From Corallococcus sp. NCRR (GTDB lineage: Bacteria > Myxococcota > Myxococcia > Myxococcales > Myxococcaceae), in the NCBI RefSeq assembly GCF_026965535.1, contig NZ_CP114039.1, positions 2,914,001-2,978,000 on the forward strand: a stretch of 64,000 nt of DNA, read 5' to 3'. Below are positions 1 to 64,000 of this stretch, one piece after another. The notes beneath the pieces were generated by a model that was not told the DNA's origin, ran no database searches, and saw only the letters and a list, made by a program, of their open reading frames with translations. Each line of letters opens with the position of its first letter. Position 1 is the first letter of the stretch. The translations under genes and the position numbers were made by a program.

Positions 1-1083
1 CTTCGCCAACAGCCCTTCCGTGCACTGCGACAGTTCATCCAGCAACGTGCGGCTCGCCGCCTCGAACTCCGGGCGCGTCATCGGCTCGTGCAGGTGGATG
101 CGCGCGTCCTCGAAGTCGATGGTCGCCACGTCCTCGCTCGACAGCTTCACCTTCGCCGCTTCAATCGCCCGGAACAGCCGGTAGCCCAGGTTGTCCATTA
201 CCAGGTCGTAGAGCGCCTGGATCTCCGCCGGGTGGTCGCTCGTGTCGAGCATCACCTCCAGGAGCTCCTGCGTGGACTTCTCCCGGATGAAGGACATCTC
301 GTGCCAGTTGAGCAGCTTCGCCAGCACGTGCTGCGGGATGGGCAGCCGCTTGTGGCTGAAGCCCTTCACCTTGTACGTGGACCCCGCCCCGAACCGGGGC
401 AGCAGCTTGTGCCGCATGATCTCCGCGTCGAACCGGTCACCACCGATGCGCACACCCGTGGACCCCACCACGTCCGGCCTGCGGTCCAGGTTCCCCCGCC
501 GCGACGGTCCCAGCCGCATCAACGTCAGGTCCGTCGTGCCGGCGCCGAAGTCCGCCACCAGCACCAGCTCGTCCTTCTCGAGCCGCGCCTCGTACGCGAG
601 CGCCGCCGCGATGGGCTCAATCAGGAACTGCACGTGCGTGAAGCCCGCCAGCTCCGCCGCCTTGCGCAGCCGCTTCTCCGCCAGTGCGTCTGCTTCCGGA
701 TCCGGCGTGAAGACCGCGGGCCGGCCCAGCACCACCGCGTCCGGCGGCTCGCCCAGGTGCGCCCCGGCCGCCTCGCGCACGCGGCGCAGCAGGATGGCCA
801 CCAGGTCCTCGATGGTGAACGTGCGCCCCTTCACCTGCGTGGCCCGGAAGGACGAGCTGTGCAGGAAGGACTTCACGGACTGGATGAACCGGCCGTTGTT
901 GTCCTCCAGGTAGCGCTGGATGGCGTCCGCGCCCGTGAAGACCTCCCGCTCCTCCTCCGCGAAGAAGAGCACGGAGCGGAACAGCCGGGGCTCCGGGGTG
1001 TGGGGCTGCAGCGGCAACACGGTGCCATCCGGCAGAGCCAGGGCGGTGTTGCTGGTTCCGAAGTCGAGTCCGCAGGCGCGCAT
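1..1083 (-). CDS. Hsp70 family (YegD-like) ATPase, C-terminus cut by window edge
   Basis: About 361 codons are visible from an ATG at 1083; the frame runs off the left edge, so the C-terminus is missing. The N-terminal DFGTSNTAL is the phosphate-1 loop of the actin/Hsp70 ATPase fold, and VADFGAGTTDLTL near residue 180 is the phosphate-2 loop. LIEPIAAALAYE lies just before it, as in DnaK relatives. No substrate-binding domain is reached. Overall organisation resembles E. coli YegD, an Hsp70-like protein of about 450 residues rather than full-length DnaK, so roughly 90 residues are probably missing. It is divergent from the lipoprotein gene at 1243. A chaperone role is inferred from family only. 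Confidence 0.85.
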   Translation of the reverse strand, partial: MRACGLDFGTSNTALALPDGTVLPLQPHTPEPRLFRSVLFFAEEEREVFTGADAIQRYLEDNNGRFIQSVKSFLHSSSFRATQVKGRTFTIEDLVAILLRRVREAAGAHLGEPPDAVVLGRPAVFTPDPEADALAEKRLRKAAELAGFTHVQFLIEPIAAALAYEARLEKDELVLVADFGAGTTDLTLMRLGPSRRGNLDRRPDVVGSTGVRIGGDRFDAEIMRHKLLPRFGAGSTYKVKGFSHKRLPIPQHVLAKLLNWHEMSFIREKSTQELLEVMLDTSDHPAEIQALYDLVMDNLGYRLFRAIEAAKVKLSSEDVATIDFEDARIHLHEPMTRPEFEAASRTLLDELSQCTEGLLAK

Positions 1084-1214
1084 GGGGGGGCGCCCCTTAT
1101 CGCCATTCTCCCGGACGCGGTAGCCCCAAAGTGAGCCCCCGCCGTGGGGCGTGCGGCCGGGCGGGCGCTCGGCACCGGGTGGCTTGGCGCTCCACGCGCC
1201 ACCGCCATCTTTGC

Positions 1215-1234
1215 CCTGTCATCCCTTTGACAGG
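1215..1234 (+). promoter_or_regulatory. Hairpin overlapping the ribosome binding site of the lipoprotein gene
   Basis: CCTGTCA (1215-1221) and TGACAGG (1228-1234) form a perfect 7-bp stem with a 6-base loop. The 3' arm contains the first bases of the AGGAGA ribosome binding site (1232-1237), which lies 5 bases before the ATG at 1243. Such a stem could limit translation initiation. No regulatory partner is known. Confidence 0.4.
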
Positions 1235-1242
1235 AGAACCCC

Positions 1243-2094
1243 ATGAAATCGCGCGCAGCATGGCTGGGTGCCGGAGTCGCCGCACTGGTAGTGGGCACCA
1301 CCGCCTGCCAGGACCAGGACCGCTCCCGCCAGGACACCGCGGAGAAGAACACCCCGGGACAGCAGGTGGAGCAGGCCCAGGCTCAATCGGAGAAGGCCTT
1401 CGACGACGCGCGCGACGCGCAGAAGGAGGCCTCCAGCCAGCAGCGCGAGGCCGCCCGCGCCCAGGAGGACGTGCGGCGGAAGCAGCAGGAGCTCCAGGAG
1501 GCCCAGGCCAAGGCCCAGAAGGAGGCCCAGGAGGCCCAGTCCAGCCAGCAGCAGGCGCAGGCGCGCACCCAGCAGGCCCAGTCCGTGGCCCAGCAGGCCC
1601 AGGCCAGCGCGCTGGCCGCGCAGCGCCAGGCGCAGCAGAACTTCGCCACGCAGCAGCAGCAGGCCTCCAACGAGAGCGCCGCCGCGAACCAGCGCATCGC
1701 GGACCCGAGCGCCCCGCGGCAGCAGGCCGCGAACCCGAACGCCGCCACGCAGCAGGCCGCCATCGCCCAGAACCCGCAGGCCCCGGCCCCGCAGCAGCAG
1801 GAACAGCAGATCTCCGGCGACGTGCTCAGCGCGAGCGCCCAGGAGGTGCTGGTGAGCCAGCGCGGTGAGCCGCAACTGCGCCTGAAGGTGGGGCCCAGTA
1901 CGCAGGTGCAGGTGGATGGCCGGGCCGCGAGCGCCGCGGACATCCAGGAGGGCGCGCAGGTCCGCGCCTCCTACCGCACGGACGAGGGCAGCGGCGAGCC
2001 GCAGGCCCTGCGCATCGACGCCACGTCCCGCGCGCAGCCGGCCGCGCCCGCACCGGTGGAGAGCGGCGAGTCCTCGCCCGGCGTGCCCCGGTAG
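1243..2094 (+). CDS. Coiled-coil lipoprotein
   Basis: 283 residues. The start at ATG 1243 has AGGAGA at good spacing. Residues 1-22 form a lipoprotein-type signal ending near TTAC, so the Cys is the likely lipidated residue. Residues about 35-180 are extremely rich in Gln, Ala and Glu, with a long heptad-like stretch (repeats such as QAQ and EAQ) that should be one long coiled coil. Residues about 190-265 form a small beta-rich domain (ISGDVLSAS...VQVDGRAA...VRASY) resembling an OB or DUF5666-like fold that binds small ligands or solutes. The role is unknown; an envelope spacer or tether is an inference. Confidence 0.8.
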   Translation: MKSRAAWLGAGVAALVVGTTACQDQDRSRQDTAEKNTPGQQVEQAQAQSEKAFDDARDAQKEASSQQREAARAQEDVRRKQQELQEAQAKAQKEAQEAQSSQQQAQARTQQAQSVAQQAQASALAAQRQAQQNFATQQQQASNESAAANQRIADPSAPRQQAANPNAATQQAAIAQNPQAPAPQQQEQQISGDVLSASAQEVLVSQRGEPQLRLKVGPSTQVQVDGRAASAADIQEGAQVRASYRTDEGSGEPQALRIDATSRAQPAAPAPVESGESSPGVPR

Positions 2095-2114
2095 TGCGGA
2101 GGCTCCAGACATGC

Positions 2115-2162
2115 CACGGCCCCGTGCCTTCGCGCTTCCCAACGCGAGGGTCCGGGGCCGTG
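2115..2162. terminator. Bidirectional terminator between convergent genes
   Basis: CACGGCCCCG (2115-2124) pairs perfectly with CGGGGCCGTG (2153-2162). An inner CGCG/CGCG stem sits in the loop. It lies between the stop at 2094 (+) and the stop at 2196 (-), so it can end transcription from both sides. T-tracts are poor, as is common in very GC-rich genomes. Confidence 0.6.
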
Positions 2163-2195
2163 CCGTGTCGCAGCCTTTGGAAGAACTTGCGCGCG

Positions 2196-3083
2196 TTACG
2201 CGGCCAGCTCGGCCTGGTCCAGGCCGGCCTCGGCCATCAGGTTCGCCAGCTCCGCCTTCAGCTTGTCCTTGGCGCGGATCTCCAACTGGCGGGCGCGCTC
2301 GCGGGAGAAGCCGAAGTGCTCGCCCAGCTCGCTCAGGGTCATCTCCGAGTCGCTCATCACGCGCTGCTCGATGATGAAGCGCTCACGCGGATCCAGGCGC
2401 ATCAGCGCGCGCTGCACCAGGTTGCGGGTGAGGCCCGCCTGCTGACGGTCGGCGACCTCGTCCGCGTGCGAGGCGGACTCGGACTCCACGAAGTCCAGGT
2501 GCGTGGCGTCGCCGTCCTCGCCCACCGGCGCGTCCAGGGACAGGTCCCGGCCGCCCATGCGCTGCTCCATCTCACGCACTTCCGTGGGCTTCACGTTCAG
2601 CTTCTTGGCGATCTCGTCCGCGTTGACGATGTGGCCCTCGCCGGCGCCCAGCTTCTCCAGCTCGCGGCGCGTGCGGGCCAGGCTGAAGAACAGCCGGCGC
2701 TGCGCCTGCGTGGTGCCCAGCTTCACCAGGCTCCAGTTGCGGAGCACGTAGTTCTGGATGTACGCGCGGATCCACCACACCGCGTAGGAGATGAGGCGGA
2801 TGCCCTTCTCAGGGTCGAACTTCTGCACCGCCTTCATCAGGCCGATGTTCGCCTCCTGGATGAGGTCGGACATCTTCAGGCCGTAGGAGCGGTACTCGTA
2901 CGCCACCTTCACCACGAAGCGCAGGTTGCTCGTCACCAGGCGGTGGCCCGCGGACAGGTCGCCCGCGCGGAAGGAGCGCGACAGCGTCTGCTCTTCCTGC
3001 GGGGTCAGCAGCGGGTACTGGTTGATCTCCGAGAGGTACGTGGAGAGCGAGTCGGCGGAAGAGAAGGAGTTGGAAGCCTGCAT
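2196..3083 (-). CDS. rpoH: RNA polymerase sigma factor, RpoH/sigma-32 family
   Basis: 295 residues, the usual RpoH length. Region 2 spans about residues 48-118, with the -10-recognition helix in the stretch [29 protein letters not shown] at 128-137 is the RpoH box that separates this family from housekeeping sigma factors. Region 4 helix-turn-helix lies near 240-280 ([19 protein letters not shown]). It directs RNA polymerase to a stress or developmental regulon. M. xanthus has several RpoH-like factors, including SigB and SigC, so orthology to one of these cannot be settled from sequence alone. It is monocistronic, with a 324-base upstream intergenic region. Confidence 0.92.
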
Positions 3084-3407
3084 GGGGGTCTCTCTCGGGG
3101 AAGAGGGCGGTGTGTGTGACCGCCGTTTGCTGCGACGGGGAGACCTTTAGCAACGCACGGGCCAATGCCAGCCGACGGGCAACCTCAATGATTCCAGGGC
3201 GTTGCGCGAAAAGGCTTCAATGCTTAGGGCGGAACCCGGCACTTTTTACAGCGCGGGGTACCGACACTTCTTCCGGGTGCCCTGAAGGGAGGGTTGCCTG
3301 CCCTGCGACCCGGGCACAGGGCGGATCACATCCAGCAGGGATGTGGGCACGCCCCGGCCCCCACACCAGGGGCCCGGGGCGGCGGATGTCCGGAAGTGAC
3401 GGACGGC
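3084..3407. other. Intergenic region upstream of the sigma factor gene
   Basis: This 324-base gap holds the promoter region of the leftward sigma factor gene (its right end near 3084-3200) and, at 3350-3381, the terminator of the next leftward gene. The middle is slightly AT-richer than its surroundings, with a T-rich patch near 3241. No convincing ORF, RNA gene or consensus promoter was recognised. Confidence 0.5.
3350..3381 (-). terminator. GC-rich hairpin after the first DUF4114 gene
   Basis: CGCCCCGG (3350-3357) pairs with CCGGGGCG (3374-3381), and an inner CCCC/GGGG extends the stem. It lies about 25 bases past the stop of the leftward gene ending at 3408. There is no clear U-tract. Confidence 0.5.
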
Positions 3408-5516
3408 TCAGGGGGCCACGGGCGTGAGCTCGTAGCCCACGTTCACCTGGACCGCCGCGGGCAGGCAGGCGGGCGGGCTGCCCGGGTGGGTGACCTTCCA
3501 GCAGAGCTGGTTGCCGGGCGTGCCGGAGACATCCAGGGTGACGCTGTCCGGCCCGCGCTGTAGCGGCAGCGGGTGCCAGGTGGGCGTGGGGTTGGAGGCG
3601 CAGTCGGTGGCCACCTCATAGCGGGGCGCGGGCTCACTCGCGCAGCCTGCCGGCACGGTGTCCGTCTTCGTGAAGCGCACGCGGGACACGGCGCAGCTCG
3701 CGTCCGGAGGGTTCAGCACCTTGGAGCGCGCGGCCATGGGCGCCTGACCCTGGAACAGGAAGACGGCGTCGTTGAAGTCACGGTCGCCGCCACCATTGAG
3801 GTCCTCGAAGCCCATGAGCCACTGGCCCGGCACGGTCGTGGGCGCCGTCATCAGCACGTGCGGCATGCGGAGGTTGACCGACGCGGGGACGGTGGCGCCT
3901 TCCTTGGGAAGGACGAGGCCCCCGTAATACGGCGCGGCGATGCGCTGCAGCACGTTCGAATCCACCCAGCCACACAGCTTCTGCCCGTTGGGCACCACGG
4001 GGCAGGCCTTCGAGGAGGACTGGGCGTGGTCCGGGTCGCACTGGTCGGAGAACGCGCAGCCGATGTTCCGCTGCGCTGTCGGCAGGCGGCCCACGGGGTC
4101 CTGGTCCAGGTTCCACTTCGTCTTGGAGAAGAAGACGGACAGGGGCGTCCTCAGGTGCAGCGTGCACTTGAGGTCGGCGTCCCTGCTCAGGCAGGGGAAG
4201 ACGGTGCCGTCGTCCAGGTTGTGGGCCGCGTCGAAGGCGGTGACGAGGAAGAAGACCATCTCCCTGCCGCCCTGGATGATCCCCAGGTCCACCGTGCGGT
4301 CATGACGGGAGATGCCGGGGTCCGGATTGTAGGGACGCACATTGCCCCGCGTGTCGTACCGGGACACGTCGTAGTCAGGGATGCCGTCCTCGAAATCATC
4401 GGCGTCCGGCACCAGGCCCATCGCGCGATAGGTGGTCAGGTTGCTGTCGTCCTCGGTGCTCAGGAAGACCAGCGCGCCCAATCCCATGAAGTTGTTGGCG
4501 GCGTGGGCGGGCTCCAGCAGGTTGGGGATGCGCGTGAAGAGGCCGTTGTCGGAGAAGCCGGTGCCCGCGTTCGCGGAGGGAGTGGGGGGGACGGTCCCCA
4601 CGATGTCGGCGGTGATGTTGTAGGCGGAGGAGGTGCGGCCGGGACGGGCATCCGTCACGTCGTGGCTGGTGGTAAAGGCCGAACCGCAGGTCGAGTTGAG
4701 CGCCAGGTCCGGCTGGCGGTAGATGAAGCCACGGGAAACGAAGGTCCGGGAACAGCGGGGGCTCACTCCGATGTACGGACGGGCCTGGGCACCGGAGGGC
4801 GGGGCCAGGTTGTAGAGGTCCTCGTGCAGGTCCGCGATGCCGTTGCCGTTGGCGTCCACCAGGTCACCCTGGGCGTTGACGTAGCCGCGCGCGACGAGGT
4901 CGTCGTAATACACGTAGCCGAACGCGTGCGTGGCCTCCGATTCCTTGGCGATGAAGGTGACGCTCAGCTGCTGGTCCCTCGGGAACACGATGCGCTCCGA
5001 GGACCTGGGGGCTTCGGGCGGCGTCAACCACAGCTCCTGCGGGAGCATGGCGGTGGCGTTCTCCAGGAGTTCGAAGCCCGAGTCCGCGAAGGGCGGCTGA
5101 CGGTTCACCGACAGGTCCTGGGCGACGCTGAAGCCGAACGACGCGGAGATGGACTGGCCGTAGTTGCTGGTGACCGTGACGGCCACCGGGGTGGCGTCCT
5201 CCGCCAGGCACTGCGGCGCGGTCCAGGTCTGGAGGCTCGAGGTCCCGGTGTCCACCGGCGTCCCCAGCGTGCCCGCGTTGGCCTCCCAGGAGAACGTCAG
5301 CGGAAAGCCCTGCGGATCCGTGGCCAGGATGCCGACCTCCGCGGTGCCGCCGGGAGGCAGGACCGCGGTGGACTGCGAGAACCCGTTGAGCTGCGGCGGC
5401 ACATGGAAAGGCGGGAGGCTCCCGGAGGACACCGCGTGGGCCGCGCGCGGTGAGGGAATGACAATCAGGAGCCCCCCGGCCACGAAGGCCAGGAGGCGAA
5501 GCAGATGAGGCTGCAA
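3408..5516 (-). CDS. Secreted DUF4114 domain protein with Ig-like and EF-hand-like segments (paralogue 1)
   Basis: 702 residues from a TTG start at 5516, preceded by GAGGAG 7 bases upstream. Residues 1-28 are a signal peptide ending AHA. Residues about 40-135 look like an Ig/cadherin-like domain (LPPGGTAEVGILATDPQGFPLTFSWEA, beginning shown in part). At 221-232, DANGNGIADLHE matches the canonical calcium-binding EF-hand loop. FEDLNGGGDRDFNDAVF near 570-586 is the acidic DUF4114 signature, common in extracellular calcium-dependent surface proteins. Its downstream neighbour in the same orientation is a close paralogue lacking the Ig-like domain. Export is well supported; function is unknown. 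Confidence 0.82.
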   Translation of the reverse strand: MQPHLLRLLAFVAGGLLIVIPSPRAAHAVSSGSLPPFHVPPQLNGFSQSTAVLPPGGTAEVGILATDPQGFPLTFSWEANAGTLGTPVDTGTSSLQTWTAPQCLAEDATPVAVTVTSNYGQSISASFGFSVAQDLSVNRQPPFADSGFELLENATAMLPQELWLTPPEAPRSSERIVFPRDQQLSVTFIAKESEATHAFGYVYYDDLVARGYVNAQGDLVDANGNGIADLHEDLYNLAPPSGAQARPYIGVSPRCSRTFVSRGFIYRQPDLALNSTCGSAFTTSHDVTDARPGRTSSAYNITADIVGTVPPTPSANAGTGFSDNGLFTRIPNLLEPAHAANNFMGLGALVFLSTEDDSNLTTYRAMGLVPDADDFEDGIPDYDVSRYDTRGNVRPYNPDPGISRHDRTVDLGIIQGGREMVFFLVTAFDAAHNLDDGTVFPCLSRDADLKCTLHLRTPLSVFFSKTKWNLDQDPVGRLPTAQRNIGCAFSDQCDPDHAQSSSKACPVVPNGQKLCGWVDSNVLQRIAAPYYGGLVLPKEGATVPASVNLRMPHVLMTAPTTVPGQWLMGFEDLNGGGDRDFNDAVFLFQGQAPMAARSKVLNPPDASCAVSRVRFTKTDTVPAGCASEPAPRYEVATDCASNPTPTWHPLPLQRGPDSVTLDVSGTPGNQLCWKVTHPGSPPACLPAAVQVNVGYELTPVAP

Positions 5517-5525
5517 GGACAGACT

Positions 5526-5550
5526 CCTCGGGGTGGAGACGGCCCCGAGG
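5526..5550 (-). promoter_or_regulatory. Leader hairpin covering the ribosome binding site of DUF4114 paralogue 1
   Basis: On the transcribed strand CCTCGGGG pairs perfectly with CCCCGAGG (plus-strand 5543-5550 and 5526-5533). The 3' arm overlaps the GAGGAG ribosome binding site of the TTG-started gene. The same hairpin occurs at the same place before paralogue 2 (7445-7470) with a different but still pairing sequence. Confidence 0.5.
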
Positions 5551-5605
5551 ATTTATCAGATGCGGATGACAGGCATCTCCAGCGGGAGGCAATCCCTGGC
5601 GGCCC

Positions 5606-7435
5606 TCAGGGCACGACAGGCCCGGATTCGTAGCCGATGTCCACGTTGTTGATGGTGGCCTGGCACGGCGTGTTCCCGGCGATCAGGTCCGCCTTCCAGC
5701 AGAGCTGATGGCCGGGAGTGCCGGACACGTCGAGCACGGCGTCCCGGTTCCAGTCGAACGTCACCGGATGCCAGGTGGGGTTGGGATTGGGGATGCAGGT
5801 GTCGAAGAGGCACAGGCGGCAGTCGGTGGCCACCGCGTAGTTGATGGCGACCGGAGACGCGCAGGTGGGGTCCTGGGCGTCGTCCTTGTGGATGTACACC
5901 TGCTGGATGTTGCAGCTGGGGCGGGCCTGGGGGCTCAGCACGGTGGAGCGCACGCGGCCGGGCGTGGGCGCCCAGTTGCGCAGCATGAAGACGACGTCGT
6001 TGAAGTCCCGGTCGCCTCCACCCGGGAGGTCCTCGAAGGCCAGCAGCCACCGGTCGGACGCGGGGCCCACGTTGCCCAGCACGGCGTGGGGCATGACGAG
6101 GTTGCCCGGCGCGGCGACGGTGGTGGCGACCATGGGCAGGCTCGTGTTGCCGTAGGGCATCGTTGCCAGGCGCTCGCGGGTCCAGTCATCCAACCACCCG
6201 CACATCTTCTGGGTGGTGCCGGCCAGGGTGCAGGCGTACCGGGTCGAATTCGGGGTGCAGGCTTCGTTGTAATCACACCCCATGTTCCGGGACGCGACGG
6301 GGTTCTGGCCCATGAAGTCCTGGTCCAGGTTCCACTTCGCCTTGGAGAAGAACACGTTGAGGGGCGTCCTCAGGTGCAGCGTGCACTTGAGGTCGGCATC
6401 CCTGCGCAGGCAGGGATAGACGGTGCCGTTGTCCGTGTTGTGGGACGACTCGTAGGCGGAGACGAGGAAGAAGACCACCTCCTGTCCGCCCGGGATGACG
6501 CCCAGGTCCACCGTGCGGTCATAGGTCGTGATGCCGGGATCCGGGTTGGAGGCCCGCGGACGGCCGTGGCTGTCATAGGCGGAGACGTCGTAGTCGGGGA
6601 CGCCGTCGTTCAGGTCCATCGAGTCAGTGACGGTGCCCAGCCCCTGGTAGGTGGCCGTGTCGGAGTCGTCGTCCGTCAGCAGGAAGGCCAGGTGGCCGAT
6701 GCCCAGGTTGTTGTTGGACGCGTGCGCAGGCTCCAGCAGGTTGGGGATGCGCGTGAAGAGCCCGTTGTCCGAATAGCCGGTGCCGGCCGCTCCCGGCGGA
6801 CTGCTCCCGACGACGTCGATAGAGATGTTGTAGGCGGAGGAGGTGCGGCCCGGACGGGCGTCCGTCATGTCCGCGTGGGTGATGAATGCCGAGGTACAGT
6901 TCGAGTTGAGCGCCAGGTCCGGCTGGCGGAAGGTGAAGCCGCGGGACGTGAAGGTCCGGGAACAGCGGGGGCTCACGCCGATGTACGGGCGGGCCTGGGT
7001 ACCGGAGGGCGGGGCCAGGTTGTAGAGGTCCTCGTGCAGGTCCGCGATGCCGTTGCCATTGGCATCCACCAGGTCGCCCTGCGCGTTGACGTAGCCGCGG
7101 GCCCGCAGGTCGCTCATGTACAGGTAGCCCAGCGCGTGGCTCGCGGCGGCGCTCTCGTACACGAAGCTGATGGTGACGTTCTGGTCCGTCGGGAACACGA
7201 TGGAGTCCACCGACGTGGGCGTCCAGAACGGGTTCACCGACCGCAGCGTCTTCTGCGGGGTGAGCGTCACCTGCGTCAGCTCGTCGAACCCCGCGGCGGC
7301 GAACGCGGGCTGCACGTCCTCGTACAGGTCCCCGGGGCCGCAGGTGTCGGCCGCGTGCGCCGGACGTGGTGAGGGAATGACAAACAAGGCGCTCCCGGCC
7401 ACCAGGGCCAGGAGACGGGAGGGATTCGGGGGCAA
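5606..7435 (-). CDS. Secreted DUF4114 domain protein (paralogue 2)
   Basis: 609 residues from a TTG start at 7435 with AAGGAG upstream. Signal peptide at 1-28 (ends AHA), very like paralogue 1. It lacks the Ig-like insertion after the signal peptide, which explains most of the length difference. The EF-hand-like loop DANGNGIADLHE is at 124-135, and the DUF4114 acidic motif EDLPGGGDRDFNDVVF is near 470. Large central blocks are nearly identical to paralogue 1 at both DNA and protein level, while the C-terminal third differs more. The pair is probably a tandem duplication with gene conversion. It is likely secreted or surface-exposed and calcium-binding; the role is unknown. Confidence 0.82.
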   Translation of the reverse strand: MPPNPSRLLALVAGSALFVIPSPRPAHAADTCGPGDLYEDVQPAFAAAGFDELTQVTLTPQKTLRSVNPFWTPTSVDSIVFPTDQNVTISFVYESAAASHALGYLYMSDLRARGYVNAQGDLVDANGNGIADLHEDLYNLAPPSGTQARPYIGVSPRCSRTFTSRGFTFRQPDLALNSNCTSAFITHADMTDARPGRTSSAYNISIDVVGSSPPGAAGTGYSDNGLFTRIPNLLEPAHASNNNLGIGHLAFLLTDDDSDTATYQGLGTVTDSMDLNDGVPDYDVSAYDSHGRPRASNPDPGITTYDRTVDLGVIPGGQEVVFFLVSAYESSHNTDNGTVYPCLRRDADLKCTLHLRTPLNVFFSKAKWNLDQDFMGQNPVASRNMGCDYNEACTPNSTRYACTLAGTTQKMCGWLDDWTRERLATMPYGNTSLPMVATTVAAPGNLVMPHAVLGNVGPASDRWLLAFEDLPGGGDRDFNDVVFMLRNWAPTPGRVRSTVLSPQARPSCNIQQVYIHKDDAQDPTCASPVAINYAVATDCRLCLFDTCIPNPNPTWHPVTFDWNRDAVLDVSGTPGHQLCWKADLIAGNTPCQATINNVDIGYESGPVVP

Positions 7436-7444
7436 GGACAGACT

Positions 7445-7470
7445 CCTTGGGATGAAGAGGGCTCCCAGGG
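7445..7470 (-). promoter_or_regulatory. Leader hairpin covering the ribosome binding site of DUF4114 paralogue 2
   Basis: On the transcribed strand CCCTGGGA (from 7463-7470) pairs with TCCCAAGG (from 7445-7452) using one wobble pair. The arm overlaps the AAGGAG ribosome binding site. Position and size match the hairpin at 5526-5550, while several paired bases differ. Confidence 0.45.
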
Positions 7471-7524
7471 TCTATCAGAAATAACAAGGAAGACGGTTAT
7501 GTCGGGGTGTGTCAGGCTTCACCC

Positions 7525-7857
7525 ATGAAGACCCCCCGTCTGCCCGTGCTCCTGGCGCTGTCCCTGGTGTTCCCCCTCGCGGCCTGTTCGACGGCGAGGG
7601 CCACGTCGTTCGCGCTGCCCATGGAGCGGGCCACGGAGTGCCGGCAGTTGTGCGAGCAGATCGACATGCGGATGAGCGCGGTGGTCATCATCATGAACTC
7701 CGCAGGCTGCGTCTGTGAGCCGAAGCCGGCGGAGGGGACGAACGCGGCGCGGACCGGGGCCGCCGCGGCGTCGGGCGGTGCCATCATCCGCGCCGCGGCG
7801 GACGCGGCGCAGCACGCGAACAACAGCAACAACGCCGCCACGACGCACACCCCCTAG
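7525..7857 (+). CDS. Small lipoprotein of unknown function
   Basis: 110 residues. The ATG at 7525 is preferred over an in-frame GTG at 7507 because it begins a textbook lipoprotein signal (MKTPRLPVLLALSLVFPLAAC) whose LAAC lipobox puts the lipidated Cys at about residue 21. The mature part has four cysteines in a short stretch (CRQLCEQ and GCVC), which may form disulfides. The C-terminus is Ala/Asn-rich and probably unstructured. It is convergent with the CHAD gene, 44 bases apart. No family was recognised. Confidence 0.7.
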   Translation: MKTPRLPVLLALSLVFPLAACSTARATSFALPMERATECRQLCEQIDMRMSAVVIIMNSAGCVCEPKPAEGTNAARTGAAAASGGAIIRAAADAAQHANNSNNAATTHTP

Positions 7858-7901
7858 CCGTCAGGGCGTGACGGGCTGGCACGTGGGGGCCGCCCCCTGC
7901 G

Positions 7902-8789
7902 TCAGGTCAACGCCTTGCGCAGCCGTTTGGGAATGGCCTCCGCGTGCCAGCGCTGCACCTCGCGGGCGATTTCGGCGGAGCGCTCCGCGCGCTCGTCGCG
8001 GGCCTGGGGCAGCAGCTTGCGCGCGGCCTTGCGCTGGCCGGGCGGGGCCTCGGCGGCGGCGCGCTCGAAGAGCTCCAGGCGCACGTCCGCGTCGTGCAGC
8101 TCGCCCAGGCCGTCCTGGAGCGGCACCAGGACCTCCAGCAGCGCGCCCACGGTGCGGCGGAAGGCGGGCTGGAAGATCTCCAGCTCGTAGCGCAGCTTCT
8201 TCAAGTCCTTGCGCAGGGCGTGCGCGGAGGCGGCGTCCGGCGCGTCCGCGTAGCGCTCCAGGCGCTTCTCCACGCGGCGCAGGCGCTGGCGCAGGTGGCT
8301 GCGCACGCGCTTGCCGGCGAAGCGGTGGGCGTCCTGCAGCGTGTCCACCTTCTTCAAGAGGCGCGGCACGGTGCGGTCCGTCCAGCGCTCCAGCTCCGCG
8401 CGCAGCTTCTTCTCCCTGGCCTTCAGGCCGGACAGGTGGGACTGGCGCAGGCCGGCCAGCGCCTTGCTCGCGTCCTTCTTGCCCTTCGCGGCGGTGTCCA
8501 GCCACTTGTCCTGGACGTGCAAATCCCTCACGCCGCCCAGCGCGTCCTGGAGGCGCTTCACGTCCGCCTCCAGCCGGGTGAGCTTGCCGGTGGCCTGGAA
8601 CACCTGGAGCGCGGCGCGCAGGCGGCGGGTGGCCACGCGCATGTCGTGCACGCCGTCCTCGTCCAGTTCACCCTCCAGCTGGGCTTCGGGGTGGCGCACG
8701 TCCGCGAGCCGGCCGGCGAGGATGCGGCGGGCGGCGTCGCCCAGCGCGGTGTCGGGGCCCAGGCCCCGGATGGGAGTGGGAGGAGGCAT
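7902..8789 (-). CDS. CHAD domain protein
   Basis: 295 residues, essentially one CHAD domain (conserved histidine alpha-helical domain). HDMRVATRRLRAALQVF at about 48-64 carries the signature His and the first of the conserved basic residues. The rest is helical, with many evenly spaced Arg and Lys (for example LKKLRYELEIF). CHAD proteins bind inorganic polyphosphate and are often found near polyphosphate or triphosphate enzymes. Here the gene directly follows an inorganic pyrophosphatase gene, 6 bases apart on the same strand, which suggests a shared phosphate-related operon. There is no catalytic CYTH domain. Binding of polyphosphate is inferred from family. Confidence 0.9.
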   Translation of the reverse strand: MPPPTPIRGLGPDTALGDAARRILAGRLADVRHPEAQLEGELDEDGVHDMRVATRRLRAALQVFQATGKLTRLEADVKRLQDALGGVRDLHVQDKWLDTAAKGKKDASKALAGLRQSHLSGLKAREKKLRAELERWTDRTVPRLLKKVDTLQDAHRFAGKRVRSHLRQRLRRVEKRLERYADAPDAASAHALRKDLKKLRYELEIFQPAFRRTVGALLEVLVPLQDGLGELHDADVRLELFERAAAEAPPGQRKAARKLLPQARDERAERSAEIAREVQRWHAEAIPKRLRKALT

Positions 8790-8795
8790 GGCGGG

Positions 8796-9335
8796 TCAGT
8801 CCTCCTTCAGGGCGTACTGCTGGACCATGCGTTCGGCCGCGTCCGGGCCCTCCCAGCCGAGGATGCGCGCGTCCTTGTCCGCGAAGTGCACCACCGCGAG
8901 GAAGAAGTGCTCCAGCTCCTCGCGCTCGCGCCTGGACAGGTCCTGGTAGGAATTGAGGTGGTCCGAGCGGGTGGCGTTCACCGGGACCAGCAGCAGGCGG
9001 TCATTGCGCTCGCGCTCGCCGTTGGTCGCGCCCCGCGGCTTCTGGTCCACCTGGAGCACGCCCAGCGCCCGGCAGGGCAGCACCACGCCGGGCCAGGTGG
9101 GCACGTCCCAGTACACCAGCGCGTCCAGCGGGTCCCCGTCCGGGCCCTTCGTGCTGGGGATGAAGCCCCAGTCGAACGGGTAGCGGAAGCCGCGCGTCAG
9201 CGGCCGGGACAGCGTGAAGGCCTGGAGCTTCGGGTCGTATTTCAACTTCACCGTCGAACCGCGGGGCGACTCGACGACGACATGCAACGCATCCTGTTCG
9301 CCGCGCAGGGGCAGGCGGGTGAAGTCGGTGGCCAT
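8796..9335 (-). CDS. ppa: Inorganic pyrophosphatase, soluble family I
   Basis: 179 residues, the normal length for bacterial family I enzymes. It hydrolyses pyrophosphate to phosphate in the cytoplasm. RGFRYPFDWGFIPST (about 48-62) and DGDPLDALV (66-74) are the hallmark motifs; the Asp residues of DGDPLD bind the catalytic metals. An ARILGWEG-containing C-terminus and a family-typical KLKYDP near 30 are also present. The ATG at 9335 gives the family N-terminus. It is upstream of and 6 bases from the CHAD gene, probably co-transcribed. Confidence 0.93.
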   Translation of the reverse strand: MATDFTRLPLRGEQDALHVVVESPRGSTVKLKYDPKLQAFTLSRPLTRGFRYPFDWGFIPSTKGPDGDPLDALVYWDVPTWPGVVLPCRALGVLQVDQKPRGATNGERERNDRLLLVPVNATRSDHLNSYQDLSRREREELEHFFLAVVHFADKDARILGWEGPDAAERMVQQYALKED

Positions 9336-9411
9336 GGACCCTCAGGCTGGGGTCGCCCCTCCGCCTCCGGCAAGTGCCCCCGTGCCAGGAGTTTCACTCG
9401 CCAACCCTGGC

Positions 9412-9912
9412 TCAGTGCAGGGGCCGGCCCAGGGGCAGCTCCGGCTGACGGCGCGCCACCAGCTTGCGCGTGGCGCGGGCCGCGGCCAGCCCTCCCAGGG
9501 TGTACCAAGCCACCGTGAGCAGCGACGTGGACGGACGGGCCTGGGATGGCTTCCGGCCCAGGCCCAGCTTGGGCGGCAGCACCACCGCGCCCAGGCCGGC
9601 GAGCAGGCCCAGCGTGGCGCCGCGCAGGTAGGGCCGCCTGGGACGTCCCAGGGCCACGAGCGAGAAGAACAGCCCGTTGGACAGCAGGTCCCCCACCAGT
9701 GTCTGGCGATGCAGCTGGCGCCCCTTCGCGGGCTCGCCGCCGAAGAAGCGGACGCCCTTCTCCAGGGAGCGCATGCCCAGCACGTCCATGCGCGGCGGGT
9801 GCTTCAACACGCGCCGGGCGCTCTCGTGGACCAGCGTGAGCGCGGCGGCGCCCACGAGGCCGGGACCCAGGGCACGGAACACGATGCGGGGCGGGGCGGC
9901 AGGTTCGATCAT
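9412..9912 (-). CDS. Predicted membrane protein of unknown function
   Basis: 166 residues from ATG 9912; an in-frame GTG at 9939 would add nine residues but seems less likely. Hydrophobic segments at about 10-28 (ALGPGLVGAAALTL), 80-92 and 100-118 (GATLGLLAGLGAVVL), and a weaker one near 135-150 suggest three or four membrane passes separated by basic loops. The C-terminus is Arg/Lys-rich and cytoplasmic by the positive-inside rule. It lies between the SelO and pyrophosphatase genes on the same strand. No family recognised. Confidence 0.65.
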   Translation of the reverse strand: MIEPAAPPRIVFRALGPGLVGAAALTLVHESARRVLKHPPRMDVLGMRSLEKGVRFFGGEPAKGRQLHRQTLVGDLLSNGLFFSLVALGRPRRPYLRGATLGLLAGLGAVVLPPKLGLGRKPSQARPSTSLLTVAWYTLGGLAAARATRKLVARRQPELPLGRPLH

Positions 9913-10005
9913 GCCTTCCAAGCTAGGCACCGCGCGCACGGGATTCCCGTCCGCGTGCGCCTGCCCGCCCGCCCCCCTGTCCGGCGTCCCGTTCGTGCCC
10001 GCGCG

Positions 10006-11472
10006 TCAGGAGCTGCAGCTCACCACCAGGTGCCGGCCCCAGGTGGGCGGCGAGGCCGCGTAGGCCTCCTGTCCGGGGTGTTCGTCGAAGGGCGCGGACA
10101 CCAGCGCGAGCACGCGGTCCACCTCCGCGAAGTCCCCCTCCTGTGCCCGGGCGATGGCCTGCTGCGCCACCCAGTTGCGCAGGACGTACTTCGGGTTGAC
10201 GCGGTCCATGCGCGCGTGGCGTTCGGCGTCCACGCTCCCCTCCGACTCCAGCCGCGCCCGGTAGCGCCCGGCCCACCCGTCGAAGCCCTCCGGCGGCAGG
10301 AAGTGGTCGCGGAGCGCGTCGTTGCGGGCACCGGGGCTTGCGTCGAACCGGTTCAGCGCGCGGAAGAAGCGCGTGTAGTCCACGTGCGAGCCGGCCATCA
10401 GCGCGAACAGGTCCTCCAGGAGCGAGCGGTCCTCGTCGCGCGCCTCCACCAGGCCCAGCTTCTCGCGCATGCGCGTGAGGAAGTGCCGCGTGAACGTGGG
10501 CTGGAAGAGGGTCAGCGTGGCGCGCGCCTCGTCCTCGGTGATGAGCGTGAGCAGCGCCTCGCCCAGGCAGGCCAGGTTCCACAGCGCCACGCGCGGCTGC
10601 TGGTCGAACGCGTAGCGGCCCTGGTGGTCGGAGTGGTTGCAGACGAAGCCGGGGTCGAAGTCGTCCAGGAACCCATAGGGCCCGTAGTCCAGCGTGAGCC
10701 CCAGGATGGACATGTTGTCGGTGTTCATCACGCCGTGCGCGAAGCCCACCGCCTGCCAGCGCGCCACGAGCTCCGCGGTGCGCTCCACCACCTCCGCGAA
10801 GAAGCGCGCGTGGCGGCCCTCCTGGCCCGCGAGGTGCGGGAAGTGCGCGGCGATGACGTGGTCCGCGAGCGTGGCCACGTGGCCGGGCTGCTCGGTGTGG
10901 TGGAAGAACTCGAAGGTGCCGAAGCGCACGTGCGTCGGGGCCAGGCGCACCAGCATGGCGCCGGTCTCCACGTCCTCGCGGTACACCGGCGCGCGGCTGC
11001 CCAGGATGCACAGGGCCCGCGTGGTGGGGATGCCCAGCGCGTGCAGGGCCTCGGAAGCCAGGTACTCGCGCACGGTGGAGCGCAGCACCGCCCTGCCGTC
11101 ACCGCCGCGCGAGAAGGGCGTGGGCCCGCCGCCCTTCAGGTGCAGGTCCCACCTGCCGCCATCCGGGCCGCGCGCCTCGCCCAGGAGCAGCGCGCGGCCG
11201 TCTCCCAGGCGCGGCACGTACACGCCGAACTGGTGCCCCGCGTACACCATGGCCAGGGGCTCCATGCCGGGCAGCGGCGTGGCCCCGCCGAACACGCGCG
11301 CGAACTCCGGGCGCGCGGCCTCCTCCGCGTCCAATCCCAGGAGCCGCAGGGCCGCCGGGTTCACGCTCACCACGTGCGCGTCCGGGAAGGGCGCGGGGGC
11401 CACCCGGGCGGCGAACCCGGGGGGCAGACGGGCGTAGGTGTTGTCGAAGACGAGCTGTTCGAGCGAGGCCAT
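10006..11472 (-). CDS. selO: Protein adenylyltransferase SelO (YdiU family)
   Basis: 488 residues from ATG 11472; an in-frame TTG at 11484 is less likely. SelO has a pseudokinase fold that binds ATP in a flipped orientation and transfers AMP to Ser, Thr or Tyr. Conserved stretches include YAGHQFGVYVPRLGDGRA, KGGGPTPFSRGGDGRAVLRS and HGVMNTDNMS at 246-255. Asp252, Asn253 and Asp262 correspond to the metal-binding and catalytic positions described for bacterial SelO. The C-terminus is SCSS: the Cys sits where eukaryotic SelO carries selenocysteine. It is leftward, 18 bases downstream of a GST gene. In E. coli SelO acts on redox proteins such as glutaredoxin, which fits this neighbour. Confidence 0.93.
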   Translation of the reverse strand: MASLEQLVFDNTYARLPPGFAARVAPAPFPDAHVVSVNPAALRLLGLDAEEAARPEFARVFGGATPLPGMEPLAMVYAGHQFGVYVPRLGDGRALLLGEARGPDGGRWDLHLKGGGPTPFSRGGDGRAVLRSTVREYLASEALHALGIPTTRALCILGSRAPVYREDVETGAMLVRLAPTHVRFGTFEFFHHTEQPGHVATLADHVIAAHFPHLAGQEGRHARFFAEVVERTAELVARWQAVGFAHGVMNTDNMSILGLTLDYGPYGFLDDFDPGFVCNHSDHQGRYAFDQQPRVALWNLACLGEALLTLITEDEARATLTLFQPTFTRHFLTRMREKLGLVEARDEDRSLLEDLFALMAGSHVDYTRFFRALNRFDASPGARNDALRDHFLPPEGFDGWAGRYRARLESEGSVDAERHARMDRVNPKYVLRNWVAQQAIARAQEGDFAEVDRVLALVSAPFDEHPGQEAYAASPPTWGRHLVVSCSS

Positions 11473-11490
11473 GGATGGAAACAACAGACG

Positions 11491-12105
11491 TCAGGGAATC
11501 TGCATGCCCCGCTGGACCGCCGGACGGCTGCCCACGCGGTGCAGGTACTGGATGATGTTGGGCAGGTTCACGAAGAGCTCCGGGAAGAACTCCCGCGCGC
11601 CCTTCAGCCACGGGTACGTGGCGATGTCCGCGATGGAGTATGTGGTGGCCAGGTAGTCCCGCGACGACACCTGCTGCTCCACCACGCCCAGGATGCGCTT
11701 CGCCTCCGTCTGGAAACGGTCGATGGCGTAGGGGACCTTCGTGTTGGCGAAGCGCCCGAAGTGGTTGAGCTGCCCGAGCATGGGGCCCAGGCCGCTCATC
11801 TGGAACATCAGCCACTGCGTCACCTCCGCCTTGCCGCGCGGATCCGTGGGCATCAGCCGGCCCGTCTTCTCCGCCAGGTACAGCAGGATGGCGCCGGACT
11901 CGAAGAGGGTCAGCGGGCCCCCCTGCGCGTCGTGGTCCACGATGGCCGGAATCTTGTTGTTGGGGTTGATGGCCAGGTACTCGGGCTTGAACTGCTCGCC
12001 CTTCATGATGTCCACCGAGTGCGTCTTGTAGGGGAGGCCCAGCTCCTCCAGGGCGATGGACACCTTGCGGCCGTTGGGGGTCTTGAACGTGTACAGGTCG
12101 ATCAT
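11491..12105 (-). CDS. yfcG: Glutathione S-transferase family disulfide-bond oxidoreductase (YfcG-like)
   Basis: 204 residues from ATG 12105, whose ATGA overlaps the stop of the upstream SDR gene (12102), so the two are translationally coupled. The N-terminal thioredoxin fold (1-85) starts IDLYTFKTPNGRKVSIALEE and contains NNKIPAIVDHD and LFESGAILLYLAEKTG, the glutathione-binding signatures of E. coli YfcG and YghU. The helical C-terminal domain has YSIADIATYPWL. YfcG-type enzymes reduce disulfides with two bound glutathiones. No catalytic Tyr is expected in this class; the N-terminal Thr/Asn (TPNG) fills that place. Confidence 0.87.
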   Translation of the reverse strand: MIDLYTFKTPNGRKVSIALEELGLPYKTHSVDIMKGEQFKPEYLAINPNNKIPAIVDHDAQGGPLTLFESGAILLYLAEKTGRLMPTDPRGKAEVTQWLMFQMSGLGPMLGQLNHFGRFANTKVPYAIDRFQTEAKRILGVVEQQVSSRDYLATTYSIADIATYPWLKGAREFFPELFVNLPNIIQYLHRVGSRPAVQRGMQIP

Positions 12106-12977
12106 GCCGTCACTCCCGTGAGCTCCTCGCTCACCTGCCAGAGCCGCTCCGCGAGCGCGTCGTTCCGGGCGGCGGACGACGGCTTCGCCTTGCGGCATTT
12201 GATGAAGTACTCGCCGCTGACGCCCGCCACCTCCGGCGACGACGCCAGGTAGATGGACGTCCGCGCGCCCTTCTCCGGGGAGAGCATGAAGGGCCCGGCC
12301 AGCTTGACGAGGTGCTTGAAGATGCCCTGGCTGTTGTGCCCGAAGCCGGTGGCCACCACGCCGGGGTGCAGCGCGTTCGCCGTGACCTGGGTGCCGGCCA
12401 GCCGCTTCGTCAGCCCGCGGGAGAAGAGGATGTTGCTGAGCTTGGCGTTGCCGTAGACGCGGATGCCGTCGTAGCGGCGCCGCTCCGTCTGCGGGTCGTC
12501 CAGGAAGTCCGGATACGCCAGCCGGTGCCCTTCCGAGGACACGTTGATGATGCGCGCCGGTCCGCTCGCCACCAGCAGGTCGCGCAGCAGGTGGGTGAGG
12601 AGGAAGTGGGACAGGTGGTTCGTGGCGAACGTGGCCTCGTAGCCGTCCACCGTCACCTGGCGCCGGTCGATGATGAGCCCCGCGTTGTTGAGGAGCACGT
12701 CCAGCCGCGAGTGCCGGGCGCGGAACGCCTTCGCCAGGTCGCGCACGGACTGGAGCGAGGACAGGTCCGCGAGCAGCGACTCCACCTGGGCTCCGGGGGC
12801 GGCCTCGCGCACCGCGGCGACCGTGGCCGCCGTGCGGGCCTCATCCCTGCCGGAGAGAACCAGCGTGGCCCCCCGCCGCGCCAGCGCCTTCGCGGTCTCC
12901 TGCCCAATGCCACCGGTGGCCCCGGTGATGAGGCACACCTTGCCGTCGAGACGGTCTTCGGGAAGCCCTGCCGCCAT
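12102..12977 (-). CDS. Short-chain dehydrogenase/reductase, retinol-dehydrogenase-like
   Basis: 291 residues. TGATGGIG at 18-25 is the dinucleotide-binding loop, NNAG near 97 is the structural motif, and YGNAK near 175 supplies the catalytic Tyr and Lys, with the Ser in INVSSEG. SGRDE following beta-2 has an Arg that favours NADP. Overall layout matches the animal retinol dehydrogenase/WW-domain oxidoreductase branch of SDRs that act on hydrophobic alcohols or ketones. The substrate is unknown. It is the first gene of a pair with the downstream GST gene (4-base overlap). Confidence 0.88.
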   Translation of the reverse strand: MAAGLPEDRLDGKVCLITGATGGIGQETAKALARRGATLVLSGRDEARTAATVAAVREAAPGAQVESLLADLSSLQSVRDLAKAFRARHSRLDVLLNNAGLIIDRRQVTVDGYEATFATNHLSHFLLTHLLRDLLVASGPARIINVSSEGHRLAYPDFLDDPQTERRRYDGIRVYGNAKLSNILFSRGLTKRLAGTQVTANALHPGVVATGFGHNSQGIFKHLVKLAGPFMLSPEKGARTSIYLASSPEVAGVSGEYFIKCRKAKPSSAARNDALAERLWQVSEELTGVTA

Positions 12978-13068
12978 GGGACGCGTCCTCCTGGAATCCG
13001 GGGACGCGTTCTATACGCTCCCCGCCCTCCCCGCGCAGGAGAACCCGCCAGGGAGGTGGGGCCGGATG

Positions 13069-13632
13069 TCAGGTGGTGGCCTGGCTGATGTCCTCGGCCT
13101 GACGGCCCCGGCGGCCGCCGCCCTTGGGGGGCATGGAGACCCCCGCGCGCGCGTCGCCGTTGAGGTGGCTCTCCAGGAACCAGAGGTCCTCCTCGGTCTC
13201 GCCCAGGGTCTGGGTGAGGAGGTCCGCGGTGACGGGGTCGTTCACGTCATCCGACTTGGTGATGCCGTCGCGGACGCTGGCGGCGTAGCGGCCCACGCGC
13301 TCCACCAGCGCGCGGATGTGGGCCTCGCCGTCCACGGCCTGCAGGTCGTATTCGGGCAGTTGGCTGTTGTTGGTGGCCAGGCGGATGGTGCCCTGGGCGT
13401 AGCCGCCCAGCGCGCCCGCACGCTCGGCGTACGAGTCCGCGTGCTTGCGCGCGTGCTTGGCCACTTCGTCGAAGAGCAGGTGGCGGCTGTAGAAGTGCGT
13501 GCCCCGGATGTTCCAGTGGGCCTGCTTCACCTGCCAGTGCAGGTCGATGGCGTTGGCGAGCAGCGTGTTGAGCATGTCGATGAGCTCTTCGCGCGCGTCC
13601 TGGGGAAGGTTCACGTGGCTGGTCGTGTACAT
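13069..13632 (-). CDS. dps: Dps-family DNA-binding ferritin
   Basis: 187 residues from ATG 13632. Dps forms a hollow dodecamer that oxidises ferrous iron with peroxide and shields DNA. The inter-subunit ferroxidase ligands are all present with exact family spacing: His39, His51, Asp55, Asp66, Glu70. QAHWNIRG and HLLFDEVAKHARKHADSYAER carry them. The C-terminal tail (about 165-187) is Gly/Lys/Arg-rich (PPKGGGRRGRQ), a likely DNA-binding extension. It stands alone on the leftward strand, with about 160 bases upstream that probably hold its promoter. Confidence 0.93.
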   Translation of the reverse strand: MYTTSHVNLPQDAREELIDMLNTLLANAIDLHWQVKQAHWNIRGTHFYSRHLLFDEVAKHARKHADSYAERAGALGGYAQGTIRLATNNSQLPEYDLQAVDGEAHIRALVERVGRYAASVRDGITKSDDVNDPVTADLLTQTLGETEEDLWFLESHLNGDARAGVSMPPKGGGRRGRQAEDISQATT

Positions 13633-13796
13633 GGTCCTGATCCCTCGCTGGGTGGTTTGCGCGCGGCAGGCCGTCGGCATGACGTCTCGGCGCTTCCCAC
13701 AGGGTGGGGATGGGACGGGCCCCTGGCCATGGTGCGGCATGCGTCGCTTGGCCGCCCGGCTGGCCCGGAGGGCGGGCGGCCGGGCGTCCTTGATGA

Positions 13797-15167
13797 TCAG
13801 CCCGCGCCGGGGGCGGTCAGTCGGGCGGCGACCTCCGTGGCGGCACGCTCGCCGGACTCCACCGCGCCGTCCAGGTAGCCACGGCCCTCGATGGCCGTCT
13901 CGGTGCCCGCCCAGTGCACGCGGCCGAACGGGGCCCGCAGCGCGTCGCCCATGGCGGTGAGGGTGCCGGGGCGGGGCAGGCCCACGTAGCAGCCGGCGCT
14001 GAACGCCTCCTGCTTCCAGTCCAGCGCGGCGATGGCCAAGGGTGACAGGGCCTGGGGGCCGAAGAAGCGCGCGAAGTCCGCGAGCGCCGCACGGTGGAGG
14101 TCTTCCGCGGGGCGGCCGGTCCACGCGCGGGCCGTGTCGCCCAGGAAGAAGCCCACGAGCGCGGGGTGGTGGCCCTGGGGGCCGCAGTCATCGAAGCACA
14201 GGCGCACCGGGCCCACGTCGCTGACGGCCTCGCCGGACAGGCCCGCTTCGCGCCAGAAGGGCGTGGCGTAGGTGGCCACGACCTTGATGACGCTGCCCAT
14301 GGGGATGTCCGCGTGCGCGCGGCGGCGGCCCGGCGGCAGGTCCGCGCCAAAGTCGATGCGCGCCGCGAGCGCGGGCGGCGTGGCCACCACCGCGTATCTC
14401 GCGCGGAAGGTCCGGCCGTCCTCCGTGGTGGCGGTGACGCCGCGAGCGTCCTGGAGCACGGCCTTCACGGGCGCGGAGAGGACGACGCGGTCCTCGGGCA
14501 ACGCCTCCGCCAGCCTCTGTGAAAGCGATTGCGCTCCGCCCACGAAGCGCTCCGCCTGCGCGCCGCCCTCGATTTCGGTGAGCGGCATGAGGCCGCCGTT
14601 GGAGTGCACGTAGGAGAGGAAGCTCAGGAAGGACAGCTCGGAGGGCTCCGCCGCGAACACCGCGCGGGTGGCGATGTCCAGCGCGGCGCGGGCGCCCCAG
14701 GTGGGCACGTGGCGCTGCTTCCACTCCTCCACGGTGAGGGCGTCCCACTCGGCGGCCTTCGGCGCGGCGGCGGGCTGTTCGCGAGGGACGCGCTTCGCCA
14801 GCCCATCCAGCTTCCAGACGATGCGCTGCAAATCCAGCAGCGACAGGAGGGGCAGGGACGGGACCTTGCCCTGGTACGTGCGGCGCTCGCCGCGCACCTC
14901 CAGCACCTTGGTGCCCTGGTGGTGCTGGGGGAAGCGCTGGAGGCCCAGGCCATCCGCGAGCTTGAGCACGTGGCGCTGCCGGGGGCCCACCCACTGGCCG
15001 CCCAGGTCCACGAGCCCGCCGCCCAGCTCGCGGGTGAGGGTGCGGCCCCCCACGCGGTCGCGCGCCTCCAGCACGGCGACGGTGGCGCCGGTGCGAGCGA
15101 TGTCCCGGGCCGCGGTGAGTCCCGCGACGCCCGCGCCGATGACGACCACGTCCGCGCTTTCACCCAT
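13797..15167 (-). CDS. FAD-dependent flavin monoamine oxidase family protein
   Basis: 456 residues. VVVIGAGVAGLTAARD at about 7-22 is the Rossmann FAD-binding motif, followed by EARDRVGGRTLT, the typical second FAD motif of amine oxidases. GGLVDLGGQWVGPRQRHVL also matches the monoamine oxidase family, and the C-terminal GRVHWAGTETAIEGRGYLDGAVESGE binds the flavin. It probably oxidises an amine to an imine or aldehyde with release of hydrogen peroxide. The substrate is not evident. No signal peptide is seen. It is divergent from the DUF4442 gene at 15247. Confidence 0.88.
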   Translation of the reverse strand: MGESADVVVIGAGVAGLTAARDIARTGATVAVLEARDRVGGRTLTRELGGGLVDLGGQWVGPRQRHVLKLADGLGLQRFPQHHQGTKVLEVRGERRTYQGKVPSLPLLSLLDLQRIVWKLDGLAKRVPREQPAAAPKAAEWDALTVEEWKQRHVPTWGARAALDIATRAVFAAEPSELSFLSFLSYVHSNGGLMPLTEIEGGAQAERFVGGAQSLSQRLAEALPEDRVVLSAPVKAVLQDARGVTATTEDGRTFRARYAVVATPPALAARIDFGADLPPGRRRAHADIPMGSVIKVVATYATPFWREAGLSGEAVSDVGPVRLCFDDCGPQGHHPALVGFFLGDTARAWTGRPAEDLHRAALADFARFFGPQALSPLAIAALDWKQEAFSAGCYVGLPRPGTLTAMGDALRAPFGRVHWAGTETAIEGRGYLDGAVESGERAATEVAARLTAPGAG

Positions 15168-15246
15168 GGTGTGGCGGACTCTACGCCGGAGGCGGCGGGT
15201 GGCTAGGATGCGCGCGGGACGTCAGCAGGGAAGGGTGGAGGACCGG

Positions 15247-15738
15247 ATGTTCGCGTTGGAGATGGTGGAGAAGGTGCGGCAGGTGTCGCCGGGCGCGGCG
15301 AACGCGCTGACGACGTTGGCGGTGAAGAACATCGTCCCGCTGGCGAAGGCCATGGGCTACCGCGTGGACGAGGTGACGGACGCGCGCGTGAAGGCCACGG
15401 TGCCGCTGGACCGCAAGACGAAGAACCACGTGGGCAGCGTGTACCTGGGCGCCCAGGTGACGGTGATGGAGCTGACGATGGGCGTGATGCTCTTCCGCCG
15501 CTTCCCGCCCAGCCAGTACAAGATGCTGGTCAACCGCATGGAGGTCGCCTTCCACGCGAAGGCGAAGACGGCGGTGAGCGCGGTGTGCGAGCCTGGAGAG
15601 GAGCTGCTCCAGAAGCTCGCGTCGGAGCTGCGCGCGACGGGCGACAAGGCGGAGGCGTGGATCCCCGTGCGCCTGCTGGGCACGGACGGCCAGTGCGTCG
15701 CCGAGTCGCGCTTCCTGGCCGTCTTCAAGCGCGGGTAG
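15247..15738 (+). CDS. DUF4442 hotdog-fold protein
   Basis: 163 residues from ATG 15247. The sequence is a single hotdog-type domain: a helix (ALEMVEKV), a strand-rich first half with KNHVGSVYLGAQVTVMELTMG where thioesterases of the PaaI/FcoT type carry the active-site region, then alternating strands to KR at the end. DUF4442 proteins are thought to act on acyl-CoA-like thioesters, but the activity of this member is unproven. Its stop is directly adjacent to the stop of the convergent lipase gene (15739), leaving no room for a terminator between them. Confidence 0.8.
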   Translation: MFALEMVEKVRQVSPGAANALTTLAVKNIVPLAKAMGYRVDEVTDARVKATVPLDRKTKNHVGSVYLGAQVTVMELTMGVMLFRRFPPSQYKMLVNRMEVAFHAKAKTAVSAVCEPGEELLQKLASELRATGDKAEAWIPVRLLGTDGQCVAESRFLAVFKRG

Positions 15739-16881
15739 CTACTTCGCCGGTTCCTCTTCCATCAGGAAGTCGCCAATGGTCTTCCACATCGCCTCGAACT
15801 GGGGGCGGCGGAAGCCGGAGCCGGAGATGAGCCAGTCCACGTGCGGGGGCTGGTGCGCCGGCTGGTCGAAGTGGCCAATGGCATCCAGGTGGTCCGCGCG
15901 CACCGCCGTCAGCACGCGGCCGTACACCTGCGAGCGCGTGGGCACGATGCCGTCGCACGCGGTGGGGCCGGGCATGGCGCCGTAGGCCTGCACCAGCGCC
16001 GCCGTCTGCGCGGGCGTGTGCAGGGGAAGCTGCGTGAGCGGCATCCGCTGCGTCTGGCCGTACACGAACGCGTAGATGGTGTGCGTGAGCTGCGCGTAAG
16101 GGTCCAGGCCCGCGGCCAGGCGCGTGCGCAGGGACGGCGGCCGGGCCTGCGTCACCACGGAGCCGTAGCGCACGCCGGGCCGGTCATGCGTGCCGCCGTT
16201 GAACAGGTCGATGCCCTCCGGCGTGAGCTGGGGGATGAGCGACGTGTCGCGGCCCACGTCCCACAGGAACTTCGTCACCGCGTCGCGCCGCTCGCTGGAG
16301 AAGTCCCCCAAGAGCTGGTCGAAGAGCTGATCCAGCAGCGTGGCCTTCCACCCCAGCTGATCATCCGCGCGCGACATCAGGTGGCCGAAGCGGAACACCA
16401 CGCTCAGGGGCAGCCGGCCGAACCTCAGCACGTACATGGTGAACAGCGACAGCAGCTTCAGGAGTTGCTGGCCGAAGAGGCCCAGGAAGAACGTGGCCAG
16501 CGGCGTGCCCGCGTGGGGCGCGGACAGCGTCACCACGGAGCGCACGCGGCGCGCGAAGGGCTCCAGCTCCAGCGCGTCCGACACCTGCGCGCCGGGGGAG
16601 ACGAACAGGCGGGCGTCCAGGCCGCCGGTGGAGTGGCCCACCAGGTGGATGGGGCCGTCGTCCCCGGAGGCCGTCTCGCTCACGGCCTTGAGCAGGTCCG
16701 CGGTGCGCTGGCGGATGGAGGCCGTGGGGTGCGAGACGATCGTCACCACCTCCGCGTCGACTCCCCGGCGGGCGAGGTCCTGCTTCAGGAACTCGTACGC
16801 GTGGCCGAAGTAGAGGAGCTCGCCCAGGTTGGTGAAGCCGAAGAATCCAGGGACGAGGTAGACGTGGTGCTTCACGGACAT
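15739..16881 (-). CDS. Alpha/beta-hydrolase lipase/esterase
   Basis: 380 residues from ATG 16881; the frame is open further upstream but that part has no coding character. VYLVPGFFGF near residue 7 is the oxyanion-side motif, and GHSTGG at 82-87 is the nucleophile elbow with Ser84. A His near the C-terminus in IGHFDQ and an Asp in CDGIVPTRSQVYG complete a plausible triad. The CDGIVP pattern is common in triacylglycerol lipases. A hydrophobic insertion (about 145-180, LATFFLGLFGQQLLKLL) may be a lid that opens on lipids. No signal peptide, so it is intracellular or exported by another route. Confidence 0.8.
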   Translation of the reverse strand: MSVKHHVYLVPGFFGFTNLGELLYFGHAYEFLKQDLARRGVDAEVVTIVSHPTASIRQRTADLLKAVSETASGDDGPIHLVGHSTGGLDARLFVSPGAQVSDALELEPFARRVRSVVTLSAPHAGTPLATFFLGLFGQQLLKLLSLFTMYVLRFGRLPLSVVFRFGHLMSRADDQLGWKATLLDQLFDQLLGDFSSERRDAVTKFLWDVGRDTSLIPQLTPEGIDLFNGGTHDRPGVRYGSVVTQARPPSLRTRLAAGLDPYAQLTHTIYAFVYGQTQRMPLTQLPLHTPAQTAALVQAYGAMPGPTACDGIVPTRSQVYGRVLTAVRADHLDAIGHFDQPAHQPPHVDWLISGSGFRRPQFEAMWKTIGDFLMEEEPAK

Positions 16882-17011
16882 GGGTCGCCCAGCATACCCC
16901 ACGCTCCCGGGATGGGCTTGGAATACCCGGCGGCCCACGGGGTTGACGCGCGCCCGGCCGCGTTGACAGAACCGGCCGTCCGTTTCCCCTACCCACGAAG
17001 GAAGACTCTGC

Positions 17012-19090
17012 GTGTACCGCACACTGCTCGCGCTTGGCCTGCTGTCGTCCCTCCCCGCCGCGGCGGAAGAGGGCATGTGGACCTACGACGCCTTTCCCGC
17101 CGCCCAGGTGAAGAAGGCCTACGGCTTCGAGCCGACCCAGGCGTGGCTGGACAAGGTGCGCCTAGGCTCCGTGCGGCTCGCGGGCGGCTGCTCCGCCAGC
17201 TTCGTGTCGCCGGACGGCCTGGTGATGACGAACCACCACTGCGTGCGCAGCTGCATCGAAGAGCTGACGACCGCGAAGGACGACCTCTTGGCGAAGGGCT
17301 TCCAGGCGAAGTCAGCGAAGGAGGAGCGCCGCTGTCCCAAGATTGAAGCCAACCAACTGGTGGAGATGACGGACGTCACCGAGCGGATGAACACGGCGAC
17401 GAAGGGCCTGACCGGCGCGGCCTTCAACACCGCGCTCAAGAAGGAGATGGCCGCGGTGGAGGCCGCGTGCACCACCGGCGCGGACGTGCGGTGCGACGTG
17501 GTGACGCTCTACAACGGCGGCAGGTACCAGCTCTACAAGTACCGCCGCTTCCAGGACGTGCGGCTCGTGTTCGCGCCGGAGTTCTCCATGGCGGCGTTCG
17601 GCGGGGACGCGGACAACTTCAACTTCCCGCGCTACGGCTACGACGTGTCCTTCGTGCGCGTGTGGCAGGACGACGCGCCGGCCAAGAGCCCGGACTACCT
17701 GCCGTGGGCGAAGGAGGGCGCGAAGGAGGGAGACCTCGTCTTCGTCTCCGGCCACCCGGGCGGCACGGAGCGCAAGAGCACGGTGGCGGAGCTGGAGTTC
17801 CAGCGCGACGTGGCGCTGCCCCAGACGCTGCTCCAGTTGTCGGAGATGCGCGGCGCGCTGCGCGAGTTCACCAGCGCGTCGCCGGAGCGCTTCCGCGTGG
17901 CGCGCTCCAGCCTGCGCGGCGTGGAGAACGGGCTGAAGGCGCTGAAGGGCCGGCAGGAGACGCTGGCGGATCCGGCGGTCCTCGCGCGCAAGCGGCAGGA
18001 GGAGGCGGAGCTGAGGAAGCGCATCGACGCGAACCCCCAGGCCAAGGCGCTGACGCAGGGCATGTGGGAGGAGACGGCGCAGGCGCTGGACGTGTGGCGC
18101 AAGTCGATGAACGACTACCGGATGAAGGGCGCGGGGGACGCGTTCCGCTCCGACCTGTTCTCCTACGCGCAGGCGCTGGTGCGCGCGGCGGATGAACTGC
18201 CGAAGGCCAACGCGGAGCGCCTGCGCGAGTACACCGACGGCCAGCTGCCGGCGCTCAGGCAGCGGCTCCTGCGCGAAGCGCCCATCCCGGCGGAGCTGGA
18301 GACGCTGACGCTGACGTTCGGCTTCAACAAGCTGCGCGAGACGCTGGGCGCGGATGATCCGTTCGTGCGGCTGGTGCTGGCGAAGGAGGCCCCGGCGGAC
18401 CTGGCGAAGGCGCTGGTGAAGGGCTCGAAGCTGGGCGACGTGAAGGTGCGCAAGGCGCTGCTGGAGGGCGGCAAGGCGGCGGTGGACGCGTCGAAGGACC
18501 CGATGATCGTCCTGGCGCGCAGGGTGGACGCGGAGACGCGCGCGTCGCGCAAGCGCTACGAGGACACGGTGGAGGCGGTGCTCAAGCGCAACGGCGAGCG
18601 GCTGGCGAAGGCGTACCTGCTGGTGAACGGCACGGCGGGCGCTCCGGACGCGACGTTCACGCTGCGGCTCAACTACGGGCAGGTGAAGGGCTGGGATGAC
18701 AACGGCAAGGCCGTGCCCGCGCTGACCACGTTCGGCGGTGCCTACGGGCGCGACACGGGCAAGGAGCCCTTCAAGCTGCCGGCGCCGTGGGTGAAGGCGA
18801 AGGGGAAGGTGCCGGACGTGACGCCGCTGGACATGGCGACGACCAACGACATCATCGGCGGCAACTCCGGCTCGCCGGTGGTGAACCGGGACGGGCAGGT
18901 GGTGGGGCTCATCTTCGACGGCAACCTGCCGTCGCTGGGAGGCCGCTACCTCTACGTGCCGGAGACGAACCGCGCGGTGGCGGTGCACGGCGACGGCATC
19001 ATGGCCGCGCTGGAGCACGTCTACGGTGCCACCCGCGTGGTCAACGAGCTGAAGGGCGCGCAGGCGGCGTCCGCGGCTCCGGCCCGCTGA
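17012..19090 (+). CDS. S46 family dipeptidyl-peptidase (DPP7-like)
   Basis: 692 residues from a GTG at 17012, matching S46 family length (about 700). A signal peptide covers 1-18 (LLSSLPAAA). It removes N-terminal dipeptides in the periplasm or outside. The trypsin-like halves flank a helical domain: VMTNHHCV near 70 carries the catalytic His, and GGNSGSP near 616-622 the catalytic Ser619. At Ser+18 the residue is Gly637 (IFDGN). In characterised enzymes Gly here marks DPP7 (hydrophobic P1), whereas Arg marks the acidic-specific DPP11. It probably supports predatory protein feeding. Followed by a strong terminator. Confidence 0.92.
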   Translation: MYRTLLALGLLSSLPAAAEEGMWTYDAFPAAQVKKAYGFEPTQAWLDKVRLGSVRLAGGCSASFVSPDGLVMTNHHCVRSCIEELTTAKDDLLAKGFQAKSAKEERRCPKIEANQLVEMTDVTERMNTATKGLTGAAFNTALKKEMAAVEAACTTGADVRCDVVTLYNGGRYQLYKYRRFQDVRLVFAPEFSMAAFGGDADNFNFPRYGYDVSFVRVWQDDAPAKSPDYLPWAKEGAKEGDLVFVSGHPGGTERKSTVAELEFQRDVALPQTLLQLSEMRGALREFTSASPERFRVARSSLRGVENGLKALKGRQETLADPAVLARKRQEEAELRKRIDANPQAKALTQGMWEETAQALDVWRKSMNDYRMKGAGDAFRSDLFSYAQALVRAADELPKANAERLREYTDGQLPALRQRLLREAPIPAELETLTLTFGFNKLRETLGADDPFVRLVLAKEAPADLAKALVKGSKLGDVKVRKALLEGGKAAVDASKDPMIVLARRVDAETRASRKRYEDTVEAVLKRNGERLAKAYLLVNGTAGAPDATFTLRLNYGQVKGWDDNGKAVPALTTFGGAYGRDTGKEPFKLPAPWVKAKGKVPDVTPLDMATTNDIIGGNSGSPVVNRDGQVVGLIFDGNLPSLGGRYLYVPETNRAVAVHGDGIMAALEHVYGATRVVNELKGAQAASAAPAR

Positions 19091-19108
19091 GGACGTCGAC
19101 GCGGTCCT

Positions 19109-19135
19109 GAACCTGTCCGACCGTCGGACAGGTTC
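19109..19135. terminator. Bidirectional terminator
   Basis: GAACCTGTCCGA (19109-19120) pairs perfectly with TCGGACAGGTTC (19124-19135), giving a 12-bp stem with a 3-base loop. It lies between the convergent stops at 19090 (+) and 19144 (-). Confidence 0.75.
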
Positions 19136-19143
19136 GGGGCGGC

Positions 19144-19986
19144 TCATCGTCCGGGGGGCTTCCGGAGCCGGGCCTTCTCGGCGCGCTCCAACAGGCCTTC
19201 GGCCTCCAGCGCGGCGCGCACGGCCGGGATGGAGCCACGGTGTTCCTTGAAGCGCTGGAGGAACAGCCGCACCCAGTGCGCCGGCGGTTCCTGCTGTCCC
19301 CAGGTGCGGACGGCGTTGCCCCAGGGATGCCGCGTCAGGGTGTCCAGGAAGGGGAGCACGTCATGCAGGCCCATGAGCGGCCGGTGCGGCGGAAGTCCCT
19401 TCCTGGTCCCGGCGCCCGGGTTGCGCGGCGCGGATGCGGCGGTGTGGCGTTCGCGCAGGAAGCGGTTGAAGGTGCGGTGGCCGTCGGGCTTCTGGAGGAG
19501 CGCGCGCAGCAGCTGCGCCTGCTCACCCTGGTCCAACAGGGCCCCTTTGCGCAGCGCCTGCCTGTGCAGCCAGTAGCGGTTGCGCCACGCCTTCTCGACG
19601 GGGTCCTCGAACGCGCGCGTGTGCTTCACGTGGCCCAGTGCATGCTCTCCGATGACGCCCCGGGGCAGCAGGCTGCGCACGTGGCTCAGGCGATCCTCGC
19701 GGCGCATTTCGCGCGTGCGCGCGGTGGCCCAGCGGATGAACGGCATCACCTTGTCGCCGTCGCGCCGCCAGCGCACCTCCATGCTGATCTCCTTGCGCTC
19801 CCACGGCGCCAGGGAGGGCAGGTCATCCTCCACGTCCCCAGCCTTCATCCACACCGCCAGCTCCTGGCGGGCCTCCTGGCGGGCCGCGCGGTGGATGCGC
19901 GCCTTCGCGAAGCGCGCTGCCTCCCGGTGCTTCGACGGCAGCAGCGAGCGCGCCATCTGCCGGACCTTCTCGTCTGAGTGGATCAT
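19144..19986 (-). CDS. Hypothetical basic protein
   Basis: 280 residues from ATG 19986 (an upstream in-frame start at 20028 would add 14 residues). The protein is strongly basic and helical, with clusters such as KHREAARFAKARIHRAARQEARQE near 20-45 (part) and a C-terminal KARLRKPPGR. There is no signal peptide or membrane segment, and no recognised catalytic motif. The abundance of Arg/His and lack of Cys suggest a cytoplasmic nucleic-acid or phosphate-binding protein, but this is only an impression. Not recognised as any family; probably myxobacteria-restricted. Confidence 0.6.
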   Translation of the reverse strand: MIHSDEKVRQMARSLLPSKHREAARFAKARIHRAARQEARQELAVWMKAGDVEDDLPSLAPWERKEISMEVRWRRDGDKVMPFIRWATARTREMRREDRLSHVRSLLPRGVIGEHALGHVKHTRAFEDPVEKAWRNRYWLHRQALRKGALLDQGEQAQLLRALLQKPDGHRTFNRFLRERHTAASAPRNPGAGTRKGLPPHRPLMGLHDVLPFLDTLTRHPWGNAVRTWGQQEPPAHWVRLFLQRFKEHRGSIPAVRAALEAEGLLERAEKARLRKPPGR

Positions 19987-20293
19987 CGCCCGTGGACCTT
20001 TCGTGGCCGGCGCGGACGTGGCGCCCACCCATCACCTGACTCGCATCGGACGCACTCCCACCGCGACGCGTCGGGTGCAGGACAACGGGGGTCCAGAACC
20101 TCCCGGGTGCTTGGTGCGTCGCGTCAGGAAGTCGCTACCGTGGGGATGCGGACCTGGATCCGCCTCTGTCTTCGCACGGTTGCGTTCCCCGGAACGTCTT
20201 CCGTCCGGGCGCCTTCCCGGGGTGGTTGGGAGCCGGCGCCCGACGTGCGGTAGCATCTCGGGTGTCTCACGCCGGGGGGAGGGAGGATGCACG
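19987..20293. other. Divergent intergenic region
   Basis: 307 bases between the leftward hypothetical gene and the rightward cyclase-homology gene; it must hold both promoters. GC content is a little lower around 20140-20200. No clear -35/-10 pair, long inverted repeat or RNA gene was recognised. Confidence 0.45.
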
Positions 20294-20905
20294 ATGGTGG
20301 TGGAGGCCCCGGAGCCCCGGACGATGTCGGCCATCATGTTCACGGACATGGAGGCCCCCGCAGGTCAACGCTGGCGAGATGAGTCGCTACAACAAGCGCT
20401 GCACGAGGAGCACGGCCAACTGGTGCGCGGACTGCTCGCACGCCACGGTGGCCGCGAGGTGAAGCGGATGGAGGAGGGCGGCTTCCTCCTGGAGTTCGAG
20501 TCGGGCCCGCCCGCGGTGGCCTTCGCGCTGGAGTGGCGCGACGCCGTGGATGCCCGCAACCGCGCCGTGCCCACCGAGCGCCGGATGTCCGTCCGCGCGG
20601 GCGCGCACCTGGGCATGGTGGTGCACCGCGACGGCGACGTGTTCGGGGAAGGCGTCAACCTGGCGGCCCGCATCGAGTCCCTGGCGCGTCCGGGCACCGT
20701 CTACGTCAGCGAGACGGTGGCCGCGCAACTGGAGGGACGGCTGAAGGCGCCTCCCGTGAAGCTGGGCCGCAACGAATTGAAGAACATCCGGCTGCCGGTG
20801 GCGGTGTTCCGCATCGACTCGCCGGCGGAGGGCCGCGGCGAGCGGGCGCTCCTGTCGCGCGTGCGTTCACTGCTGGGCCGTAAGCGCGAGCGCGCGGACG
20901 GTTGA
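20294..20905 (+). CDS. Degenerate adenylate/guanylate cyclase-homology domain protein
   Basis: 203 residues from ATG 20294; the domain itself begins about residue 11 (ATG 20323 is an alternative start). It is a lone class III cyclase catalytic domain: SAIMFTDM has the first metal-binding Asp, and VNLAARIESLARPGTVYVSE carries the conserved Asn and Arg that stabilise the transition state. However, the second metal site, normally GDGF, reads EGGF here, so the second metal-binding Asp is missing. Catalysis by the usual two-metal mechanism is therefore doubtful; a regulatory or nucleotide-binding role is possible. The C-terminus is basic. The GST-like gene follows 38 bases later. Confidence 0.75.
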   Translation: MVVEAPEPRTMSAIMFTDMEAPAGQRWRDESLQQALHEEHGQLVRGLLARHGGREVKRMEEGGFLLEFESGPPAVAFALEWRDAVDARNRAVPTERRMSVRAGAHLGMVVHRDGDVFGEGVNLAARIESLARPGTVYVSETVAAQLEGRLKAPPVKLGRNELKNIRLPVAVFRIDSPAEGRGERALLSRVRSLLGRKRERADG

Positions 20906-20943
20906 AGCTGACGGCCGGACGCGCGGCGGTATGGTGCCGCGCC

Positions 20944-21594
20944 ATGTCCGAGCTCACCCTGGTCGTTGGTTCCAAGAACTACTCCTCGTGGTCGCTGCGC
21001 CCCTACCTGGCCCTGGCCCACACCGGCCAGCCGTTCCGGGAGGTGCTGGTGCCGCTGGACACGCCGGAGACGGCGGCGCTCATCGCCATGCATTCGCCCA
21101 GCGGCCGGGTGCCGGTGCTCAAGCACGGCGACACGGTGGTGTGGGATTCGCTGTCCATCTGCGAGTACCTGGCCGAGGCCTTCCCGGAAGCGAAGCTGTG
21201 GCCGGAGGACCGCGCGATGCGCGCGATGGCGCGCTCGGTGACGTCGGAGATGCACTCGGGCTTCACGGCGCTGCGCACGAACCTCCCCATGGACCTCACC
21301 GCGCGCAAGACGGTGCCGGGCGTGGACGCGCCGGGCGTGCACGCGGACATCGCGCGCATCCAGGCGCTGTGGGCGGGCTGCCGCGAGCGCTACGGCAAGG
21401 GCGGGCCCTTCCTCTTCGGCGCCTTCTCCATCGCGGACGCGTTCTTCGCGCCCGTCATCACCCGCTTCGTCACCTACGGCGTCCCGTTCCGTCCGGAGAA
21501 CGCCGCGTACCGCGACGCGGTGCTGGGCCTGCCCGCGATGCTCAAGTGGACGGAGGCCGCCCAGGGCGAGCCGCCGCTCCAGCGTTACCGGTAG
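20944..21594 (+). CDS. Glutathione S-transferase family protein
   Basis: 216 residues from ATG 20944. The thioredoxin-fold half begins LVVGSKNYSSWSLRPYLALAHTG; the Ser pair in NYSSWS occupies the glutathione-activating position, as in zeta/MAAI-like bacterial GSTs. SGRVPVLKHGDTVVWDSLSICEYLAE contains the conserved cis-Pro after Val and the glutathione gamma-glutamyl-binding Asp-Ser. The helical half has FGAFSIADAFFAPV. Detoxification or isomerase activity is possible; the substrate is unknown. Its stop is 6 bases from the stop of the convergent hipA gene. Confidence 0.85.
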   Translation: MSELTLVVGSKNYSSWSLRPYLALAHTGQPFREVLVPLDTPETAALIAMHSPSGRVPVLKHGDTVVWDSLSICEYLAEAFPEAKLWPEDRAMRAMARSVTSEMHSGFTALRTNLPMDLTARKTVPGVDAPGVHADIARIQALWAGCRERYGKGGPFLFGAFSIADAFFAPVITRFVTYGVPFRPENAAYRDAVLGLPAMLKWTEAAQGEPPLQRYR

Positions 21595-21599
21595 GAGCG

Positions 21600-22832
21600 T
21601 TACGGAGCGCGGAGGTCCTGGAGGCGCTTGTGCATCGTCCGCCGCAGGAAGTCCGTGCGGCGCGCGTCGAAGCCAATCTCCTCCAGGCGCTCCAGCCAGG
21701 GCTCCGCGCTGACGCACAGCTTGTCGAGCAGGGTGCTGACGGCCTTCGCGTTCACGCCGTAGCGCTCGCCAAAAGCGATGAAGTGCGCGCGCCGGAAGTT
21801 GTCGTCGCGCCCCTCGAACTTCAGGGCCATGCGGTGATCGCCGTAGGGCAGGGTGGTCAGCAGGTCATAGGCGGGTGACAAACGGAAACCGCCTCCGGGC
21901 CCCTCCGCCAGGATGCTCACGTTCTTGGCGTGCAGGTCCCCATTCCCGATGAGGTAGCTGAACGCGAGCAGGTGGAGGAAGCGCGCAAGCTCGGGGACGG
22001 GCGCGGCGCAGTTCTCGCGAAGGCCCTCGGCGATGGCTGCGCAGGTGAGCCGGTACTTGTCGCTGGTATAGCGATTGAGGAACTGACAGGCATCCTCCTG
22101 GTGGATGCGGCGCAGGCGCTTCTCCGCCTTTTCCCAACGGCGATCAAAGCGCTCGACGAGCAGCCCGTCGTTCCCATCGCGGTCATGGATGAGCCGCGTG
22201 GTGGCGACGCGCAAGCCGCACTGCTTCGCCATGCCCATGAAGAAGTGCTCGTTGCGCACGAGCTCGGGCTTGTCCCTCGGGTTGAGCTTCAGGATGTAGT
22301 CACGCTGCCCCGACGAAGACACCGGGAACGAGATGGTGGAGGCGGAGAGCTTCTCCTGGACGCCTGGAATCGTTGGCTCGGTGTTCTCCGTCCCCAGCCG
22401 CGGGAGGCTCTGGGCGAAGAGGTCCGTGAAGAGAACGGACTCGGGCTTCCATTTCGCTCCGCGAGGGCTGGGGCGCGGGAGGGGCTGTCCCTGGGGAACG
22501 ACGGAGAGGTCCCCCACGGTATCGGCCCCCGCCGCCACCAGCAGGCTGAGCAGGTCGTCTTCCGACGTCTTGACGTTCTGGAGGAGGGCCCGCAGGCGCA
22601 GTCCTTCAGGAAGGAGTCCCGCGAAGTAGGTGTGGAGGTTGGCGCCCAGGGTCTCGGTGCGGCGTCTCGAGTAGGGCAGGTGGACCGCGATGCCGCCAGG
22701 CCTTGCAGCGTGTTGCTCGAAGAAGTCCGCCGCGTACTCGAAGATGGAGCCGTGAGCGGTCCGGGTGATGGAGCCGACATGGGTGGACTCGCGCCACACC
22801 TCCGCGACCTCGATGTCGGTCGGGCGGATCAT
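21600..22832 (-). CDS. hipA: HipA-family serine/threonine kinase toxin
   Basis: 410 residues from ATG 22832; its ATGA overlaps the stop of hipB. The N-terminal segment (about 5-110) matches the HipA-coupling domain (VHLPYSRRRTETLGANLHTYFAGLLPEG, in part). VQEKLSAS is the family AQEK motif with the regulatory Ser region. NGDLHAKNVSIL carries the catalytic Asp and Asn, and LSPAYDLLTT the metal-binding Asp. HipA toxins phosphorylate glutamyl-tRNA synthetase or other targets, halting translation and giving dormancy; the target here is not known. All key residues are present, so the toxin looks active. Confidence 0.92.
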   Translation of the reverse strand: MIRPTDIEVAEVWRESTHVGSITRTAHGSIFEYAADFFEQHAARPGGIAVHLPYSRRRTETLGANLHTYFAGLLPEGLRLRALLQNVKTSEDDLLSLLVAAGADTVGDLSVVPQGQPLPRPSPRGAKWKPESVLFTDLFAQSLPRLGTENTEPTIPGVQEKLSASTISFPVSSSGQRDYILKLNPRDKPELVRNEHFFMGMAKQCGLRVATTRLIHDRDGNDGLLVERFDRRWEKAEKRLRRIHQEDACQFLNRYTSDKYRLTCAAIAEGLRENCAAPVPELARFLHLLAFSYLIGNGDLHAKNVSILAEGPGGGFRLSPAYDLLTTLPYGDHRMALKFEGRDDNFRRAHFIAFGERYGVNAKAVSTLLDKLCVSAEPWLERLEEIGFDARRTDFLRRTMHKRLQDLRAP

Positions 22833-23083
22833 GACGCCGGCTCGCTCACCCGGAGGCGGTGCTGGCCCGGCTCGAGCGTCAGCTGGAGTCCCAGGACGTG
22901 GAGGACGTCCAGGAGCTTGTCCAGGCGCAGCGTGGCCTTCTTCCCGCTCTCCACGTCGTAGATGAAGACAGGTCCGCATCCCGCCAGGACGCTGACCTCT
23001 TGCTGGGTCAATCCAAGCTTCGTGCGTCGCGCCCTGACGGCTTCCGCGAGGGGGCGGAGCCAGGAGGTTTCCGGTCGAGCCAT
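22829..23083 (-). CDS. hipB: HipB-family antitoxin, XRE repressor
   Basis: 84 residues from ATG 23083. An upstream in-frame ATG at 23107 falls inside the palindrome 23102-23121, so 23083 is preferred. The helix-turn-helix spans about 22-60 (TKLGLTQQEVSVLAGCGP, VFIYDVESGKKATLRLDK). HipB neutralises HipA and represses the operon by binding palindromes. The ATGA overlap with hipA at 22829-22832 couples their translation. Two matching 20-base palindromes lie just upstream. Confidence 0.9.
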   Translation of the reverse strand: MARPETSWLRPLAEAVRARRTKLGLTQQEVSVLAGCGPVFIYDVESGKKATLRLDKLLDVLHVLGLQLTLEPGQHRLRVSEPAS

Positions 23084-23101
23084 GTGCCGTGGACTCCCAG
23101 G

Positions 23102-23121
23102 ATCCATTCGTTCGAATGGAT
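23102..23121. promoter_or_regulatory. HipB operator 1
   Basis: A perfect inverted repeat ATCCATTCG-TT-CGAATGGAT, 19 bases upstream of the hipB start. E. coli HipB operators have TATCC and GGATA half-sites; the ATCC/GGAT ends here fit that pattern with wider spacing. Confidence 0.75.
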
Positions 23122-23163
23122 TTCAGCCCGGAATGTATCGGCAAGAGAGGCCGTCACGTCAAT

Positions 23164-23183
23164 ATCCATCCGGACGGATGGAT
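23164..23183. promoter_or_regulatory. HipB operator 2
   Basis: A second perfect inverted repeat, ATCCATCCG-GA-CGGATGGAT, with the same arm length, spacer and outer half-sites as operator 1. The centres are 62 bases apart, close to six DNA turns, so two HipB dimers could bind the same face and be bridged. Confidence 0.75.
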
Positions 23184-23206
23184 TCGGGACCCATCCGCGT
23201 CGGGAC

Positions 23207-23815
23207 TCACAGCCCCAGCGACTTCAGCTGCGCGTCGAACGTGGGCGCGTCCGTGAAGACGAACCCGCGCAGCCCCAGCGCGCGGGCCGCGTCCACGAAC
23301 TCCGGCAGGTCGTCGAAGAAGACGGCCTCGTCCGGCGCGCAGCCCGCCTTCTGGAGCGCGAGCTGGTAGATGGCCGGCTCCGGCTTCACGTGCCCCACCT
23401 CGCAGCTCATCACCAGCGCGTCGAAGCGCTGGAGCACGGGCAACAACGGCTTCAGGTAGGCCACGTGCAGCGCGTTGGTGTTGGACACCAGCACCCGCTT
23501 CACGCGGCCCGCCAGCCCCTCCACGCGGGGCAGCACCGCGTCGTGGACCTGGAAGTGGCTGCTCCAGAGGGGCGCGAACTCCTGCATGGGCAGGTCCACA
23601 CCCAGCGCGCCGCAGACGTCCTGGCGGATGCCCTCCGCGTCCAGCAGGCCCCGGTTCGCCGCCGTCCAGCCCGCGCCGGTGAGCCTTCTGGCGGCCTCCT
23701 GCGGCTCCAGCCCCGCCCGCGCCGCGAGCCGCGCGAAGAGCAGCGCGTTGTCGTGGAACACCAGCACGTTGCCCAGGTCCAGCAACACGGCCTTCACGGC
23801 GGGGACGGCGGACAC
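23207..23815 (-). CDS. HAD-superfamily hydrolase (YihX-like phosphatase)
   Basis: 202 residues from a GTG at 23815. AVLLDLGNVLV is HAD motif I with the nucleophilic Asp; the second acidic residue is Gly, as in E. coli YihX and related members. RVLVSNTNALH is motif II (Ser/Thr), GHVKPEPAIYQLAL is motif III with Lys, and AVFFDDLPEFVDAARALG is motif IV with the metal-binding Asp pair. Related enzymes hydrolyse sugar phosphates. The substrate is undetermined. It lies 13 bases downstream of the chemoreceptor gene on the same strand. Confidence 0.88.
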   Translation of the reverse strand: MSAVPAVKAVLLDLGNVLVFHDNALLFARLAARAGLEPQEAARRLTGAGWTAANRGLLDAEGIRQDVCGALGVDLPMQEFAPLWSSHFQVHDAVLPRVEGLAGRVKRVLVSNTNALHVAYLKPLLPVLQRFDALVMSCEVGHVKPEPAIYQLALQKAGCAPDEAVFFDDLPEFVDAARALGLRGFVFTDAPTFDAQLKSLGL

Positions 23816-23828
23816 GATGGCTCCTGTT

Positions 23829-25721
23829 TCAGATGCGGTAGGCGCGCGCGACGCCTTCCATCTGGCTGGCGACGTCCTGCAGCCGCTTCGCCGCGCCGGT
23901 GGTGGACTTCAGGCTGGCCTGCGTCTCCGTCATCATGGAGGACAGGTCCGTGACCGCGCTGAAGATCTGCGCGATGCCCGCGTTCTGCTGGTTCACCGCC
24001 CCGGCGATCTGCCGCGCCGCCGCGGCGTTGTCCTGGACGATGGTGGCCAGCTCCTTCAGGTGCTCGCCGCTGGTGCGCACCTGCTCCAGGCCCTCCGCGA
24101 CGCTGGAGTGGCTCTGCTCCGTCATCTTCGCCGTGGAGATGATGGCGTGGCCCAGGTCCCCCAGGATGTCGCGCACCTTCTCCGTGGCCTGGATGGACTG
24201 GTCCGCCAGGTTGCGGATTTCACGCGCCACCACGCTGAAGCCCTTGCCGTGCTCGCCCGAACGCACGGCTTCGATGGCCGCGTTGAGCGCGAGCATGTTG
24301 GACTGGTCCGCCAGGTCCTTCACCGTCTGGGTGATGCCGCCAATCTGCTGCGTGCGCTCGTTGAGCTGCACGATGCGCATGGCCATCTCCCCGGACTGCT
24401 CGTGCAGCCCCTGGAAGCCGTCCAGGCTGTCGCGGATGGCGACCTCGCCCGCGCGGCCCACCTCCTCCGCGCGCGACGCCACGCCCAGCACCGTCTCCGC
24501 CTTCTCCGCGGCCAGGAGCGACGTCTGCTTGATCTCCTGCGCCGTCACCTGCGTCTCCTGGAGCGCGGCGGCCTGGCGGGCCACGTTGCGCTCCTGGACC
24601 TCCGAGGCGAGGTTCAGCTCCGCCACGGTCTCGCTGAGGACGTGCGTGCCCTCCTGGAGGCTGGTGGCCGTCTCGCGCAGGTTCTTCATCATCTGCGCGA
24701 AGGCCTGGGTGAGCTCGCCCACCTCGTCCCGCCCCGCCTTCACCTCCATCTCCTGCGTGAGGTCGCCCTCCTTCACCACGCGGCGGACCACCTCACCCAG
24801 CGCGCGCAGCGGCCGGGTGATGCCGCGCGCCAGCACCCACGAGCCCAGCCCCACCGCCGCCACGAAGATGGCGGCCAGCCCCAGCACCAGCCGGCGCATC
24901 CCGTTGAGGGGCGCGTAGGCCTCCGCGGGGTCCACCTGGGCGATGAACCTCCACCCGTCCCCCACGTCGCGCACCTCCGAGCCGTTCACCGCGGTCACCG
25001 CCACGCGGCCCGTGTCGTCGTGCTCTCCCGGGCGCGTGTCGAACAGCGTCCGGCCGTCCGCGCCCTGGATCTCCACCGAGAAGCTGGCGTGGCCGCGCAA
25101 CTGGGCGCGGGCGAGCGCGGGCTTCACCAGCTCCCCCACCTGGCCCCAGTCGAACGCGGCGAGCAGCACGCCCAGCCGCTGGCCGCGCTCGTCCATCACC
25201 GGCACCGCCAGCGGCAGCACATGCACGCTGTAGATGGGGTCCTCCGCCTCCACGCCCTCGGCGGTGGTGGCGCCGGCCTGCGCCTTCTGGAACCACGGCG
25301 CCTTGCGCACCGCCTCCGCGCTCCCGGCGTACGCCTCGCGCAGCGCAGGCGTGCTGGCGGACACCGCCGCGCCGTCGTCGCTGAAGAGCACGATGCCGTT
25401 GAGGGTGAGGTAGCGCCGCTGCAGCAGCGACAGCATCGCGTCGCTCGCGGCGGGGTCCTTCGTGCGCAGCGCCTGGCGCAGGACGGGGTCCTCCGCCCAG
25501 CTGTGGGCGCTCGCCTCGCGCTCCGCCAGGGTGGACTCCAGCAGGTCCTTGAACCCCTCCGCCTCCATGCGCAGGGAGGTGTGGATCTGCGCCTCCGTCT
25601 GCTGGCGCATCAGCTTGTCCTGCAAGCCGGTCAGTGCCAGCAGCGGCACGCACGACACCAGGGTCATGTACAGCAGCAGCCGCCCACGCAGCGTCAGGGA
25701 CGGCAGTTTGAAAGAAGGCAT
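23829..25721 (-). CDS. Methyl-accepting chemotaxis protein
   Basis: 630 residues. A first membrane helix lies at about 13-32 (LLLYMTLVSCVPLLAL); an extracytoplasmic sensor of about 240 residues resembles a double Cache domain (YLTLNGIVLFSDDGAAV; SVEIQGADGRTLFDTR). The second helix at about 278-300 (LVLGLAAIFVAAVGLGSWVL) leads to a HAMP domain and a long signalling coiled coil. The hairpin tip includes the highly conserved VVAREIRNLADQS after the Asn/Glu-rich turn. It controls a CheA-type pathway, which in myxobacteria may govern motility or development. The ligand is unknown. It is followed closely by the HAD gene. Confidence 0.92.
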   Translation of the reverse strand: MPSFKLPSLTLRGRLLLYMTLVSCVPLLALTGLQDKLMRQQTEAQIHTSLRMEAEGFKDLLESTLAEREASAHSWAEDPVLRQALRTKDPAASDAMLSLLQRRYLTLNGIVLFSDDGAAVSASTPALREAYAGSAEAVRKAPWFQKAQAGATTAEGVEAEDPIYSVHVLPLAVPVMDERGQRLGVLLAAFDWGQVGELVKPALARAQLRGHASFSVEIQGADGRTLFDTRPGEHDDTGRVAVTAVNGSEVRDVGDGWRFIAQVDPAEAYAPLNGMRRLVLGLAAIFVAAVGLGSWVLARGITRPLRALGEVVRRVVKEGDLTQEMEVKAGRDEVGELTQAFAQMMKNLRETATSLQEGTHVLSETVAELNLASEVQERNVARQAAALQETQVTAQEIKQTSLLAAEKAETVLGVASRAEEVGRAGEVAIRDSLDGFQGLHEQSGEMAMRIVQLNERTQQIGGITQTVKDLADQSNMLALNAAIEAVRSGEHGKGFSVVAREIRNLADQSIQATEKVRDILGDLGHAIISTAKMTEQSHSSVAEGLEQVRTSGEHLKELATIVQDNAAAARQIAGAVNQQNAGIAQIFSAVTDLSSMMTETQASLKSTTGAAKRLQDVASQMEGVARAYRI

Positions 25722-25798
25722 GGCACGCCGGCGCGAAGAGAAGGACCCGGATTCCTATACCAGAACCCGGGCCCTGAACCCCCTGGCCGGCTGGCCGC

Positions 25799-26236
25799 CT
25801 AGAGCACCGGCACCCGGTCAGGCAGGTCCCGAGCGGGCAGGTTGGAGTAATCCGCGTCCAGGTCCAGCCGCACCCGCTGCTTCACGCGCGTGCTCAGGAG
25901 CCCCCGGAGCATGCCCAGGAACCCTGGCGGCGCCGCGATGACCACCTGGTCGAACGCGTGCGTGTCCACGCCCCGGTCCAGGCGGGCGGACAGCTCCCGC
26001 GCGAAGCGCTCGTGCTCCAGCTCCCGTCGGCCGTTGGGCTCGTTCTCCGGCACCGGGCGGTGCAGCGTGCCCGCGTTGGGATTGTCCGCCTGGTTGAACA
26101 GGTCGACGGGCTTGGCTCGGCTCTCGTCATGTTGGAACTGCTCGATGAGGTCCCACTTCTCCGCCTTCGCATCCGTGGCGAAGAGCCGGGCGCGACTCGC
26201 GTTGGCCACCAGGATCCAGAGCCTCTTGTCCGCCAT
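25799..26236 (-). CDS. Host-attachment-like protein (PF10116 family)
   Basis: 145 residues from ATG 26236 with a near-ideal AAGGAGG 8 bases upstream. KRLWILVANASRARLFATD is the family start, and DQVVIAAPPGFLGMLRGLL followed by VKQRVRLDLDADYSNL is the typical C-terminal half. The family was named from an Agrobacterium protein required for attachment to host cells, but most members in soil bacteria have no proven role. The fold resembles part of the peptide release factor eRF1/Pelota central domain. No signal peptide. Confidence 0.8.
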   Translation of the reverse strand: MADKRLWILVANASRARLFATDAKAEKWDLIEQFQHDESRAKPVDLFNQADNPNAGTLHRPVPENEPNGRRELEHERFARELSARLDRGVDTHAFDQVVIAAPPGFLGMLRGLLSTRVKQRVRLDLDADYSNLPARDLPDRVPVL

Positions 26237-26657
26237 CTTCACGCCTCCTTGTCCCTTGAGGGATGCGGACCCCCACCGGCCCCGGCAAGCTTCCCGCACC
26301 GAGCCGACTCCCCGCCGCGCGGTGGCCAGGCGGCCTGTCCGCCGCCCCCTTCGCGGGAGCGGGAACACGAACGGAAACACTCTGAGTGCCCCCCGGTGCC
26401 TGACGACCTCCGCCCACGTTGACCCGCCGCATCCAAGCGGCGACCATCGTGCGCCGGGGGATTTGGACGGGAGTGGGTTGTATGGAGAAGTATTTCAATG
26501 TCCGTGGACTGAAGGTGCGCGTTCGCCGTACATGCCACCTGTCCATCCGGTACACGGCGGGTGAATCGTCACGTGCCGAAAGTTTTTCCGTCTCTCGCGC
26601 GATAGATGCCCTCCCGTGGGTTGCAGGGTCGCCCGGTCATGGAAACCTGATCCTCCC
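26237..26657. other. Divergent intergenic region
   Basis: 421 bases between the leftward attachment-like gene and the rightward kinase gene. The right half (26450-26650) is clearly AT-richer than coding DNA here, fitting a promoter region for the kinase. A short open frame from ATG 26482 lacks a ribosome binding site and codon bias and is not called. No RNA gene was recognised. Confidence 0.45.
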
Positions 26658-28187
26658 ATGGGCACCGACGACCTCCTCGCTCACACAGTCCTGTCCGAAT
26701 CGGGTGACGCCGTGACCGACGGTGGCGGGGCGCCAGTCATGATGTCTCCGGCCGGACAGGAGGCGCAGGAAGGCGCGGTGCTGGGCAACTACCAGCTGGA
26801 GAAGCTCCTGGGCGAAGGGTCCATGGGCCGCGTCTTCCAGGCGCGGCACGTGCGGCTGGGGCGCCAGGTGGCGCTCAAGGTGCTCAAGCCGGAGCACGCG
26901 CGGGACAGCTCGTTCGTGCAGCGCTTCTTCCAGGAGGCGCGCACCGTCAATCAGATCAACCACGAGCACATCGTGGAGGTCTTCGACTTCGTGGACGAGT
27001 CGCCCGACGGGCACGTCTACTGCGTGATGGAGCTGTTGCGCGGGCAGAGCCTGGCGGCGCTCCTGAAGGAGGAGGGGCTGACGCTGGAGCGCGTGCAGCG
27101 CATGGGCGTGCAGGTGTGCGCGGCGCTGGGCGCGGCCCACCAGGTGGGCGTGGTGCACCGGGACATCAAGCCGGACAACCTCTTCATCACGCAGCGCTCC
27201 GGGCAGCAGGACTTCGTGAAGGTGTTGGACTTCGGCGTGGCGAAGCTCATCACCACGCAGACGGGCGTGAGCCTCACCGGCACGCTGGACGGGACCATCA
27301 TCGGCACGCCGGCGTACATGGCGCCGGAGCAGGCCGCGGGGCTGCCGGTGGACGCGCGCGCGGACATCTACGCGGTGGGCAACATCCTCTACGAGATGCT
27401 CTCCGGCCACCCGCCGTTCCAGGCGTCGGCCTTCGGGCAGCTGGTGGTGCAGATCATCACCCAGCCGCCGCCGGCCCTGCCGTCGCATCTGCCCTCGGGC
27501 GAGCGCGTGCCGCAGGAGCTGGCGCAGCTGGTGATGCGCTGCCTGGCGAAGGAACCGGAAGCGCGGCCGCAGCAGCTGGCGGAGGTCACCACGGCGCTGC
27601 TCCTGATGCCCACCGCGCCGGACCCGGAGCCGCGTACGGAGCCGCTGGTGGAGGAGGCGGAGCGGCCCACCCTGCGCATGCGGGTGCCGGGTCTGCTGCG
27701 CTCCCGGCGGCTCCAGGTGTCCGTGGGGCTGGCGGCGCTCGCGCTGGTGTCCGGCATCACCACGTGGACGGGGCTGCACTCGATGCGCGCCTCCCATGCG
27801 GAGCAGGCCGCGGCGGCGGTGGCGTCCAGCCCGGATGCGGCCGCGCGAGGGACGGCGGTCGCGGGCGCGGCGGATCCGGTGACGCTCACGGTGCATTCGT
27901 CGCCGCCAGGCGCGAAGGTGGTGCGCGTGGACACCGGCGAGGAGCTGGGCGTCACGCCGCTGACGAAGGCGCTGAGCCGGCAGGCCGTGCCGCCACAGTT
28001 GCGTGTGGAACTCGCGGGCTACGTTCCGCTGGAGCGGGCGGTGGATTTGAAGCAGGGTGCCGCCGCCGCGGAGTTGTCCGTGCCGCTCGTGAAGGCGAGC
28101 GCGGGACCGCGTCGTGCCCCCGCGCGTGCGCCGGGCCGCAAGGGAGGAAGCAGGGATGCGGTCATTGATCCGTTCGCGTCGCAGTGA
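26658..28187 (+). CDS. Membrane Ser/Thr protein kinase with C-terminal PEGA domain
   Basis: 509 residues from ATG 26658. The Hanks-type kinase domain spans about 45-310: LGEGSMGRVF glycine loop, VALKVLK catalytic Lys, HRDIKPDN catalytic loop, DFGVAK metal-binding loop and GTPAYMAPEQ activation segment, all intact. A single membrane helix lies at about 355-375 (VGLAALALVSGITTW), so the remainder is extracytoplasmic. Residues about 415-475 form a PEGA domain (LTVHSSPPGAKVVR...GVTPLTK), common in surface-sensing proteins. The downstream TPR gene overlaps the last 32 bases, pointing to a kinase/partner unit. Confidence 0.92.
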   Translation: MGTDDLLAHTVLSESGDAVTDGGGAPVMMSPAGQEAQEGAVLGNYQLEKLLGEGSMGRVFQARHVRLGRQVALKVLKPEHARDSSFVQRFFQEARTVNQINHEHIVEVFDFVDESPDGHVYCVMELLRGQSLAALLKEEGLTLERVQRMGVQVCAALGAAHQVGVVHRDIKPDNLFITQRSGQQDFVKVLDFGVAKLITTQTGVSLTGTLDGTIIGTPAYMAPEQAAGLPVDARADIYAVGNILYEMLSGHPPFQASAFGQLVVQIITQPPPALPSHLPSGERVPQELAQLVMRCLAKEPEARPQQLAEVTTALLLMPTAPDPEPRTEPLVEEAERPTLRMRVPGLLRSRRLQVSVGLAALALVSGITTWTGLHSMRASHAEQAAAAVASSPDAAARGTAVAGAADPVTLTVHSSPPGAKVVRVDTGEELGVTPLTKALSRQAVPPQLRVELAGYVPLERAVDLKQGAAAAELSVPLVKASAGPRRAPARAPGRKGGSRDAVIDPFASQ

Positions 28188-28881
28188 GCCCCGGGCCCTG
28201 AGCCTGGCGCTCGCGCTCGCGCTGGGGACGCCGTTCCCGGCGGTGGCGGCGGAGGATGCGACGGCCACCGCTGCGGACGACCAGGCGCGGGAGAAGTTCT
28301 CCGAGGGCAACCTGGCGTACGACCTGGGCGAGTTCGACCGGGCGCTCAAGGCCTTCAGCGAGGCGTACCGCCTCAAGCCGTTGCCCGCGTTCCTCTTCAA
28401 CATCGCGCAGTGCCACCGGCAGCTGAACAACCCGTCGCGCGCGGCCTTCTTCTACCGGCGCTACCTGTCGCTGTCGCAGGGGGAGCCGGCCAACGCGGAC
28501 GTGGTGCGCGAGCTCATCGCGGAGATGGACACGAAGGCGCGCGTCCAGGAGGAGCAGCGCCGGGAGCGCGAGCGCTTCGCCCGGGACCGCGAGCTGCAGA
28601 AGGCGCGCGAGCAGGCCGCGCTGGCGGAGGCGAGGGCCAACGAGGCGAGGCTCGCCGCGAACCCGTCCGCCGCGCCGGAGAAGGACGGGGCCTCCCAGGC
28701 CCTGGCCATGCAGGTGCCGGACGCGTCCGTGAAGACGGAGGCGGAAGCCTCCAAGCCGTGGACGCGCCGCTGGTACGTCTGGGCGGGAGCGGGCGCGGTG
28801 GCGCTGCTCGCGGGCGGCGCGGTGTGGGTCGCCACGGCGCCCAATCCTCGGGACACGACGCTCGGCACCGTGGGGCGGTAG
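28156..28881 (+). CDS. Secreted/membrane TPR protein, kinase partner
   Basis: 241 residues from ATG 28156 with GGGAGGAA upstream; the start lies inside the end of the kinase gene. A signal peptide covers about 1-31 (LALALALGTPFPAVAA). Residues 40-110 hold two or three TPR units (FSEGNLAYDLGEFDRALKAF; LPAFLFNIAQCHRQLNN). A charged helix (about 125-170) follows, and a membrane helix near 210-228 (WAGAGAVALLAGGAVWVA) anchors the C-terminus, leaving a short tail. TPR proteins of this layout often accompany PEGA kinases in myxobacteria and may assemble in the envelope. Function is inferred. Confidence 0.82.
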   Translation: MRSLIRSRRSEPRALSLALALALGTPFPAVAAEDATATAADDQAREKFSEGNLAYDLGEFDRALKAFSEAYRLKPLPAFLFNIAQCHRQLNNPSRAAFFYRRYLSLSQGEPANADVVRELIAEMDTKARVQEEQRRERERFARDRELQKAREQAALAEARANEARLAANPSAAPEKDGASQALAMQVPDASVKTEAEASKPWTRRWYVWAGAGAVALLAGGAVWVATAPNPRDTTLGTVGR

Positions 28882-28900
28882 GCGGCGGTCCGAAGCCGCC
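28881..28900. terminator. Possible terminator between convergent genes
   Basis: GGCGGC (28881-28886) and GCCGCC (28895-28900) form a short 6-bp hairpin in the 35-base gap between convergent stops. It is GC-rich without a T-tract, so support is modest. Confidence 0.3.
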
Positions 28901-28916
28901 GGCTCCGCGCGGGCCT

Positions 28917-29450
28917 TCAGCGCTGCGGCGGTGCGGCGGCCTGCGCCAGCACCTGCGCGGCGATGCGGCCGATGCGCGCGTGGAATGACGGGGCGTCGTG
29001 GAAGGTGAGGCGCACGTCGCCCACCTTCAGCTCGTCTCCCGTTCGCAGCAGGCGTGGTTGTTCCGCCTCCAGCGCTTCACCGTTCACCGTCACCGGTCGG
29101 GACTGCGCCAGCCGCTCCACCTTCCAGCCGCCGTCCGGCGTGGGGTGCAGGGCGAGCTGCTCGCGCGACACCGTGGCGTCGTTCACGACGAAGGTGTTGT
29201 GCGACGCGCGCCCCAGCTTCAGGGGGCCTCGGTCCGCCACCCCCATCAGCTCGAAGCACAGCGCGTCGCCCGCGGGCAGGCAGTCGCGCAGGTCCATCAT
29301 GGGCAGCCGCGTGGCCGCCACGTTCTGCTCCTCGGGGACGTTCCACGCACCCGCCTCCCACACCAGCCACGCGTGCGGGTACTTGGCGTTGAACTTCTCC
29401 TGGAGTGCCATGTGCTGCCGGATGAGCAGCGAGAGCAACAGGGCTCGCAT
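28917..29450 (-). CDS. FHA domain protein
   Basis: 177 residues from ATG 29450. The C-terminal half (about 80-160) is a forkhead-associated domain: KLGRASHNTFVVNDATVSREQLAL has the phosphothreonine-binding Gly-Arg and Ser-Arg pairs, and PVTVNGEALE gives the conserved Asn-Gly. The N-terminal half is helical with no known domain. FHA domains read phosphothreonine marks written by Ser/Thr kinases; three kinase-related genes lie within a few kilobases, so it may relay one of their signals. It is convergent with the TPR gene. Confidence 0.87.
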   Translation of the reverse strand: MRALLLSLLIRQHMALQEKFNAKYPHAWLVWEAGAWNVPEEQNVAATRLPMMDLRDCLPAGDALCFELMGVADRGPLKLGRASHNTFVVNDATVSREQLALHPTPDGGWKVERLAQSRPVTVNGEALEAEQPRLLRTGDELKVGDVRLTFHDAPSFHARIGRIAAQVLAQAAAPPQR

Positions 29451-29539
29451 GGCCCAGTCATAACCCCATCCGGCGCTTCCGCGTCGCCCGGATGGCCCTC
29501 CAGGTGTCCACGAGTGGGCGAATGGGCCGGCCCGAAAGA

Positions 29540-30394
29540 CTACAACCGGGCAACGACCGCCTTCGCCATCCGCTCCGCCGCGCCCGCGTCCATGGGCAGG
29601 AAGAGGCACGGCTCCGTCACCTCCACCTCCTGCAGCCGGGTGCGCCCTTCGTTGTCCGTGGCCACGTCCACGCGCGCGTACAACAGCCGAGCGCCCCCGG
29701 ACGCCTCCATCACCTCGTGCGCCAGCCGCTGCTCCTCCGCGTCGTCCGGCGTGAAGCCGTGCGGCTCCGCGAAGCCCCGGGGCGCGGTGGTCAGCGTGGG
29801 CGGGCGGCGCACCGCGTGGCTGAAGACGCCGTTGAAGAAGATGTATGAGCGCTCGCCCTCCGTCTCGAAGGCGCGCAGGTAGGGCTGCACCATCACGTCC
29901 CCCTCCTTCGCCAGCTCCGCCACCTTCGCGCTCGCGTCGTCCCACCCCTCGCGCCGGACGATGAAGACCTTGAGCCCGCCCGCCGCCACCGCGGGCTTGA
30001 GCACCACCGCGTCCCAGCCGCGCTCGCGCGCCGTCGCCGCCACGTCCAGCGTCCCGCCGGGCGGCACCCAGACGGTGGGCGTCAGGGGCAGGCCCTTCGC
30101 CTCCAGCGTCTTCAGGTAGCCCTTGTGCGTGTTCCACCGGAGCACGTCCGCCGGGTTGAACAGCCGCGTGACGCCGCCCACACGGTCCGCCCAGGCGACG
30201 AACTCCTCGCGGCGCAGGTGGCTGTCCCAGGCGTTGCGCACCACCGCCGCGCGCACGCGGCTCCAATCCACGGTGGGGTCGTCCCAGATGACCGGCCGCG
30301 CGTCCAGGCCCAGCGCCTGCAACGCGGGCACCAGCGGCGCGTCCAGCGGGTTCATCTGCGGCAGTCCGGCGTAGGTGATGACGGCGATGTCCAA
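29540..30394 (-). CDS. ATP-grasp family enzyme
   Basis: 284 residues. The N-terminal DIAVITYAGLP is a pre-ATP-grasp strand-loop; VVRNAWDSHLRREEFVAWADRV is typical of small RimK/glutathione-synthetase-like members. WDAVVLKPAVAAGGLKVF provides the ATP-binding Lys and Gly-rich loop; DVMVQPYLRAFETEGERSYIFF gives the second nucleotide motif; LQEVEVTEPCLFL holds the metal-binding Glu residues. Such enzymes ligate a carboxylate to an amine or thiol using ATP, often on peptides. The substrates are unknown, and no precursor peptide gene was seen nearby. Confidence 0.85.
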   Translation of the reverse strand: MDIAVITYAGLPQMNPLDAPLVPALQALGLDARPVIWDDPTVDWSRVRAAVVRNAWDSHLRREEFVAWADRVGGVTRLFNPADVLRWNTHKGYLKTLEAKGLPLTPTVWVPPGGTLDVAATARERGWDAVVLKPAVAAGGLKVFIVRREGWDDASAKVAELAKEGDVMVQPYLRAFETEGERSYIFFNGVFSHAVRRPPTLTTAPRGFAEPHGFTPDDAEEQRLAHEVMEASGGARLLYARVDVATDNEGRTRLQEVEVTEPCLFLPMDAGAAERMAKAVVARL

Positions 30395-30470
30395 GGTGGC
30401 GGGCTCCAGGCGACGGGAAACGCGCCGCGTTCTAACGCGCTCCCGTGTCCCGCGCAGCCACGTCCCCGGC

Positions 30471-32078
30471 TCACGCCATGCGCGCCAGGGGCTGCTTCCC
30501 CTGGGCCGCCGTCTCCACGGTCTCCTGCTTCAGCTGCTCCGCCAGCGTCTTCGCCTCGCGCGCCACCCGCCCCAGCTCCCCCTGGCCGTGAGGGAAGGGG
30601 GCCGCGGGGCCCTCCAGCGCCAGCAACTGCTGCCGCAGCGTGGCACCATTCGGCGTGCGCTTCGCCGGGTCCTTCTGCAAGAGCTGCATGACGATGAGGT
30701 CCAACGCCAGCGGCACCGCGGGGTTGAGCTGCGAGGGCGGGACGACCTCCTGGTCCACCGCCGCGCGCAGCAGCACCTCTTCTGAATGTCCGCTCAGCGC
30801 GCGCCGGCCGGTGAGGGCCTCGTGCAGCGTGAGCCCCAGGGCGAAGAGGTCCGCGCGCCCGTCGATGTCATGGCCCATGGCCTGCTCCGGCGCCATGTAG
30901 CCCAGCTTGCCGCGCACGCTGCCGGCCACCGTGAGGTTCGCGCGCGCCGCGTCCCGCGCGATGCCGAAGTCCGACAGCTTCACCTCGCCAATGCGCGACA
31001 CCAGGATGTTGGGCGGGTTCAGGTCGCGGTGGACCAGCCGCAGGGGCACGCCGTCCGCGCTGGTGCGCCGGTGCAGGTAGTCCAGCGCGCTCGCCAGCTC
31101 CGCGGCGAGGAACGTCGCGGCGGACAGGGGCAGCGGCCGGCGGTCCCGCGGCTTGAGCAGCGCGCTCAGGGGCAGCCCGTCCACGTACTCCATGGCCAGG
31201 AAGTAGGTGCCGCCGTGGCGGCCCAGGTCGAACACCTGGACGATGTTGGGGTGGTAGAGCGACGAGCACAGCTCCGCCTCGCGCCGGAACATGGTCACGA
31301 AGGCCGCGTCGTCCGCGTACGACGGCAGGATGCGCTTCAGGGCCACCTGCTTCTCGAAGCCGCCCTCCGGCGAGTACGTGGCCCGGTACACCTCCGCCAT
31401 GCCGCCCGCGCCCACGCGCTCGTGCAGCACGTACTTGCCCATGACCTCCTGCTCACGCAGCGCCGCGAGCGCGCTGCGCGTGCGCTCCAAGAAGTGCCGC
31501 GCCAGCGTCGCCGTCAGCGCGCCCGTGGCCACGAAGAAGAACGCGCGCACGCAGATGAACAGCGGCCCCAGCGTGACGAGCGGCTCCTCCGGCAACAGCG
31601 GCCGCACGAAGCCGAAGTAGAGCGCCAGGTACTCCGCCGCCACCAGCGCGCCCGCGGCCAGCCCCAGGCGCGGGTTGCTGCGCAGGCCCGCCAGCGTCAC
31701 CAGCGTGCCCCAGATGACCAGCGTGGGCGCGGTGAGCGCGTACACGGGACCCTTGAAGTGCAGGTCGAACGCCAGCACCACCGCCGGGATGCTCACTTCG
31801 ATGAAGACGTTCAACCACGGGATGGCCGGGTGGAACGCGCCAGAGCGCAACACCCACCACATGCAGCCGTAGTAGCCCGACAGGACCGTGGACAGCCCCA
31901 TCAGCGCGAGCGTCAGGTCCCACCCCATCGCGGGCCCCAGCGCCGCGGCCACCACCACGCAGATGGCGGACAGGATGCTCATGAAGCGCGCCACGGACAG
32001 CTCACGGGCCTGCGCGTCACGGCGCAGGTGCGCGTCCAGGAAGCGCGACACGGTGCTGGATGGATTCCGGGTAATCAT
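30471..32078 (-). CDS. Ser/Thr protein kinase with N-terminal multi-pass membrane domain
   Basis: 535 residues from ATG 32078. Residues about 28-210 hold six or so hydrophobic helices (LSAICVVVAAALGPAMGW; TLALMGLSTVLSGYYG; FFFVATGALTATL), forming a membrane sensor in front of the kinase. The kinase domain spans about 222-490: GAGGMAEVY, VALKRIL, VHRDLNPPNIL, LSDFGIAR and GKLGYMAPEQ. In the catalytic loop the usual Lys after HRDL is Asn, a substitution family that is frequent in myxobacterial kinases. Other catalytic residues are intact. The topology, membrane domain first, is the reverse of the kinase at 26658. Confidence 0.9.
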   Translation of the reverse strand: MITRNPSSTVSRFLDAHLRRDAQARELSVARFMSILSAICVVVAAALGPAMGWDLTLALMGLSTVLSGYYGCMWWVLRSGAFHPAIPWLNVFIEVSIPAVVLAFDLHFKGPVYALTAPTLVIWGTLVTLAGLRSNPRLGLAAGALVAAEYLALYFGFVRPLLPEEPLVTLGPLFICVRAFFFVATGALTATLARHFLERTRSALAALREQEVMGKYVLHERVGAGGMAEVYRATYSPEGGFEKQVALKRILPSYADDAAFVTMFRREAELCSSLYHPNIVQVFDLGRHGGTYFLAMEYVDGLPLSALLKPRDRRPLPLSAATFLAAELASALDYLHRRTSADGVPLRLVHRDLNPPNILVSRIGEVKLSDFGIARDAARANLTVAGSVRGKLGYMAPEQAMGHDIDGRADLFALGLTLHEALTGRRALSGHSEEVLLRAAVDQEVVPPSQLNPAVPLALDLIVMQLLQKDPAKRTPNGATLRQQLLALEGPAAPFPHGQGELGRVAREAKTLAEQLKQETVETAAQGKQPLARMA

Positions 32079-32316
32079 GTCCCCCCACTCTAGAACGTGG
32101 CAGGACGCGTCATCCGCCTGCTCCCCCACACGTTGGGTGCGCTCCTACCACACCTGACGGCACACGGGAGGCCTTTGGAGCCCCACGAAGTGGACTTCAG
32201 GGGTCAGGTATCGCTGAAATGTTGCACCCCCACCCCACGCGGCATGCGAGGCACGGGGGGGCTTTCCTCGTCGCACCCGTTCCTTCTTCAGGCACTGCCT
32301 TCGGGCAGGAGGCTTC

Positions 32317-35300
32317 ATGCGCAGCTCCCCCCGTCTATTGCTGGCCGCCCTGGGCGCGGTCCTTCTGTTGGGCAGTGCCTGTAGTTCGGATGATCCCGAG
32401 GTCCCTGCGGCGGTCTGCGGTAACGGCAAGAAGGAGGGGGCCGAGCAGTGCGATGACGGCAACACCACCGGCGGAGATGGGTGCGAAGCGAACTGTACCA
32501 ACACGCCCGTGAAGTCGGAGCAGTGTTGGGCCACGCCTCCCGCGCCGCTCGCGAACGGCGCGACCTGTGAGGTGACGAAGGCGGGCACGGCGGGCACGCT
32601 CTTCACGGGCATCATCCTCAAGGACGGCCAGACGCTGATGGGCGGCCAGGTGCTGGTGGACGCCCAGGGCGTCATCACCTGCTCCGAGTGCGACTGCTCC
32701 AAGGCCGCGGGCGCCGCGGAGGCCACGGCGGTGTCGTGCCCCACGGGCGTCATCTCCCCGGGCCTCATCAACCCGCACGACCATATCACCTACCCGGGCG
32801 CGCCGCTGGCGAGCACCAGCACGGAGCGCTACGAGCACCGCCACGACTGGCGCACGGGCAACAACAAGCACACCCGGCAGAACAACCCGTCCAACTCCAA
32901 GGCGGACGCGGTGCGCTGGTCGGAATTGCGCCAGGTGATGGCGGGCACCACCTCCATCGCGGGCGCGGGCGGGCAGGCGGGCTTGCTGCGCAACCTGGAC
33001 GTGTCCACCACCGCGCAGCAGGAGGGCCTGTCGGAGCCGTACGCGGACTCGGACACCTTCCCGCTGGGGGACAGCAGCGGCACCACGCTGACGGACTCCT
33101 GCTCCTACTCCTCGTTCCCGTCGTCCTCGACCATCACCGGGCGCACGTCCGCGTACCTGCCGCACATCGCGGAGGGCATCGCGTCCACGGCGCAGAACGA
33201 GTTCCGCTGCCTGTCCGAGGGCGCCGGCAACGTGCTGTTCCCGCGCTCGGCCATCATCCACGGCGTGGCCTCACCGCGGCGGAGATTTCGCAGATGGTGG
33301 CGCACGGCACGGGCCTGGTCTGGTCGCCGCGCTCCAACATCTCGCTGTACGGCGACACGGCGATGGTGACGACCTACAAGCGGATGGGCGCGTCCATCTC
33401 CCTGGGCACGGACTGGATCCGCTCCGGCTCCATGAACATCCTGCGCGAGCTGCGCTGCGCGGATCACCTCAACACCACGCGCTACGCCAAGACCTTCACG
33501 GACGAGGACCTGTGGCGCATGGTGACGGCCAACGCCGCGGACGTGGTGGACTTCTATGAGCGCGTGGGCCGCATCGCCCCGGGCAAGGTGGCGGACCTGG
33601 CCATCTTCCGGGTGGGCGCGAACATGGCCTCTCCGTTCCGCGCGGTCATCGCCGCGGAGCCGGCGGACGTGGTGCTGACGATGCGCGGCGGCAAGCCGCT
33701 CTACGGCGACCAGGCGCTGGTGGACGGCCTCAAGGGCACGGACGCCTGCGACGCGCTGGACGTGTGCGGCACCGCGAAGGCCGCGTGCGTGAAGTCGGAG
33801 ATTGGCAAGACGCTGGCGGAGTTCCAGGGCTCCCAGGACACCCGGGGCCTGTACCCGCTGTTCGCGTGCGGCACCCCGGAGAACGAGCCCACCTGCGAGC
33901 CCTCGCGCAACGCGGTGAACACCAGCTTCCCGGTGGCCGCCGTCAACGGCTCCACCGTCTACTCGGGCGTGGCGAGCGCGGCGGACGCGGACGCGGACGG
34001 CATCGAGGACGCCGCCGACAACTGCCCCACCATCTTCAACCCCGTGCGCCCCATGGACAACGGGCGGCAGCTGGACACGGACGGCGACGGCGTGGGTGAC
34101 GCGTGCGACCCGTGCCCCCTGGAGGCCGGCACCACCGCGTGCCAGGCCTTCCGCGGCGAGGACGACGACCACGACGGCGTGCCCACCTGGCAGGACAACT
34201 GCCCCTTCGTGGCCAACGCGGACCAGAAGGACACGGACGGCGACGGCAAGGGCGACGTGTGCGACGGCTGCCCGGATGACGCGGCCACGTGCTCGGTCAC
34301 GGACCCGTCCGACTTCGACTACGACGGCATCACCAGCGCCACCGACAACTGCCCGCTCGTGGCCAACCCGGACCAGAAGGACTCCGACAACGACGGCGTG
34401 GGCGACGCGTGCGACGCGTGCCCGGTGGCCAACCCCGCCGGCGCCGCGTGCGCCACCTCCGTCTACGACGTGAAGGTGACGCCGCGCTTCGGCAACCAGT
34501 CGCTGGTGGGCACCAAGGTGGCGGTGGACGACGTGGTCGTGACCGCCGTGGATGCGAAGGCGGAGCGCGGCTACTGGGTGCAGGTGGCGAACTACCCGGC
34601 GGGCAAGGGCGCGGAGAACTCCGGCCTCTTCATCTACAGCCTCAAGGCCGACGTCGCGGTGGGCGACAACATCCGCGTGGAGGGCACGCTGAAGGACTAC
34701 TTCGGCCTGCTGGAGGTGATTGACGGCAAGGTGACGAAGCACAGCGCGGCCAACCCGATGCCGGCCCCGGTGGTGGTGCGCACGGAGGACATCCGCACCA
34801 ACGGCCCGAAGGCGAAGGCGCTGGAGGGCGCGCTGGTGGAGGTCCACAACGTCTTCAACACCCGCCTGGAGAACACCAACCGCGAGTTCATCGTGGACGA
34901 GAACAAGGCCGGCAACCCGGCGTCCTCGGGCCTGATGGTGGACGACCAGGCCTTCGCCTATGCCCCGCAGGTGCTGGGCACGGAGTACACCACGCTGCGC
35001 GGCGTGCTCACGTTCAACTTCAACGACCACAAGCTGGTGCCCCGGAGCGCGGCGGACATGGTCATCCCGCTGCCGCCCCTGCCGGCGCTGACGGGCTTCA
35101 CGTCCGGCGGCTTCGCGCGCGTGGGCGGCGCCCAGGCGATTCCGCAGCCCCTCACCGTGACGATGGCGAACGCCTACCCGGTGGACGTCACCGTGGCCAT
35201 CAGCTCCAGCGACGCGGCGGCCCTGACCGCGGCGGGCGGGCAGGTGGTGATTCCCGCGGGCCAGACGAGCGCCACGGTGGCGCTGGAGGCGAAGGCTCAG

Positions 35301-36827
35301 GCGGCGTCGGTGACCCTCACCGCGACGCTGGGCACGTCCTCCCAGACGGCCGCGCTGCGCGTGCTGGGTGAGACCGAGGCGGCCAACGCCACGGGCCTCA
35401 CCCCGGAGACGGTGGGCGTGGCGCCGGGCGGCACGGCGCGCTTCACCGTGACGTTCGACCGGCCGGTGCCGGCGGGCACCTCGCTGGACGTGAGCGTGGC
35501 TCCCTCGGGCTTCGGCACCTTCACGGCCCAGGCCGTGACGGCGGACGCGCTGACGGCCACCTTCGACCTGCTCGTGGACGAGGCCAGCACCGGCTCCGGC
35601 ACGGTGACGCTGGGCACGCTGAGCGCCACGGTGAACGTCATCACGGACGTGCCGCGGCTCGTGTCGCTCACCCCGTCCACCGCCACGGTGAACGCGGGCG
35701 CGGCCCAGGTGTTCACGGTGACGCTGGAGTCCGCTCCGACGGCGCCCGTGCAGGTGCTGCTGGCGCTGACCTCTCCGGCCACGCCCTTCGGCGCGCTGTC
35801 CGCCACGTCGGTGACGGTGGACGCGGGCGAGACGACGGCGACGGTGACGTTCACCGCCGCGGCGGAAGGTGAGGGGACGGGCGCGGTGTCCGCCTCGCTC
35901 AACGGCATCACGCGGTCGGCGGCGCTGACCGTGCTGCCTCCTCCCGCGAAGCTCGCCAGCGTCACGCCGGGCACGGCGTCGGTGACGGTGGGCACGACGC
36001 AGACGTTCACCGTCACGCTGGACCGCAAGGCCCCGGCGGGCGGCGCGGCCGTGGACGTGGCGTTCACGCCCTCGGAGCTGGGCTCGCTGTCGGCCTCGAC
36101 GGTGACGGTGCCGGAAGGCCAGACGACCGCCACGGTCGTCTTCACCGCCACGGAGGCCACGGGCGACGGCCAGCTCACCGCGTCCTACCAGGGCGTGACG
36201 AAGCAGGCGGCCGTGACGGTGGCCGCGGTGCAGGGCCACGTCGTCATCAGTGAGATCGCCGGCCAGGGTCTCACCGTGAACGCGGACGACTACATCGAGC
36301 TGTACAACCCGACGAACGCCGCCGTGAACATCACCGGCTGGAAGCTGCTCTACCGCACGGCGAGCACCACCAGCACCACGACGAACTTCACGGTGCTGGC
36401 CACGCTGCCCGCCGCGACCATCAAGGCCCACGGCTACTACCTGGTCGCCGCCACCAGCTACTCCACGTCGGCCGTCCCCGCGGACTACACGTGGGGCAAC
36501 ACGGACATCTCCGGCTCCACGGGCAACGTCCGCCTGGGCATGGCGGATGTGACGGTGGACCCCACGTCCCTCACGGGCGTGGTGGACACCGTGGGCTTCG
36601 GCAACGGCCGCACGGTCGTGGAGGGCGCCGCGGCCCCCGCGCCCGCGGGCAAGGGTGGCAGCATCGAGCGCAAGGCCCGGGCGACGTCCACCGCCGCGAC
36701 CATGGGCGCGGGCGGCGAGGATGAGCTCGCGGGCAACGGCCAGGACTCCGACAACAACGCGGCGGACTTCGTGCCCCGCGTGGCGCGCGATCCGCAGAAC
36801 TCCTCGAGCCCCATCGAGACGCCGTAG
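32317..36827 (+). CDS. Multidomain amidohydrolase lipoprotein, interrupted by one apparent frameshift
   Basis: 1503 codons if one base is restored near 33268. Frame 1 runs 32317-33267, then frame 3 continues to 36827. Lipoprotein signal (LLLGSAC), then a Cys-rich DUF4215 repeat ([16 protein letters not shown]), then an amidohydrolase domain: NPHDHITYP supplies the metal-binding His pair, IIHGV and SLGTDW later metal ligands. The frameshift falls directly after IIHGV. Next come thrombospondin type-3 calcium repeats ([15 protein letters not shown]), an OB-like domain, several Calx-beta/Ig-like repeats (about 900-1290), and a C-terminal lamin-tail domain (EIAGQ...YIELYNPT). It is probably a large surface hydrolase. 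The downstream frame keeps full coding quality, so recent mutation or sequencing error is likely. Confidence 0.85.
33265..33270 (+). other. Frameshift site in the amidohydrolase gene
   Basis: The sequence here is GTGGCC. Restoring one G (GTGGGCC) joins the upstream frame (IIHGV) to the downstream frame ([10 protein letters not shown]) without a gap, and the fused text reads like a normal amidohydrolase. Without it the upstream frame ends at 33369. Confidence 0.8.
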
Positions 36828-36840
36828 TCACCGCCTCCCG

Positions 36841-36868
36841 CCCCGCTCCCCTCGCATGGGGAGCGGGG
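36841..36868 (+). terminator. Terminator hairpin 1 after the amidohydrolase gene
   Basis: CCCCGCTCCCC (36841-36851) pairs perfectly with GGGGAGCGGGG (36858-36868), with a TCGCAT loop. Confidence 0.65.
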
Positions 36869-36890
36869 ATGGAAGCTCCCTGAAATGAAA

Positions 36891-36924
36891 GACGCCCGGT
36901 CCCTCGCATGGGGGACCGGGCGTC
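36891..36924. terminator. Terminator hairpin 2, between convergent genes
   Basis: GACGCCCGGTCCC (36891-36903) pairs perfectly with GGGACCGGGCGTC (36912-36924). It is followed by the T-rich TGTTCTTCC for the plus strand and by AAAGTAAAG-like A/T bases on the other side, so it can stop both directions. Its loop shares TCGCATG with hairpin 1. Confidence 0.75.
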
Positions 36925-36962
36925 TGTTCTTCCGGGCCGCCCGGCCCGGCGGGGTCAGCGCC

Positions 36963-37607
36963 TCAGGCCAGGGGGGCGCGCACGTGGAGGCCGCCGGAGA
37001 GGATCTGATCCAACGACGCCATCAGCGGGTCGTAGTTCACCATGCCGCGGTACAGGTTGTGGTGCAGCAGGATGCCCAGGTAGCCGCCCATCATCGTGTG
37101 GGCCATGTGCACCGGGTCCACCTCCTGGCGGAACTCATTGCGCTTCTGGCCGAAGCGGATCATCCCCGCCAGCACCGCCACGTAGAGGGAGATCTTCTCG
37201 CGCAGCGCCTCCGCCACGCGGTCGTTGGACTCGGCGGACTCGGCGGACAGCATCCCGAAGAAGATGCCGTATTCGCGGTGGTAGCGCAGGAACTGGGACG
37301 TGCGGGACACCACGAACACCAGCTGCTCCCGGCCGGACAGGACGCGGCGCTCGGCGAGCAGCGGCGCGAACTCCATCAGGTAGCGCTGGTGCAATTCCTC
37401 GATGGCCGCCAGCAGCAGGTCTTCCTTGGTGGGGAAGTGCCAGTAGAGCGCGCCCGGAGTCATCCGGATGGCCTTCGCCAGGTCCGACATCGTCGTCGAC
37501 AGGTAGCCCCGCCGAGCGAACAACGTGATGGCGGCCTCCAGGATTTCGACCCGCGTTCGCGCGGCCCGCTCCTGTTTGATTTCGCGCTTCGCTGGTTCCT
37601 TGCTCAT
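36963..37607 (-). CDS. TetR-family transcriptional regulator
   Basis: 214 residues. The N-terminal helix-turn-helix domain spans about 15-62 (RVEILEAAITLFARRGYLSTTMSDLAKAIRMTPGALYWHFPTKEDLL, shown only in outline). The C-terminal ligand domain is helical, with QFLRYHREYGIFFGMLSAE and VDPVHMAHTMMGGYLGIL typical of regulators of lipid or hydrophobic-compound genes. The ligand is unknown. It sits 19 bases downstream of the metallophosphoesterase gene on the same strand and may be co-transcribed with it. Confidence 0.9.
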   Translation of the reverse strand: MSKEPAKREIKQERAARTRVEILEAAITLFARRGYLSTTMSDLAKAIRMTPGALYWHFPTKEDLLLAAIEELHQRYLMEFAPLLAERRVLSGREQLVFVVSRTSQFLRYHREYGIFFGMLSAESAESNDRVAEALREKISLYVAVLAGMIRFGQKRNEFRQEVDPVHMAHTMMGGYLGILLHHNLYRGMVNYDPLMASLDQILSGGLHVRAPLA

Positions 37608-37626
37608 TTCCGGGTAAATCTACACC

Positions 37627-38883
37627 TCACGCCAGGAGCGTCACCTTAACGATTTCAGACGGAGCGGCGACGCGCAGGGGCGGGCCCCAGAAGCCGGTGC
37701 CACGGCTGACATAGAGGTGTTTGTCGCCCTCCTGGAAGAGACCGGCGTCGTGTTTCCAAATTGCTGAGACGGCGAGGGTGAACGGGAAGAACTGTCCCCC
37801 GTGGGTGTGTCCGGACAGTTGCAAGCCCATGCCCGCCTTCGCGGCCACATCCCAATTGGATGGTTGGTGCGCGAGCAGCACCGCGGCGCGGTCTGGATTC
37901 CGGCCTTCGATGGCGGCCTCCAGGTTGTAACCCTTGGGGCCGTTACGCATGGACCAGTCGTCCACGCCCACCAGGTCGAACGCGCCGCCCGCGTCTCCAA
38001 TCGTCACGTGACGGTTGCGCAGCACGGTGACGCCCAGGCCGCTGAGCGCGTCCGCCCAGGCGCTGGCGTTCCAGTAGTACTCGTGGTTGCCGGTGATGAA
38101 GTGCGTGCCCGCTCTCGCCTGGAGGTTCTGGAGCGCGGCGACGGAGTGGCGCAGGTCGGCCACGGTGCCGTCCACCAGGTCGCCGGTGATGACGACCAGG
38201 TCCGGCTTGAGCGCGTTGGCCCGCCGCACCAGCTCATCCATGAAGCGCCGCTGGATGATGGGGCCCACGTGGATGTCGCTCATGTGGACGAGGGTGAAGC
38301 CGTCCAGCGCCTTGGGCAGGCCGGGCAGCCGCACCGCGATCTCGTTGACCACGGGCGGGTGGAAGGCGCTCCACATGCCGTAGCCGGTGAGGCCGCCCGC
38401 CGCGAGCACCGCGCCGCCCGCGGTGGCCCGCGAGAGGAACAACCGGCGCGCTTCGTCCACGGGGGGCACGGCGGGAGGCGGGGCCGGCACGGTGACGGCC
38501 AGGTCCGCCAGGGACGGCGGCGCGGCGGGGTCCGGCGCGGGCGTGGCGAGCGGCGCGGCGACGCCCCGGTGGCCGCGCGTGCGCGCCACGAGCCATCTCA
38601 CCGCGCCCAGCAGCGCCAGGGAGAGCAGCAGGTAGACGGCGACGCCCATCCACGTCCACGCGAACACGGCGACGATGAACGCGGAGGGGAGGATGCGCGT
38701 CACCACCCAGGACAGCAGCAGCGGCACGCACAGGGCCGTCAGCAGCACCTTGCCCGCGGTGCGCCAGGAGCGGCTCGTGGACGTGTCACGGAAGAGGCGC
38801 CGGTACAGGTAGATGTGGACTTGGACCGACGCGACGCTGACGAGCAGGATGAACAGGATGATGCGCAACGGGCTTTCCACCAT
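37627..38883 (-). CDS. Membrane-anchored metallophosphoesterase
   Basis: 418 residues from ATG 38883. Four N-terminal membrane helices (about 6-115) precede a linker rich in Pro/Ala. A second segment, DEARRLFLSRATAGG, looks like an internal twin-arginine-type or membrane-insertion signal before the catalytic domain. The calcineurin-like motifs are complete: DIHVGP, GDLVDG, GNHEYY and GHTHGG, which bind two metals. This membrane-plus-phosphoesterase layout is shared with bacterial YkuE-like and lipid phosphoesterases. The substrate is unknown. Confidence 0.88.
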   Translation of the reverse strand: MVESPLRIILFILLVSVASVQVHIYLYRRLFRDTSTSRSWRTAGKVLLTALCVPLLLSWVVTRILPSAFIVAVFAWTWMGVAVYLLLSLALLGAVRWLVARTRGHRGVAAPLATPAPDPAAPPSLADLAVTVPAPPPAVPPVDEARRLFLSRATAGGAVLAAGGLTGYGMWSAFHPPVVNEIAVRLPGLPKALDGFTLVHMSDIHVGPIIQRRFMDELVRRANALKPDLVVITGDLVDGTVADLRHSVAALQNLQARAGTHFITGNHEYYWNASAWADALSGLGVTVLRNRHVTIGDAGGAFDLVGVDDWSMRNGPKGYNLEAAIEGRNPDRAAVLLAHQPSNWDVAAKAGMGLQLSGHTHGGQFFPFTLAVSAIWKHDAGLFQEGDKHLYVSRGTGFWGPPLRVAAPSEIVKVTLLA

Positions 38884-38977
38884 GGGAGGCCCATCCTCGC
38901 GCGCACGCGCCACGGCGCAACCGGCATGCGCGTGAAGAAGCGTGAAGCGGACCGGGAGCCCCGCGCCCGGTGTCCGG

Positions 38978-39586
38978 CTACTTCCGGGTGGTGCCCAGCG
39001 CGGCGCCGATCTGCTGCCACTCCTGGGCGTAGGTGCCACGGGAGAAGGCGCGCAGGTCTTCGCCGGTCACCGTGCCGCGGGAGAGCGCCGTGTCGAGCGC
39101 CTTCACGATGGCGTTCTTGTGCGGCTGCTCCACGTACGGGTTGTCCTCGCGGAAGACCTCGCCGAAGAGCGTCTCCAGGCGGCCGTCCTGCTTCAGCCGC
39201 TCCACGATGCGGTTCTGCGACACGGGCGCGTCCGCGTGCGCGTGCAGCATGGCGGAGGCGATGCCGCTCTGCGCGTCCGCGTCCGGGAACTCCGCCAGCA
39301 GCCCCAGCTCCATGTCCGCCTGGGCGATGGACTCCGCGTCCGCCGCGGAGGGCGGGGCCTTCGCGGCCGGCGTCTGCGCGGGCGTGGGGCGGGAGGAAGC
39401 GGGGGCGGGGCGCGCGGGCTCGAAGTCGCTGCGGCCCTGGAAGGAGCGCACGTTGGCGTTGGCGGGCGTCCGGCCCTGGGCGGCCCCCGGCTTGCTGTCG
39501 CGCGTGACGTCGCTCCGCTCGGACCGCTCGAGCTCCGAGCGCTTCGGGGGAAGGGACGGGCGATTGCCACCATCGACGCGAGACAT
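38978..39586 (-). CDS. Hypothetical protein with disordered N-terminus
   Basis: 202 residues from ATG 39586. The first 85 residues are rich in Ser, Arg, Pro and Ala (RPAPASSRPTPAQTPAAKAP) and probably disordered. The C-terminal 115 residues are helical and acidic (DMELGLLAEFPDADAQSG; LETLFGEVFREDNPYVEQPH; FSRGTYAQEWQQIGAAL). No signal peptide, Cys or membrane helix. The layout, a disordered lead plus a small helical domain, resembles secretion substrates or adaptor proteins, but no family was recognised. Confidence 0.6.
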   Translation of the reverse strand: MSRVDGGNRPSLPPKRSELERSERSDVTRDSKPGAAQGRTPANANVRSFQGRSDFEPARPAPASSRPTPAQTPAAKAPPSAADAESIAQADMELGLLAEFPDADAQSGIASAMLHAHADAPVSQNRIVERLKQDGRLETLFGEVFREDNPYVEQPHKNAIVKALDTALSRGTVTGEDLRAFSRGTYAQEWQQIGAALGTTRK

Positions 39587-39844
39587 GAGGGGACTCCAGG
39601 CGCAGGGGAAGGCCCGTCGCGAGACTCGCTCCGGGTTGCGGCACCTACATCTGTTATCGGTCCGGCCTTCCCCCGGGTTGCGTAGCCCCCCAGTCCACAG
39701 GCCCCGCACGGCCGCCCGCCTGCCGCGTCAGGGCCCCCTCCCAATCCTGGATCATCCGGCCTTGGCCGCCTTCCCCCTGGCCCAACCCCTTGATTCCAGG
39801 GGACTTTCATTCCAGACGGAAATCCGGCGTTTCGCCGCGACGCG
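39587..39844. other. Intergenic region with a possible terminator
   Basis: 258 bases between two leftward genes. CCCCTGG (39774-39780) and CCAGGGG (39796-39802) form a 7-bp hairpin 43 bases past the stop of the esterase gene, a possible terminator without a T-tract. The promoter of the downstream hypothetical gene should lie near 39600-39720. Confidence 0.4.
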
Positions 39845-40897
39845 TCACCCAGCGGTCGAGAAGATTTCTTCGAGCCCGGCCGGGAGGCTGCTCTGCCACG
39901 CGGGGTAATTGTGGCCCCCGCTGTAGGGCCGGTACGTGGCGCGGTGCCCGGCCGCCTGGAGGACGGGCAGGAGACGCTCGTTGCCGTCCTGGAGTCCCTC
40001 GAAGCGGCCGCAGTCCATCCAGACATGGAGCGGCGGCTGGCCGGTGCGGCGGGCCAGGTCGAAGACGACCATGTCGGTGCCTTCGATGGCGAAGGCGCCG
40101 GACTGGGACAGGACGCGGCCGAAGACGCGCGGCAGGCGCTGGGCCGCGTAGAGCGCCATCAGGCCGCCCAGCGACGAGCCCAGCACCGCGTGCGCGCCCG
40201 GCGTGCGCTGCTCGTCCACCAGCGACAGGTGCTCGCGGGCCAGGGGCAGCACGCGCTGGTGCAGGAAGGCCACGGTGGCTTCGCTGCACGCGTACTCGGC
40301 GGTGCGGGCCGGGCCGCCGTTGGACACGAAGGCCATGGCCACCGGCCGCATGCGGCCCGCGGCGATGAGGTTGTCCACCATCACGGGCAGTTGGACGCGC
40401 CGGAGGTAGTCGTCGCCGTCCAGCACCACCATGAGCGGCACGGGGCCCTTCACGGGCGGCGCGTACAGTGCCACCGCCCGCTTCGCGCCCACGGCCCATT
40501 CGTGCGTCGCCACCGGGTGGCGCGTCACGCGGCCCCTGGGGACGTTCCGGATGCGCTTGCCCAGCGGTGTCGCTTCGCCCCTGGGCATCCAGAAGCAGTG
40601 GTTGAAGTCGCCGAAGCCGTTGTCGGAGCGGCGCGGGTTGAAGGCGTCGCGCGCGCGGCGGCCCTTCGCGTCCAGGAGCGCGTATTCGACGTAGGCGTCC
40701 TCGGGCAGCGCCAGCGAGCGCGCCCACAGTCCCTTGCCCACGCGCTCCAGCGGCAGGGGCGCGCCGCGCCAGTCCTGGAAGTCTCCCTGGAGGAAGACCT
40801 GCCGGGGGCCCTTCCACACGAAGGTGGCGGTGTCTCCGTCGATGAGCGGCGTGCCCTCTTTGCGCGCGCGGGCTTCCAGCGTCCGGGTGTCATCCAT
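39845..40897 (-). CDS. Esterase-D/Fes-like alpha/beta-hydrolase with N-terminal E-set domain
   Basis: 350 residues. Residues about 20-110 form an immunoglobulin-like E-set/CBM48 domain (ATFVWKGPRQVFLQGDFQDW; LWARSLALPEDAYVEYALLD) as in glycogen-branching and enterochelin-esterase proteins. Residues about 130-350 are a putative-esterase fold: VVLDGDDYLR, GSSLGGLMALY with the nucleophilic Ser, and YSGGHNYPAWQSSL with the catalytic His. Family members hydrolyse siderophore esters, feruloyl esters or glutathione thioesters. No signal peptide is seen, so an intracellular siderophore or acyl-ester role is possible. Confidence 0.87.
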   Translation of the reverse strand: MDDTRTLEARARKEGTPLIDGDTATFVWKGPRQVFLQGDFQDWRGAPLPLERVGKGLWARSLALPEDAYVEYALLDAKGRRARDAFNPRRSDNGFGDFNHCFWMPRGEATPLGKRIRNVPRGRVTRHPVATHEWAVGAKRAVALYAPPVKGPVPLMVVLDGDDYLRRVQLPVMVDNLIAAGRMRPVAMAFVSNGGPARTAEYACSEATVAFLHQRVLPLAREHLSLVDEQRTPGAHAVLGSSLGGLMALYAAQRLPRVFGRVLSQSGAFAIEGTDMVVFDLARRTGQPPLHVWMDCGRFEGLQDGNERLLPVLQAAGHRATYRPYSGGHNYPAWQSSLPAGLEEIFSTAG

Positions 40898-40915
40898 GCG
40901 TGGCGCGCAATGTAG

Positions 40916-41824
40916 TCACGGGGACAGCAGGTCGCGCAGCGCTCCGGTCAGGTCGGGGTGGCGGAACTGGAAGCCCGCCTCCAGCGCGCGCCGGGGCATC
41001 ACCCGCTGGCCCTCCAGCGCCACGCGCGCCATCTCCCCGAAGCGCGCCTTGAGGACGATGCCCGGCACCGACAGCGCCGCGGGCCGCTCCAGCACCGCGC
41101 CCAGCGTGTGCGCGAAGGTCGCGTTGGTGACGGGTTCCGGCGACGTGGCGTTCACCGGGCCGGACAGCGTGGGGTGCTCCAGCGCGAAGCGCATCAACTG
41201 GAAGAGGTCTTCCCTGTGCACCCAGCTGACGTACTGCTGGCCGTTGCCCACCTTCGCGCCCGCGCCCATGCGGAACACCGGCAGCATCCGGTGCAGCACG
41301 CCGCCCGCCGGGTGCAGCACCACGCCGATGCGCAGGCGCACCGTGCGGATGCCTCCTTCTTCCGCGCGCAGGGCCTCCGCCTCCCAGCCCTGGCACACGT
41401 GGGCGAGGAAGTCGTCGCCGGGCGCGTCCTCCTCCGTCAGCGTCTGCCCCGCCCGGGCGCCGCCGTAGAAGCCCACCGCCGACGCGCAGACGAAGTGCCG
41501 CACGCTGCCCGCCTGCCTCAGGGCCTCCACCAGCACGCGCGTGCCCTCCACGCGGCTCTGGTGGATGCGGTGCTTCGCCTCGTGTGTCCAACGTTGGTCC
41601 ACCGGCTCCCCGGCCAGGTGCACCACCCCTTCCGCGCCCGCGAGCGCGTCCGGCGACAGCGGGGTGCTCCCGTCGAAGTAGGAGCCCGTCACCCCGGCCG
41701 GCAGCCGGCCGAGCGCGTGTTCCACGTTCCGGCTGAGCACGTGCACGGTGTGGCCGGCCTCCAACAAACCTTGGACAAGGCCTGGACCGAGGAAGCCGGT
41801 GGCGCCCGTGCAGGTCACCCTCAA
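40916..41824 (-). CDS. TIGR01777-family NAD(P)-dependent epimerase-like protein
   Basis: 302 residues. The N-terminal TGATGFLGPGLVQGLLEAGHTVHVLSRN is a Rossmann motif. VVHLAGEPVDQRWT, SAVGFYGG and CQGWEAEAL are signatures of the TIGR01777/YfcH branch of extended SDRs, and the C-terminal DUF1731-like tail (RFGEMARVALEGQRVMPRRALEAGF, in part) is present. The biochemical role is not established; some members are linked to cell-division or SulA-like annotations that are doubtful. Its ATGA start overlaps the stop of the upstream redoxin-like gene. Confidence 0.88.
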   Translation of the reverse strand: MRVTCTGATGFLGPGLVQGLLEAGHTVHVLSRNVEHALGRLPAGVTGSYFDGSTPLSPDALAGAEGVVHLAGEPVDQRWTHEAKHRIHQSRVEGTRVLVEALRQAGSVRHFVCASAVGFYGGARAGQTLTEEDAPGDDFLAHVCQGWEAEALRAEEGGIRTVRLRIGVVLHPAGGVLHRMLPVFRMGAGAKVGNGQQYVSWVHREDLFQLMRFALEHPTLSGPVNATSPEPVTNATFAHTLGAVLERPAALSVPGIVLKARFGEMARVALEGQRVMPRRALEAGFQFRHPDLTGALRDLLSP

Positions 41825-42384
41825 GGGTGGGCCTCCTTCTCCCGCTCGGCGGTCAGGTCCTGGCCCACCAGCTGGCTCAGCGCGATGAAGAAGCGGGCCT
41901 GCTCCTCCGGCTTCATGCGGCCGGAGTGGCGGTAGACAGGCGTGCCCTCCGCGTCCAGCAGCATCACCGTGGACGTCTTGGTGGGCAGCTTCAGGGGCTC
42001 CTGGCCCAGGGTGCCCTTGAGGTCCACCAGGATGGGCACGCCGGCCTTCTTCTCCTCGTCACGCACGTACGACAGGGCGATCTCCCGCGCGGGAAAGAAG
42101 TCGTATTTCTCCAGATTGGCCACGGCGACCACGAACGCACTTTGGAGAAGGCCGCGCTCGCGTCCCCGGGTGAACAGCTCCGCCTTCAGGGGGGCGTTGA
42201 GTGTCGTGGAGTCCTTGTCCTCGTAGAAGAGGATGACGGGTTTCCCACGCCACCGAGCCAGCTGGACCCGCTCTCCGCTGGAGGTGCTTAACGTCGCGTC
42301 CACCGGCTCCAGGTCCGGGGTGGCGCCGCTCGCGCTCCCCGCCGTCAGGGCCACCGTCAACGCGCCTGTGATCCACGCCTTCAT
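41821..42384 (-). CDS. Exported thioredoxin-fold protein (YtfJ/redoxin-like)
   Basis: 187 residues from ATG 42384. A signal peptide covers about 1-21 (ITGALTVALTAGSASGA). The rest fits a thioredoxin/redoxin fold: VQLARWRGKPVILFYEDKD, VAVANLEKYDFFPAREIA and VMLLDAEGTPVYRHSGRM. There is no CXXC motif, so it cannot act as a classical disulfide oxidoreductase; YtfJ-like periplasmic proteins share this feature. It is divergent from the carotenoid operon, and its start is only 13 bases from the CarA/CarH operator candidate, so light regulation might touch it as well. Confidence 0.78.
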   Translation of the reverse strand: MKAWITGALTVALTAGSASGATPDLEPVDATLSTSSGERVQLARWRGKPVILFYEDKDSTTLNAPLKAELFTRGRERGLLQSAFVVAVANLEKYDFFPAREIALSYVRDEEKKAGVPILVDLKGTLGQEPLKLPTKTSTVMLLDAEGTPVYRHSGRMKPEEQARFFIALSQLVGQDLTAEREKEAHP

Positions 42385-42396
42385 CGGGGGTCTCCG

Positions 42397-42424
42397 TGTA
42401 CAAGGTTTTTGCAAACCTTAGACA
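42397..42424. promoter_or_regulatory. Probable CarA/CarH operator
   Basis: An inverted repeat: TGT-AC-AAGGTTT-TTGC-AAACCTT-AG-ACA. The 7-base arms AAGGTTT/AAACCTT are perfect. It lies just upstream of the crtE promoter -35 box. In M. xanthus CarA and CarH bind palindromic sites next to the carB promoter and block RNA polymerase in the dark. Confidence 0.75.
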
Positions 42425-42429
42425 TAGCC

Positions 42430-42459
42430 TTGACAATCTCTGGACGCAAACGCTACCTC
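42430..42459 (+). promoter_or_regulatory. Probable promoter of the carotenoid operon
   Basis: TTGACA at 42430-42435 is a consensus -35 box; TACCTC at 42454-42459 is a plausible -10 at 18-base spacing. It is the only good pair in the 122-base divergent gap, and the operator abuts it. Confidence 0.6.
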
Positions 42460-42506
42460 TAGGTCAGAAGGCTGCTGCCGTGCTCCCGATTTCGGAGATC
42501 CGCTGT

Positions 42507-43595
42507 ATGGCCACCCTGCTTCCCAACGTGCAGCAGACCTCCGCCGGAGCAGCACCCCCTGAACATGCCTGGCTGCAGCTCGTGCAGGCGCAGGTGGAGG
42601 CCGCGCTCGCCCAGTTGTTCGAGCTGCCGGACGAACAGACCCTGGACGCACGTTGGACGCACGCTGCCGCGCAGGCGCGGGCCTATGCGCTGCGGCCGGC
42701 GAAGCGGCTGAGGCCGGCGCTGGTGCTGGCGGGGCACGGGCTGGCGCGCGGGAGCACCGCGGTGCCTCCGGGGCTGTGGCGCTTCGCCGCGGGGCTGGAG
42801 CTGCTGCACACGTTCCTGCTCATCCACGACGACGTGGCGGATCAGGCGGAGCTGCGGCGGGGCGGGCCGGTGCTGCACCGGATGCTCGCCCCGGGCCGTC
42901 CGGGCGAGGACCTGGCGGTGGTGATGGGAGACCACCTCTTCGCCCGCTCGCTGGAGGCGATGCTGGAGTCGGGGCTGCCGGGAGCCTCCCGCGTGGCGCG
43001 CTACTACCTGGGCGTGTGCCGTCACACGGCCGCCGGGCAGTACCTGGACCTGGACCTGGCGCGCGTGCCGCTGGCGGAGATGACGCTCTTCCAGACGCTG
43101 CGCGTGGCGCACCTCAAGACGGCGCGCTACGGCTTCTGCGCCCCGCTGGTGTGCGGCGCGATGTTGGGCGGCGCGGACGCGGGGCTCCTGGAGGGACTGG
43201 AGCGGGTGGGGCGCTCGGTGGGGCTCGCGTACCAGCTGCGCGATGACCTCATCGGCCTGTTCGGCGACGCGGCCGTGGCGGGCAAGGCGTCCGACGGAGA
43301 CTTCGTGCAGGCCAAGCGCACCTTCCCGGTGGTGGCCGCGTACGTGCGCGCCACGCCCGCGGGCCGCGAGGAGTTGGAGCGGCTGTGGGCGCTGCCGGTG
43401 GAGTGCAAGGACGACGCGGCGCTCGCCCGGGCGCGCGAGCTGGTGGAGCACTTCGGCGGCCGTGCGGCGTGTGAGCGCGCGGTGGAGCGCGCGTCGCGTT
43501 CCGCGCGGCGGAGCCTGGCGTCGCTGCCCAACCCCCATGGCCTGAGGGACCTCTTGGATGCCCTCATCACCCGGCTGTCGCGTCGCGCTTCCTGA
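42507..43595 (+). CDS. crtE: Geranylgeranyl diphosphate synthase
   Basis: 362 residues from ATG 42507; the frame is open upstream but that region is the promoter. It condenses isopentenyl diphosphate onto allylic diphosphates to give the C20 precursor. DDVAD at 108-112 is the first Asp-rich motif, and LRDDLIG near 247 the second; KTARYGF and PAKRLRPAL also match all-trans prenyl synthases. It is the first gene of the operon, under the candidate light-regulated promoter. The next start is 10 bases after its stop. M. xanthus CrtE has this proven role at the same operon position. Confidence 0.93.
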   Translation: MATLLPNVQQTSAGAAPPEHAWLQLVQAQVEAALAQLFELPDEQTLDARWTHAAAQARAYALRPAKRLRPALVLAGHGLARGSTAVPPGLWRFAAGLELLHTFLLIHDDVADQAELRRGGPVLHRMLAPGRPGEDLAVVMGDHLFARSLEAMLESGLPGASRVARYYLGVCRHTAAGQYLDLDLARVPLAEMTLFQTLRVAHLKTARYGFCAPLVCGAMLGGADAGLLEGLERVGRSVGLAYQLRDDLIGLFGDAAVAGKASDGDFVQAKRTFPVVAAYVRATPAGREELERLWALPVECKDDAALARARELVEHFGGRAACERAVERASRSARRSLASLPNPHGLRDLLDALITRLSRRAS

Positions 43596-43605
43596 GGACA
43601 CCGTC

Positions 43606-45147
43606 ATGAGCGCACAGGGCAAGCGGGTGGTGGTGGTGGGCGCGGGCGTCGGTGGACTGGCCGCGGCGGCGAGGCTCGCGCGGCAGGGCTTCGACGTCCA
43701 GGTCTTCGAGAAGACGCACGGCCCGGGAGGCCGGTGCAACCAGCTCCAGGTGGATGGGTTCACCTGGGACGTGGGCCCCACCATCGTGCTGATGCCGGAG
43801 GTGTTCGAGGAGACCTTCCGCGCGCTCGGCCGCCGCATCGAGGACTACCTCACGCTGGTGCGGTGCGACCCGAACTACCGGGTGCACTTCCGCGACGGCT
43901 CGGACATCACCTTCACGTCCGAGCTGTGCACCATGGGGCGCGAGCTGGAGCGCGTGGAGCCGGGCTGCTTCCAGCGCTACCTGGCCTTCATGGCGCAGGG
44001 CCGTGAGCAGTACCGCATCAGCCTGGACCACTTCGTGGGCCGCAACTTCAATGGCGTGAGCGACTACTTCTCCCCCGGGGTGCTGGCCAAGATTTTCAAG
44101 GCGCGCGCGCACCGCCGCATGTACGCGGACGTCAGCCGCTACTTCCAGGACGACCGGCTGCGCGCGGCGATGACGTTCCAGACCATGTACCTGGGCGTGT
44201 CTCCCTTCGAGTCGCCCGCGGTCTATGGCCTGCTGCCCTTCACGGAGCTGGGCGTGGGCATCTGGTTCCCGAAGGGCGGCCTGTATGCCATTCCGCTCGC
44301 GCTGGAGCGGCTGGCGCGCGAGGAGGGCGTGACGCTGCACTACGGCCAGGCCGTGGAGCGCATCCTCACCGAGAGCGGGCGCACCACGGGCGTGCGGCTC
44401 GCGGGCGGCGAGGTGGTGGCCGCGGACGCCGTCCTGTGCAACGCGGACCTGCCGTACGCGTACGAGAAGCTGTTGGATCCGAAGGACGCGCCGTTCAAGC
44501 GCGGGGAGAAGCTCCGCTTCACCTCCAGCGGCTACATGCTCTACCTGGGCATGAAGAAGAAGGTGCCGGGCCTGCTGCATCACAACGTGATGTTCGGCCG
44601 GGACTACGCGGGCTCGTTCGAAGACATCTTCCAGCGCCTCCGCGTGCCGGAGGACCCCAGCTTCTACATCAACGTGCCCACGCGCACGGACCCGTCGCTG
44701 GCGCCGGAGGGGAAGGACTCGCTCTACGTGCTGGTGCCGGTGCCGCACCAGAACCCGGGGATCGACTGGACGGTGGAGGGCCCCAAGGTGCGCGCGAAGG
44801 TGTTCCAGCGCATGGCGGAGCTGGGCTACCCGGACCTGGAGCAGGACGTGGAGGTGGAGCGCGTCTTCACCCCGGATGATTGGGCTGGCACGTACAACCT
44901 GGCGCGTGGGAGCGCGTTCGGGCTGGCGCAGAACTTCTTCCAGATTGGCCCTTTTCGTCCGGCCAACGTGGACCCCCGCGTGAAGAACCTCTTCTTCGTG
45001 GGGGCTTCCACGCAGCCGGGCACGGGCCTGCCCACGGTGCTCATCTCCGCGCGGCTCGTCACCGAGCGGCTGACGGAGTGGGCCCACAAGCAGGGCGTGG
45101 CGCTGTCGCCTCGCGCGGGCGCTCCGACGGTGGAGGTGGCGGCATGA
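43606..45147 (+). CDS. crtIa: Phytoene desaturase CrtIa
   Basis: 513 residues from ATG 43606. VVVVGAGVGGLAAAARL at about 6-22 binds FAD, and GGRCNQLQVDGFTWDVGPTIVL matches CrtI-type desaturases. The C-terminal NLFFVGASTQPGTGLPTVLISARL is the family signature. In M. xanthus the second carB-operon gene, crtIa, encodes an enzyme that isomerises and dehydrogenates phytoene to phytofluene and zeta-carotene and needs unlinked crtIb to reach lycopene. No crtIb is in this window. Its stop overlaps the crtB start (ATGA at 45144). Confidence 0.9.
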   Translation: MSAQGKRVVVVGAGVGGLAAAARLARQGFDVQVFEKTHGPGGRCNQLQVDGFTWDVGPTIVLMPEVFEETFRALGRRIEDYLTLVRCDPNYRVHFRDGSDITFTSELCTMGRELERVEPGCFQRYLAFMAQGREQYRISLDHFVGRNFNGVSDYFSPGVLAKIFKARAHRRMYADVSRYFQDDRLRAAMTFQTMYLGVSPFESPAVYGLLPFTELGVGIWFPKGGLYAIPLALERLAREEGVTLHYGQAVERILTESGRTTGVRLAGGEVVAADAVLCNADLPYAYEKLLDPKDAPFKRGEKLRFTSSGYMLYLGMKKKVPGLLHHNVMFGRDYAGSFEDIFQRLRVPEDPSFYINVPTRTDPSLAPEGKDSLYVLVPVPHQNPGIDWTVEGPKVRAKVFQRMAELGYPDLEQDVEVERVFTPDDWAGTYNLARGSAFGLAQNFFQIGPFRPANVDPRVKNLFFVGASTQPGTGLPTVLISARLVTERLTEWAHKQGVALSPRAGAPTVEVAA

Positions 45148-46178
45148 GCGCCATGGCCTCTCCCGCGCTCATCGCGCAAGGCTACCGGCGCGCGCGGGTC
45201 GTCACGCGCCACCACGCCAAGAGCTTCTTCTTCGCGTCGTACCTCCTCTTCGGACAGCGGCGGAAGGCGGCCTTCGCGCTGTATGCCTTCTGCCGGCGGC
45301 TGGATGACCTGGTGGACGCGGGCGAGAGCGCGCTGCCGGGCGAGGCGCCCATGGCCCTGGCGATGCGCCTGGCCCGGGCTCGTGAGCGCGTGGCGGAGGT
45401 GTACCTGCCGCTGCCGGAGCTGGCCTCGAAGGAGCTGGGACCGCCGTCCGCGCGGCAGCCCTCCGCGGACGCGCCGTCGCCGTGGGACGCGAGCGAGTTC
45501 GCGGCGCTGCGCCACACCATCCACCACTACCGGATTCCGGAGCAGCCCTTCCAGGACCTCATCTCCGGCATGGAGATGGACCTGACGAAGGTGCGCTACG
45601 ACACGTGGGAGGAGCTGGACCTGTACTGCTACCGCGTCGCGGGCGTGGTCGGGTTGATGCTGACGCCGGTGCTGGGCTGCGAGGACACTCGCGCGGTGGA
45701 GCCGGCGGCGGACCTGGGCCGCGCGATGCAGCTCACCAACATCCTGCGCGACGTGCGCGAGGACCTGGAGCGCGGACGGGTGTATCTGCCCTCCGAGGAG
45801 CTGCGCGCCTTCGGCATCAGCGAGGACGACCTGCGCGCGGGCCGCGTGGACGCGAAGTGGCGCGACTTCATGCGCTTTCAAATCCAGCGCGCGCGGGCGT
45901 ACTACGCGCGGGCGGCGGCGGGCGTGCACTACCTCACCGGCTTTGGCAGCCAGCGCATGGTGCGGCTGATGGGCGCCATCTACGGCGACATCCTGCGCGA
46001 CATCGAGGCGCGGGATTACGACGTGTTCAGCGGCCGGGCCCACACGACGACGGGGCGCAAGCTGAAGCTGACGGCGACCGTGTTCCTGCGTCCCCGGGCC
46101 GCGCTGCCGGACGCGCCCCTGGCCCTGCCGTCCGCGCCGGTGCCGCTGTTGCCCACGGGCACGGGAGGCTCGCGATGA
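45144..46178 (+). CDS. crtB: Phytoene synthase
   Basis: 344 residues from ATG 45144 (a second Met at 45153 is possible). It joins two geranylgeranyl diphosphates head to head to give 15-cis-phytoene. HAKSFFFASYLLF, RRLDDLVDAGE (first Asp-rich motif near 48-55) and NILRDVREDLERGRVYLP (second Asp-rich motif) are diagnostic of squalene/phytoene synthases. The Ala/Pro-rich C-terminal extension is not part of the catalytic fold. It overlaps crtIa and crtD by 4 bases each. Confidence 0.93.
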   Translation: MSAMASPALIAQGYRRARVVTRHHAKSFFFASYLLFGQRRKAAFALYAFCRRLDDLVDAGESALPGEAPMALAMRLARARERVAEVYLPLPELASKELGPPSARQPSADAPSPWDASEFAALRHTIHHYRIPEQPFQDLISGMEMDLTKVRYDTWEELDLYCYRVAGVVGLMLTPVLGCEDTRAVEPAADLGRAMQLTNILRDVREDLERGRVYLPSEELRAFGISEDDLRAGRVDAKWRDFMRFQIQRARAYYARAAAGVHYLTGFGSQRMVRLMGAIYGDILRDIEARDYDVFSGRAHTTTGRKLKLTATVFLRPRAALPDAPLALPSAPVPLLPTGTGGSR

Positions 46179-47626
46179 AGGCCTCGCGCGTGGCGGTGAT
46201 TGGCGGCGGCATCGGTGGGCTGACGGCCGCGGGCCTCCTGGCGAAGGAGGGCCATGCGGTGACGCTGTTCGAGGGCAGCCCGTCCCTGGGCGGCAAGGCG
46301 CAGGCGGTGACGGTGGAGGGGCTCACGCTGGACACGGGCCCCACGCTGCTCACGTTGCCCGCGCTGGTGCGCGGCACCTTCGAGCAGCTGGGCGCGGTGG
46401 ACCTGCTGCCCCCGTTCACGGAGCTGGAGCCGCAGTGCACCTACCACTTCACGGACGGGTGCGGCTTCACGGCGTACAAGGACCTGGAGCGCATGGCGGA
46501 GAGCGCCGCGGAGCTGCGGCCCGTGGAGCGCAAGGGCGTGCACTCCTTCTACGCGGAGGCCGCGGCCATCTGGCGCGCGGCGGGCGAGCCCTACCTGGAG
46601 GCCCCCTTCGAGGGCATGGCCGGCTTCATGGCGCGCGTGGCCCGCCGGGGCATCGGCGCGATGCTGGCGGGGATGAAGCTGGACACGCTTCACGCGCTGG
46701 CGGCGAAGCACTTCCAGACGCACCACCTGCGCCAGTACGTGGGGCGCTTCGCCACCTACGCGGGCGGGTCGCCGTATGACTCCAGCGCGGCGTTCGCGCT
46801 CATCCCGCACATCGAGCATGCGTATGGCGTGCACCACGTGCGCGGCGGCATCGGCGCGCTGGTGGAGGCGCTGGGGCAGGCGGTGCGGCGGCTGGGCGTG
46901 ACGGTGCACCTGGACACGCGCGCGCGCTTCGAGCGCATCACCGAGGGCTACCGCGTGGAGCCGGTCGCGGAGGTGTTCGACAGCGTGGTGGTGAACGCGG
47001 ATCCGCTGGCGTCGCTGCGCCGGGAGTCGGAGCCGCTGTCGCTGTCCGGCTTCGTGCTGCTCCTGGAGGTGGAGGGGCGCACGGCGGTGCCGCACCACGC
47101 GGTGATGTTCGGCGGGGACTACCGCAAGGAGTTCGACGAGCTCTTCGCGGGCCAGCTCGCCACGGACCCCACGGTGTATGTCTGCAACCCGTCCGCCACG
47201 GATTCGAGCATGGCGCCGCCGGGCCGCACGGGCTTGTTCGTGATGGTGAACGCGCCGGCCATGCCGCTGGAGGAGGGCAGGGCGGAGCAGGCCCGGCGTG
47301 ATTGGGAAGCCAGCGCGGAGCGCGTGCGCGAGCAGATGTTCGAGAAGCTCGTGCGGCACTACCCGGCGTTGAAGGGGCGCGTGCGCGTGGTGGGGCAGCG
47401 CTCGCCGGTGGACCTGGCGGCGCGCGGGGCTCCGGGCGGTTCCATCTACGGCTTCCTGCCGCATGGCCGCTTCGGTCCGTTCCGCAGGCCGCGCATCCGG
47501 GGCGGCACGCCGGGGCTGTTCTTCGCGGGCGGTGGCACGCATCCGGGCGGCGGGGTTCCGCTGGTGATGCTGTCGGGCCGGTTCGCGGCCCAGATGGCGT
47601 CCGCGCACCTGCGGGAGGTCGCATGA
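46175..47626 (+). CDS. crtD: CrtD-type carotenoid desaturase
   Basis: 483 residues from ATG 46175. VAVIGGGIGGLTAAGLL binds FAD, SPSLGGKAQAV and TGPTLLTLPAL follow as in the CrtI/CrtD family, and the C-terminal GLFFAGGGTHPGGGVPLVMLSGR is the usual FAD-end signature with the GGGTHPGGG variant typical of CrtD. Fourth in the operon, before crtC, as in M. xanthus, where it desaturates the C-3,4 position of hydroxylated carotenoids. The exact substrate is inferred. It overlaps neighbours by 4 bases on both sides. Confidence 0.87.
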   Translation: MKASRVAVIGGGIGGLTAAGLLAKEGHAVTLFEGSPSLGGKAQAVTVEGLTLDTGPTLLTLPALVRGTFEQLGAVDLLPPFTELEPQCTYHFTDGCGFTAYKDLERMAESAAELRPVERKGVHSFYAEAAAIWRAAGEPYLEAPFEGMAGFMARVARRGIGAMLAGMKLDTLHALAAKHFQTHHLRQYVGRFATYAGGSPYDSSAAFALIPHIEHAYGVHHVRGGIGALVEALGQAVRRLGVTVHLDTRARFERITEGYRVEPVAEVFDSVVVNADPLASLRRESEPLSLSGFVLLLEVEGRTAVPHHAVMFGGDYRKEFDELFAGQLATDPTVYVCNPSATDSSMAPPGRTGLFVMVNAPAMPLEEGRAEQARRDWEASAERVREQMFEKLVRHYPALKGRVRVVGQRSPVDLAARGAPGGSIYGFLPHGRFGPFRRPRIRGGTPGLFFAGGGTHPGGGVPLVMLSGRFAAQMASAHLREVA

Positions 47627-48582
47627 AGTCCGTCCTCGCGCAGAACCTCCTGTCCGGCGCGGCGGAGTCGTGCGCGCTGCCCGCGCTGCCGGACATGGCG
47701 GGGGCGTACCGCTGGTTCTACGCGGACGTGACCGCCGGGCCGTACAGCGCGGTGTGCATCTTCATGCTGGGGTCGTTGTTCTCCCCGCGTTACTCCGTCG
47801 CTGCGCGGCGGGGAGGACATCCGCTGGCGTACAGCGCGGTGAACTTCGCGCTCTACCACCAGGGTGTGCGCAAGTTGTGGGTGCTGAGCGAGTACCCGCG
47901 CGTGGAGTTGCAGGGGCCGGGACGGCTGCGCATCGGCCGCTCCACGTTGACGCACGCGGTGGATGGCACGGTGCGCATGGACGTGGATGACGGGACGGCG
48001 CCGTGGGGCCGCCCGGTGCGCGCCAGCCTGACGTTGCGTCCGCTGACCGGGCGGGGCCCGGAGGTGCAGCTCATGCCGGGCCTGCCGCATTACTGGCAGC
48101 CCCTGGCGCCCCGGGCGGAGGCCCGGCTGGAGGTGTCCACGCTGGGCGTGAGCGCGGAGGGCATGGGCTACCACGACACGAACCACGGCCAGGAGCTGCT
48201 GGGCGCGCGGCTGTCCGGCTGGCACTGGGCGCGCACGCACCACGCGAACCACACGGTGGTGGACTACCACCTGCCGGACGGCGTGGCGCCGGTGCGCATG
48301 GTGGCGGGGGCGAATGGCGTGGTGTGCGAGCGCGGCCCGAACCCCGAGGCGCGTCCCACGAGCCTGACGGGCTGGGGGCTGCGCGTCCCCGCGAAGATGC
48401 ACACGGGCAACGAGGTGGTGGGCGCGCCGCGCCTGCTGGAGTCGTCGCCCTTCTACGCGCGGCTGGAGTCGAGGCGGGACGCGCTGGACACGATGGGAGA
48501 GGTGGCGGACTTCCGCCGCTTCCATTCCCCGTTCATCCGCTGGATGGCGCATTTCCGCACGCGCCTGGGGAGGACGGCATGA
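47623..48582 (+). CDS. crtC: Carotenoid 1,2-hydratase CrtC
   Basis: 319 residues from ATG 47623. It adds water to the end of lycopene/neurosporene-type carotenoids, giving the 1-hydroxyl later decorated with sugar. Family stretches include GAYRWFYADV, GSLFSPRYS, YHDTNHGQEL and LSGWHWARTHHANHTVVDY (in part). His, Asp and Trp clusters in these stretches are conserved in the family. The order crtD-crtC and the 4-base overlaps match the M. xanthus carB operon. Confidence 0.9.
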   Translation: MKSVLAQNLLSGAAESCALPALPDMAGAYRWFYADVTAGPYSAVCIFMLGSLFSPRYSVAARRGGHPLAYSAVNFALYHQGVRKLWVLSEYPRVELQGPGRLRIGRSTLTHAVDGTVRMDVDDGTAPWGRPVRASLTLRPLTGRGPEVQLMPGLPHYWQPLAPRAEARLEVSTLGVSAEGMGYHDTNHGQELLGARLSGWHWARTHHANHTVVDYHLPDGVAPVRMVAGANGVVCERGPNPEARPTSLTGWGLRVPAKMHTGNEVVGAPRLLESSPFYARLESRRDALDTMGEVADFRRFHSPFIRWMAHFRTRLGRTA

Positions 48583-49697
48583 ACGCGCTCGGCTTCTTCA
48601 CGCTCGGGTGGACGGTGATGGCCGGTGGCTTCAGCGCGGTGGCGCTGGCGCGGCTGTATCGCCGTGCGCCCGTGACGGCCGGGGGCGCGCTGCCCTCCGT
48701 GCTGCTCCTGCGCCCCGTGGACGCGCCCACGCCGCTGGAGCTGGACAACCTGGAGCTCCCCATCGACTACGCGGGGCCGCTGGAGCAGGTGGTGCTGTCT
48801 CCGTACCGGCCGCGCCTGGCCGAGGGCGTGCGCTGGCTTCCGAGCGACCCCGTGTGTCCCAACCGCAAGGTGGGCCACCTGCTCTACGCGCTGGAGACGC
48901 TCGAGGTTCGCGGGCGGGTGGTGCTCGCGGTGGACGCGGACGTGGCGGTGACGGGCGCGCTGGTGGAGGGCCTCGCCGCTCCGCTCGTGGCCGGCGCCGC
49001 CTTGAGCACCGCTGCTCCCACGCCTGTTGGCGCGGTGGACGCGGCGGGCCGCGCGATGGCGGGGCTGCTTCGCTACACGCATCACAGCTTCCGCGCGCTG
49101 CACGCGATGAGCGCGGGCGCGCAGGCCGTTTGCGGCAAGGCGCTCGGGCTGTCACCGCGCGCGGCGGAGGAGCTGGCCGGACTGTCGGACCACATCGGCG
49201 AGGACCTGGAGCTGGCGAAGCGGCTTCACGCGCGGGGACTGGACGTGGCGCTGAGCCCCGCGCCCGCCTGGGTGCCTGTCGCCAACGGGACGTCCTGGCG
49301 CGTGCCGCTGGAGCGCTTCACGCGCTGGATGCAGGTGCTCGCGAGCCACCGGCCCGGCCTGTATCCCACCGTGCCGCTGCTCTTCACGCCCACCGTGCCG
49401 CTGCTGCTGCTCGCCGCGTGGCTCCATGAGGTCACCGTATGGCTCGCGGTGGCGGCGCTCGTCGCGGTGCGCACGTCGCTGTCGCTGCGCCTCGCGGCGC
49501 TGAGCCGCGTGCCCTCGGAGGCGGACCGGGGCCACGCGCTGACGGATTGGATCCAGGGAGAGCTCCTGCTGCTCGCGGCCTTCGTGGCCTCGCTGACGCG
49601 GCAGGGAAGGGTGACCTGGCGCGGCCATACCTACGCGCTGGAAGCTGGGGGACGCATGATTCGGGTGGCGCCGCGGTGGAGTGGAGGCCCGGGATGA
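48579..49697 (+). CDS. Membrane glycosyltransferase, probable carotenoid glucosylation
   Basis: 372 residues from ATG 48579. A family 2/21 (ceramide-glucosyltransferase-like) enzyme: an N-terminal helix, VLLLRPVDAP, VLAVDADVAVTG with the metal-binding Asp-Ala-Asp, and ERFTRWMQV matching the RXXRW motif. Two to three C-terminal membrane helices follow (FTPTVPLLLLAAWL). M. xanthus makes carotenoid glucoside esters (myxobacton type), and this operon's orf6 position suits the sugar-transfer step, though that role is inferred. It overlaps crtC and crtYc by 4 bases. Confidence 0.82.
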   Translation: MNALGFFTLGWTVMAGGFSAVALARLYRRAPVTAGGALPSVLLLRPVDAPTPLELDNLELPIDYAGPLEQVVLSPYRPRLAEGVRWLPSDPVCPNRKVGHLLYALETLEVRGRVVLAVDADVAVTGALVEGLAAPLVAGAALSTAAPTPVGAVDAAGRAMAGLLRYTHHSFRALHAMSAGAQAVCGKALGLSPRAAEELAGLSDHIGEDLELAKRLHARGLDVALSPAPAWVPVANGTSWRVPLERFTRWMQVLASHRPGLYPTVPLLFTPTVPLLLLAAWLHEVTVWLAVAALVAVRTSLSLRLAALSRVPSEADRGHALTDWIQGELLLLAAFVASLTRQGRVTWRGHTYALEAGGRMIRVAPRWSGGPG

Positions 49698-50077
49698 CCT
49701 ACGCGCGCTTCCTGGGGCTCTTCGTCGTCCTGCCCATCCTGTTCCTGCTCGTGCGCTACCGCCGCACGCTGTCGTGGCGGGGGCTCGCGCCCATGGGCCT
49801 GCTGCTCATCATCGTCTACGCGGCCACGTCGCCGTGGGACAACATGGCCGTGAAGTGGGGCCTGTGGGGCTTCGACCCGGAGCGCATCTGGGGCGTGAAG
49901 CTGGGCTACCTGCCGCTGGAGGAGTACCTCTTCTTCGGACTCCAGACGCTGCTCGTGGGCCTGTGGGCGCGCGACCGGCTGGAGCGCGTGCTGGCGAAGA
50001 AGCCACAGCCCGTGTCTCACGAGCAGAAGTCCGTCCGCGCGCAGCGGACCCTGGAGCCCTCCGAGGTGTCGCCATGA
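49694..50077 (+). CDS. crtYc: Lycopene cyclase subunit CrtYc
   Basis: 127 residues from ATG 49694. A small three-helix membrane protein with LGYLPLEEYLFF, whose PxEE motif is the catalytic signature of heterodimeric lycopene cyclases. WGFDPERIWG precedes it, as in CrtYc. It pairs with CrtYd to cyclise one end of the carotenoid chain. The C-terminal 30 residues are basic and soluble. It overlaps the neighbours by 4 bases. Confidence 0.9.
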   Translation: MTYARFLGLFVVLPILFLLVRYRRTLSWRGLAPMGLLLIIVYAATSPWDNMAVKWGLWGFDPERIWGVKLGYLPLEEYLFFGLQTLLVGLWARDRLERVLAKKPQPVSHEQKSVRAQRTLEPSEVSP

Positions 50078-50421
50078 TGGAGACGCGCTGGGCGTACCTC
50101 ATCCACCTGCTGGCCTGGACGCTGCCGGTGATTGCCATTCAACTGGCGGCGCTCGTGATGCACTACAAGGCCCGCTCGGGCGAGGTGCTGCGCGCGGTGC
50201 TGCCCCCGGCGCTCGTCATCGGCGTGTACCTGTCCATCGCGGACCACCTGGCCATCTCCACCGGCATCTGGAACTTCGGTGAGGGCCGCCACGTGGGTGT
50301 GTATATCGGCGCCGTGCCGCTGGAGGAGGTCCTCTTCTTCCTCATCACGAGCGTGCTGGTGTCGCTGGGGCTCGCGCTCTTCACGGCGCTCCTGCGGCTC
50401 CGGGAGGCTCGGGCGTCTTGA
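50074..50421 (+). CDS. crtYd: Lycopene cyclase subunit CrtYd
   Basis: 115 residues from ATG 50074 (a second ATG follows at once). Three membrane helices; GIWNFGEGRHVGVYIGAVPLEEVLFF contains the second PxEE motif of the heterodimeric cyclase. The partner is CrtYc, encoded just upstream with an ATGA overlap. Its TGA overlaps the TTG start of the next gene. Confidence 0.9.
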   Translation: MMETRWAYLIHLLAWTLPVIAIQLAALVMHYKARSGEVLRAVLPPALVIGVYLSIADHLAISTGIWNFGEGRHVGVYIGAVPLEEVLFFLITSVLVSLGLALFTALLRLREARAS

Positions 50422-51095
50422 TTCGCGCGGCCAAGGGTGGGCCCTTCGGGTGGGCGGTGGACCGGTACATCGGGTGGAAGGTCCGCTCGACGTTCCGGGG
50501 CCTGTGGGTGCGCGGCGAGCTGCCCGCCGACGGGGTGGGCCGGCTCGTCTACCTGAACCACTCCAACTGGTGGGACGGCTTCGTGCTGCACCAGCTCTGC
50601 CAGGTGGCGGGCTGGGACGGCTACTGCCTCATGGACGAGGAGAACCTGCGCCGCTACCCCTTCCACACGAAGATGGGCGCCTTCAGCATCCGCAGGCAGG
50701 ACGCGATGTCGTCCCTGTCCTCGCTGCGCTACGCGAAGGAATTGCTGCGCAAGCCGGGCGCCGCCGTGTGTGTCTTTCCGGAAGGGGAGCACCGGCCCTT
50801 CGGCGTCCACCCGCTGAAGCTGGAGCGCGGGGTGGAGCTGCTGGCCCGCGCGGCGAAGGCGGAGTGCGTGCCCATCGCCATCCGCTATGCCTTCTTCGAG
50901 CACGAGCGGCCGGACGTGCTGCTGGAGGTGGGCGAGGTCCACGAGGCCGGGCCGCTCGCGCGCTTCCAGAGCGGGCTGGAGGCGGTGGTGCGGCGGGTGT
51001 CCGGGGCCACGAGCCTGGAGGGCTTCACCCAGAAGGTGTCCGGAGCGAAGGGCGTGGCGGAGCGCTGGGACCGCGCGCGAGGCCTGGGGCCATGA
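50418..51095 (+). CDS. Lysophospholipid-acyltransferase-like protein, probable carotenoid acylation
   Basis: 225 residues from TTG 50418, chosen because TTGA overlaps the crtYd stop (50419-50421). NHSNWWDGF is the NHxxxxD acyltransferase motif, and CVFPEGEHRPFG is the FPEG motif of the PlsC family. It has no clear membrane helix. As orf9 of the carB-type operon it is well placed to esterify the carotenoid glucoside with a fatty acid, giving the glycoside esters of myxobacteria; this role is inferred. Its last 40 or so bases reappear in the rearranged copy at 53733. Confidence 0.85.
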   Translation: MIRAAKGGPFGWAVDRYIGWKVRSTFRGLWVRGELPADGVGRLVYLNHSNWWDGFVLHQLCQVAGWDGYCLMDEENLRRYPFHTKMGAFSIRRQDAMSSLSSLRYAKELLRKPGAAVCVFPEGEHRPFGVHPLKLERGVELLARAAKAECVPIAIRYAFFEHERPDVLLEVGEVHEAGPLARFQSGLEAVVRRVSGATSLEGFTQKVSGAKGVAERWDRARGLGP

Positions 51096-51952
51096 GCCTG
51101 CGCATCCGCACCATCGCCCGGCTCACGGGCATCCGGGAGGCCACCCTGCGCGCCTGGGAACGCCGCCATGGCTTCCCGCGCCCGGAGCGCAGTGAGAACA
51201 ACTACCGCGTCTATTCACGCGACGAGGTGGAGGCCGTCCGCCGGGTGGCGAAGCTGATGGAGGAGGGCCTCTCGGTGAGCGAGGCCATCGCCCAGGTGCG
51301 AGACGAGCCCCGGACGGACGTCCCGCCGGAGGCGCGGCACCTGGAGCGCTTCTGGGCGGCGGTGATGGTGCTGGACTCGGAGGGCGCGGACGCGGCGCTG
51401 TCCGCGGCCCAGGTGGGGCTGGACGCGGCCACGTATTGCGACACGGTCCTCCTCCCGCTGCTGCGCGAGATGGCCAGTCGCCTGGACGTGGCGCGTGAGC
51501 ACATGGCGTCCGCGCTGGTGCGGCAGCGGCTGCGCATGTTGCTGGCGGGGATGGAGCGCGTGGGCGACGGGCCCCGGGGGCTCCTGGCCTGTCCGGCGAA
51601 AGACCACCACGAGGGGGGGCTGCTCGCGCTGGGCGTGCACCTGAAGGCGCGGGGCTGGCGGGTGACGCTGCTGGGCGCGGACACGCCCTCGGAGGCGTTG
51701 CAGGGGGCATGCACGCAGGTGCGCCCGGACCTGGTGGCGCTGTCGTTCATCCGCCGCCGGGATGCGGACGACTTCGTCGCGGTGTTGTCCGAAGCGATGC
51801 ATGCGTGCGCGCCCGCTCCCGTGGTGGTAGGCGGGCCCGGCGCGCGTGAGCACTTGAAGACGCTGTTCACCCTGGGCGCGCAATACGCCGAGTCCGCGGA
51901 GGAGCTCATCGCCGTCTGGCATCAGGCGCGAAACGCGCAGAACCGACCGTGA
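51092..51952 (+). CDS. carA: CarA, MerR-type repressor of the carotenoid operon
   Basis: 286 residues from ATG 51092. The MerR DNA-binding domain spans 1-75 (IARLTGIREATLRAWERRHG). The middle and C-terminal domain is cobalamin-binding-like: D171-H-H173-E-G-G176 fits the cobalt-ligating DxHxxG motif. The light-sensing Trp found in CarH is Glu126 here, while Glu136-His137 remain. In M. xanthus CarA represses carB in the dark, is relieved by the antirepressor CarS, and acts without needing vitamin B12, fitting the missing Trp. Followed by carH after 12 bases. Confidence 0.93.
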   Translation: MSLRIRTIARLTGIREATLRAWERRHGFPRPERSENNYRVYSRDEVEAVRRVAKLMEEGLSVSEAIAQVRDEPRTDVPPEARHLERFWAAVMVLDSEGADAALSAAQVGLDAATYCDTVLLPLLREMASRLDVAREHMASALVRQRLRMLLAGMERVGDGPRGLLACPAKDHHEGGLLALGVHLKARGWRVTLLGADTPSEALQGACTQVRPDLVALSFIRRRDADDFVAVLSEAMHACAPAPVVVGGPGAREHLKTLFTLGAQYAESAEELIAVWHQARNAQNRP

Positions 51953-51964
51953 AGCACGCACACC

Positions 51965-52867
51965 ATGGCTGAGCGCACCTATCGCATCCACATCGCCGCG
52001 GAGCTGTCAGGGGTCCGCGTGGAGCTCATCCGCGCCTGGGAGCGCCGCTACGGGGTGCTCGAGCCGGAGCGCACGCCCTCGGGCTACCGCGTCTACACCG
52101 ACCGGGACGTGGCCCTGCTCAAGCGGCTCAAGGCGCTGACGGACGAAGGGGTGTCCATCAGCGAGGCAGCGAAGCTGGTGCCCCAGCTGCGCGCGGAGCT
52201 GGACGCGGCGCCGTCCCCGTCCGCCGAGGGCGCCGATGCGCGGACCGGGGCGCAGCCGGAGTCGTGGCGCGCGGCGGTGATGGCCGCGGCCGAGGCGTAT
52301 GATCAGCCCCGCGTCGTCCGCGTCCTGGACGAGGTGCTGGCGGCGCTGCCGCCCCTGAAGGCCTTCGAGGACGTGCTGGTGCCGGTGCAGCGCGAGGTGG
52401 GCGAGCGCTGGCACGCGGGGACGTTGACGGTGGCGCAGGAGCACCTGGTGACGCAGGTGGTGCGCGAGCGGCTGGTGAGCCTGCTGCACGGCGCCCCCCG
52501 GGGAGGACGCAAGCACGCGGTGCTGGCGTGCTTCCCGGAGGAGGAGCACGAGATTGGCCTGCTGGGAGTGGCGCTGAGGCTGCGCCACGCGGGCGTGCGG
52601 GTGACGCTGCTGGGGCAGCGCGTGCCGGCGGAGGGGCTGGGCGAGACGGTGGCCCGCGCAAAGCCAGACGTGGTGGGTCTGTCGGCGGTGACGAACCGGG
52701 GCGCCACGGTGTTCGAGGACGTCCTCGAACGCATCATGGATGCGCTGCCCAAGGGCCTGCCCCTCTGGGTGGGAGGCCCCGCCGCCCAGGCGCACGCGGA
52801 CATCTGCGAACGCCTGGGCGTGAGGCTCTTCAGTCACGAGGACGACTGGACGCGGATGGTGGGCTGA
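51965..52867 (+). CDS. carH: CarH, B12-dependent photoreceptor repressor
   Basis: 300 residues from ATG 51965. An N-terminal MerR domain (1-70) and a four-helix plus Rossmann B12-binding module. Trp149 and Glu159-His160 form the Wx9EH capping motif, and E193-E-H195-E-I-G198 the cobalt-ligand motif, so every residue known to be needed for adenosylcobalamin light sensing is present. CarH tetramers hold the operator in the dark; light breaks the Co-C bond, the tetramer falls apart and carotenoid genes turn on. Last gene of the operon. Confidence 0.95.
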   Translation: MAERTYRIHIAAELSGVRVELIRAWERRYGVLEPERTPSGYRVYTDRDVALLKRLKALTDEGVSISEAAKLVPQLRAELDAAPSPSAEGADARTGAQPESWRAAVMAAAEAYDQPRVVRVLDEVLAALPPLKAFEDVLVPVQREVGERWHAGTLTVAQEHLVTQVVRERLVSLLHGAPRGGRKHAVLACFPEEEHEIGLLGVALRLRHAGVRVTLLGQRVPAEGLGETVARAKPDVVGLSAVTNRGATVFEDVLERIMDALPKGLPLWVGGPAAQAHADICERLGVRLFSHEDDWTRMVG

Positions 52868-52880
52868 GTTTCCGCGTGCG

Positions 52881-53342
52881 TCAGATGCAGAACGGCGGAA
52901 GGCCTTGCGCCAGCGCGACGGTGTCATCGAGGGCATCTCCGATGCCGGGCAGGACCCCCGCCGATGGAATCGTGGTCAACAGCGAGGTGATCACGCTCAG
53001 GAGCGGCTGGAGGACATTGAGCGCGAGCGAGGTGTTGATATTGGTGAGGTCCGTGTTCAGCGCGGTCCCTAGGGTGCCGAGGGTCGCGAGCTCCGACGCG
53101 GTGAGCGCGGCGTTCGCGTTCGCGATGGCGCCGAGGGCGGAAGCGATACCCGGGATGCTCGGTGCTGCGACCACCGGCACTGCCGCGATGTAGCTGGTCT
53201 GGGCCGCGGACACGGCGGCGTTCGCCGCCTGGATGGCCACGCCCGCGGTGGAGTCCGCGTTGATGCACTGGGCCTGCGCGGGGACGACGTAGAGTGCCAC
53301 GGCGAGGACGACGGCGGACAACCAGTTCATGGACGTTTTCAT
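52881..53342 (-). CDS. Small secreted Ala-rich protein with terminal cysteines (paralogue 1)
   Basis: 153 residues. A signal peptide covers about 1-25 (VVLAVALYVVPAQAQ). The mature part is Ala-, Thr- and Leu-rich and amphipathic, with exactly two Cys: one right after the cleavage site (residue 26) and one at the penultimate position. A disulfide could link the two ends. The family was not recognised. The gene is convergent with carH (13 bases apart), the reverse of the operon. Its leader, about 310 bases, is nearly identical to that of the paralogue at 54349. Confidence 0.72.
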   Translation of the reverse strand: MKTSMNWLSAVVLAVALYVVPAQAQCINADSTAGVAIQAANAAVSAAQTSYIAAVPVVAAPSIPGIASALGAIANANAALTASELATLGTLGTALNTDLTNINTSLALNVLQPLLSVITSLLTTIPSAGVLPGIGDALDDTVALAQGLPPFCI

Positions 53343-53653
53343 GGGGGGCTTTCTCTCGTGTGAAGACAGACCCCCGCCGTCCTCCGGCGACCGCGGGACG
53401 GGGGTCCGCCTGCCTGGGACAGGCAGGGACTGGGTTGAGATGGGATTGCTGCCGGAGGAGTGAAGTCACAGTGACTTCCAATCTCTCAGACGTCAATCAA
53501 CCCCAGACCTCAGGGCAGGTGTCTGTTCGTGTCTCGGTCCGCCCTCCGCCATGGAGATTATTTTCCAGTTTCAGTGATGTGTCAGGGGCTTCACGGTATT
53601 GGATGTCTGTCCAATCCGGGAGCGAACCTGGCCGCCATCCTGGACCCAGGTCC
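53272..53653. repeat. Direct repeat copy 1: signal peptide plus leader region
   Basis: About 380 bases that recur at 54743-55123, an offset of 1471, with roughly 95 percent identity by eye in the leader part. It covers the signal-peptide codons and about 310 bases upstream of the small secreted protein. Inside are the 8-bp hairpin CCTGCCTG-GGA-CAGGCAGG (53409-53427) and the palindrome GAAGTCAC-A-GTGACTTC (53462-53478). Confidence 0.85.
53409..53427 (-). promoter_or_regulatory. Conserved leader hairpin
   Basis: CCTGCCTG (53409-53416) and CAGGCAGG (53420-53427) pair perfectly. The identical hairpin lies at 54880-54898. Both are about 67-85 bases upstream of the start of a small secreted protein gene. 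Confidence 0.5.
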
Positions 53654-53699
53654 AAGACGGCGCTGGCTTCCGCGGTGCGGTAACGGAGCAGGAAGGCCA
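53653..53699 (-). pseudogene. Relic of an immunity-like gene, adjoining leader copy 1
   Basis: On the minus strand this reads AFLLRYRTAEA...VLDLGPGW, matching internal (AAFLLRYRTAEAKAVLEE) and terminal (WDLDPE) parts of the immunity-like gene at 56024, with the middle removed. It ends at the same GGACCTGG as the relic at 55121. No start or stop of its own. Confidence 0.6.
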
Positions 53700-54336
53700 T
53701 GGAGCGCGGCGTGGAGTTGCTGGCCCGCGCGGCGTGGCGGAGCGCTGGGACCGCGCGCGAGGCCTGGGGCCATGAGCTTGCGCATCCGCACCATCGCCCG
53801 GCTCACGGGCATCCGCGAGGCCACCCTGCGCGCCTGGGAGCGCCGCCATGGCTTCCCGCGTCCGGAGCGCAGCGAGAACAACTACCGCGTCTATTCACGC
53901 GACGAGGTGGAGGCCGTCCGCCGGGTGGCGAAGTGGATGGAGGAGGGCCTCTCGGTGAGCGAGGCCATCGCCCAGGTGCGAGACGAGCCCCGGACGGACG
54001 TCCCGCCAGAGGCGCGGCACCTGGAGCGCTTCTGGGCGGCGGTGATGGTGTTGGACTCGGAGGGCGCGGACGCGGCGCTGTCCGCGGCCCAGGTGGGGCT
54101 GGACGCGGCCACGTATTGCGACACGGTCCTCCTCCCGCTGCTGCGCGAGATGGCCAGTCGCCTGGACGTGGCGCGCGAGCACATGGCGTCCGCGCTGCGA
54201 GGTGCTGGCGGCGCTGCCTGGATGCGCTGCCCTCTGGGTGGGAGGCCCCGCCGCCCAGGCGCATGCGGACGTCTGCGAATGCCTGGGCGTGAGGCTCTTC
54301 AGTCACGAGGACGACTGGACGCGGATGGTGGGCTGA
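53700..54336 (+). pseudogene. Truncated carA copy fused to fragments of the acyltransferase gene and carH
   Basis: Bases 53700-53732 match the acyltransferase gene near 50820-50853; then about 200 bases are missing; 53733-54195 match 51053-51515 (its end and the first 141 codons of carA, ATG at 53772) at about 98 percent; then short pieces of carH (near 52331 and 52737-52867), with internal deletions, to 54336. The carA part keeps the whole MerR DNA-binding domain. Nearly all differences are silent (8 silent against one Leu-to-Trp change), so the copy seems to have evolved under selection before it was broken. The frame then shifts and runs on to 54440. It may be dead or make a short DNA-binding fragment. 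Confidence 0.85.
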
Positions 54337-54348
54337 AGCCCCTATGCC

Positions 54349-54813
54349 TCATTCACAGATGGGCGGGAGCGCCTGGATCAGGGCGAGGGTATCGGAGAGG
54401 GTCGTTCCGACGGTGGCGGGGAGGGTGGTGGGAGTCGTAATCCCCATCAGGAGATTCTGGATGAAGGCTTGGAGGGTCTGGGTGACAGAGGTCAGATTGT
54501 TGTTGATCGCGGAGAGGTCCGTGAAGGCGGCGCTTGGCAGGAGAACGAGGGTCGCGCCTTCGGACGCGGCGATCCCGGTGACCGCATTCAGATTGGCGGT
54601 GGCGGCCTGGAGGATCTGGAGGAGGTTCAGGGTAGCAGCTGCCGTCGCCGTGGCGTTGGCGCTGGTCTGGGTTGCGTCAAAGGCGGCATTCGCCGCCTGG
54701 ATGGCGACCCCCAGCGTGGAACTCAGATTCGCGCATTGTTGCGCCTGCGCGGGGACGACGTAGAGCGCCACGGCGAGGACGACGGCGGACAAGCCGTTGA
54801 TGGACATTTTCAT
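54349..54813 (-). CDS. Small secreted Ala-rich protein with terminal cysteines (paralogue 2)
   Basis: 154 residues. Signal peptide 1-25 is almost identical to paralogue 1. The mature part has diverged strongly, yet keeps the features: Ala/Thr/Leu-rich helices, VAIQAANAA near the N-terminus, an LxALPPxC-like end, and exactly two Cys, one just after the signal and one at the penultimate residue. Family not recognised. It sits leftward between the carA relic and the immunity-like genes. The contrast between conserved leader/signal and divergent mature protein suggests diversification. Confidence 0.72.
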   Translation of the reverse strand: MKMSINGLSAVVLAVALYVVPAQAQQCANLSSTLGVAIQAANAAFDATQTSANATATAAATLNLLQILQAATANLNAVTGIAASEGATLVLLPSAAFTDLSAINNNLTSVTQTLQAFIQNLLMGITTPTTLPATVGTTLSDTLALIQALPPICE

Positions 54814-55123
54814 GGGGGGCTTTCTCTCGTGTGAAGACAGACCCCCGCCGTCCTCCGGCGACCGCGGAACGGGGGTCCGCCTGCCTGGGACAGGCAGGGA
54901 CTGGGTTGAGATGGGATTGCTGCCGGAGGAGTGGAGTCATAGTGACTTTCAATCTCTCAGACGTCAATCAACCCCAGACCTCAGGGCAGGTCTCTGTTCT
55001 TGTTTCAGTCCGCCCTCCGCCATGGAGATTATTTTCCATTTCAGTAGTGTGTCAGGGCCTCCAGGACATTGGATGTCTGTCCAATCCGGGAGCGAACCTG
55101 GCCGCCATCCTGGACCCAGGTCC
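54743..55123. repeat. Direct repeat copy 2: signal peptide plus leader region
   Basis: Second copy of 53272-53653. It keeps the CCTGCCTG/CAGGCAGG hairpin (54880-54898) unchanged. The 17-base palindrome of copy 1 has three changes here; each keeps base pairing, as G-U, only in a plus-strand RNA. Confidence 0.85.
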
Positions 55124-55163
55124 CAGGTGCCTTCGTCCCACCCTTTCAACGTCTGTTCCTGGG
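55121..55163 (-). pseudogene. Relic of an immunity-like gene, adjoining leader copy 2
   Basis: Reads KGWDEGTWDLGPG on the minus strand, matching the C-terminal KGWEEGVWDLDPE of the immunity-like gene at 56024. The match stops in the middle of the last codons, where leader copy 2 begins. The rest of the gene is gone. Confidence 0.6.
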
Positions 55164-55206
55164 GTGGATGAGCATTGAGAGGGGCCGAGACGCATGGGGC
55201 CCGCTG
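55164..55206. other. Short intergenic gap
   Basis: 43 bases between a relic and the next immunity-like gene stop. Nothing recognised. Confidence 0.4.
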
Positions 55207-55557
55207 CTATTCCGGGTCCAGTGCCCAGGTGCCCTCCTCCCAGCGCTTCAGTGCCTGCCCTGCCTTGAACGGCACGAGTCCTTCGCCCCTGGCTGCCTCC
55301 ATCAAGACCTCGCGTGCCTCATGCGTTCGGTAGCGGAGCAGGTAGGCCGCAGCCATGACTCGCACATCCATCCTGGGATGACTGAAAAGCACCGTGAGCG
55401 CCTCGCGGCCTGTATTCCCAAGAGCCCGGAGTTGCTCGAAAGCGGAGATGTATTTCTTTGCGTGTCGGTTTCCGGCCTTCGCGTCGCCCTGCCAGATCGC
55501 GTCGGTCTGGGCGGCGACGTTGTCCGCGAATAGCCTGACAAGTGTATCGAACCTCAC
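55207..55557 (-). CDS. HEAT-like (DUF2019-like) small protein, probable immunity protein
   Basis: 116 residues from GTG 55557; a longer TTG at 55584 is open, but the GTG matches the N-terminus of its paralogue at 56024 position by position and has GGAAGAGG upstream. Helical repeats: FADNVAAQTDAIWQ, HPRMDVRVMAAAYLLRYRTHEA, FKAGQALKRWEEGTWALDPE. The HEAT-like layout and terminal WxxGTWxLDPE resemble DUF2019 proteins common in myxobacteria. Three such genes lie downstream of a SitA-like toxin, so it is probably a cognate or orphan immunity protein; this is inferred. Confidence 0.72.
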   Translation of the reverse strand: MRFDTLVRLFADNVAAQTDAIWQGDAKAGNRHAKKYISAFEQLRALGNTGREALTVLFSHPRMDVRVMAAAYLLRYRTHEAREVLMEAARGEGLVPFKAGQALKRWEEGTWALDPE

Positions 55558-55629
55558 TCCGACCCCTCTTCCTGCTGCCTCCAACTGCGCGGGAGCGTCC
55601 TCGCAGTCGACCTATCAATTGGAACGGCT

Positions 55630-56004
55630 CTATTCTTCCGGAGGAAGCGTTCCGTCCTTCCACGCGCGCAGGGTCATTGCCGCACTCACACTCAGCATTG
55701 TTGGCGGCGGCTCCGCCAACAGGGCAAGTGCACGTTCTGCCTCGCTGGGCGCGAAGCCCAGGGCGGCTGTTGCTGCCCAATACCGCGTCCCTGGCTCCGG
55801 ATCAGTCAGCAATGCCAGCAGGCGCTTCTCCGCATCGGGTCCACGGGTACGCAGGTCTTTCCTGACGGCTGCCGCGAGACGGTAGTTCTTGTTCGCAGCC
55901 CGAGTGTCGCGCGCATTCAGTAAGCGCCCGTGCTTGGCTGAAACCTCGCGAAAATGCGCAATCAACTCTTCTGTCCCTAGCACCTTGAGGTCCTTGGACT
56001 TCAT
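55630..56004 (-). CDS. HEAT-like small protein, divergent immunity candidate
   Basis: 124 residues from ATG 56004. Helical, with GTRYWAATAALGFAPSEAERALALL and LSVSAAMTLRAWKDGTLPPEE, a layout like its neighbours' HEAT-like repeats and the same WKDGT-type ending, but with low identity to them. It lies between two DUF2019-like copies, 19 bases after the frameshifted one. Perhaps an orphan immunity protein against a related toxin; not proven. Confidence 0.65.
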   Translation of the reverse strand: MKSKDLKVLGTEELIAHFREVSAKHGRLLNARDTRAANKNYRLAAAVRKDLRTRGPDAEKRLLALLTDPEPGTRYWAATAALGFAPSEAERALALLAEPPPTMLSVSAAMTLRAWKDGTLPPEE

Positions 56005-56023
56005 GAGCAAGCGGGGCCCGCCT

Positions 56024-56373
56024 CTATTCGGGATCCAGGTCCCAGACGCCTTCTTCCCACCCTTTCAATGTCTGTTGAGCGCCAAAAGCAACGAGCCCCT
56101 CACCTTTTGCGGCCTCCTCCAACACCGCTTTGGCTTCGGCGGTGCGGTAACGGAGCAGGAAGGCGGCAGCCGTGGCCCTCACGTCCATCCTGGGATGCTT
56201 CAAGAGGATGCAGAGTGCCTCTCTTCCTTCGTCTCCTCGGGCACGAAGTTCATCGAAAGCAGCGATGTATCGGTCGCCGTGCTTGTCCTCGGGGTCCGCA
56301 CCCACTGGAAGATCGCGTCCGTCTGTGCCGCGACATTCTCAGCAAACTCCCTGACCAGACCCTCTAGAATCAT
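56024..56373 (-). CDS. DUF2019-like immunity protein gene, one-base frameshift
   Basis: Starts at ATG 56373, whose ATGA overlaps the toxin stop (56370-56372), so it is translationally coupled to the toxin as cognate immunity genes are. Codons 1-24 read MILEGLVREFAENVAAQTDA and IFQW, then one base is missing in the C-run at 56301-56303; after restoring it the frame GADPEDKHGDRYIAAF continues to the stop. The repaired length, 116 residues, equals the paralogue at 55207 exactly. Without repair, only the 93-codon downstream frame is open. It is the likely SitI partner of the toxin; frameshift or sequencing error decides whether the strain protects itself. Confidence 0.75.
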
Positions 56374-57722
56374 CGCCAGATTCCCTTCTTGATGTTTTCA
56401 ATGGCGAGCAAGCCGAAGTCGCGTTGGGCTGTGTACGACTGCGTGCTCAGCCACTCTCGAATGGTAAGGACGCGTGAACGAGTGATGAGCGGATACTTCC
56501 TGGAGTAGAACGCGCTGACCAGGTCGTGGAGCGTCTTGTTCAGGGCGACGACGTTCTCGGTGTTGTGTATCGCTTCCGGACCGAACCGGCGAACATTCCC
56601 CTCGGTCTGCTCGACGACGTGGTGCCACTCCCTGTTCGTGCCCGCGCTCCCTCGCGCCTTCGTCATGCCCCGGTGTGTTTGCCACGCCTTGTATCCAGTG
56701 GAAGCGCTCCCACCGCCGTGCGTTCCATTCGATGACATGGCCACGGCGCCCGGCGCGAGGCCGACCGTGAAGCCGTCAGCGGCGATGGTAACCGTCTCGA
56801 CCTGCCCCACGGCGGCGTAGACCACCCCGGCCTCCGCCTCGGCCCGGACCGCGGCCTGGGCTGCCCCTGGCAGGCCCGGGAGCTTTGCCCCCAGCGTCGC
56901 CCCCGTGCTTCCAATGGCCGCCGTCGCCAGCATCACGAAAGCCCGCGCCGCCTGCCGGCCCATCACCTTGCCGAATCGCTCTCCCGCCCCGCGCAGTTCG
57001 TCGAACGTCAGCGCCGCGTCCGACTCCGCCATCAGGTGCCGGAAGCCCTGGATGAGCGCCCAGAACGTGTCGATGCCCACGTAGGCGATGAGCCCTGCCG
57101 AGATCACCGCCGCCACGCCCTTCGTCGCGGGCTCAGGCACCGTCCAGAGCAGCGCGTACGTGGCCGCTGTCCACAGAGCGGCCTGCATCAGCGCCTCGGG
57201 ATTCGCCATGTCCTTCAGTGCGTCCCACAGCTCTTCCAGCACCGCCCCCTTCGCCATCGCGAGCGCCAGGGCGAAGCGCGCGTCCCCAGAGACAACTGGG
57301 ATCTCCTTCAGCAGAGCCAGACAGTCACCGGCGCGTCCGGTCCGGCCACACCAGCGCAAGTAGGCCCGGGTCAGCTCCACGTCTGGCTGCGCCTGCTCGG
57401 AGGACAGGTGCTCCCCCGGCCCTAGCGGCGTGATGCGGCGGCGCTGCACATCCATCAAGTACGAACCGCTCCGGGGCTCCACCTCGAAGAGGCGCCGGGC
57501 GGCCTCCTGGGCCCTCGGTGACAACCGAAGCCCCGGGGCCAGCCGCGCCACGGCCTCCTTCAGCGCCCCCGCATCCAGCGGGACCGGCCGGGCCGTTCCA
57601 TCCGCACGAGGCACATGGACGACAGGCGCACCGCGCCCCGTGTCGAGCCGGACGGCCTTCGTCGCACTGCTACACCCGACCAGCGCCAAGAACAGGGACA
57701 GCACCAGCCATGAACGACGCAT
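56370..57722 (-). CDS. sitA: SitA-type lipoprotein toxin with C-terminal HNH-like nuclease
   Basis: 450 residues from ATG 57722. MRRSWLVLSLFLALVGC is a lipoprotein signal; Cys17 is lipidated. Residues about 170-300 contain hydrophobic helices (ALWTAATYALLWTVPE; VAAVISAGLIAYVGI). The C-terminal 88 residues (363-450), EWHHVVEQ...IHNTENVVALN...LHDLVSAF, fit an HNH/His-Me-type nuclease with His367-His368, Asn390 and His399. SitA toxins of M. xanthus are lipoproteins passed between kin by TraA/B outer-membrane exchange and killing those without SitI immunity; this resembles the SitA5/SitA6 type. It is 25 bases after hsdR and overlaps an immunity gene. Confidence 0.85.
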   Translation of the reverse strand: MRRSWLVLSLFLALVGCSSATKAVRLDTGRGAPVVHVPRADGTARPVPLDAGALKEAVARLAPGLRLSPRAQEAARRLFEVEPRSGSYLMDVQRRRITPLGPGEHLSSEQAQPDVELTRAYLRWCGRTGRAGDCLALLKEIPVVSGDARFALALAMAKGAVLEELWDALKDMANPEALMQAALWTAATYALLWTVPEPATKGVAAVISAGLIAYVGIDTFWALIQGFRHLMAESDAALTFDELRGAGERFGKVMGRQAARAFVMLATAAIGSTGATLGAKLPGLPGAAQAAVRAEAEAGVVYAAVGQVETVTIAADGFTVGLAPGAVAMSSNGTHGGGSASTGYKAWQTHRGMTKARGSAGTNREWHHVVEQTEGNVRRFGPEAIHNTENVVALNKTLHDLVSAFYSRKYPLITRSRVLTIREWLSTQSYTAQRDFGLLAIENIKKGIWR

Positions 57723-57747
57723 CAGCAGCTCGCTCCGTTGCCGTCCG

Positions 57748-60700
57748 TCACGTGTCGCTTGCCCCTCTGGCGCGCAGGGCCTCCCACAGCATCGAATGGT
57801 TGAGCAGGATGTCCTTGATGCCATCCCGGACCGTCTTGGAGTCCAACGCCTGCTTGCTCATCAGCGCATGCGCGTCGAGCGCGGCGATGATGGCGCTCAT
57901 GATCTCCTCCTGGAGGTCAGGCGAGTTCGCGAATTGTTCCTTCGAGTTGTTCGCGGCCTGTTGAGCCAGTGTGGGGGACTCCAGCAACTTCCCCAGCAAG
58001 ACATTGTTCACGTAGACGAGCTTGTCCTGATCCGACAACTCGCCTTCGAACAGCGTGTTCACCCGCTCTATGATCTCATTGAGTCGCGCGCGCTCCCTTT
58101 CCTGCACGCTGCCCGCGCCTGCCTCCGTCGCCGGGTAGAGCGTCGGCTTCTCGCCCACGGCGAGCAGCATCGGGGCCTTGGCCTTCTCCTTCAGGGTGTA
58201 GTGCGTGAGCTTGACCTTCGAGAGGTCGATGTCCTCGCGCTCGCGCCCGAACTCGAGGAGCGGCAACAGGCGCTTGTAGAAGATGGCCCGCTTCTCAAGA
58301 GCGGTGCTGCCGTAGTCGAAGATCTGCGAGAGGAAGGTATAGAGCCGCAGGAACGCGCCCATGTCCGACTTGAAGAGGACGAGCGCGTCCAGCTCCGCCT
58401 TGGCGTCCTTGCGAGCCTTCGCGTCGGAGCTTTCATTCGCGGCCCTGAAGGACGCCTGCGCGGCCTTGAAGCGCTTCATCAGCCGGTCCAGCACCGGCTC
58501 GATGGCCTTCACGAGGTCGCTCTGCTTCGAGCCGGGGTTCAGCTCCACTCCCACCACGCGCTCGACCTCGAAGTCATCGTAGTAGCCAGCGGCGTCGAGC
58601 TTCGCGCGCAAGTTGAACACCACGTTCGGGTCGGTCGTGGCTGCCAGCTCCGCCGTCGTGTAGTAGGTCTTGAAGGCTTCGAGGATGTCGGCCGCGTCGT
58701 TGACGAAATCGACGATGTACGTCGTGTCCTTGCCCGGGTGCGCCCGGTTCAGCCGGGAGAGGGTCTGGACCGCCTGGATCCCCGCCAGACGCTTGTCCAC
58801 GTACATGCCGCAGAGCAGCGGCTGGTCGAAGCCAGTCTGGAACTTGTTGGCGACGAGCAACACCTGGTACTCGCCCTCCTTGAACGCCTCCCGGATGTCG
58901 CGCCCTTTCAGGCGGGGATTCAGAGTCCGGCTGTTCTCTGTGAATGGCTCCGGACCGGAGTCCGGGTCCACGACTTCTCCGGAGAACGCTACGAGCGTCC
59001 CCATCTTGTAGCCGTGCTCCTGGATGTACTTCTCGATGGCGAGCTGCCAGCGCACGGCCTCCAGCCGGCTGGCGACGACGACCATCGCCTTGGCCTTGCC
59101 GTCGAGCAGCGGAGCCACGTGCGCGCGGTAGTGCTCCACCACGACCCGCACCTTCTCCGCGATGTTGTAGGGGTGGAGCCTCACCCAGCCCATGATCCGC
59201 TTCAGCGCGGCGCTCTTCTCCACCTCCTTCTCGTCCACCGCCTTGCTTTCGTGGGCGAGCTTGAAGGCCAGACTATAGGGCGTGTAGTTCTTCAGCACGT
59301 CGAGGATGAACTTCTCCTCGATGGCCTGCCGCATGGAGTAGACGTGGAAGGGCACCGGGACGTTGTCGGGCGCGGGCTTGCGCGACGGATCCGGCCGGGT
59401 GCCGAAGATCTCCAGGGTCTTGCTCTTCGGCGTAGCAGTGAACGCGACGAACGTGATGCCCGAGTCATTGGCGCGTGAGGACATCTGCGCCGTGAGGAGG
59501 TCCTCGCTGCTCACCTCGCCGCCGTCGTTGAGCTCCGCCAGCTCCGCGGGGGAGAGGACGGCCTTGAGCTTGGAGGCCGTCTCTCCCGTCTGGGAGCTGT
59601 GGGCCTCGTCGGCGATGACCGCGAAGCGCTTGCCCTGCGTCGCGGCCAGCCGCCGCACTTCCTCGATGGCGAAGGGGAACGTCTGGACGGTGCAGACGAC
59701 GACCTTCTTCTTGCCGGAGAGCGCCTCGGCGAGCTTGCCGCTCTTGCTTCCGTCCTTGTTGGTGATGGTCGCCACCACGCCGGTCGTGCGCTCGAAGTCG
59801 AAGATGGCCTCCTGGAGCTGGGAGTCGATGACGTTGCGGTCGGAGACGACCAGCACCGTGTCGAAGACCTTCTTGTGCTGGGCGTCGTGCAGCTCGGCCA
59901 GGAAGTGCGCCGTCCAGGCGATGGAGTTCGTCTTCCCTGAACCGGCCGAGTGCTGGACGAGGTACTTCGTGCCGGGCCCGTCCGCGAGCACGGCGGCCTG
60001 GAGCTTTCGGGTGACGTCCAACTGGTGGTAGCGCGGGAAGAGGAGCCGGGTGAGCTGCTTCCTGGCGTCACGCTGGCCAATCAGGTAGCGCCCCAGGATT
60101 TCGAGCCAGCTCTCGCGCGCCCAGACCTGCTCCCACAGGTAGGCGGTGCGGTGGCCGCCGGATGGGTTCACGGGGTTGCCCGCGCCGCCGTCGTCGCCCT
60201 GGTTGAAGGGCAGGAAACTGGTCGCCGGGCCATCGAGCCGCGTCACCATGTGGACTTCGCTGTTGCTCACGGCGAAGTGCACCAGCGCTCCGCTCGGGAA
60301 GGAGAGCAGCGGTTCGGCGGCCTGTCCCTTGGGATGCGGCAGGCGGTCGAAGCGGTACTGGTCGATGGCGTCCGTGACGCTCTGGGTGAAGTCGGTCTTC
60401 AGCTCGGCCGTCGCAATAGGCACTCCGTTGAGGAAGAGCACCAAGTCGATGTTGTTCTCGTTGTGGACGGAGTAGTGCACCTGCCGCACCACGCGCAGCC
60501 GGTTGGCTTCGTAGCGCGCGAGGATGTCGGGGTTGATGGCGAGCGCGGGTTTGAACTCGGCCAGCTTGAGCGGCTGTTTGAGGCCCAGCAGCTCGATGCC
60601 GTGGCGCAGGACGTCGAGCGTGCCGCGCTGATTGAGTTGGTCGCGCAGGCGGTTGAGCAGCGTATCCCTGGCATTGCCGCCGTGGTTCTTCGTCAGCGTC

Positions 60701-60867
60701 TCCCAGGCCTTGGGTTGGGTGGTCTGCACCCAGGCGAGGACGTCGGCGGGGAAGAGCGCGCGTGGACGGTCGTAGTCGGTGGCGTCTCGGTCCGAGTGGA
60801 GCCAACCGTGAGACGCGAGGTGGGCGCAGATCTCGGACTCGAAGCTGATTTCCTTGTGGAGGCTCAC
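57748..60867 (-). CDS. hsdR: Type I restriction endonuclease subunit R
   Basis: 1039 residues from ATG 60867; the ATGA overlaps the hsdS stop. The N-terminal nuclease domain has LVLFLNGVPIATAELKTDF (PD-ExK: Asp, Glu-x-Lys). The motor holds HSAGSGKTNS (Walker A), VIADEAHSSQ (DEAH box) and VAFTATPKSK. A C-terminal helical part contacts the M-S core. It pumps unmodified DNA and cuts it at distance in an ATP-dependent way. The gene is intact at family length. It ends 25 bases before the SitA start, so the toxin may be read from the same transcript. Confidence 0.95.
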   Translation of the reverse strand: MSLHKEISFESEICAHLASHGWLHSDRDATDYDRPRALFPADVLAWVQTTQPKAWETLTKNHGGNARDTLLNRLRDQLNQRGTLDVLRHGIELLGLKQPLKLAEFKPALAINPDILARYEANRLRVVRQVHYSVHNENNIDLVLFLNGVPIATAELKTDFTQSVTDAIDQYRFDRLPHPKGQAAEPLLSFPSGALVHFAVSNSEVHMVTRLDGPATSFLPFNQGDDGGAGNPVNPSGGHRTAYLWEQVWARESWLEILGRYLIGQRDARKQLTRLLFPRYHQLDVTRKLQAAVLADGPGTKYLVQHSAGSGKTNSIAWTAHFLAELHDAQHKKVFDTVLVVSDRNVIDSQLQEAIFDFERTTGVVATITNKDGSKSGKLAEALSGKKKVVVCTVQTFPFAIEEVRRLAATQGKRFAVIADEAHSSQTGETASKLKAVLSPAELAELNDGGEVSSEDLLTAQMSSRANDSGITFVAFTATPKSKTLEIFGTRPDPSRKPAPDNVPVPFHVYSMRQAIEEKFILDVLKNYTPYSLAFKLAHESKAVDEKEVEKSAALKRIMGWVRLHPYNIAEKVRVVVEHYRAHVAPLLDGKAKAMVVVASRLEAVRWQLAIEKYIQEHGYKMGTLVAFSGEVVDPDSGPEPFTENSRTLNPRLKGRDIREAFKEGEYQVLLVANKFQTGFDQPLLCGMYVDKRLAGIQAVQTLSRLNRAHPGKDTTYIVDFVNDAADILEAFKTYYTTAELAATTDPNVVFNLRAKLDAAGYYDDFEVERVVGVELNPGSKQSDLVKAIEPVLDRLMKRFKAAQASFRAANESSDAKARKDAKAELDALVLFKSDMGAFLRLYTFLSQIFDYGSTALEKRAIFYKRLLPLLEFGREREDIDLSKVKLTHYTLKEKAKAPMLLAVGEKPTLYPATEAGAGSVQERERARLNEIIERVNTLFEGELSDQDKLVYVNNVLLGKLLESPTLAQQAANNSKEQFANSPDLQEEIMSAIIAALDAHALMSKQALDSKTVRDGIKDILLNHSMLWEALRARGASDT

Positions 60868-62225
60868 GCTGCGGCCTTTCCGGCGATGGCGCGAACGTCA
60901 ATCTGGCCGGTGACGGCGGCGGAGATCAGGGCGGTTCTACGTTCCTCAAGAAGTGAAACGGCGAGTTCTGTCTCTTGAATCAGCGCTGCGTAGCGATTGG
61001 ATATCTCTGCAATATGAACGGTAATGGACACCTGCTCGGCCAGAGGAGGAATCGGAACAACGAAGCTCCTGATCTGCCCAGGGCTAATGTGCGGCACACT
61101 GACGCCTGTCGTTTCCGGTACAAAGTGAGCGACAAACATCGAAGACGCAAAAAGCGTCTCAAGGTAGTCAATATGAAGTTCGTCACGACATCTGACCGAT
61201 GCGACCCGCTGAAGCAGAAGAGATGGCAAGTCTTTGGCTCTAACCCTTGCTACTCGGACGCCCTCCGCGATGTGGGGACGATCCATGCCAATAACAAGCT
61301 CTCCGCCAAGGAGTTCATACTCGTCGAGCCCATCTTCAGACTGCCTCTCCCAGTGGACCACATCATCCCATCGTAAGGCTCCAACGCCAATATTCACCCC
61401 TCGCAACAATTTATGGTGCGAAGGATTCTCAGAGAATCCGCCCGAAGGAAAAGCGAACCCAGAAAGGATCGATACGTAATATCCACACTTACCAACGCGC
61501 CAGTGCGACGGAACCTCGCCCAACCACTCGACGCCCGAGGGTTTCATAGGTGCGTCAGGGTTCAGCCCCTTAGTTGCGGCGTGGGAGATGACGGCTTCGC
61601 GCTTTTCCTTTAGCAGTTCGATCAGTCGTTGCTGTTCGGTAACCAGTTCATCGAGCTTCTCAGTCTCACGGGCAAGGAAGGCTGTGATGGAAATTTGCTC
61701 TTCCATTGAAGGGATCGGGATTTTCAATGTGGAGATTTGCTCACATGTAATCGCACCCTTTGTGCTGCCGCCTCCGTCACTCTCGTCTCGCAGTAGCCGA
61801 TAGTTCGCATCAAAGATGCGACGTATCCATTCGACGCTTGCCTTGTGAGCATCCGGACTAACATATGCCACGTGTTGACTGATCGTGGCTTCAATCGTTA
61901 ATAAGGCAGCCATCCCGCGCGTCCGACCTTGCCCTGTAATTCCAATTAAAACCGCAGGCGGCGTTATTTTCGGTAGATGGCAATCATTGAGCGCCAGTTC
62001 TGTGACAAACTGGTCGGACTCCTTGATGACTTCCTGGTTTACCGCTGAGCTATTCAGCCACGGATAGGTGCCATCAGCCCAATACGCCAATTGCTCTCGA
62101 TTGGGCGTTGAGCCGTTCCCCACACGCGCAAGGTACTTTAGCGGACTTACATCCCAGTGCGCCGGTACCGCGCCCAGCCACTCGACACCACTGTCCTTGT
62201 ATTCCGGGTAGCGGGGAAAGCTCAT
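60864..62225 (-). CDS. hsdS: Type I restriction-modification specificity subunit S
   Basis: 453 residues. Two target recognition domains, each opening with a near-identical segment ([15 protein letters not shown] at about 12-26, and [15 protein letters not shown] near 230), are followed by helical spacers ([19 protein letters not shown]). Each domain reads half of a bipartite DNA site, so the target cannot be deduced. The recognition domains are clearly poorer in G and C than the surroundings, a usual sign of transfer and exchange of hsdS domains. It overlaps hsdM and hsdR by 4 bases each. Confidence 0.95.
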
Positions 62226-63964
62226 TTCGACAGCTCTCCGATCATCGTGAGGATGCGGTCGGTAACGCCCTTCAACTCAGCATCGATCTCCGCGAGCGGA
62301 CGTGGCGGCTTGAAGACGTAGAAATGCCGGTTGAAGGGAATCTCGTAACCCACCTTCGTCTTCTCGTGGTCAATCCAGGCATCCGGCGCATGGGGCACCA
62401 CCTCACGCTGGAAGTACGTCTCCACGTCCTCGGAGAGCGGGACGTTCTCCGTGTCGCGCAGGTTCGCGTCCGCCAGGGGCTTGCCCTTGCCCTTTCCCTT
62501 CGTGCCCAGGACCGGATGGCCCTTGTGGTCACGCTCGGGACGCTCGACCGTGATGGTGCGGTAGCCGAAGTCTTCGTTCTTGAAGATGCGGCTGATGGGT
62601 ACGCCTTCCCGCGTCACCTTCTTGAAGGCGCCGAAGATGCGCGTGATGTCCTTGATGTGCTCGGGACTCAGTTCCTTGCGCTTGCTGCCGAGGCTCTTGC
62701 GCATCTTCTGGAAGAAGGTGCTCGCGTCGATGAGCTGGACCTTGCCCTTGCGCTGAGCAGGCTTCCGGTTGCTCACGATCCACACATAGGTGCTGATGCC
62801 CGTGTTGTAGAACATGTCCGTGGGCAGGCCGATGATGGCCTCCACCAGGTCGTTCTCCAGCATGTAGCGGCGTATCTCGCTCTCACCCGACCCTGCCCCA
62901 CCCGTGAAGAGCGGCGAGCCGTTGAGGACGATGCCGAAGCGGCTCCCTCCGTCCTTCTCCGGCCGCATCTTCGACACCAGGTGCAGGAGAAACAGCAGCG
63001 AGCCATCGCTCACGCGCGGCAGGCCCGGGCCGAAGCGGCCGTTGAAGCCCTGCTGCTCGGCCTCCTTGCGGACCTCCTTCTCGATCTTCTTCCATTCCAC
63101 GCCGAACGGCGGATTCGACAGCATGTAGTCGAAGTGCTTGCCGGGATGCCCATCCGCGGAAAGCGTGTTGCCGAAGACGATGTTGGCGACGTCTTGCCCC
63201 TTGATGAGCATGTCCGCCTTGCAGATGGCATAGGACTCGGGGTTCAGCTCCTGTCCATACATGACGAGGCGGGCCTTTGGGTTCATCCCGGCCAGGTGCT
63301 CGCCAGCCACGCTCAGCATGCCGCCCGTGCCCGCCGTCGGGTCGTACAGGTGGCGCACGATGCCCGGCTTCACGAGCGCGTCGTCGTCCTCGATGAAGAG
63401 GAGGTTGACCATCAGCCGGATGACCTCGCGGGGCGTGAAGTGCTCTCCGGCGGTCTCGTTCGACAGTTCAGCGAACTTGCGGATCAGTTCCTCGAACACC
63501 GAACCCATCTGGGCGTTGTTCACGACGTCCGGGTGCAGGTCGATGTTCGCGAACTTCTCCGTCACCAGGTACAGCAGCCCGGCCTTCGACAATCGGTCGA
63601 TCTGCGCGTGGAACTCGAAGCGCTCGAAGATGTCCCGCACGGAGGGGGAGAAGCCCTGCACGTAGCGGAGCAGGTTCTCCCCGATGTTGTCCTGGTCACC
63701 CATGAGCTTCTTCAGGTCGAGCGGCGACGTGTTGAAGAAGTGCTGGCCGGACTTCTTGAGCAGGAAGGGCTCGGGGTTGAGCTTCTGCTTCTCGCGGGCC
63801 ACCTTCTCCGCGAGGACGGCGGCCTTCGTGGGCTCGAGCACGCAGTCGAGGCGGCGCAGCACCGTGAAGGGGAGGATGACCTTCCCGTATTCGGACTGCT
63901 TGTAGTCGCCGCGCAGCAGGTCCGCGACGGACCAGATGAAGGAGGAGAGGTTCGGCTCACTCAT
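62222..63964 (-). CDS. hsdM: Type I restriction-modification methyltransferase subunit M
   Basis: 580 residues from ATG 63964. It adds methyl groups to adenine N6 at the HsdS target. [12 protein letters not shown] binds S-adenosylmethionine and SNPPFGVEW is the N6-adenine catalytic motif (NPPF). The N-terminal helical part ([26 protein letters not shown], in outline) is the HsdM N domain. First gene of the hsdM-hsdS-hsdR operon; only 36 bases upstream remain in the window, so the promoter is not visible. Confidence 0.96.
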
Positions 63965-64000
63965 GAAGGCATTCTCTCTGAGCACCCGGAGCGAAGGGGG

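Follow-up and report, generated by a model that had tools for sequence, protein, structure and literature searches.

Displacement of an old toxin module by an incoming one has been proposed for the effector-immunity arrays of Vibrio cholerae (PMC5361080). The course proposed for these T6SS clusters, in which the new module enters via a homologous anchor, the old module is shifted downstream and immunity genes accumulate, resembles the one considered below for a locus of Corallococcus sp. NCRR. In the T6SS case the anchor is the region that precedes the effector-immunity module, whereas here the proposed anchor is a core light-regulator operon beside the island, and pieces of this operon are left behind. 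Orphan cdi loci of Acinetobacter are likewise described as displaced toxin-immunity remnants in a 3' position, for which illegitimate recombination was proposed (PMC6336857), but those remnants are pieces of toxin and immunity genes, and the pieces found here come from an unrelated operon. Partial duplications arising by transformation have been documented in Streptococcus pneumoniae (PMC3784515). The window resembles the sitAI toxin-immunity loci of myxobacteria in having a SitA5-family toxin gene beside small genes; such loci are often described as lying on prophages or other mobile DNA (PMC5562445, PMC8546572, PMC10047993), whereas the one described here sits behind the carotenoid operon. 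The CarA and CarH repressors are encoded by tandem genes in the carotenoid cluster, an arrangement that was reported for Corallococcus (PMC8156234, PMC9304148) and was also found here. The accessible text of these CarA/CarH papers makes no mention of an extra, broken carA-carH such as the one present at this locus. Neither this copy nor a sitA island beside the carotenoid operon was reported in the literature searched, which included few subscription papers.

The window, that is, the whole stretch of 64,000 nucleotides that was analysed, corresponds to positions 2914001-2978000 of the 9,787,125-base genome. At the 3' end of its carotenoid operon, the acyltransferase gene, carA and carH follow one another with intact reading frames (Table 1). 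As the preliminary description of this DNA had stated, the stretch 53700-54336 is a repeat of acyltransferase, carA and carH sequence that includes the whole MerR domain. The main block of this repeat (51051-51517 vs 53731-54197) was identical at 457 of 467 positions (97.9%), included carA codons 1-142 and was far above chance, with an E value printed as 0.0. Relative to the intact unit, the copy is disrupted by four internal deletions of 199, 812, 386, and 13 bp (1,410 bp in total), where three had been described before. Microhomology at the deletion junctions was 4 bases at the first and 3 bases at the last, and 0 bases at the middle two. The 222-aa open reading frame of the copy (53772-54440) runs on after carA' in a frame other than that of carH. 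When the whole genome was searched with the carA stretch as a protein query, two strong matches were obtained, namely carA and the copy, and in the DNA search with the same stretch the only matches elsewhere were short ones (28 and 41 bases).

Table 1. Features of the carotenoid operon end, the broken copy and the adjoining toxin island (positions are those of the window).
Feature	Position	Strand	Basis and remarks
Acyltransferase gene, intact carotenoid operon	50418..51095	+	ORF; PF01553 E 8.6e-11; origin of acylT' piece
carA, intact, 286 aa, MerR + B12-binding domains	51092..51952	+	ORF and family searches
carH, intact, 300 aa	51965..52867	+	ORF and family searches
small1, secreted-protein gene of unit 1	52881..53342	-	Convergent with carH; signal peptide judged by eye
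Upstream region of small1	53347..53650		53272-53653 vs 54743-55123, 94.5% over 382 columns
DUF2019 (HEAT-like) gene remnant, 47 bp	53651..53697	-	89% identical to 56118-56164; unit 1 ends here and meets unit 2
acylT' fragment	53700..53734	+	From 50821-50855 (33/35 identical); final 4 bases common to next piece
carA'	53772..54197	+	Codons 1-142; MerR domain kept; Leu55 to Trp
carH'	54198..54336	+	Three pieces, through stop codon: 52330-52350 vs 54198-54218 (21/21 identical), 52737-52750 vs 54219-54232 (14/14), 52764-52867 vs 54233-54336 (101/104)
small2	54349..54813	-	Diverged small1 allele, 53% aa identity; open frame intact
Upstream region of small2	54814..55123		Homologous to small1 upstream region
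DUF2019/HEAT-like gene 1	55207..55584	-	PF09450 E 2.9e-10
DUF2019/HEAT-like gene 2	55630..56010	-	PF09450 E 3.7e-12
DUF2019/HEAT-like gene 3	56024..56305	-	PF09450 E 1.1e-7
SitA5-family polymorphic lipoprotein toxin	56370..57725	-	NF050093 E 2.2e-103, 345 bits vs cut-off 160

The duplication had been described as ending at 54336, but the small gene for a secreted protein was found to be doubled too, together with the DNA upstream of it (52868-53653 vs 54337-55123). Two operon-end units are arranged head to tail; the left part of unit 2 is eroded, and its right end abuts the toxin island. Past unit 1, the 47-bp DUF2019 remnant is followed by the junction with acyltransferase DNA. Past unit 2 lie another DUF2019-like remnant, the three DUF2019 genes, and the SitA5 toxin gene. 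Other DUF2019 genes have left remnants at 53651-53697 and 55101-55157, which suggests that the array has turned over repeatedly.

Similarity between the two units was distributed as a sharp mosaic. The carH 3' end ahead of the small genes was identical at 104 of 107 positions; for this end and the upstream DNA, identity was for the most part 93-98%. The mature part of the small genes was 53-70% alike per 60-column block, the low blocks standing without a chance control, and the signal peptide and upstream DNA were 88-98% alike in blocks of the same width, after which the alignment drops at the DUF2019 remnants. small1 and small2 share nearly the same signal peptide and upstream DNA but differ greatly in the mature part, and they look like a polymorphic gene; nothing above cut-off was found for them in Pfam or NCBIfam. 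The small genes of five congeners were 80-90% identical to each other, and small1 and small2, 53% identical to each other, were each 36-44% identical to the six congener small genes compared. Such a distance between small1 and small2 does not fit the 10 base differences in 426 bases of carA, and a mosaic this sharp is not that of one duplication ageing evenly; alleles of two strains, or local replacement, would give it.

The SitA5 gene is adjoined by the three DUF2019 genes. Its product contains the SitA5 escort domain (NF050093), and its start codon was chosen within the ORF 56370-57824. The DUF2019 genes are putative immunity genes, as judged from their position and HEAT-like similarity. Similarity of the SitA5 cassette to three congeners (G001, G002, and G004) stops at about 57850, a point within the frame of a minus-strand ORF (57748-60867) that was named type I restriction-like from reading its sequence. 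By eye, DNA like the end of the restriction-like ORF also adjoins the SitA5 cassette in G004 and G007.

In the carA part of the copy, ten changed bases were located in nine codons, and a recount agreed with the earlier statement that eight of the nine are silent. The sole replacement is at codon 55 (CTG to TGG, Leu to Trp). Under neutrality, with the ten changes placed at random, approximately 29% are expected to be silent on average; in a simulation of 200,000 trials, one or no replacement codon occurred at a frequency of 2.5e-5, and a plain binomial test of the silent excess gave a P of about 3e-4. An excess of this kind is hard to obtain by neutral decay. Both of the two changes in the acyltransferase piece were silent as well, whereas the carH' piece showed the opposite trend to carA', with one silent and two replacement changes. 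Taken over carA and carH, these counts do not have the form of the neutral change since divergence that is looked for in a pseudogene. It looks as if most of the change in the copy accrued under selection, and we read the silent pattern as predating the break, in which case it would speak against long decay and not against present brokenness.

In a tree of 17 sequences (426 bases), the copy was sister to the carA of its own genome with an ultrafast bootstrap value of 100, and it is the closest relative of that gene among the sequences compared. The branch lengths were 0.0146 for the tip of the copy, 0.0116 for the tip of carA, and 0.0325 for their stem. When 15 differing positions were compared with 15 congeners, 5 were private to the copy, 2 were private to the functional gene, and 8 occurred with both states. 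The suggestion in the preliminary description that a functional allele diverged first and was broken later gains support from the silent excess, the similar tip lengths, the eight positions that are polymorphic in congeners, and the divergent small alleles between near-identical flanks.

A CarA search was performed with 96 genomes of the family, including that of the window, at one genome per species. Matches were found in 67 genomes, of which 59 had a match with an E value below 1e-45, and the genome of the window alone had two matches of this grade. Each of the 15 congeners had one CarA match. The search of the other 95 family genomes (one per species) brought up no relative with an intact second carA-carH, which had been named beforehand as an observation that would speak against a diverged allele.

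In the stretches compared, two of which cover only about 4 kb, DUF2019 or SitA5 was located downstream of carH in 7 of the 15 congeners. The DUF2019 match starts 10-22 bases past the carH end in G001, G002, G004, G005, and G007. In G003 and G014, carH is followed by a small gene and then by DUF2019, with SitA5 next in G003 and an early contig end in G014; in G012, a small gene follows carH, and there were no DUF2019 or SitA5 hits. In 3 of the 15 congeners (G001, G002, and G004), carH, DUF2019, and SitA5 are followed by a 5'-truncated carH 3' remnant of 83-87 bp, which lies 2.2-13 kb beyond carH and starts near carH position 817-821. The carH 3' remnants are located at L042:5033-5119, L040:15563-15648, and L044:4739-4821 in oriented coordinates. 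Beyond the remnant, G001 and G002 have a small gene of the type common among the congeners, and G004 has other DNA. In G002 and G004 the remnant was closest to the carH of its own genome, from which it differed at 4 and 3 of 87 positions, respectively; the remnant of G001 had 12 differences from its own carH. The junction shared by the three congeners suggests one old event that may have spread by recombination, and the nearness of the G002 and G004 remnants to their own carH suggests that homogenisation may have followed.

Considered jointly, these results make it probable that the copy is a dead remnant of an exchange between strains at the toxin island and not a working regulator. Two alleles of one stretch, comprising the acyltransferase end, carA, carH, the small secreted gene, its upstream DNA, and part of an immunity-like DUF2019 gene, would have diverged while functional, in two lineages that belonged to one species or to sister species. 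A strain with another version of the SitA5 island would have supplied DNA that entered via homology in the carotenoid operon (carA-carH), and the other end of this DNA would have closed without much homology. The former resident, from inside its acyltransferase gene, would have been shifted downstream with its own small gene and toxin island, so that unit 1 would represent the newcomer. The displaced acyltransferase-carA-carH part, being redundant, would then have lost 1,410 bp in the four deletions, and it is presumably no longer expressed.

Displacement fits the layout of the window, in which each unit has its own small gene. A 5'-truncated remnant of the presumed anchor runs into what would be the old downstream module, as the carH' stop codon is followed by small2; the same was seen in G001 and G002, and other DNA followed in G004. 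Several observations count against displacement. All three congener remnants have the same junction, and a single event may account for them. Without later gene conversion, an old displaced allele would not be expected to match the carH of its own genome best, as the remnants do in G002 and G004, and the G004 remnant is not followed by a small gene. In addition, the changes in carH' are unlike those in carA', two of the four deletion junctions lack microhomology, and other sitA5 loci do not as a rule carry core-gene remnants.

A plain tandem duplication in one lineage, with both carA-carH pairs functional for a long time before the second was broken and with no foreign DNA involved, would produce the head-to-tail order with its novel DUF2019/acyltransferase junction and the sister relation of the copy to its own carA; a silent bias is also expected if selection acted on both copies. 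However, the small genes differ far more than the flanks on either side of them, and none of the other 95 family genomes, congeners included, had two CarA-grade matches, which makes long retention of both pairs seem unlikely. We regard a duplication of this type as unlikely, and displacement by incoming DNA as the better account of the mosaic. The similar start of the remnants in three congeners might also be expected if an integrating element used the carH 3' end for attachment and the copy marked one boundary of that element. This is very improbable, given that the repeat in the window begins about 2 kb further upstream, in the acyltransferase gene, and that in G001 and G004 the 2.2-2.5 kb separating carH from the remnant consist largely of DUF2019, SitA5, and other DNA like that of the window.

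We consider it extremely unlikely that a truncated CarA' is made and competes at the carotenoid operator or acts as a CarS decoy. The N-terminal MerR-type DNA-binding domain is kept (PF13411 E 3e-14 in the 222-aa ORF), the frame is open over 222 aa, and the isolated N-terminal domain of Myxococcus xanthus CarA is described as holding the operator and CarS determinants (PMC8156234). In contrast, the C-terminal B12-binding/dimerisation half, through which CarA dimerises (PMC8156234), is missing: PF02310 was detected in CarA and was absent from the ORF of the copy, which leaves the carA sequence after codon 142. A consensus scan, a crude and weak test in GC-rich DNA, gave two promoter sites, both leftward and none rightward. 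Open frames of this sort are common, with 85 ORFs of at least 60 aa overlapping 46000-60000, and a second CarA-grade match was again restricted to this genome among the 96. Residue 55, Trp in the copy, was Leu in CarA of 20 of 20 distinct relatives (15 Corallococcus-group and 5 other myxobacterial genomes; ten genomes entered twice were counted once). This replacement was dropped as proof of a dead domain, since Trp is found at the aligned place in solved CarH (5c8d, 3whp), reportedly from Thermus (PMC8156234), and it need not unfold the domain. The light-blind competitor put forward in the preliminary description is thus unsupported, in view of the leftward-only promoter sites, the missing dimerisation half, Leu55 to Trp, and the fact that CarA itself is described as B12-independent (PMC9304148), so that being light-blind would not distinguish the copy from CarA. 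A regulatory role of CarA' appears improbable.

Local direct repeats were compared between 33 sitA5 stretches of 20 kb (13 from the own genome, covering all 19 matches, and 20 from G003, G013, and G007, chosen among the matches listed) and 40 evenly spaced control stretches (20 from the own genome, 13 from G003, 7 from G013, and none from G007). Repeats of at least 90% were found in 5 of the 33 sitA5 stretches and in 0 of the 40 controls (Fisher P 0.016), and those of at least 80% in 10 of 33 vs 7 of 40. By position, the five repeats of at least 90% were three sitA5 genes themselves (L094, L095, and L123), a 3.3-kb repeat in L118, and the present locus. On these counts, the idea that sitA5 loci in general contain fragments of adjacent core genes was rejected. 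The direct repeat in L118 (2-3335 and 4339-7680), near a sitA5 locus of G003, is up to 96.6% identical and contains ORFs of about 980 aa.

The locus provides a readable example of the exchange that myxobacterial toxin-immunity islands may undergo by recombination in the core genes beside them, in this case with fragments of a core regulatory operon remaining. An instability is predicted from the 467-bp direct repeat, since recombination of carA with carA' would remove 2,680 bp. This segment includes the remainder of carA, the whole of carH, and small1, and its loss would result in a cell without either intact repressor. Apart from the island exchange and this instability, the copy is an ordinary gene remnant. 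It is possible, though doubtful, that the carA-carH operon end acts as a homology port for swaps of kin-discrimination toxin islands in one Corallococcus clade. If this is true, exchange of social identity would drag along alleles and fragments of light-response repressors, and the operon would be left flanked by recombination-prone repeats.
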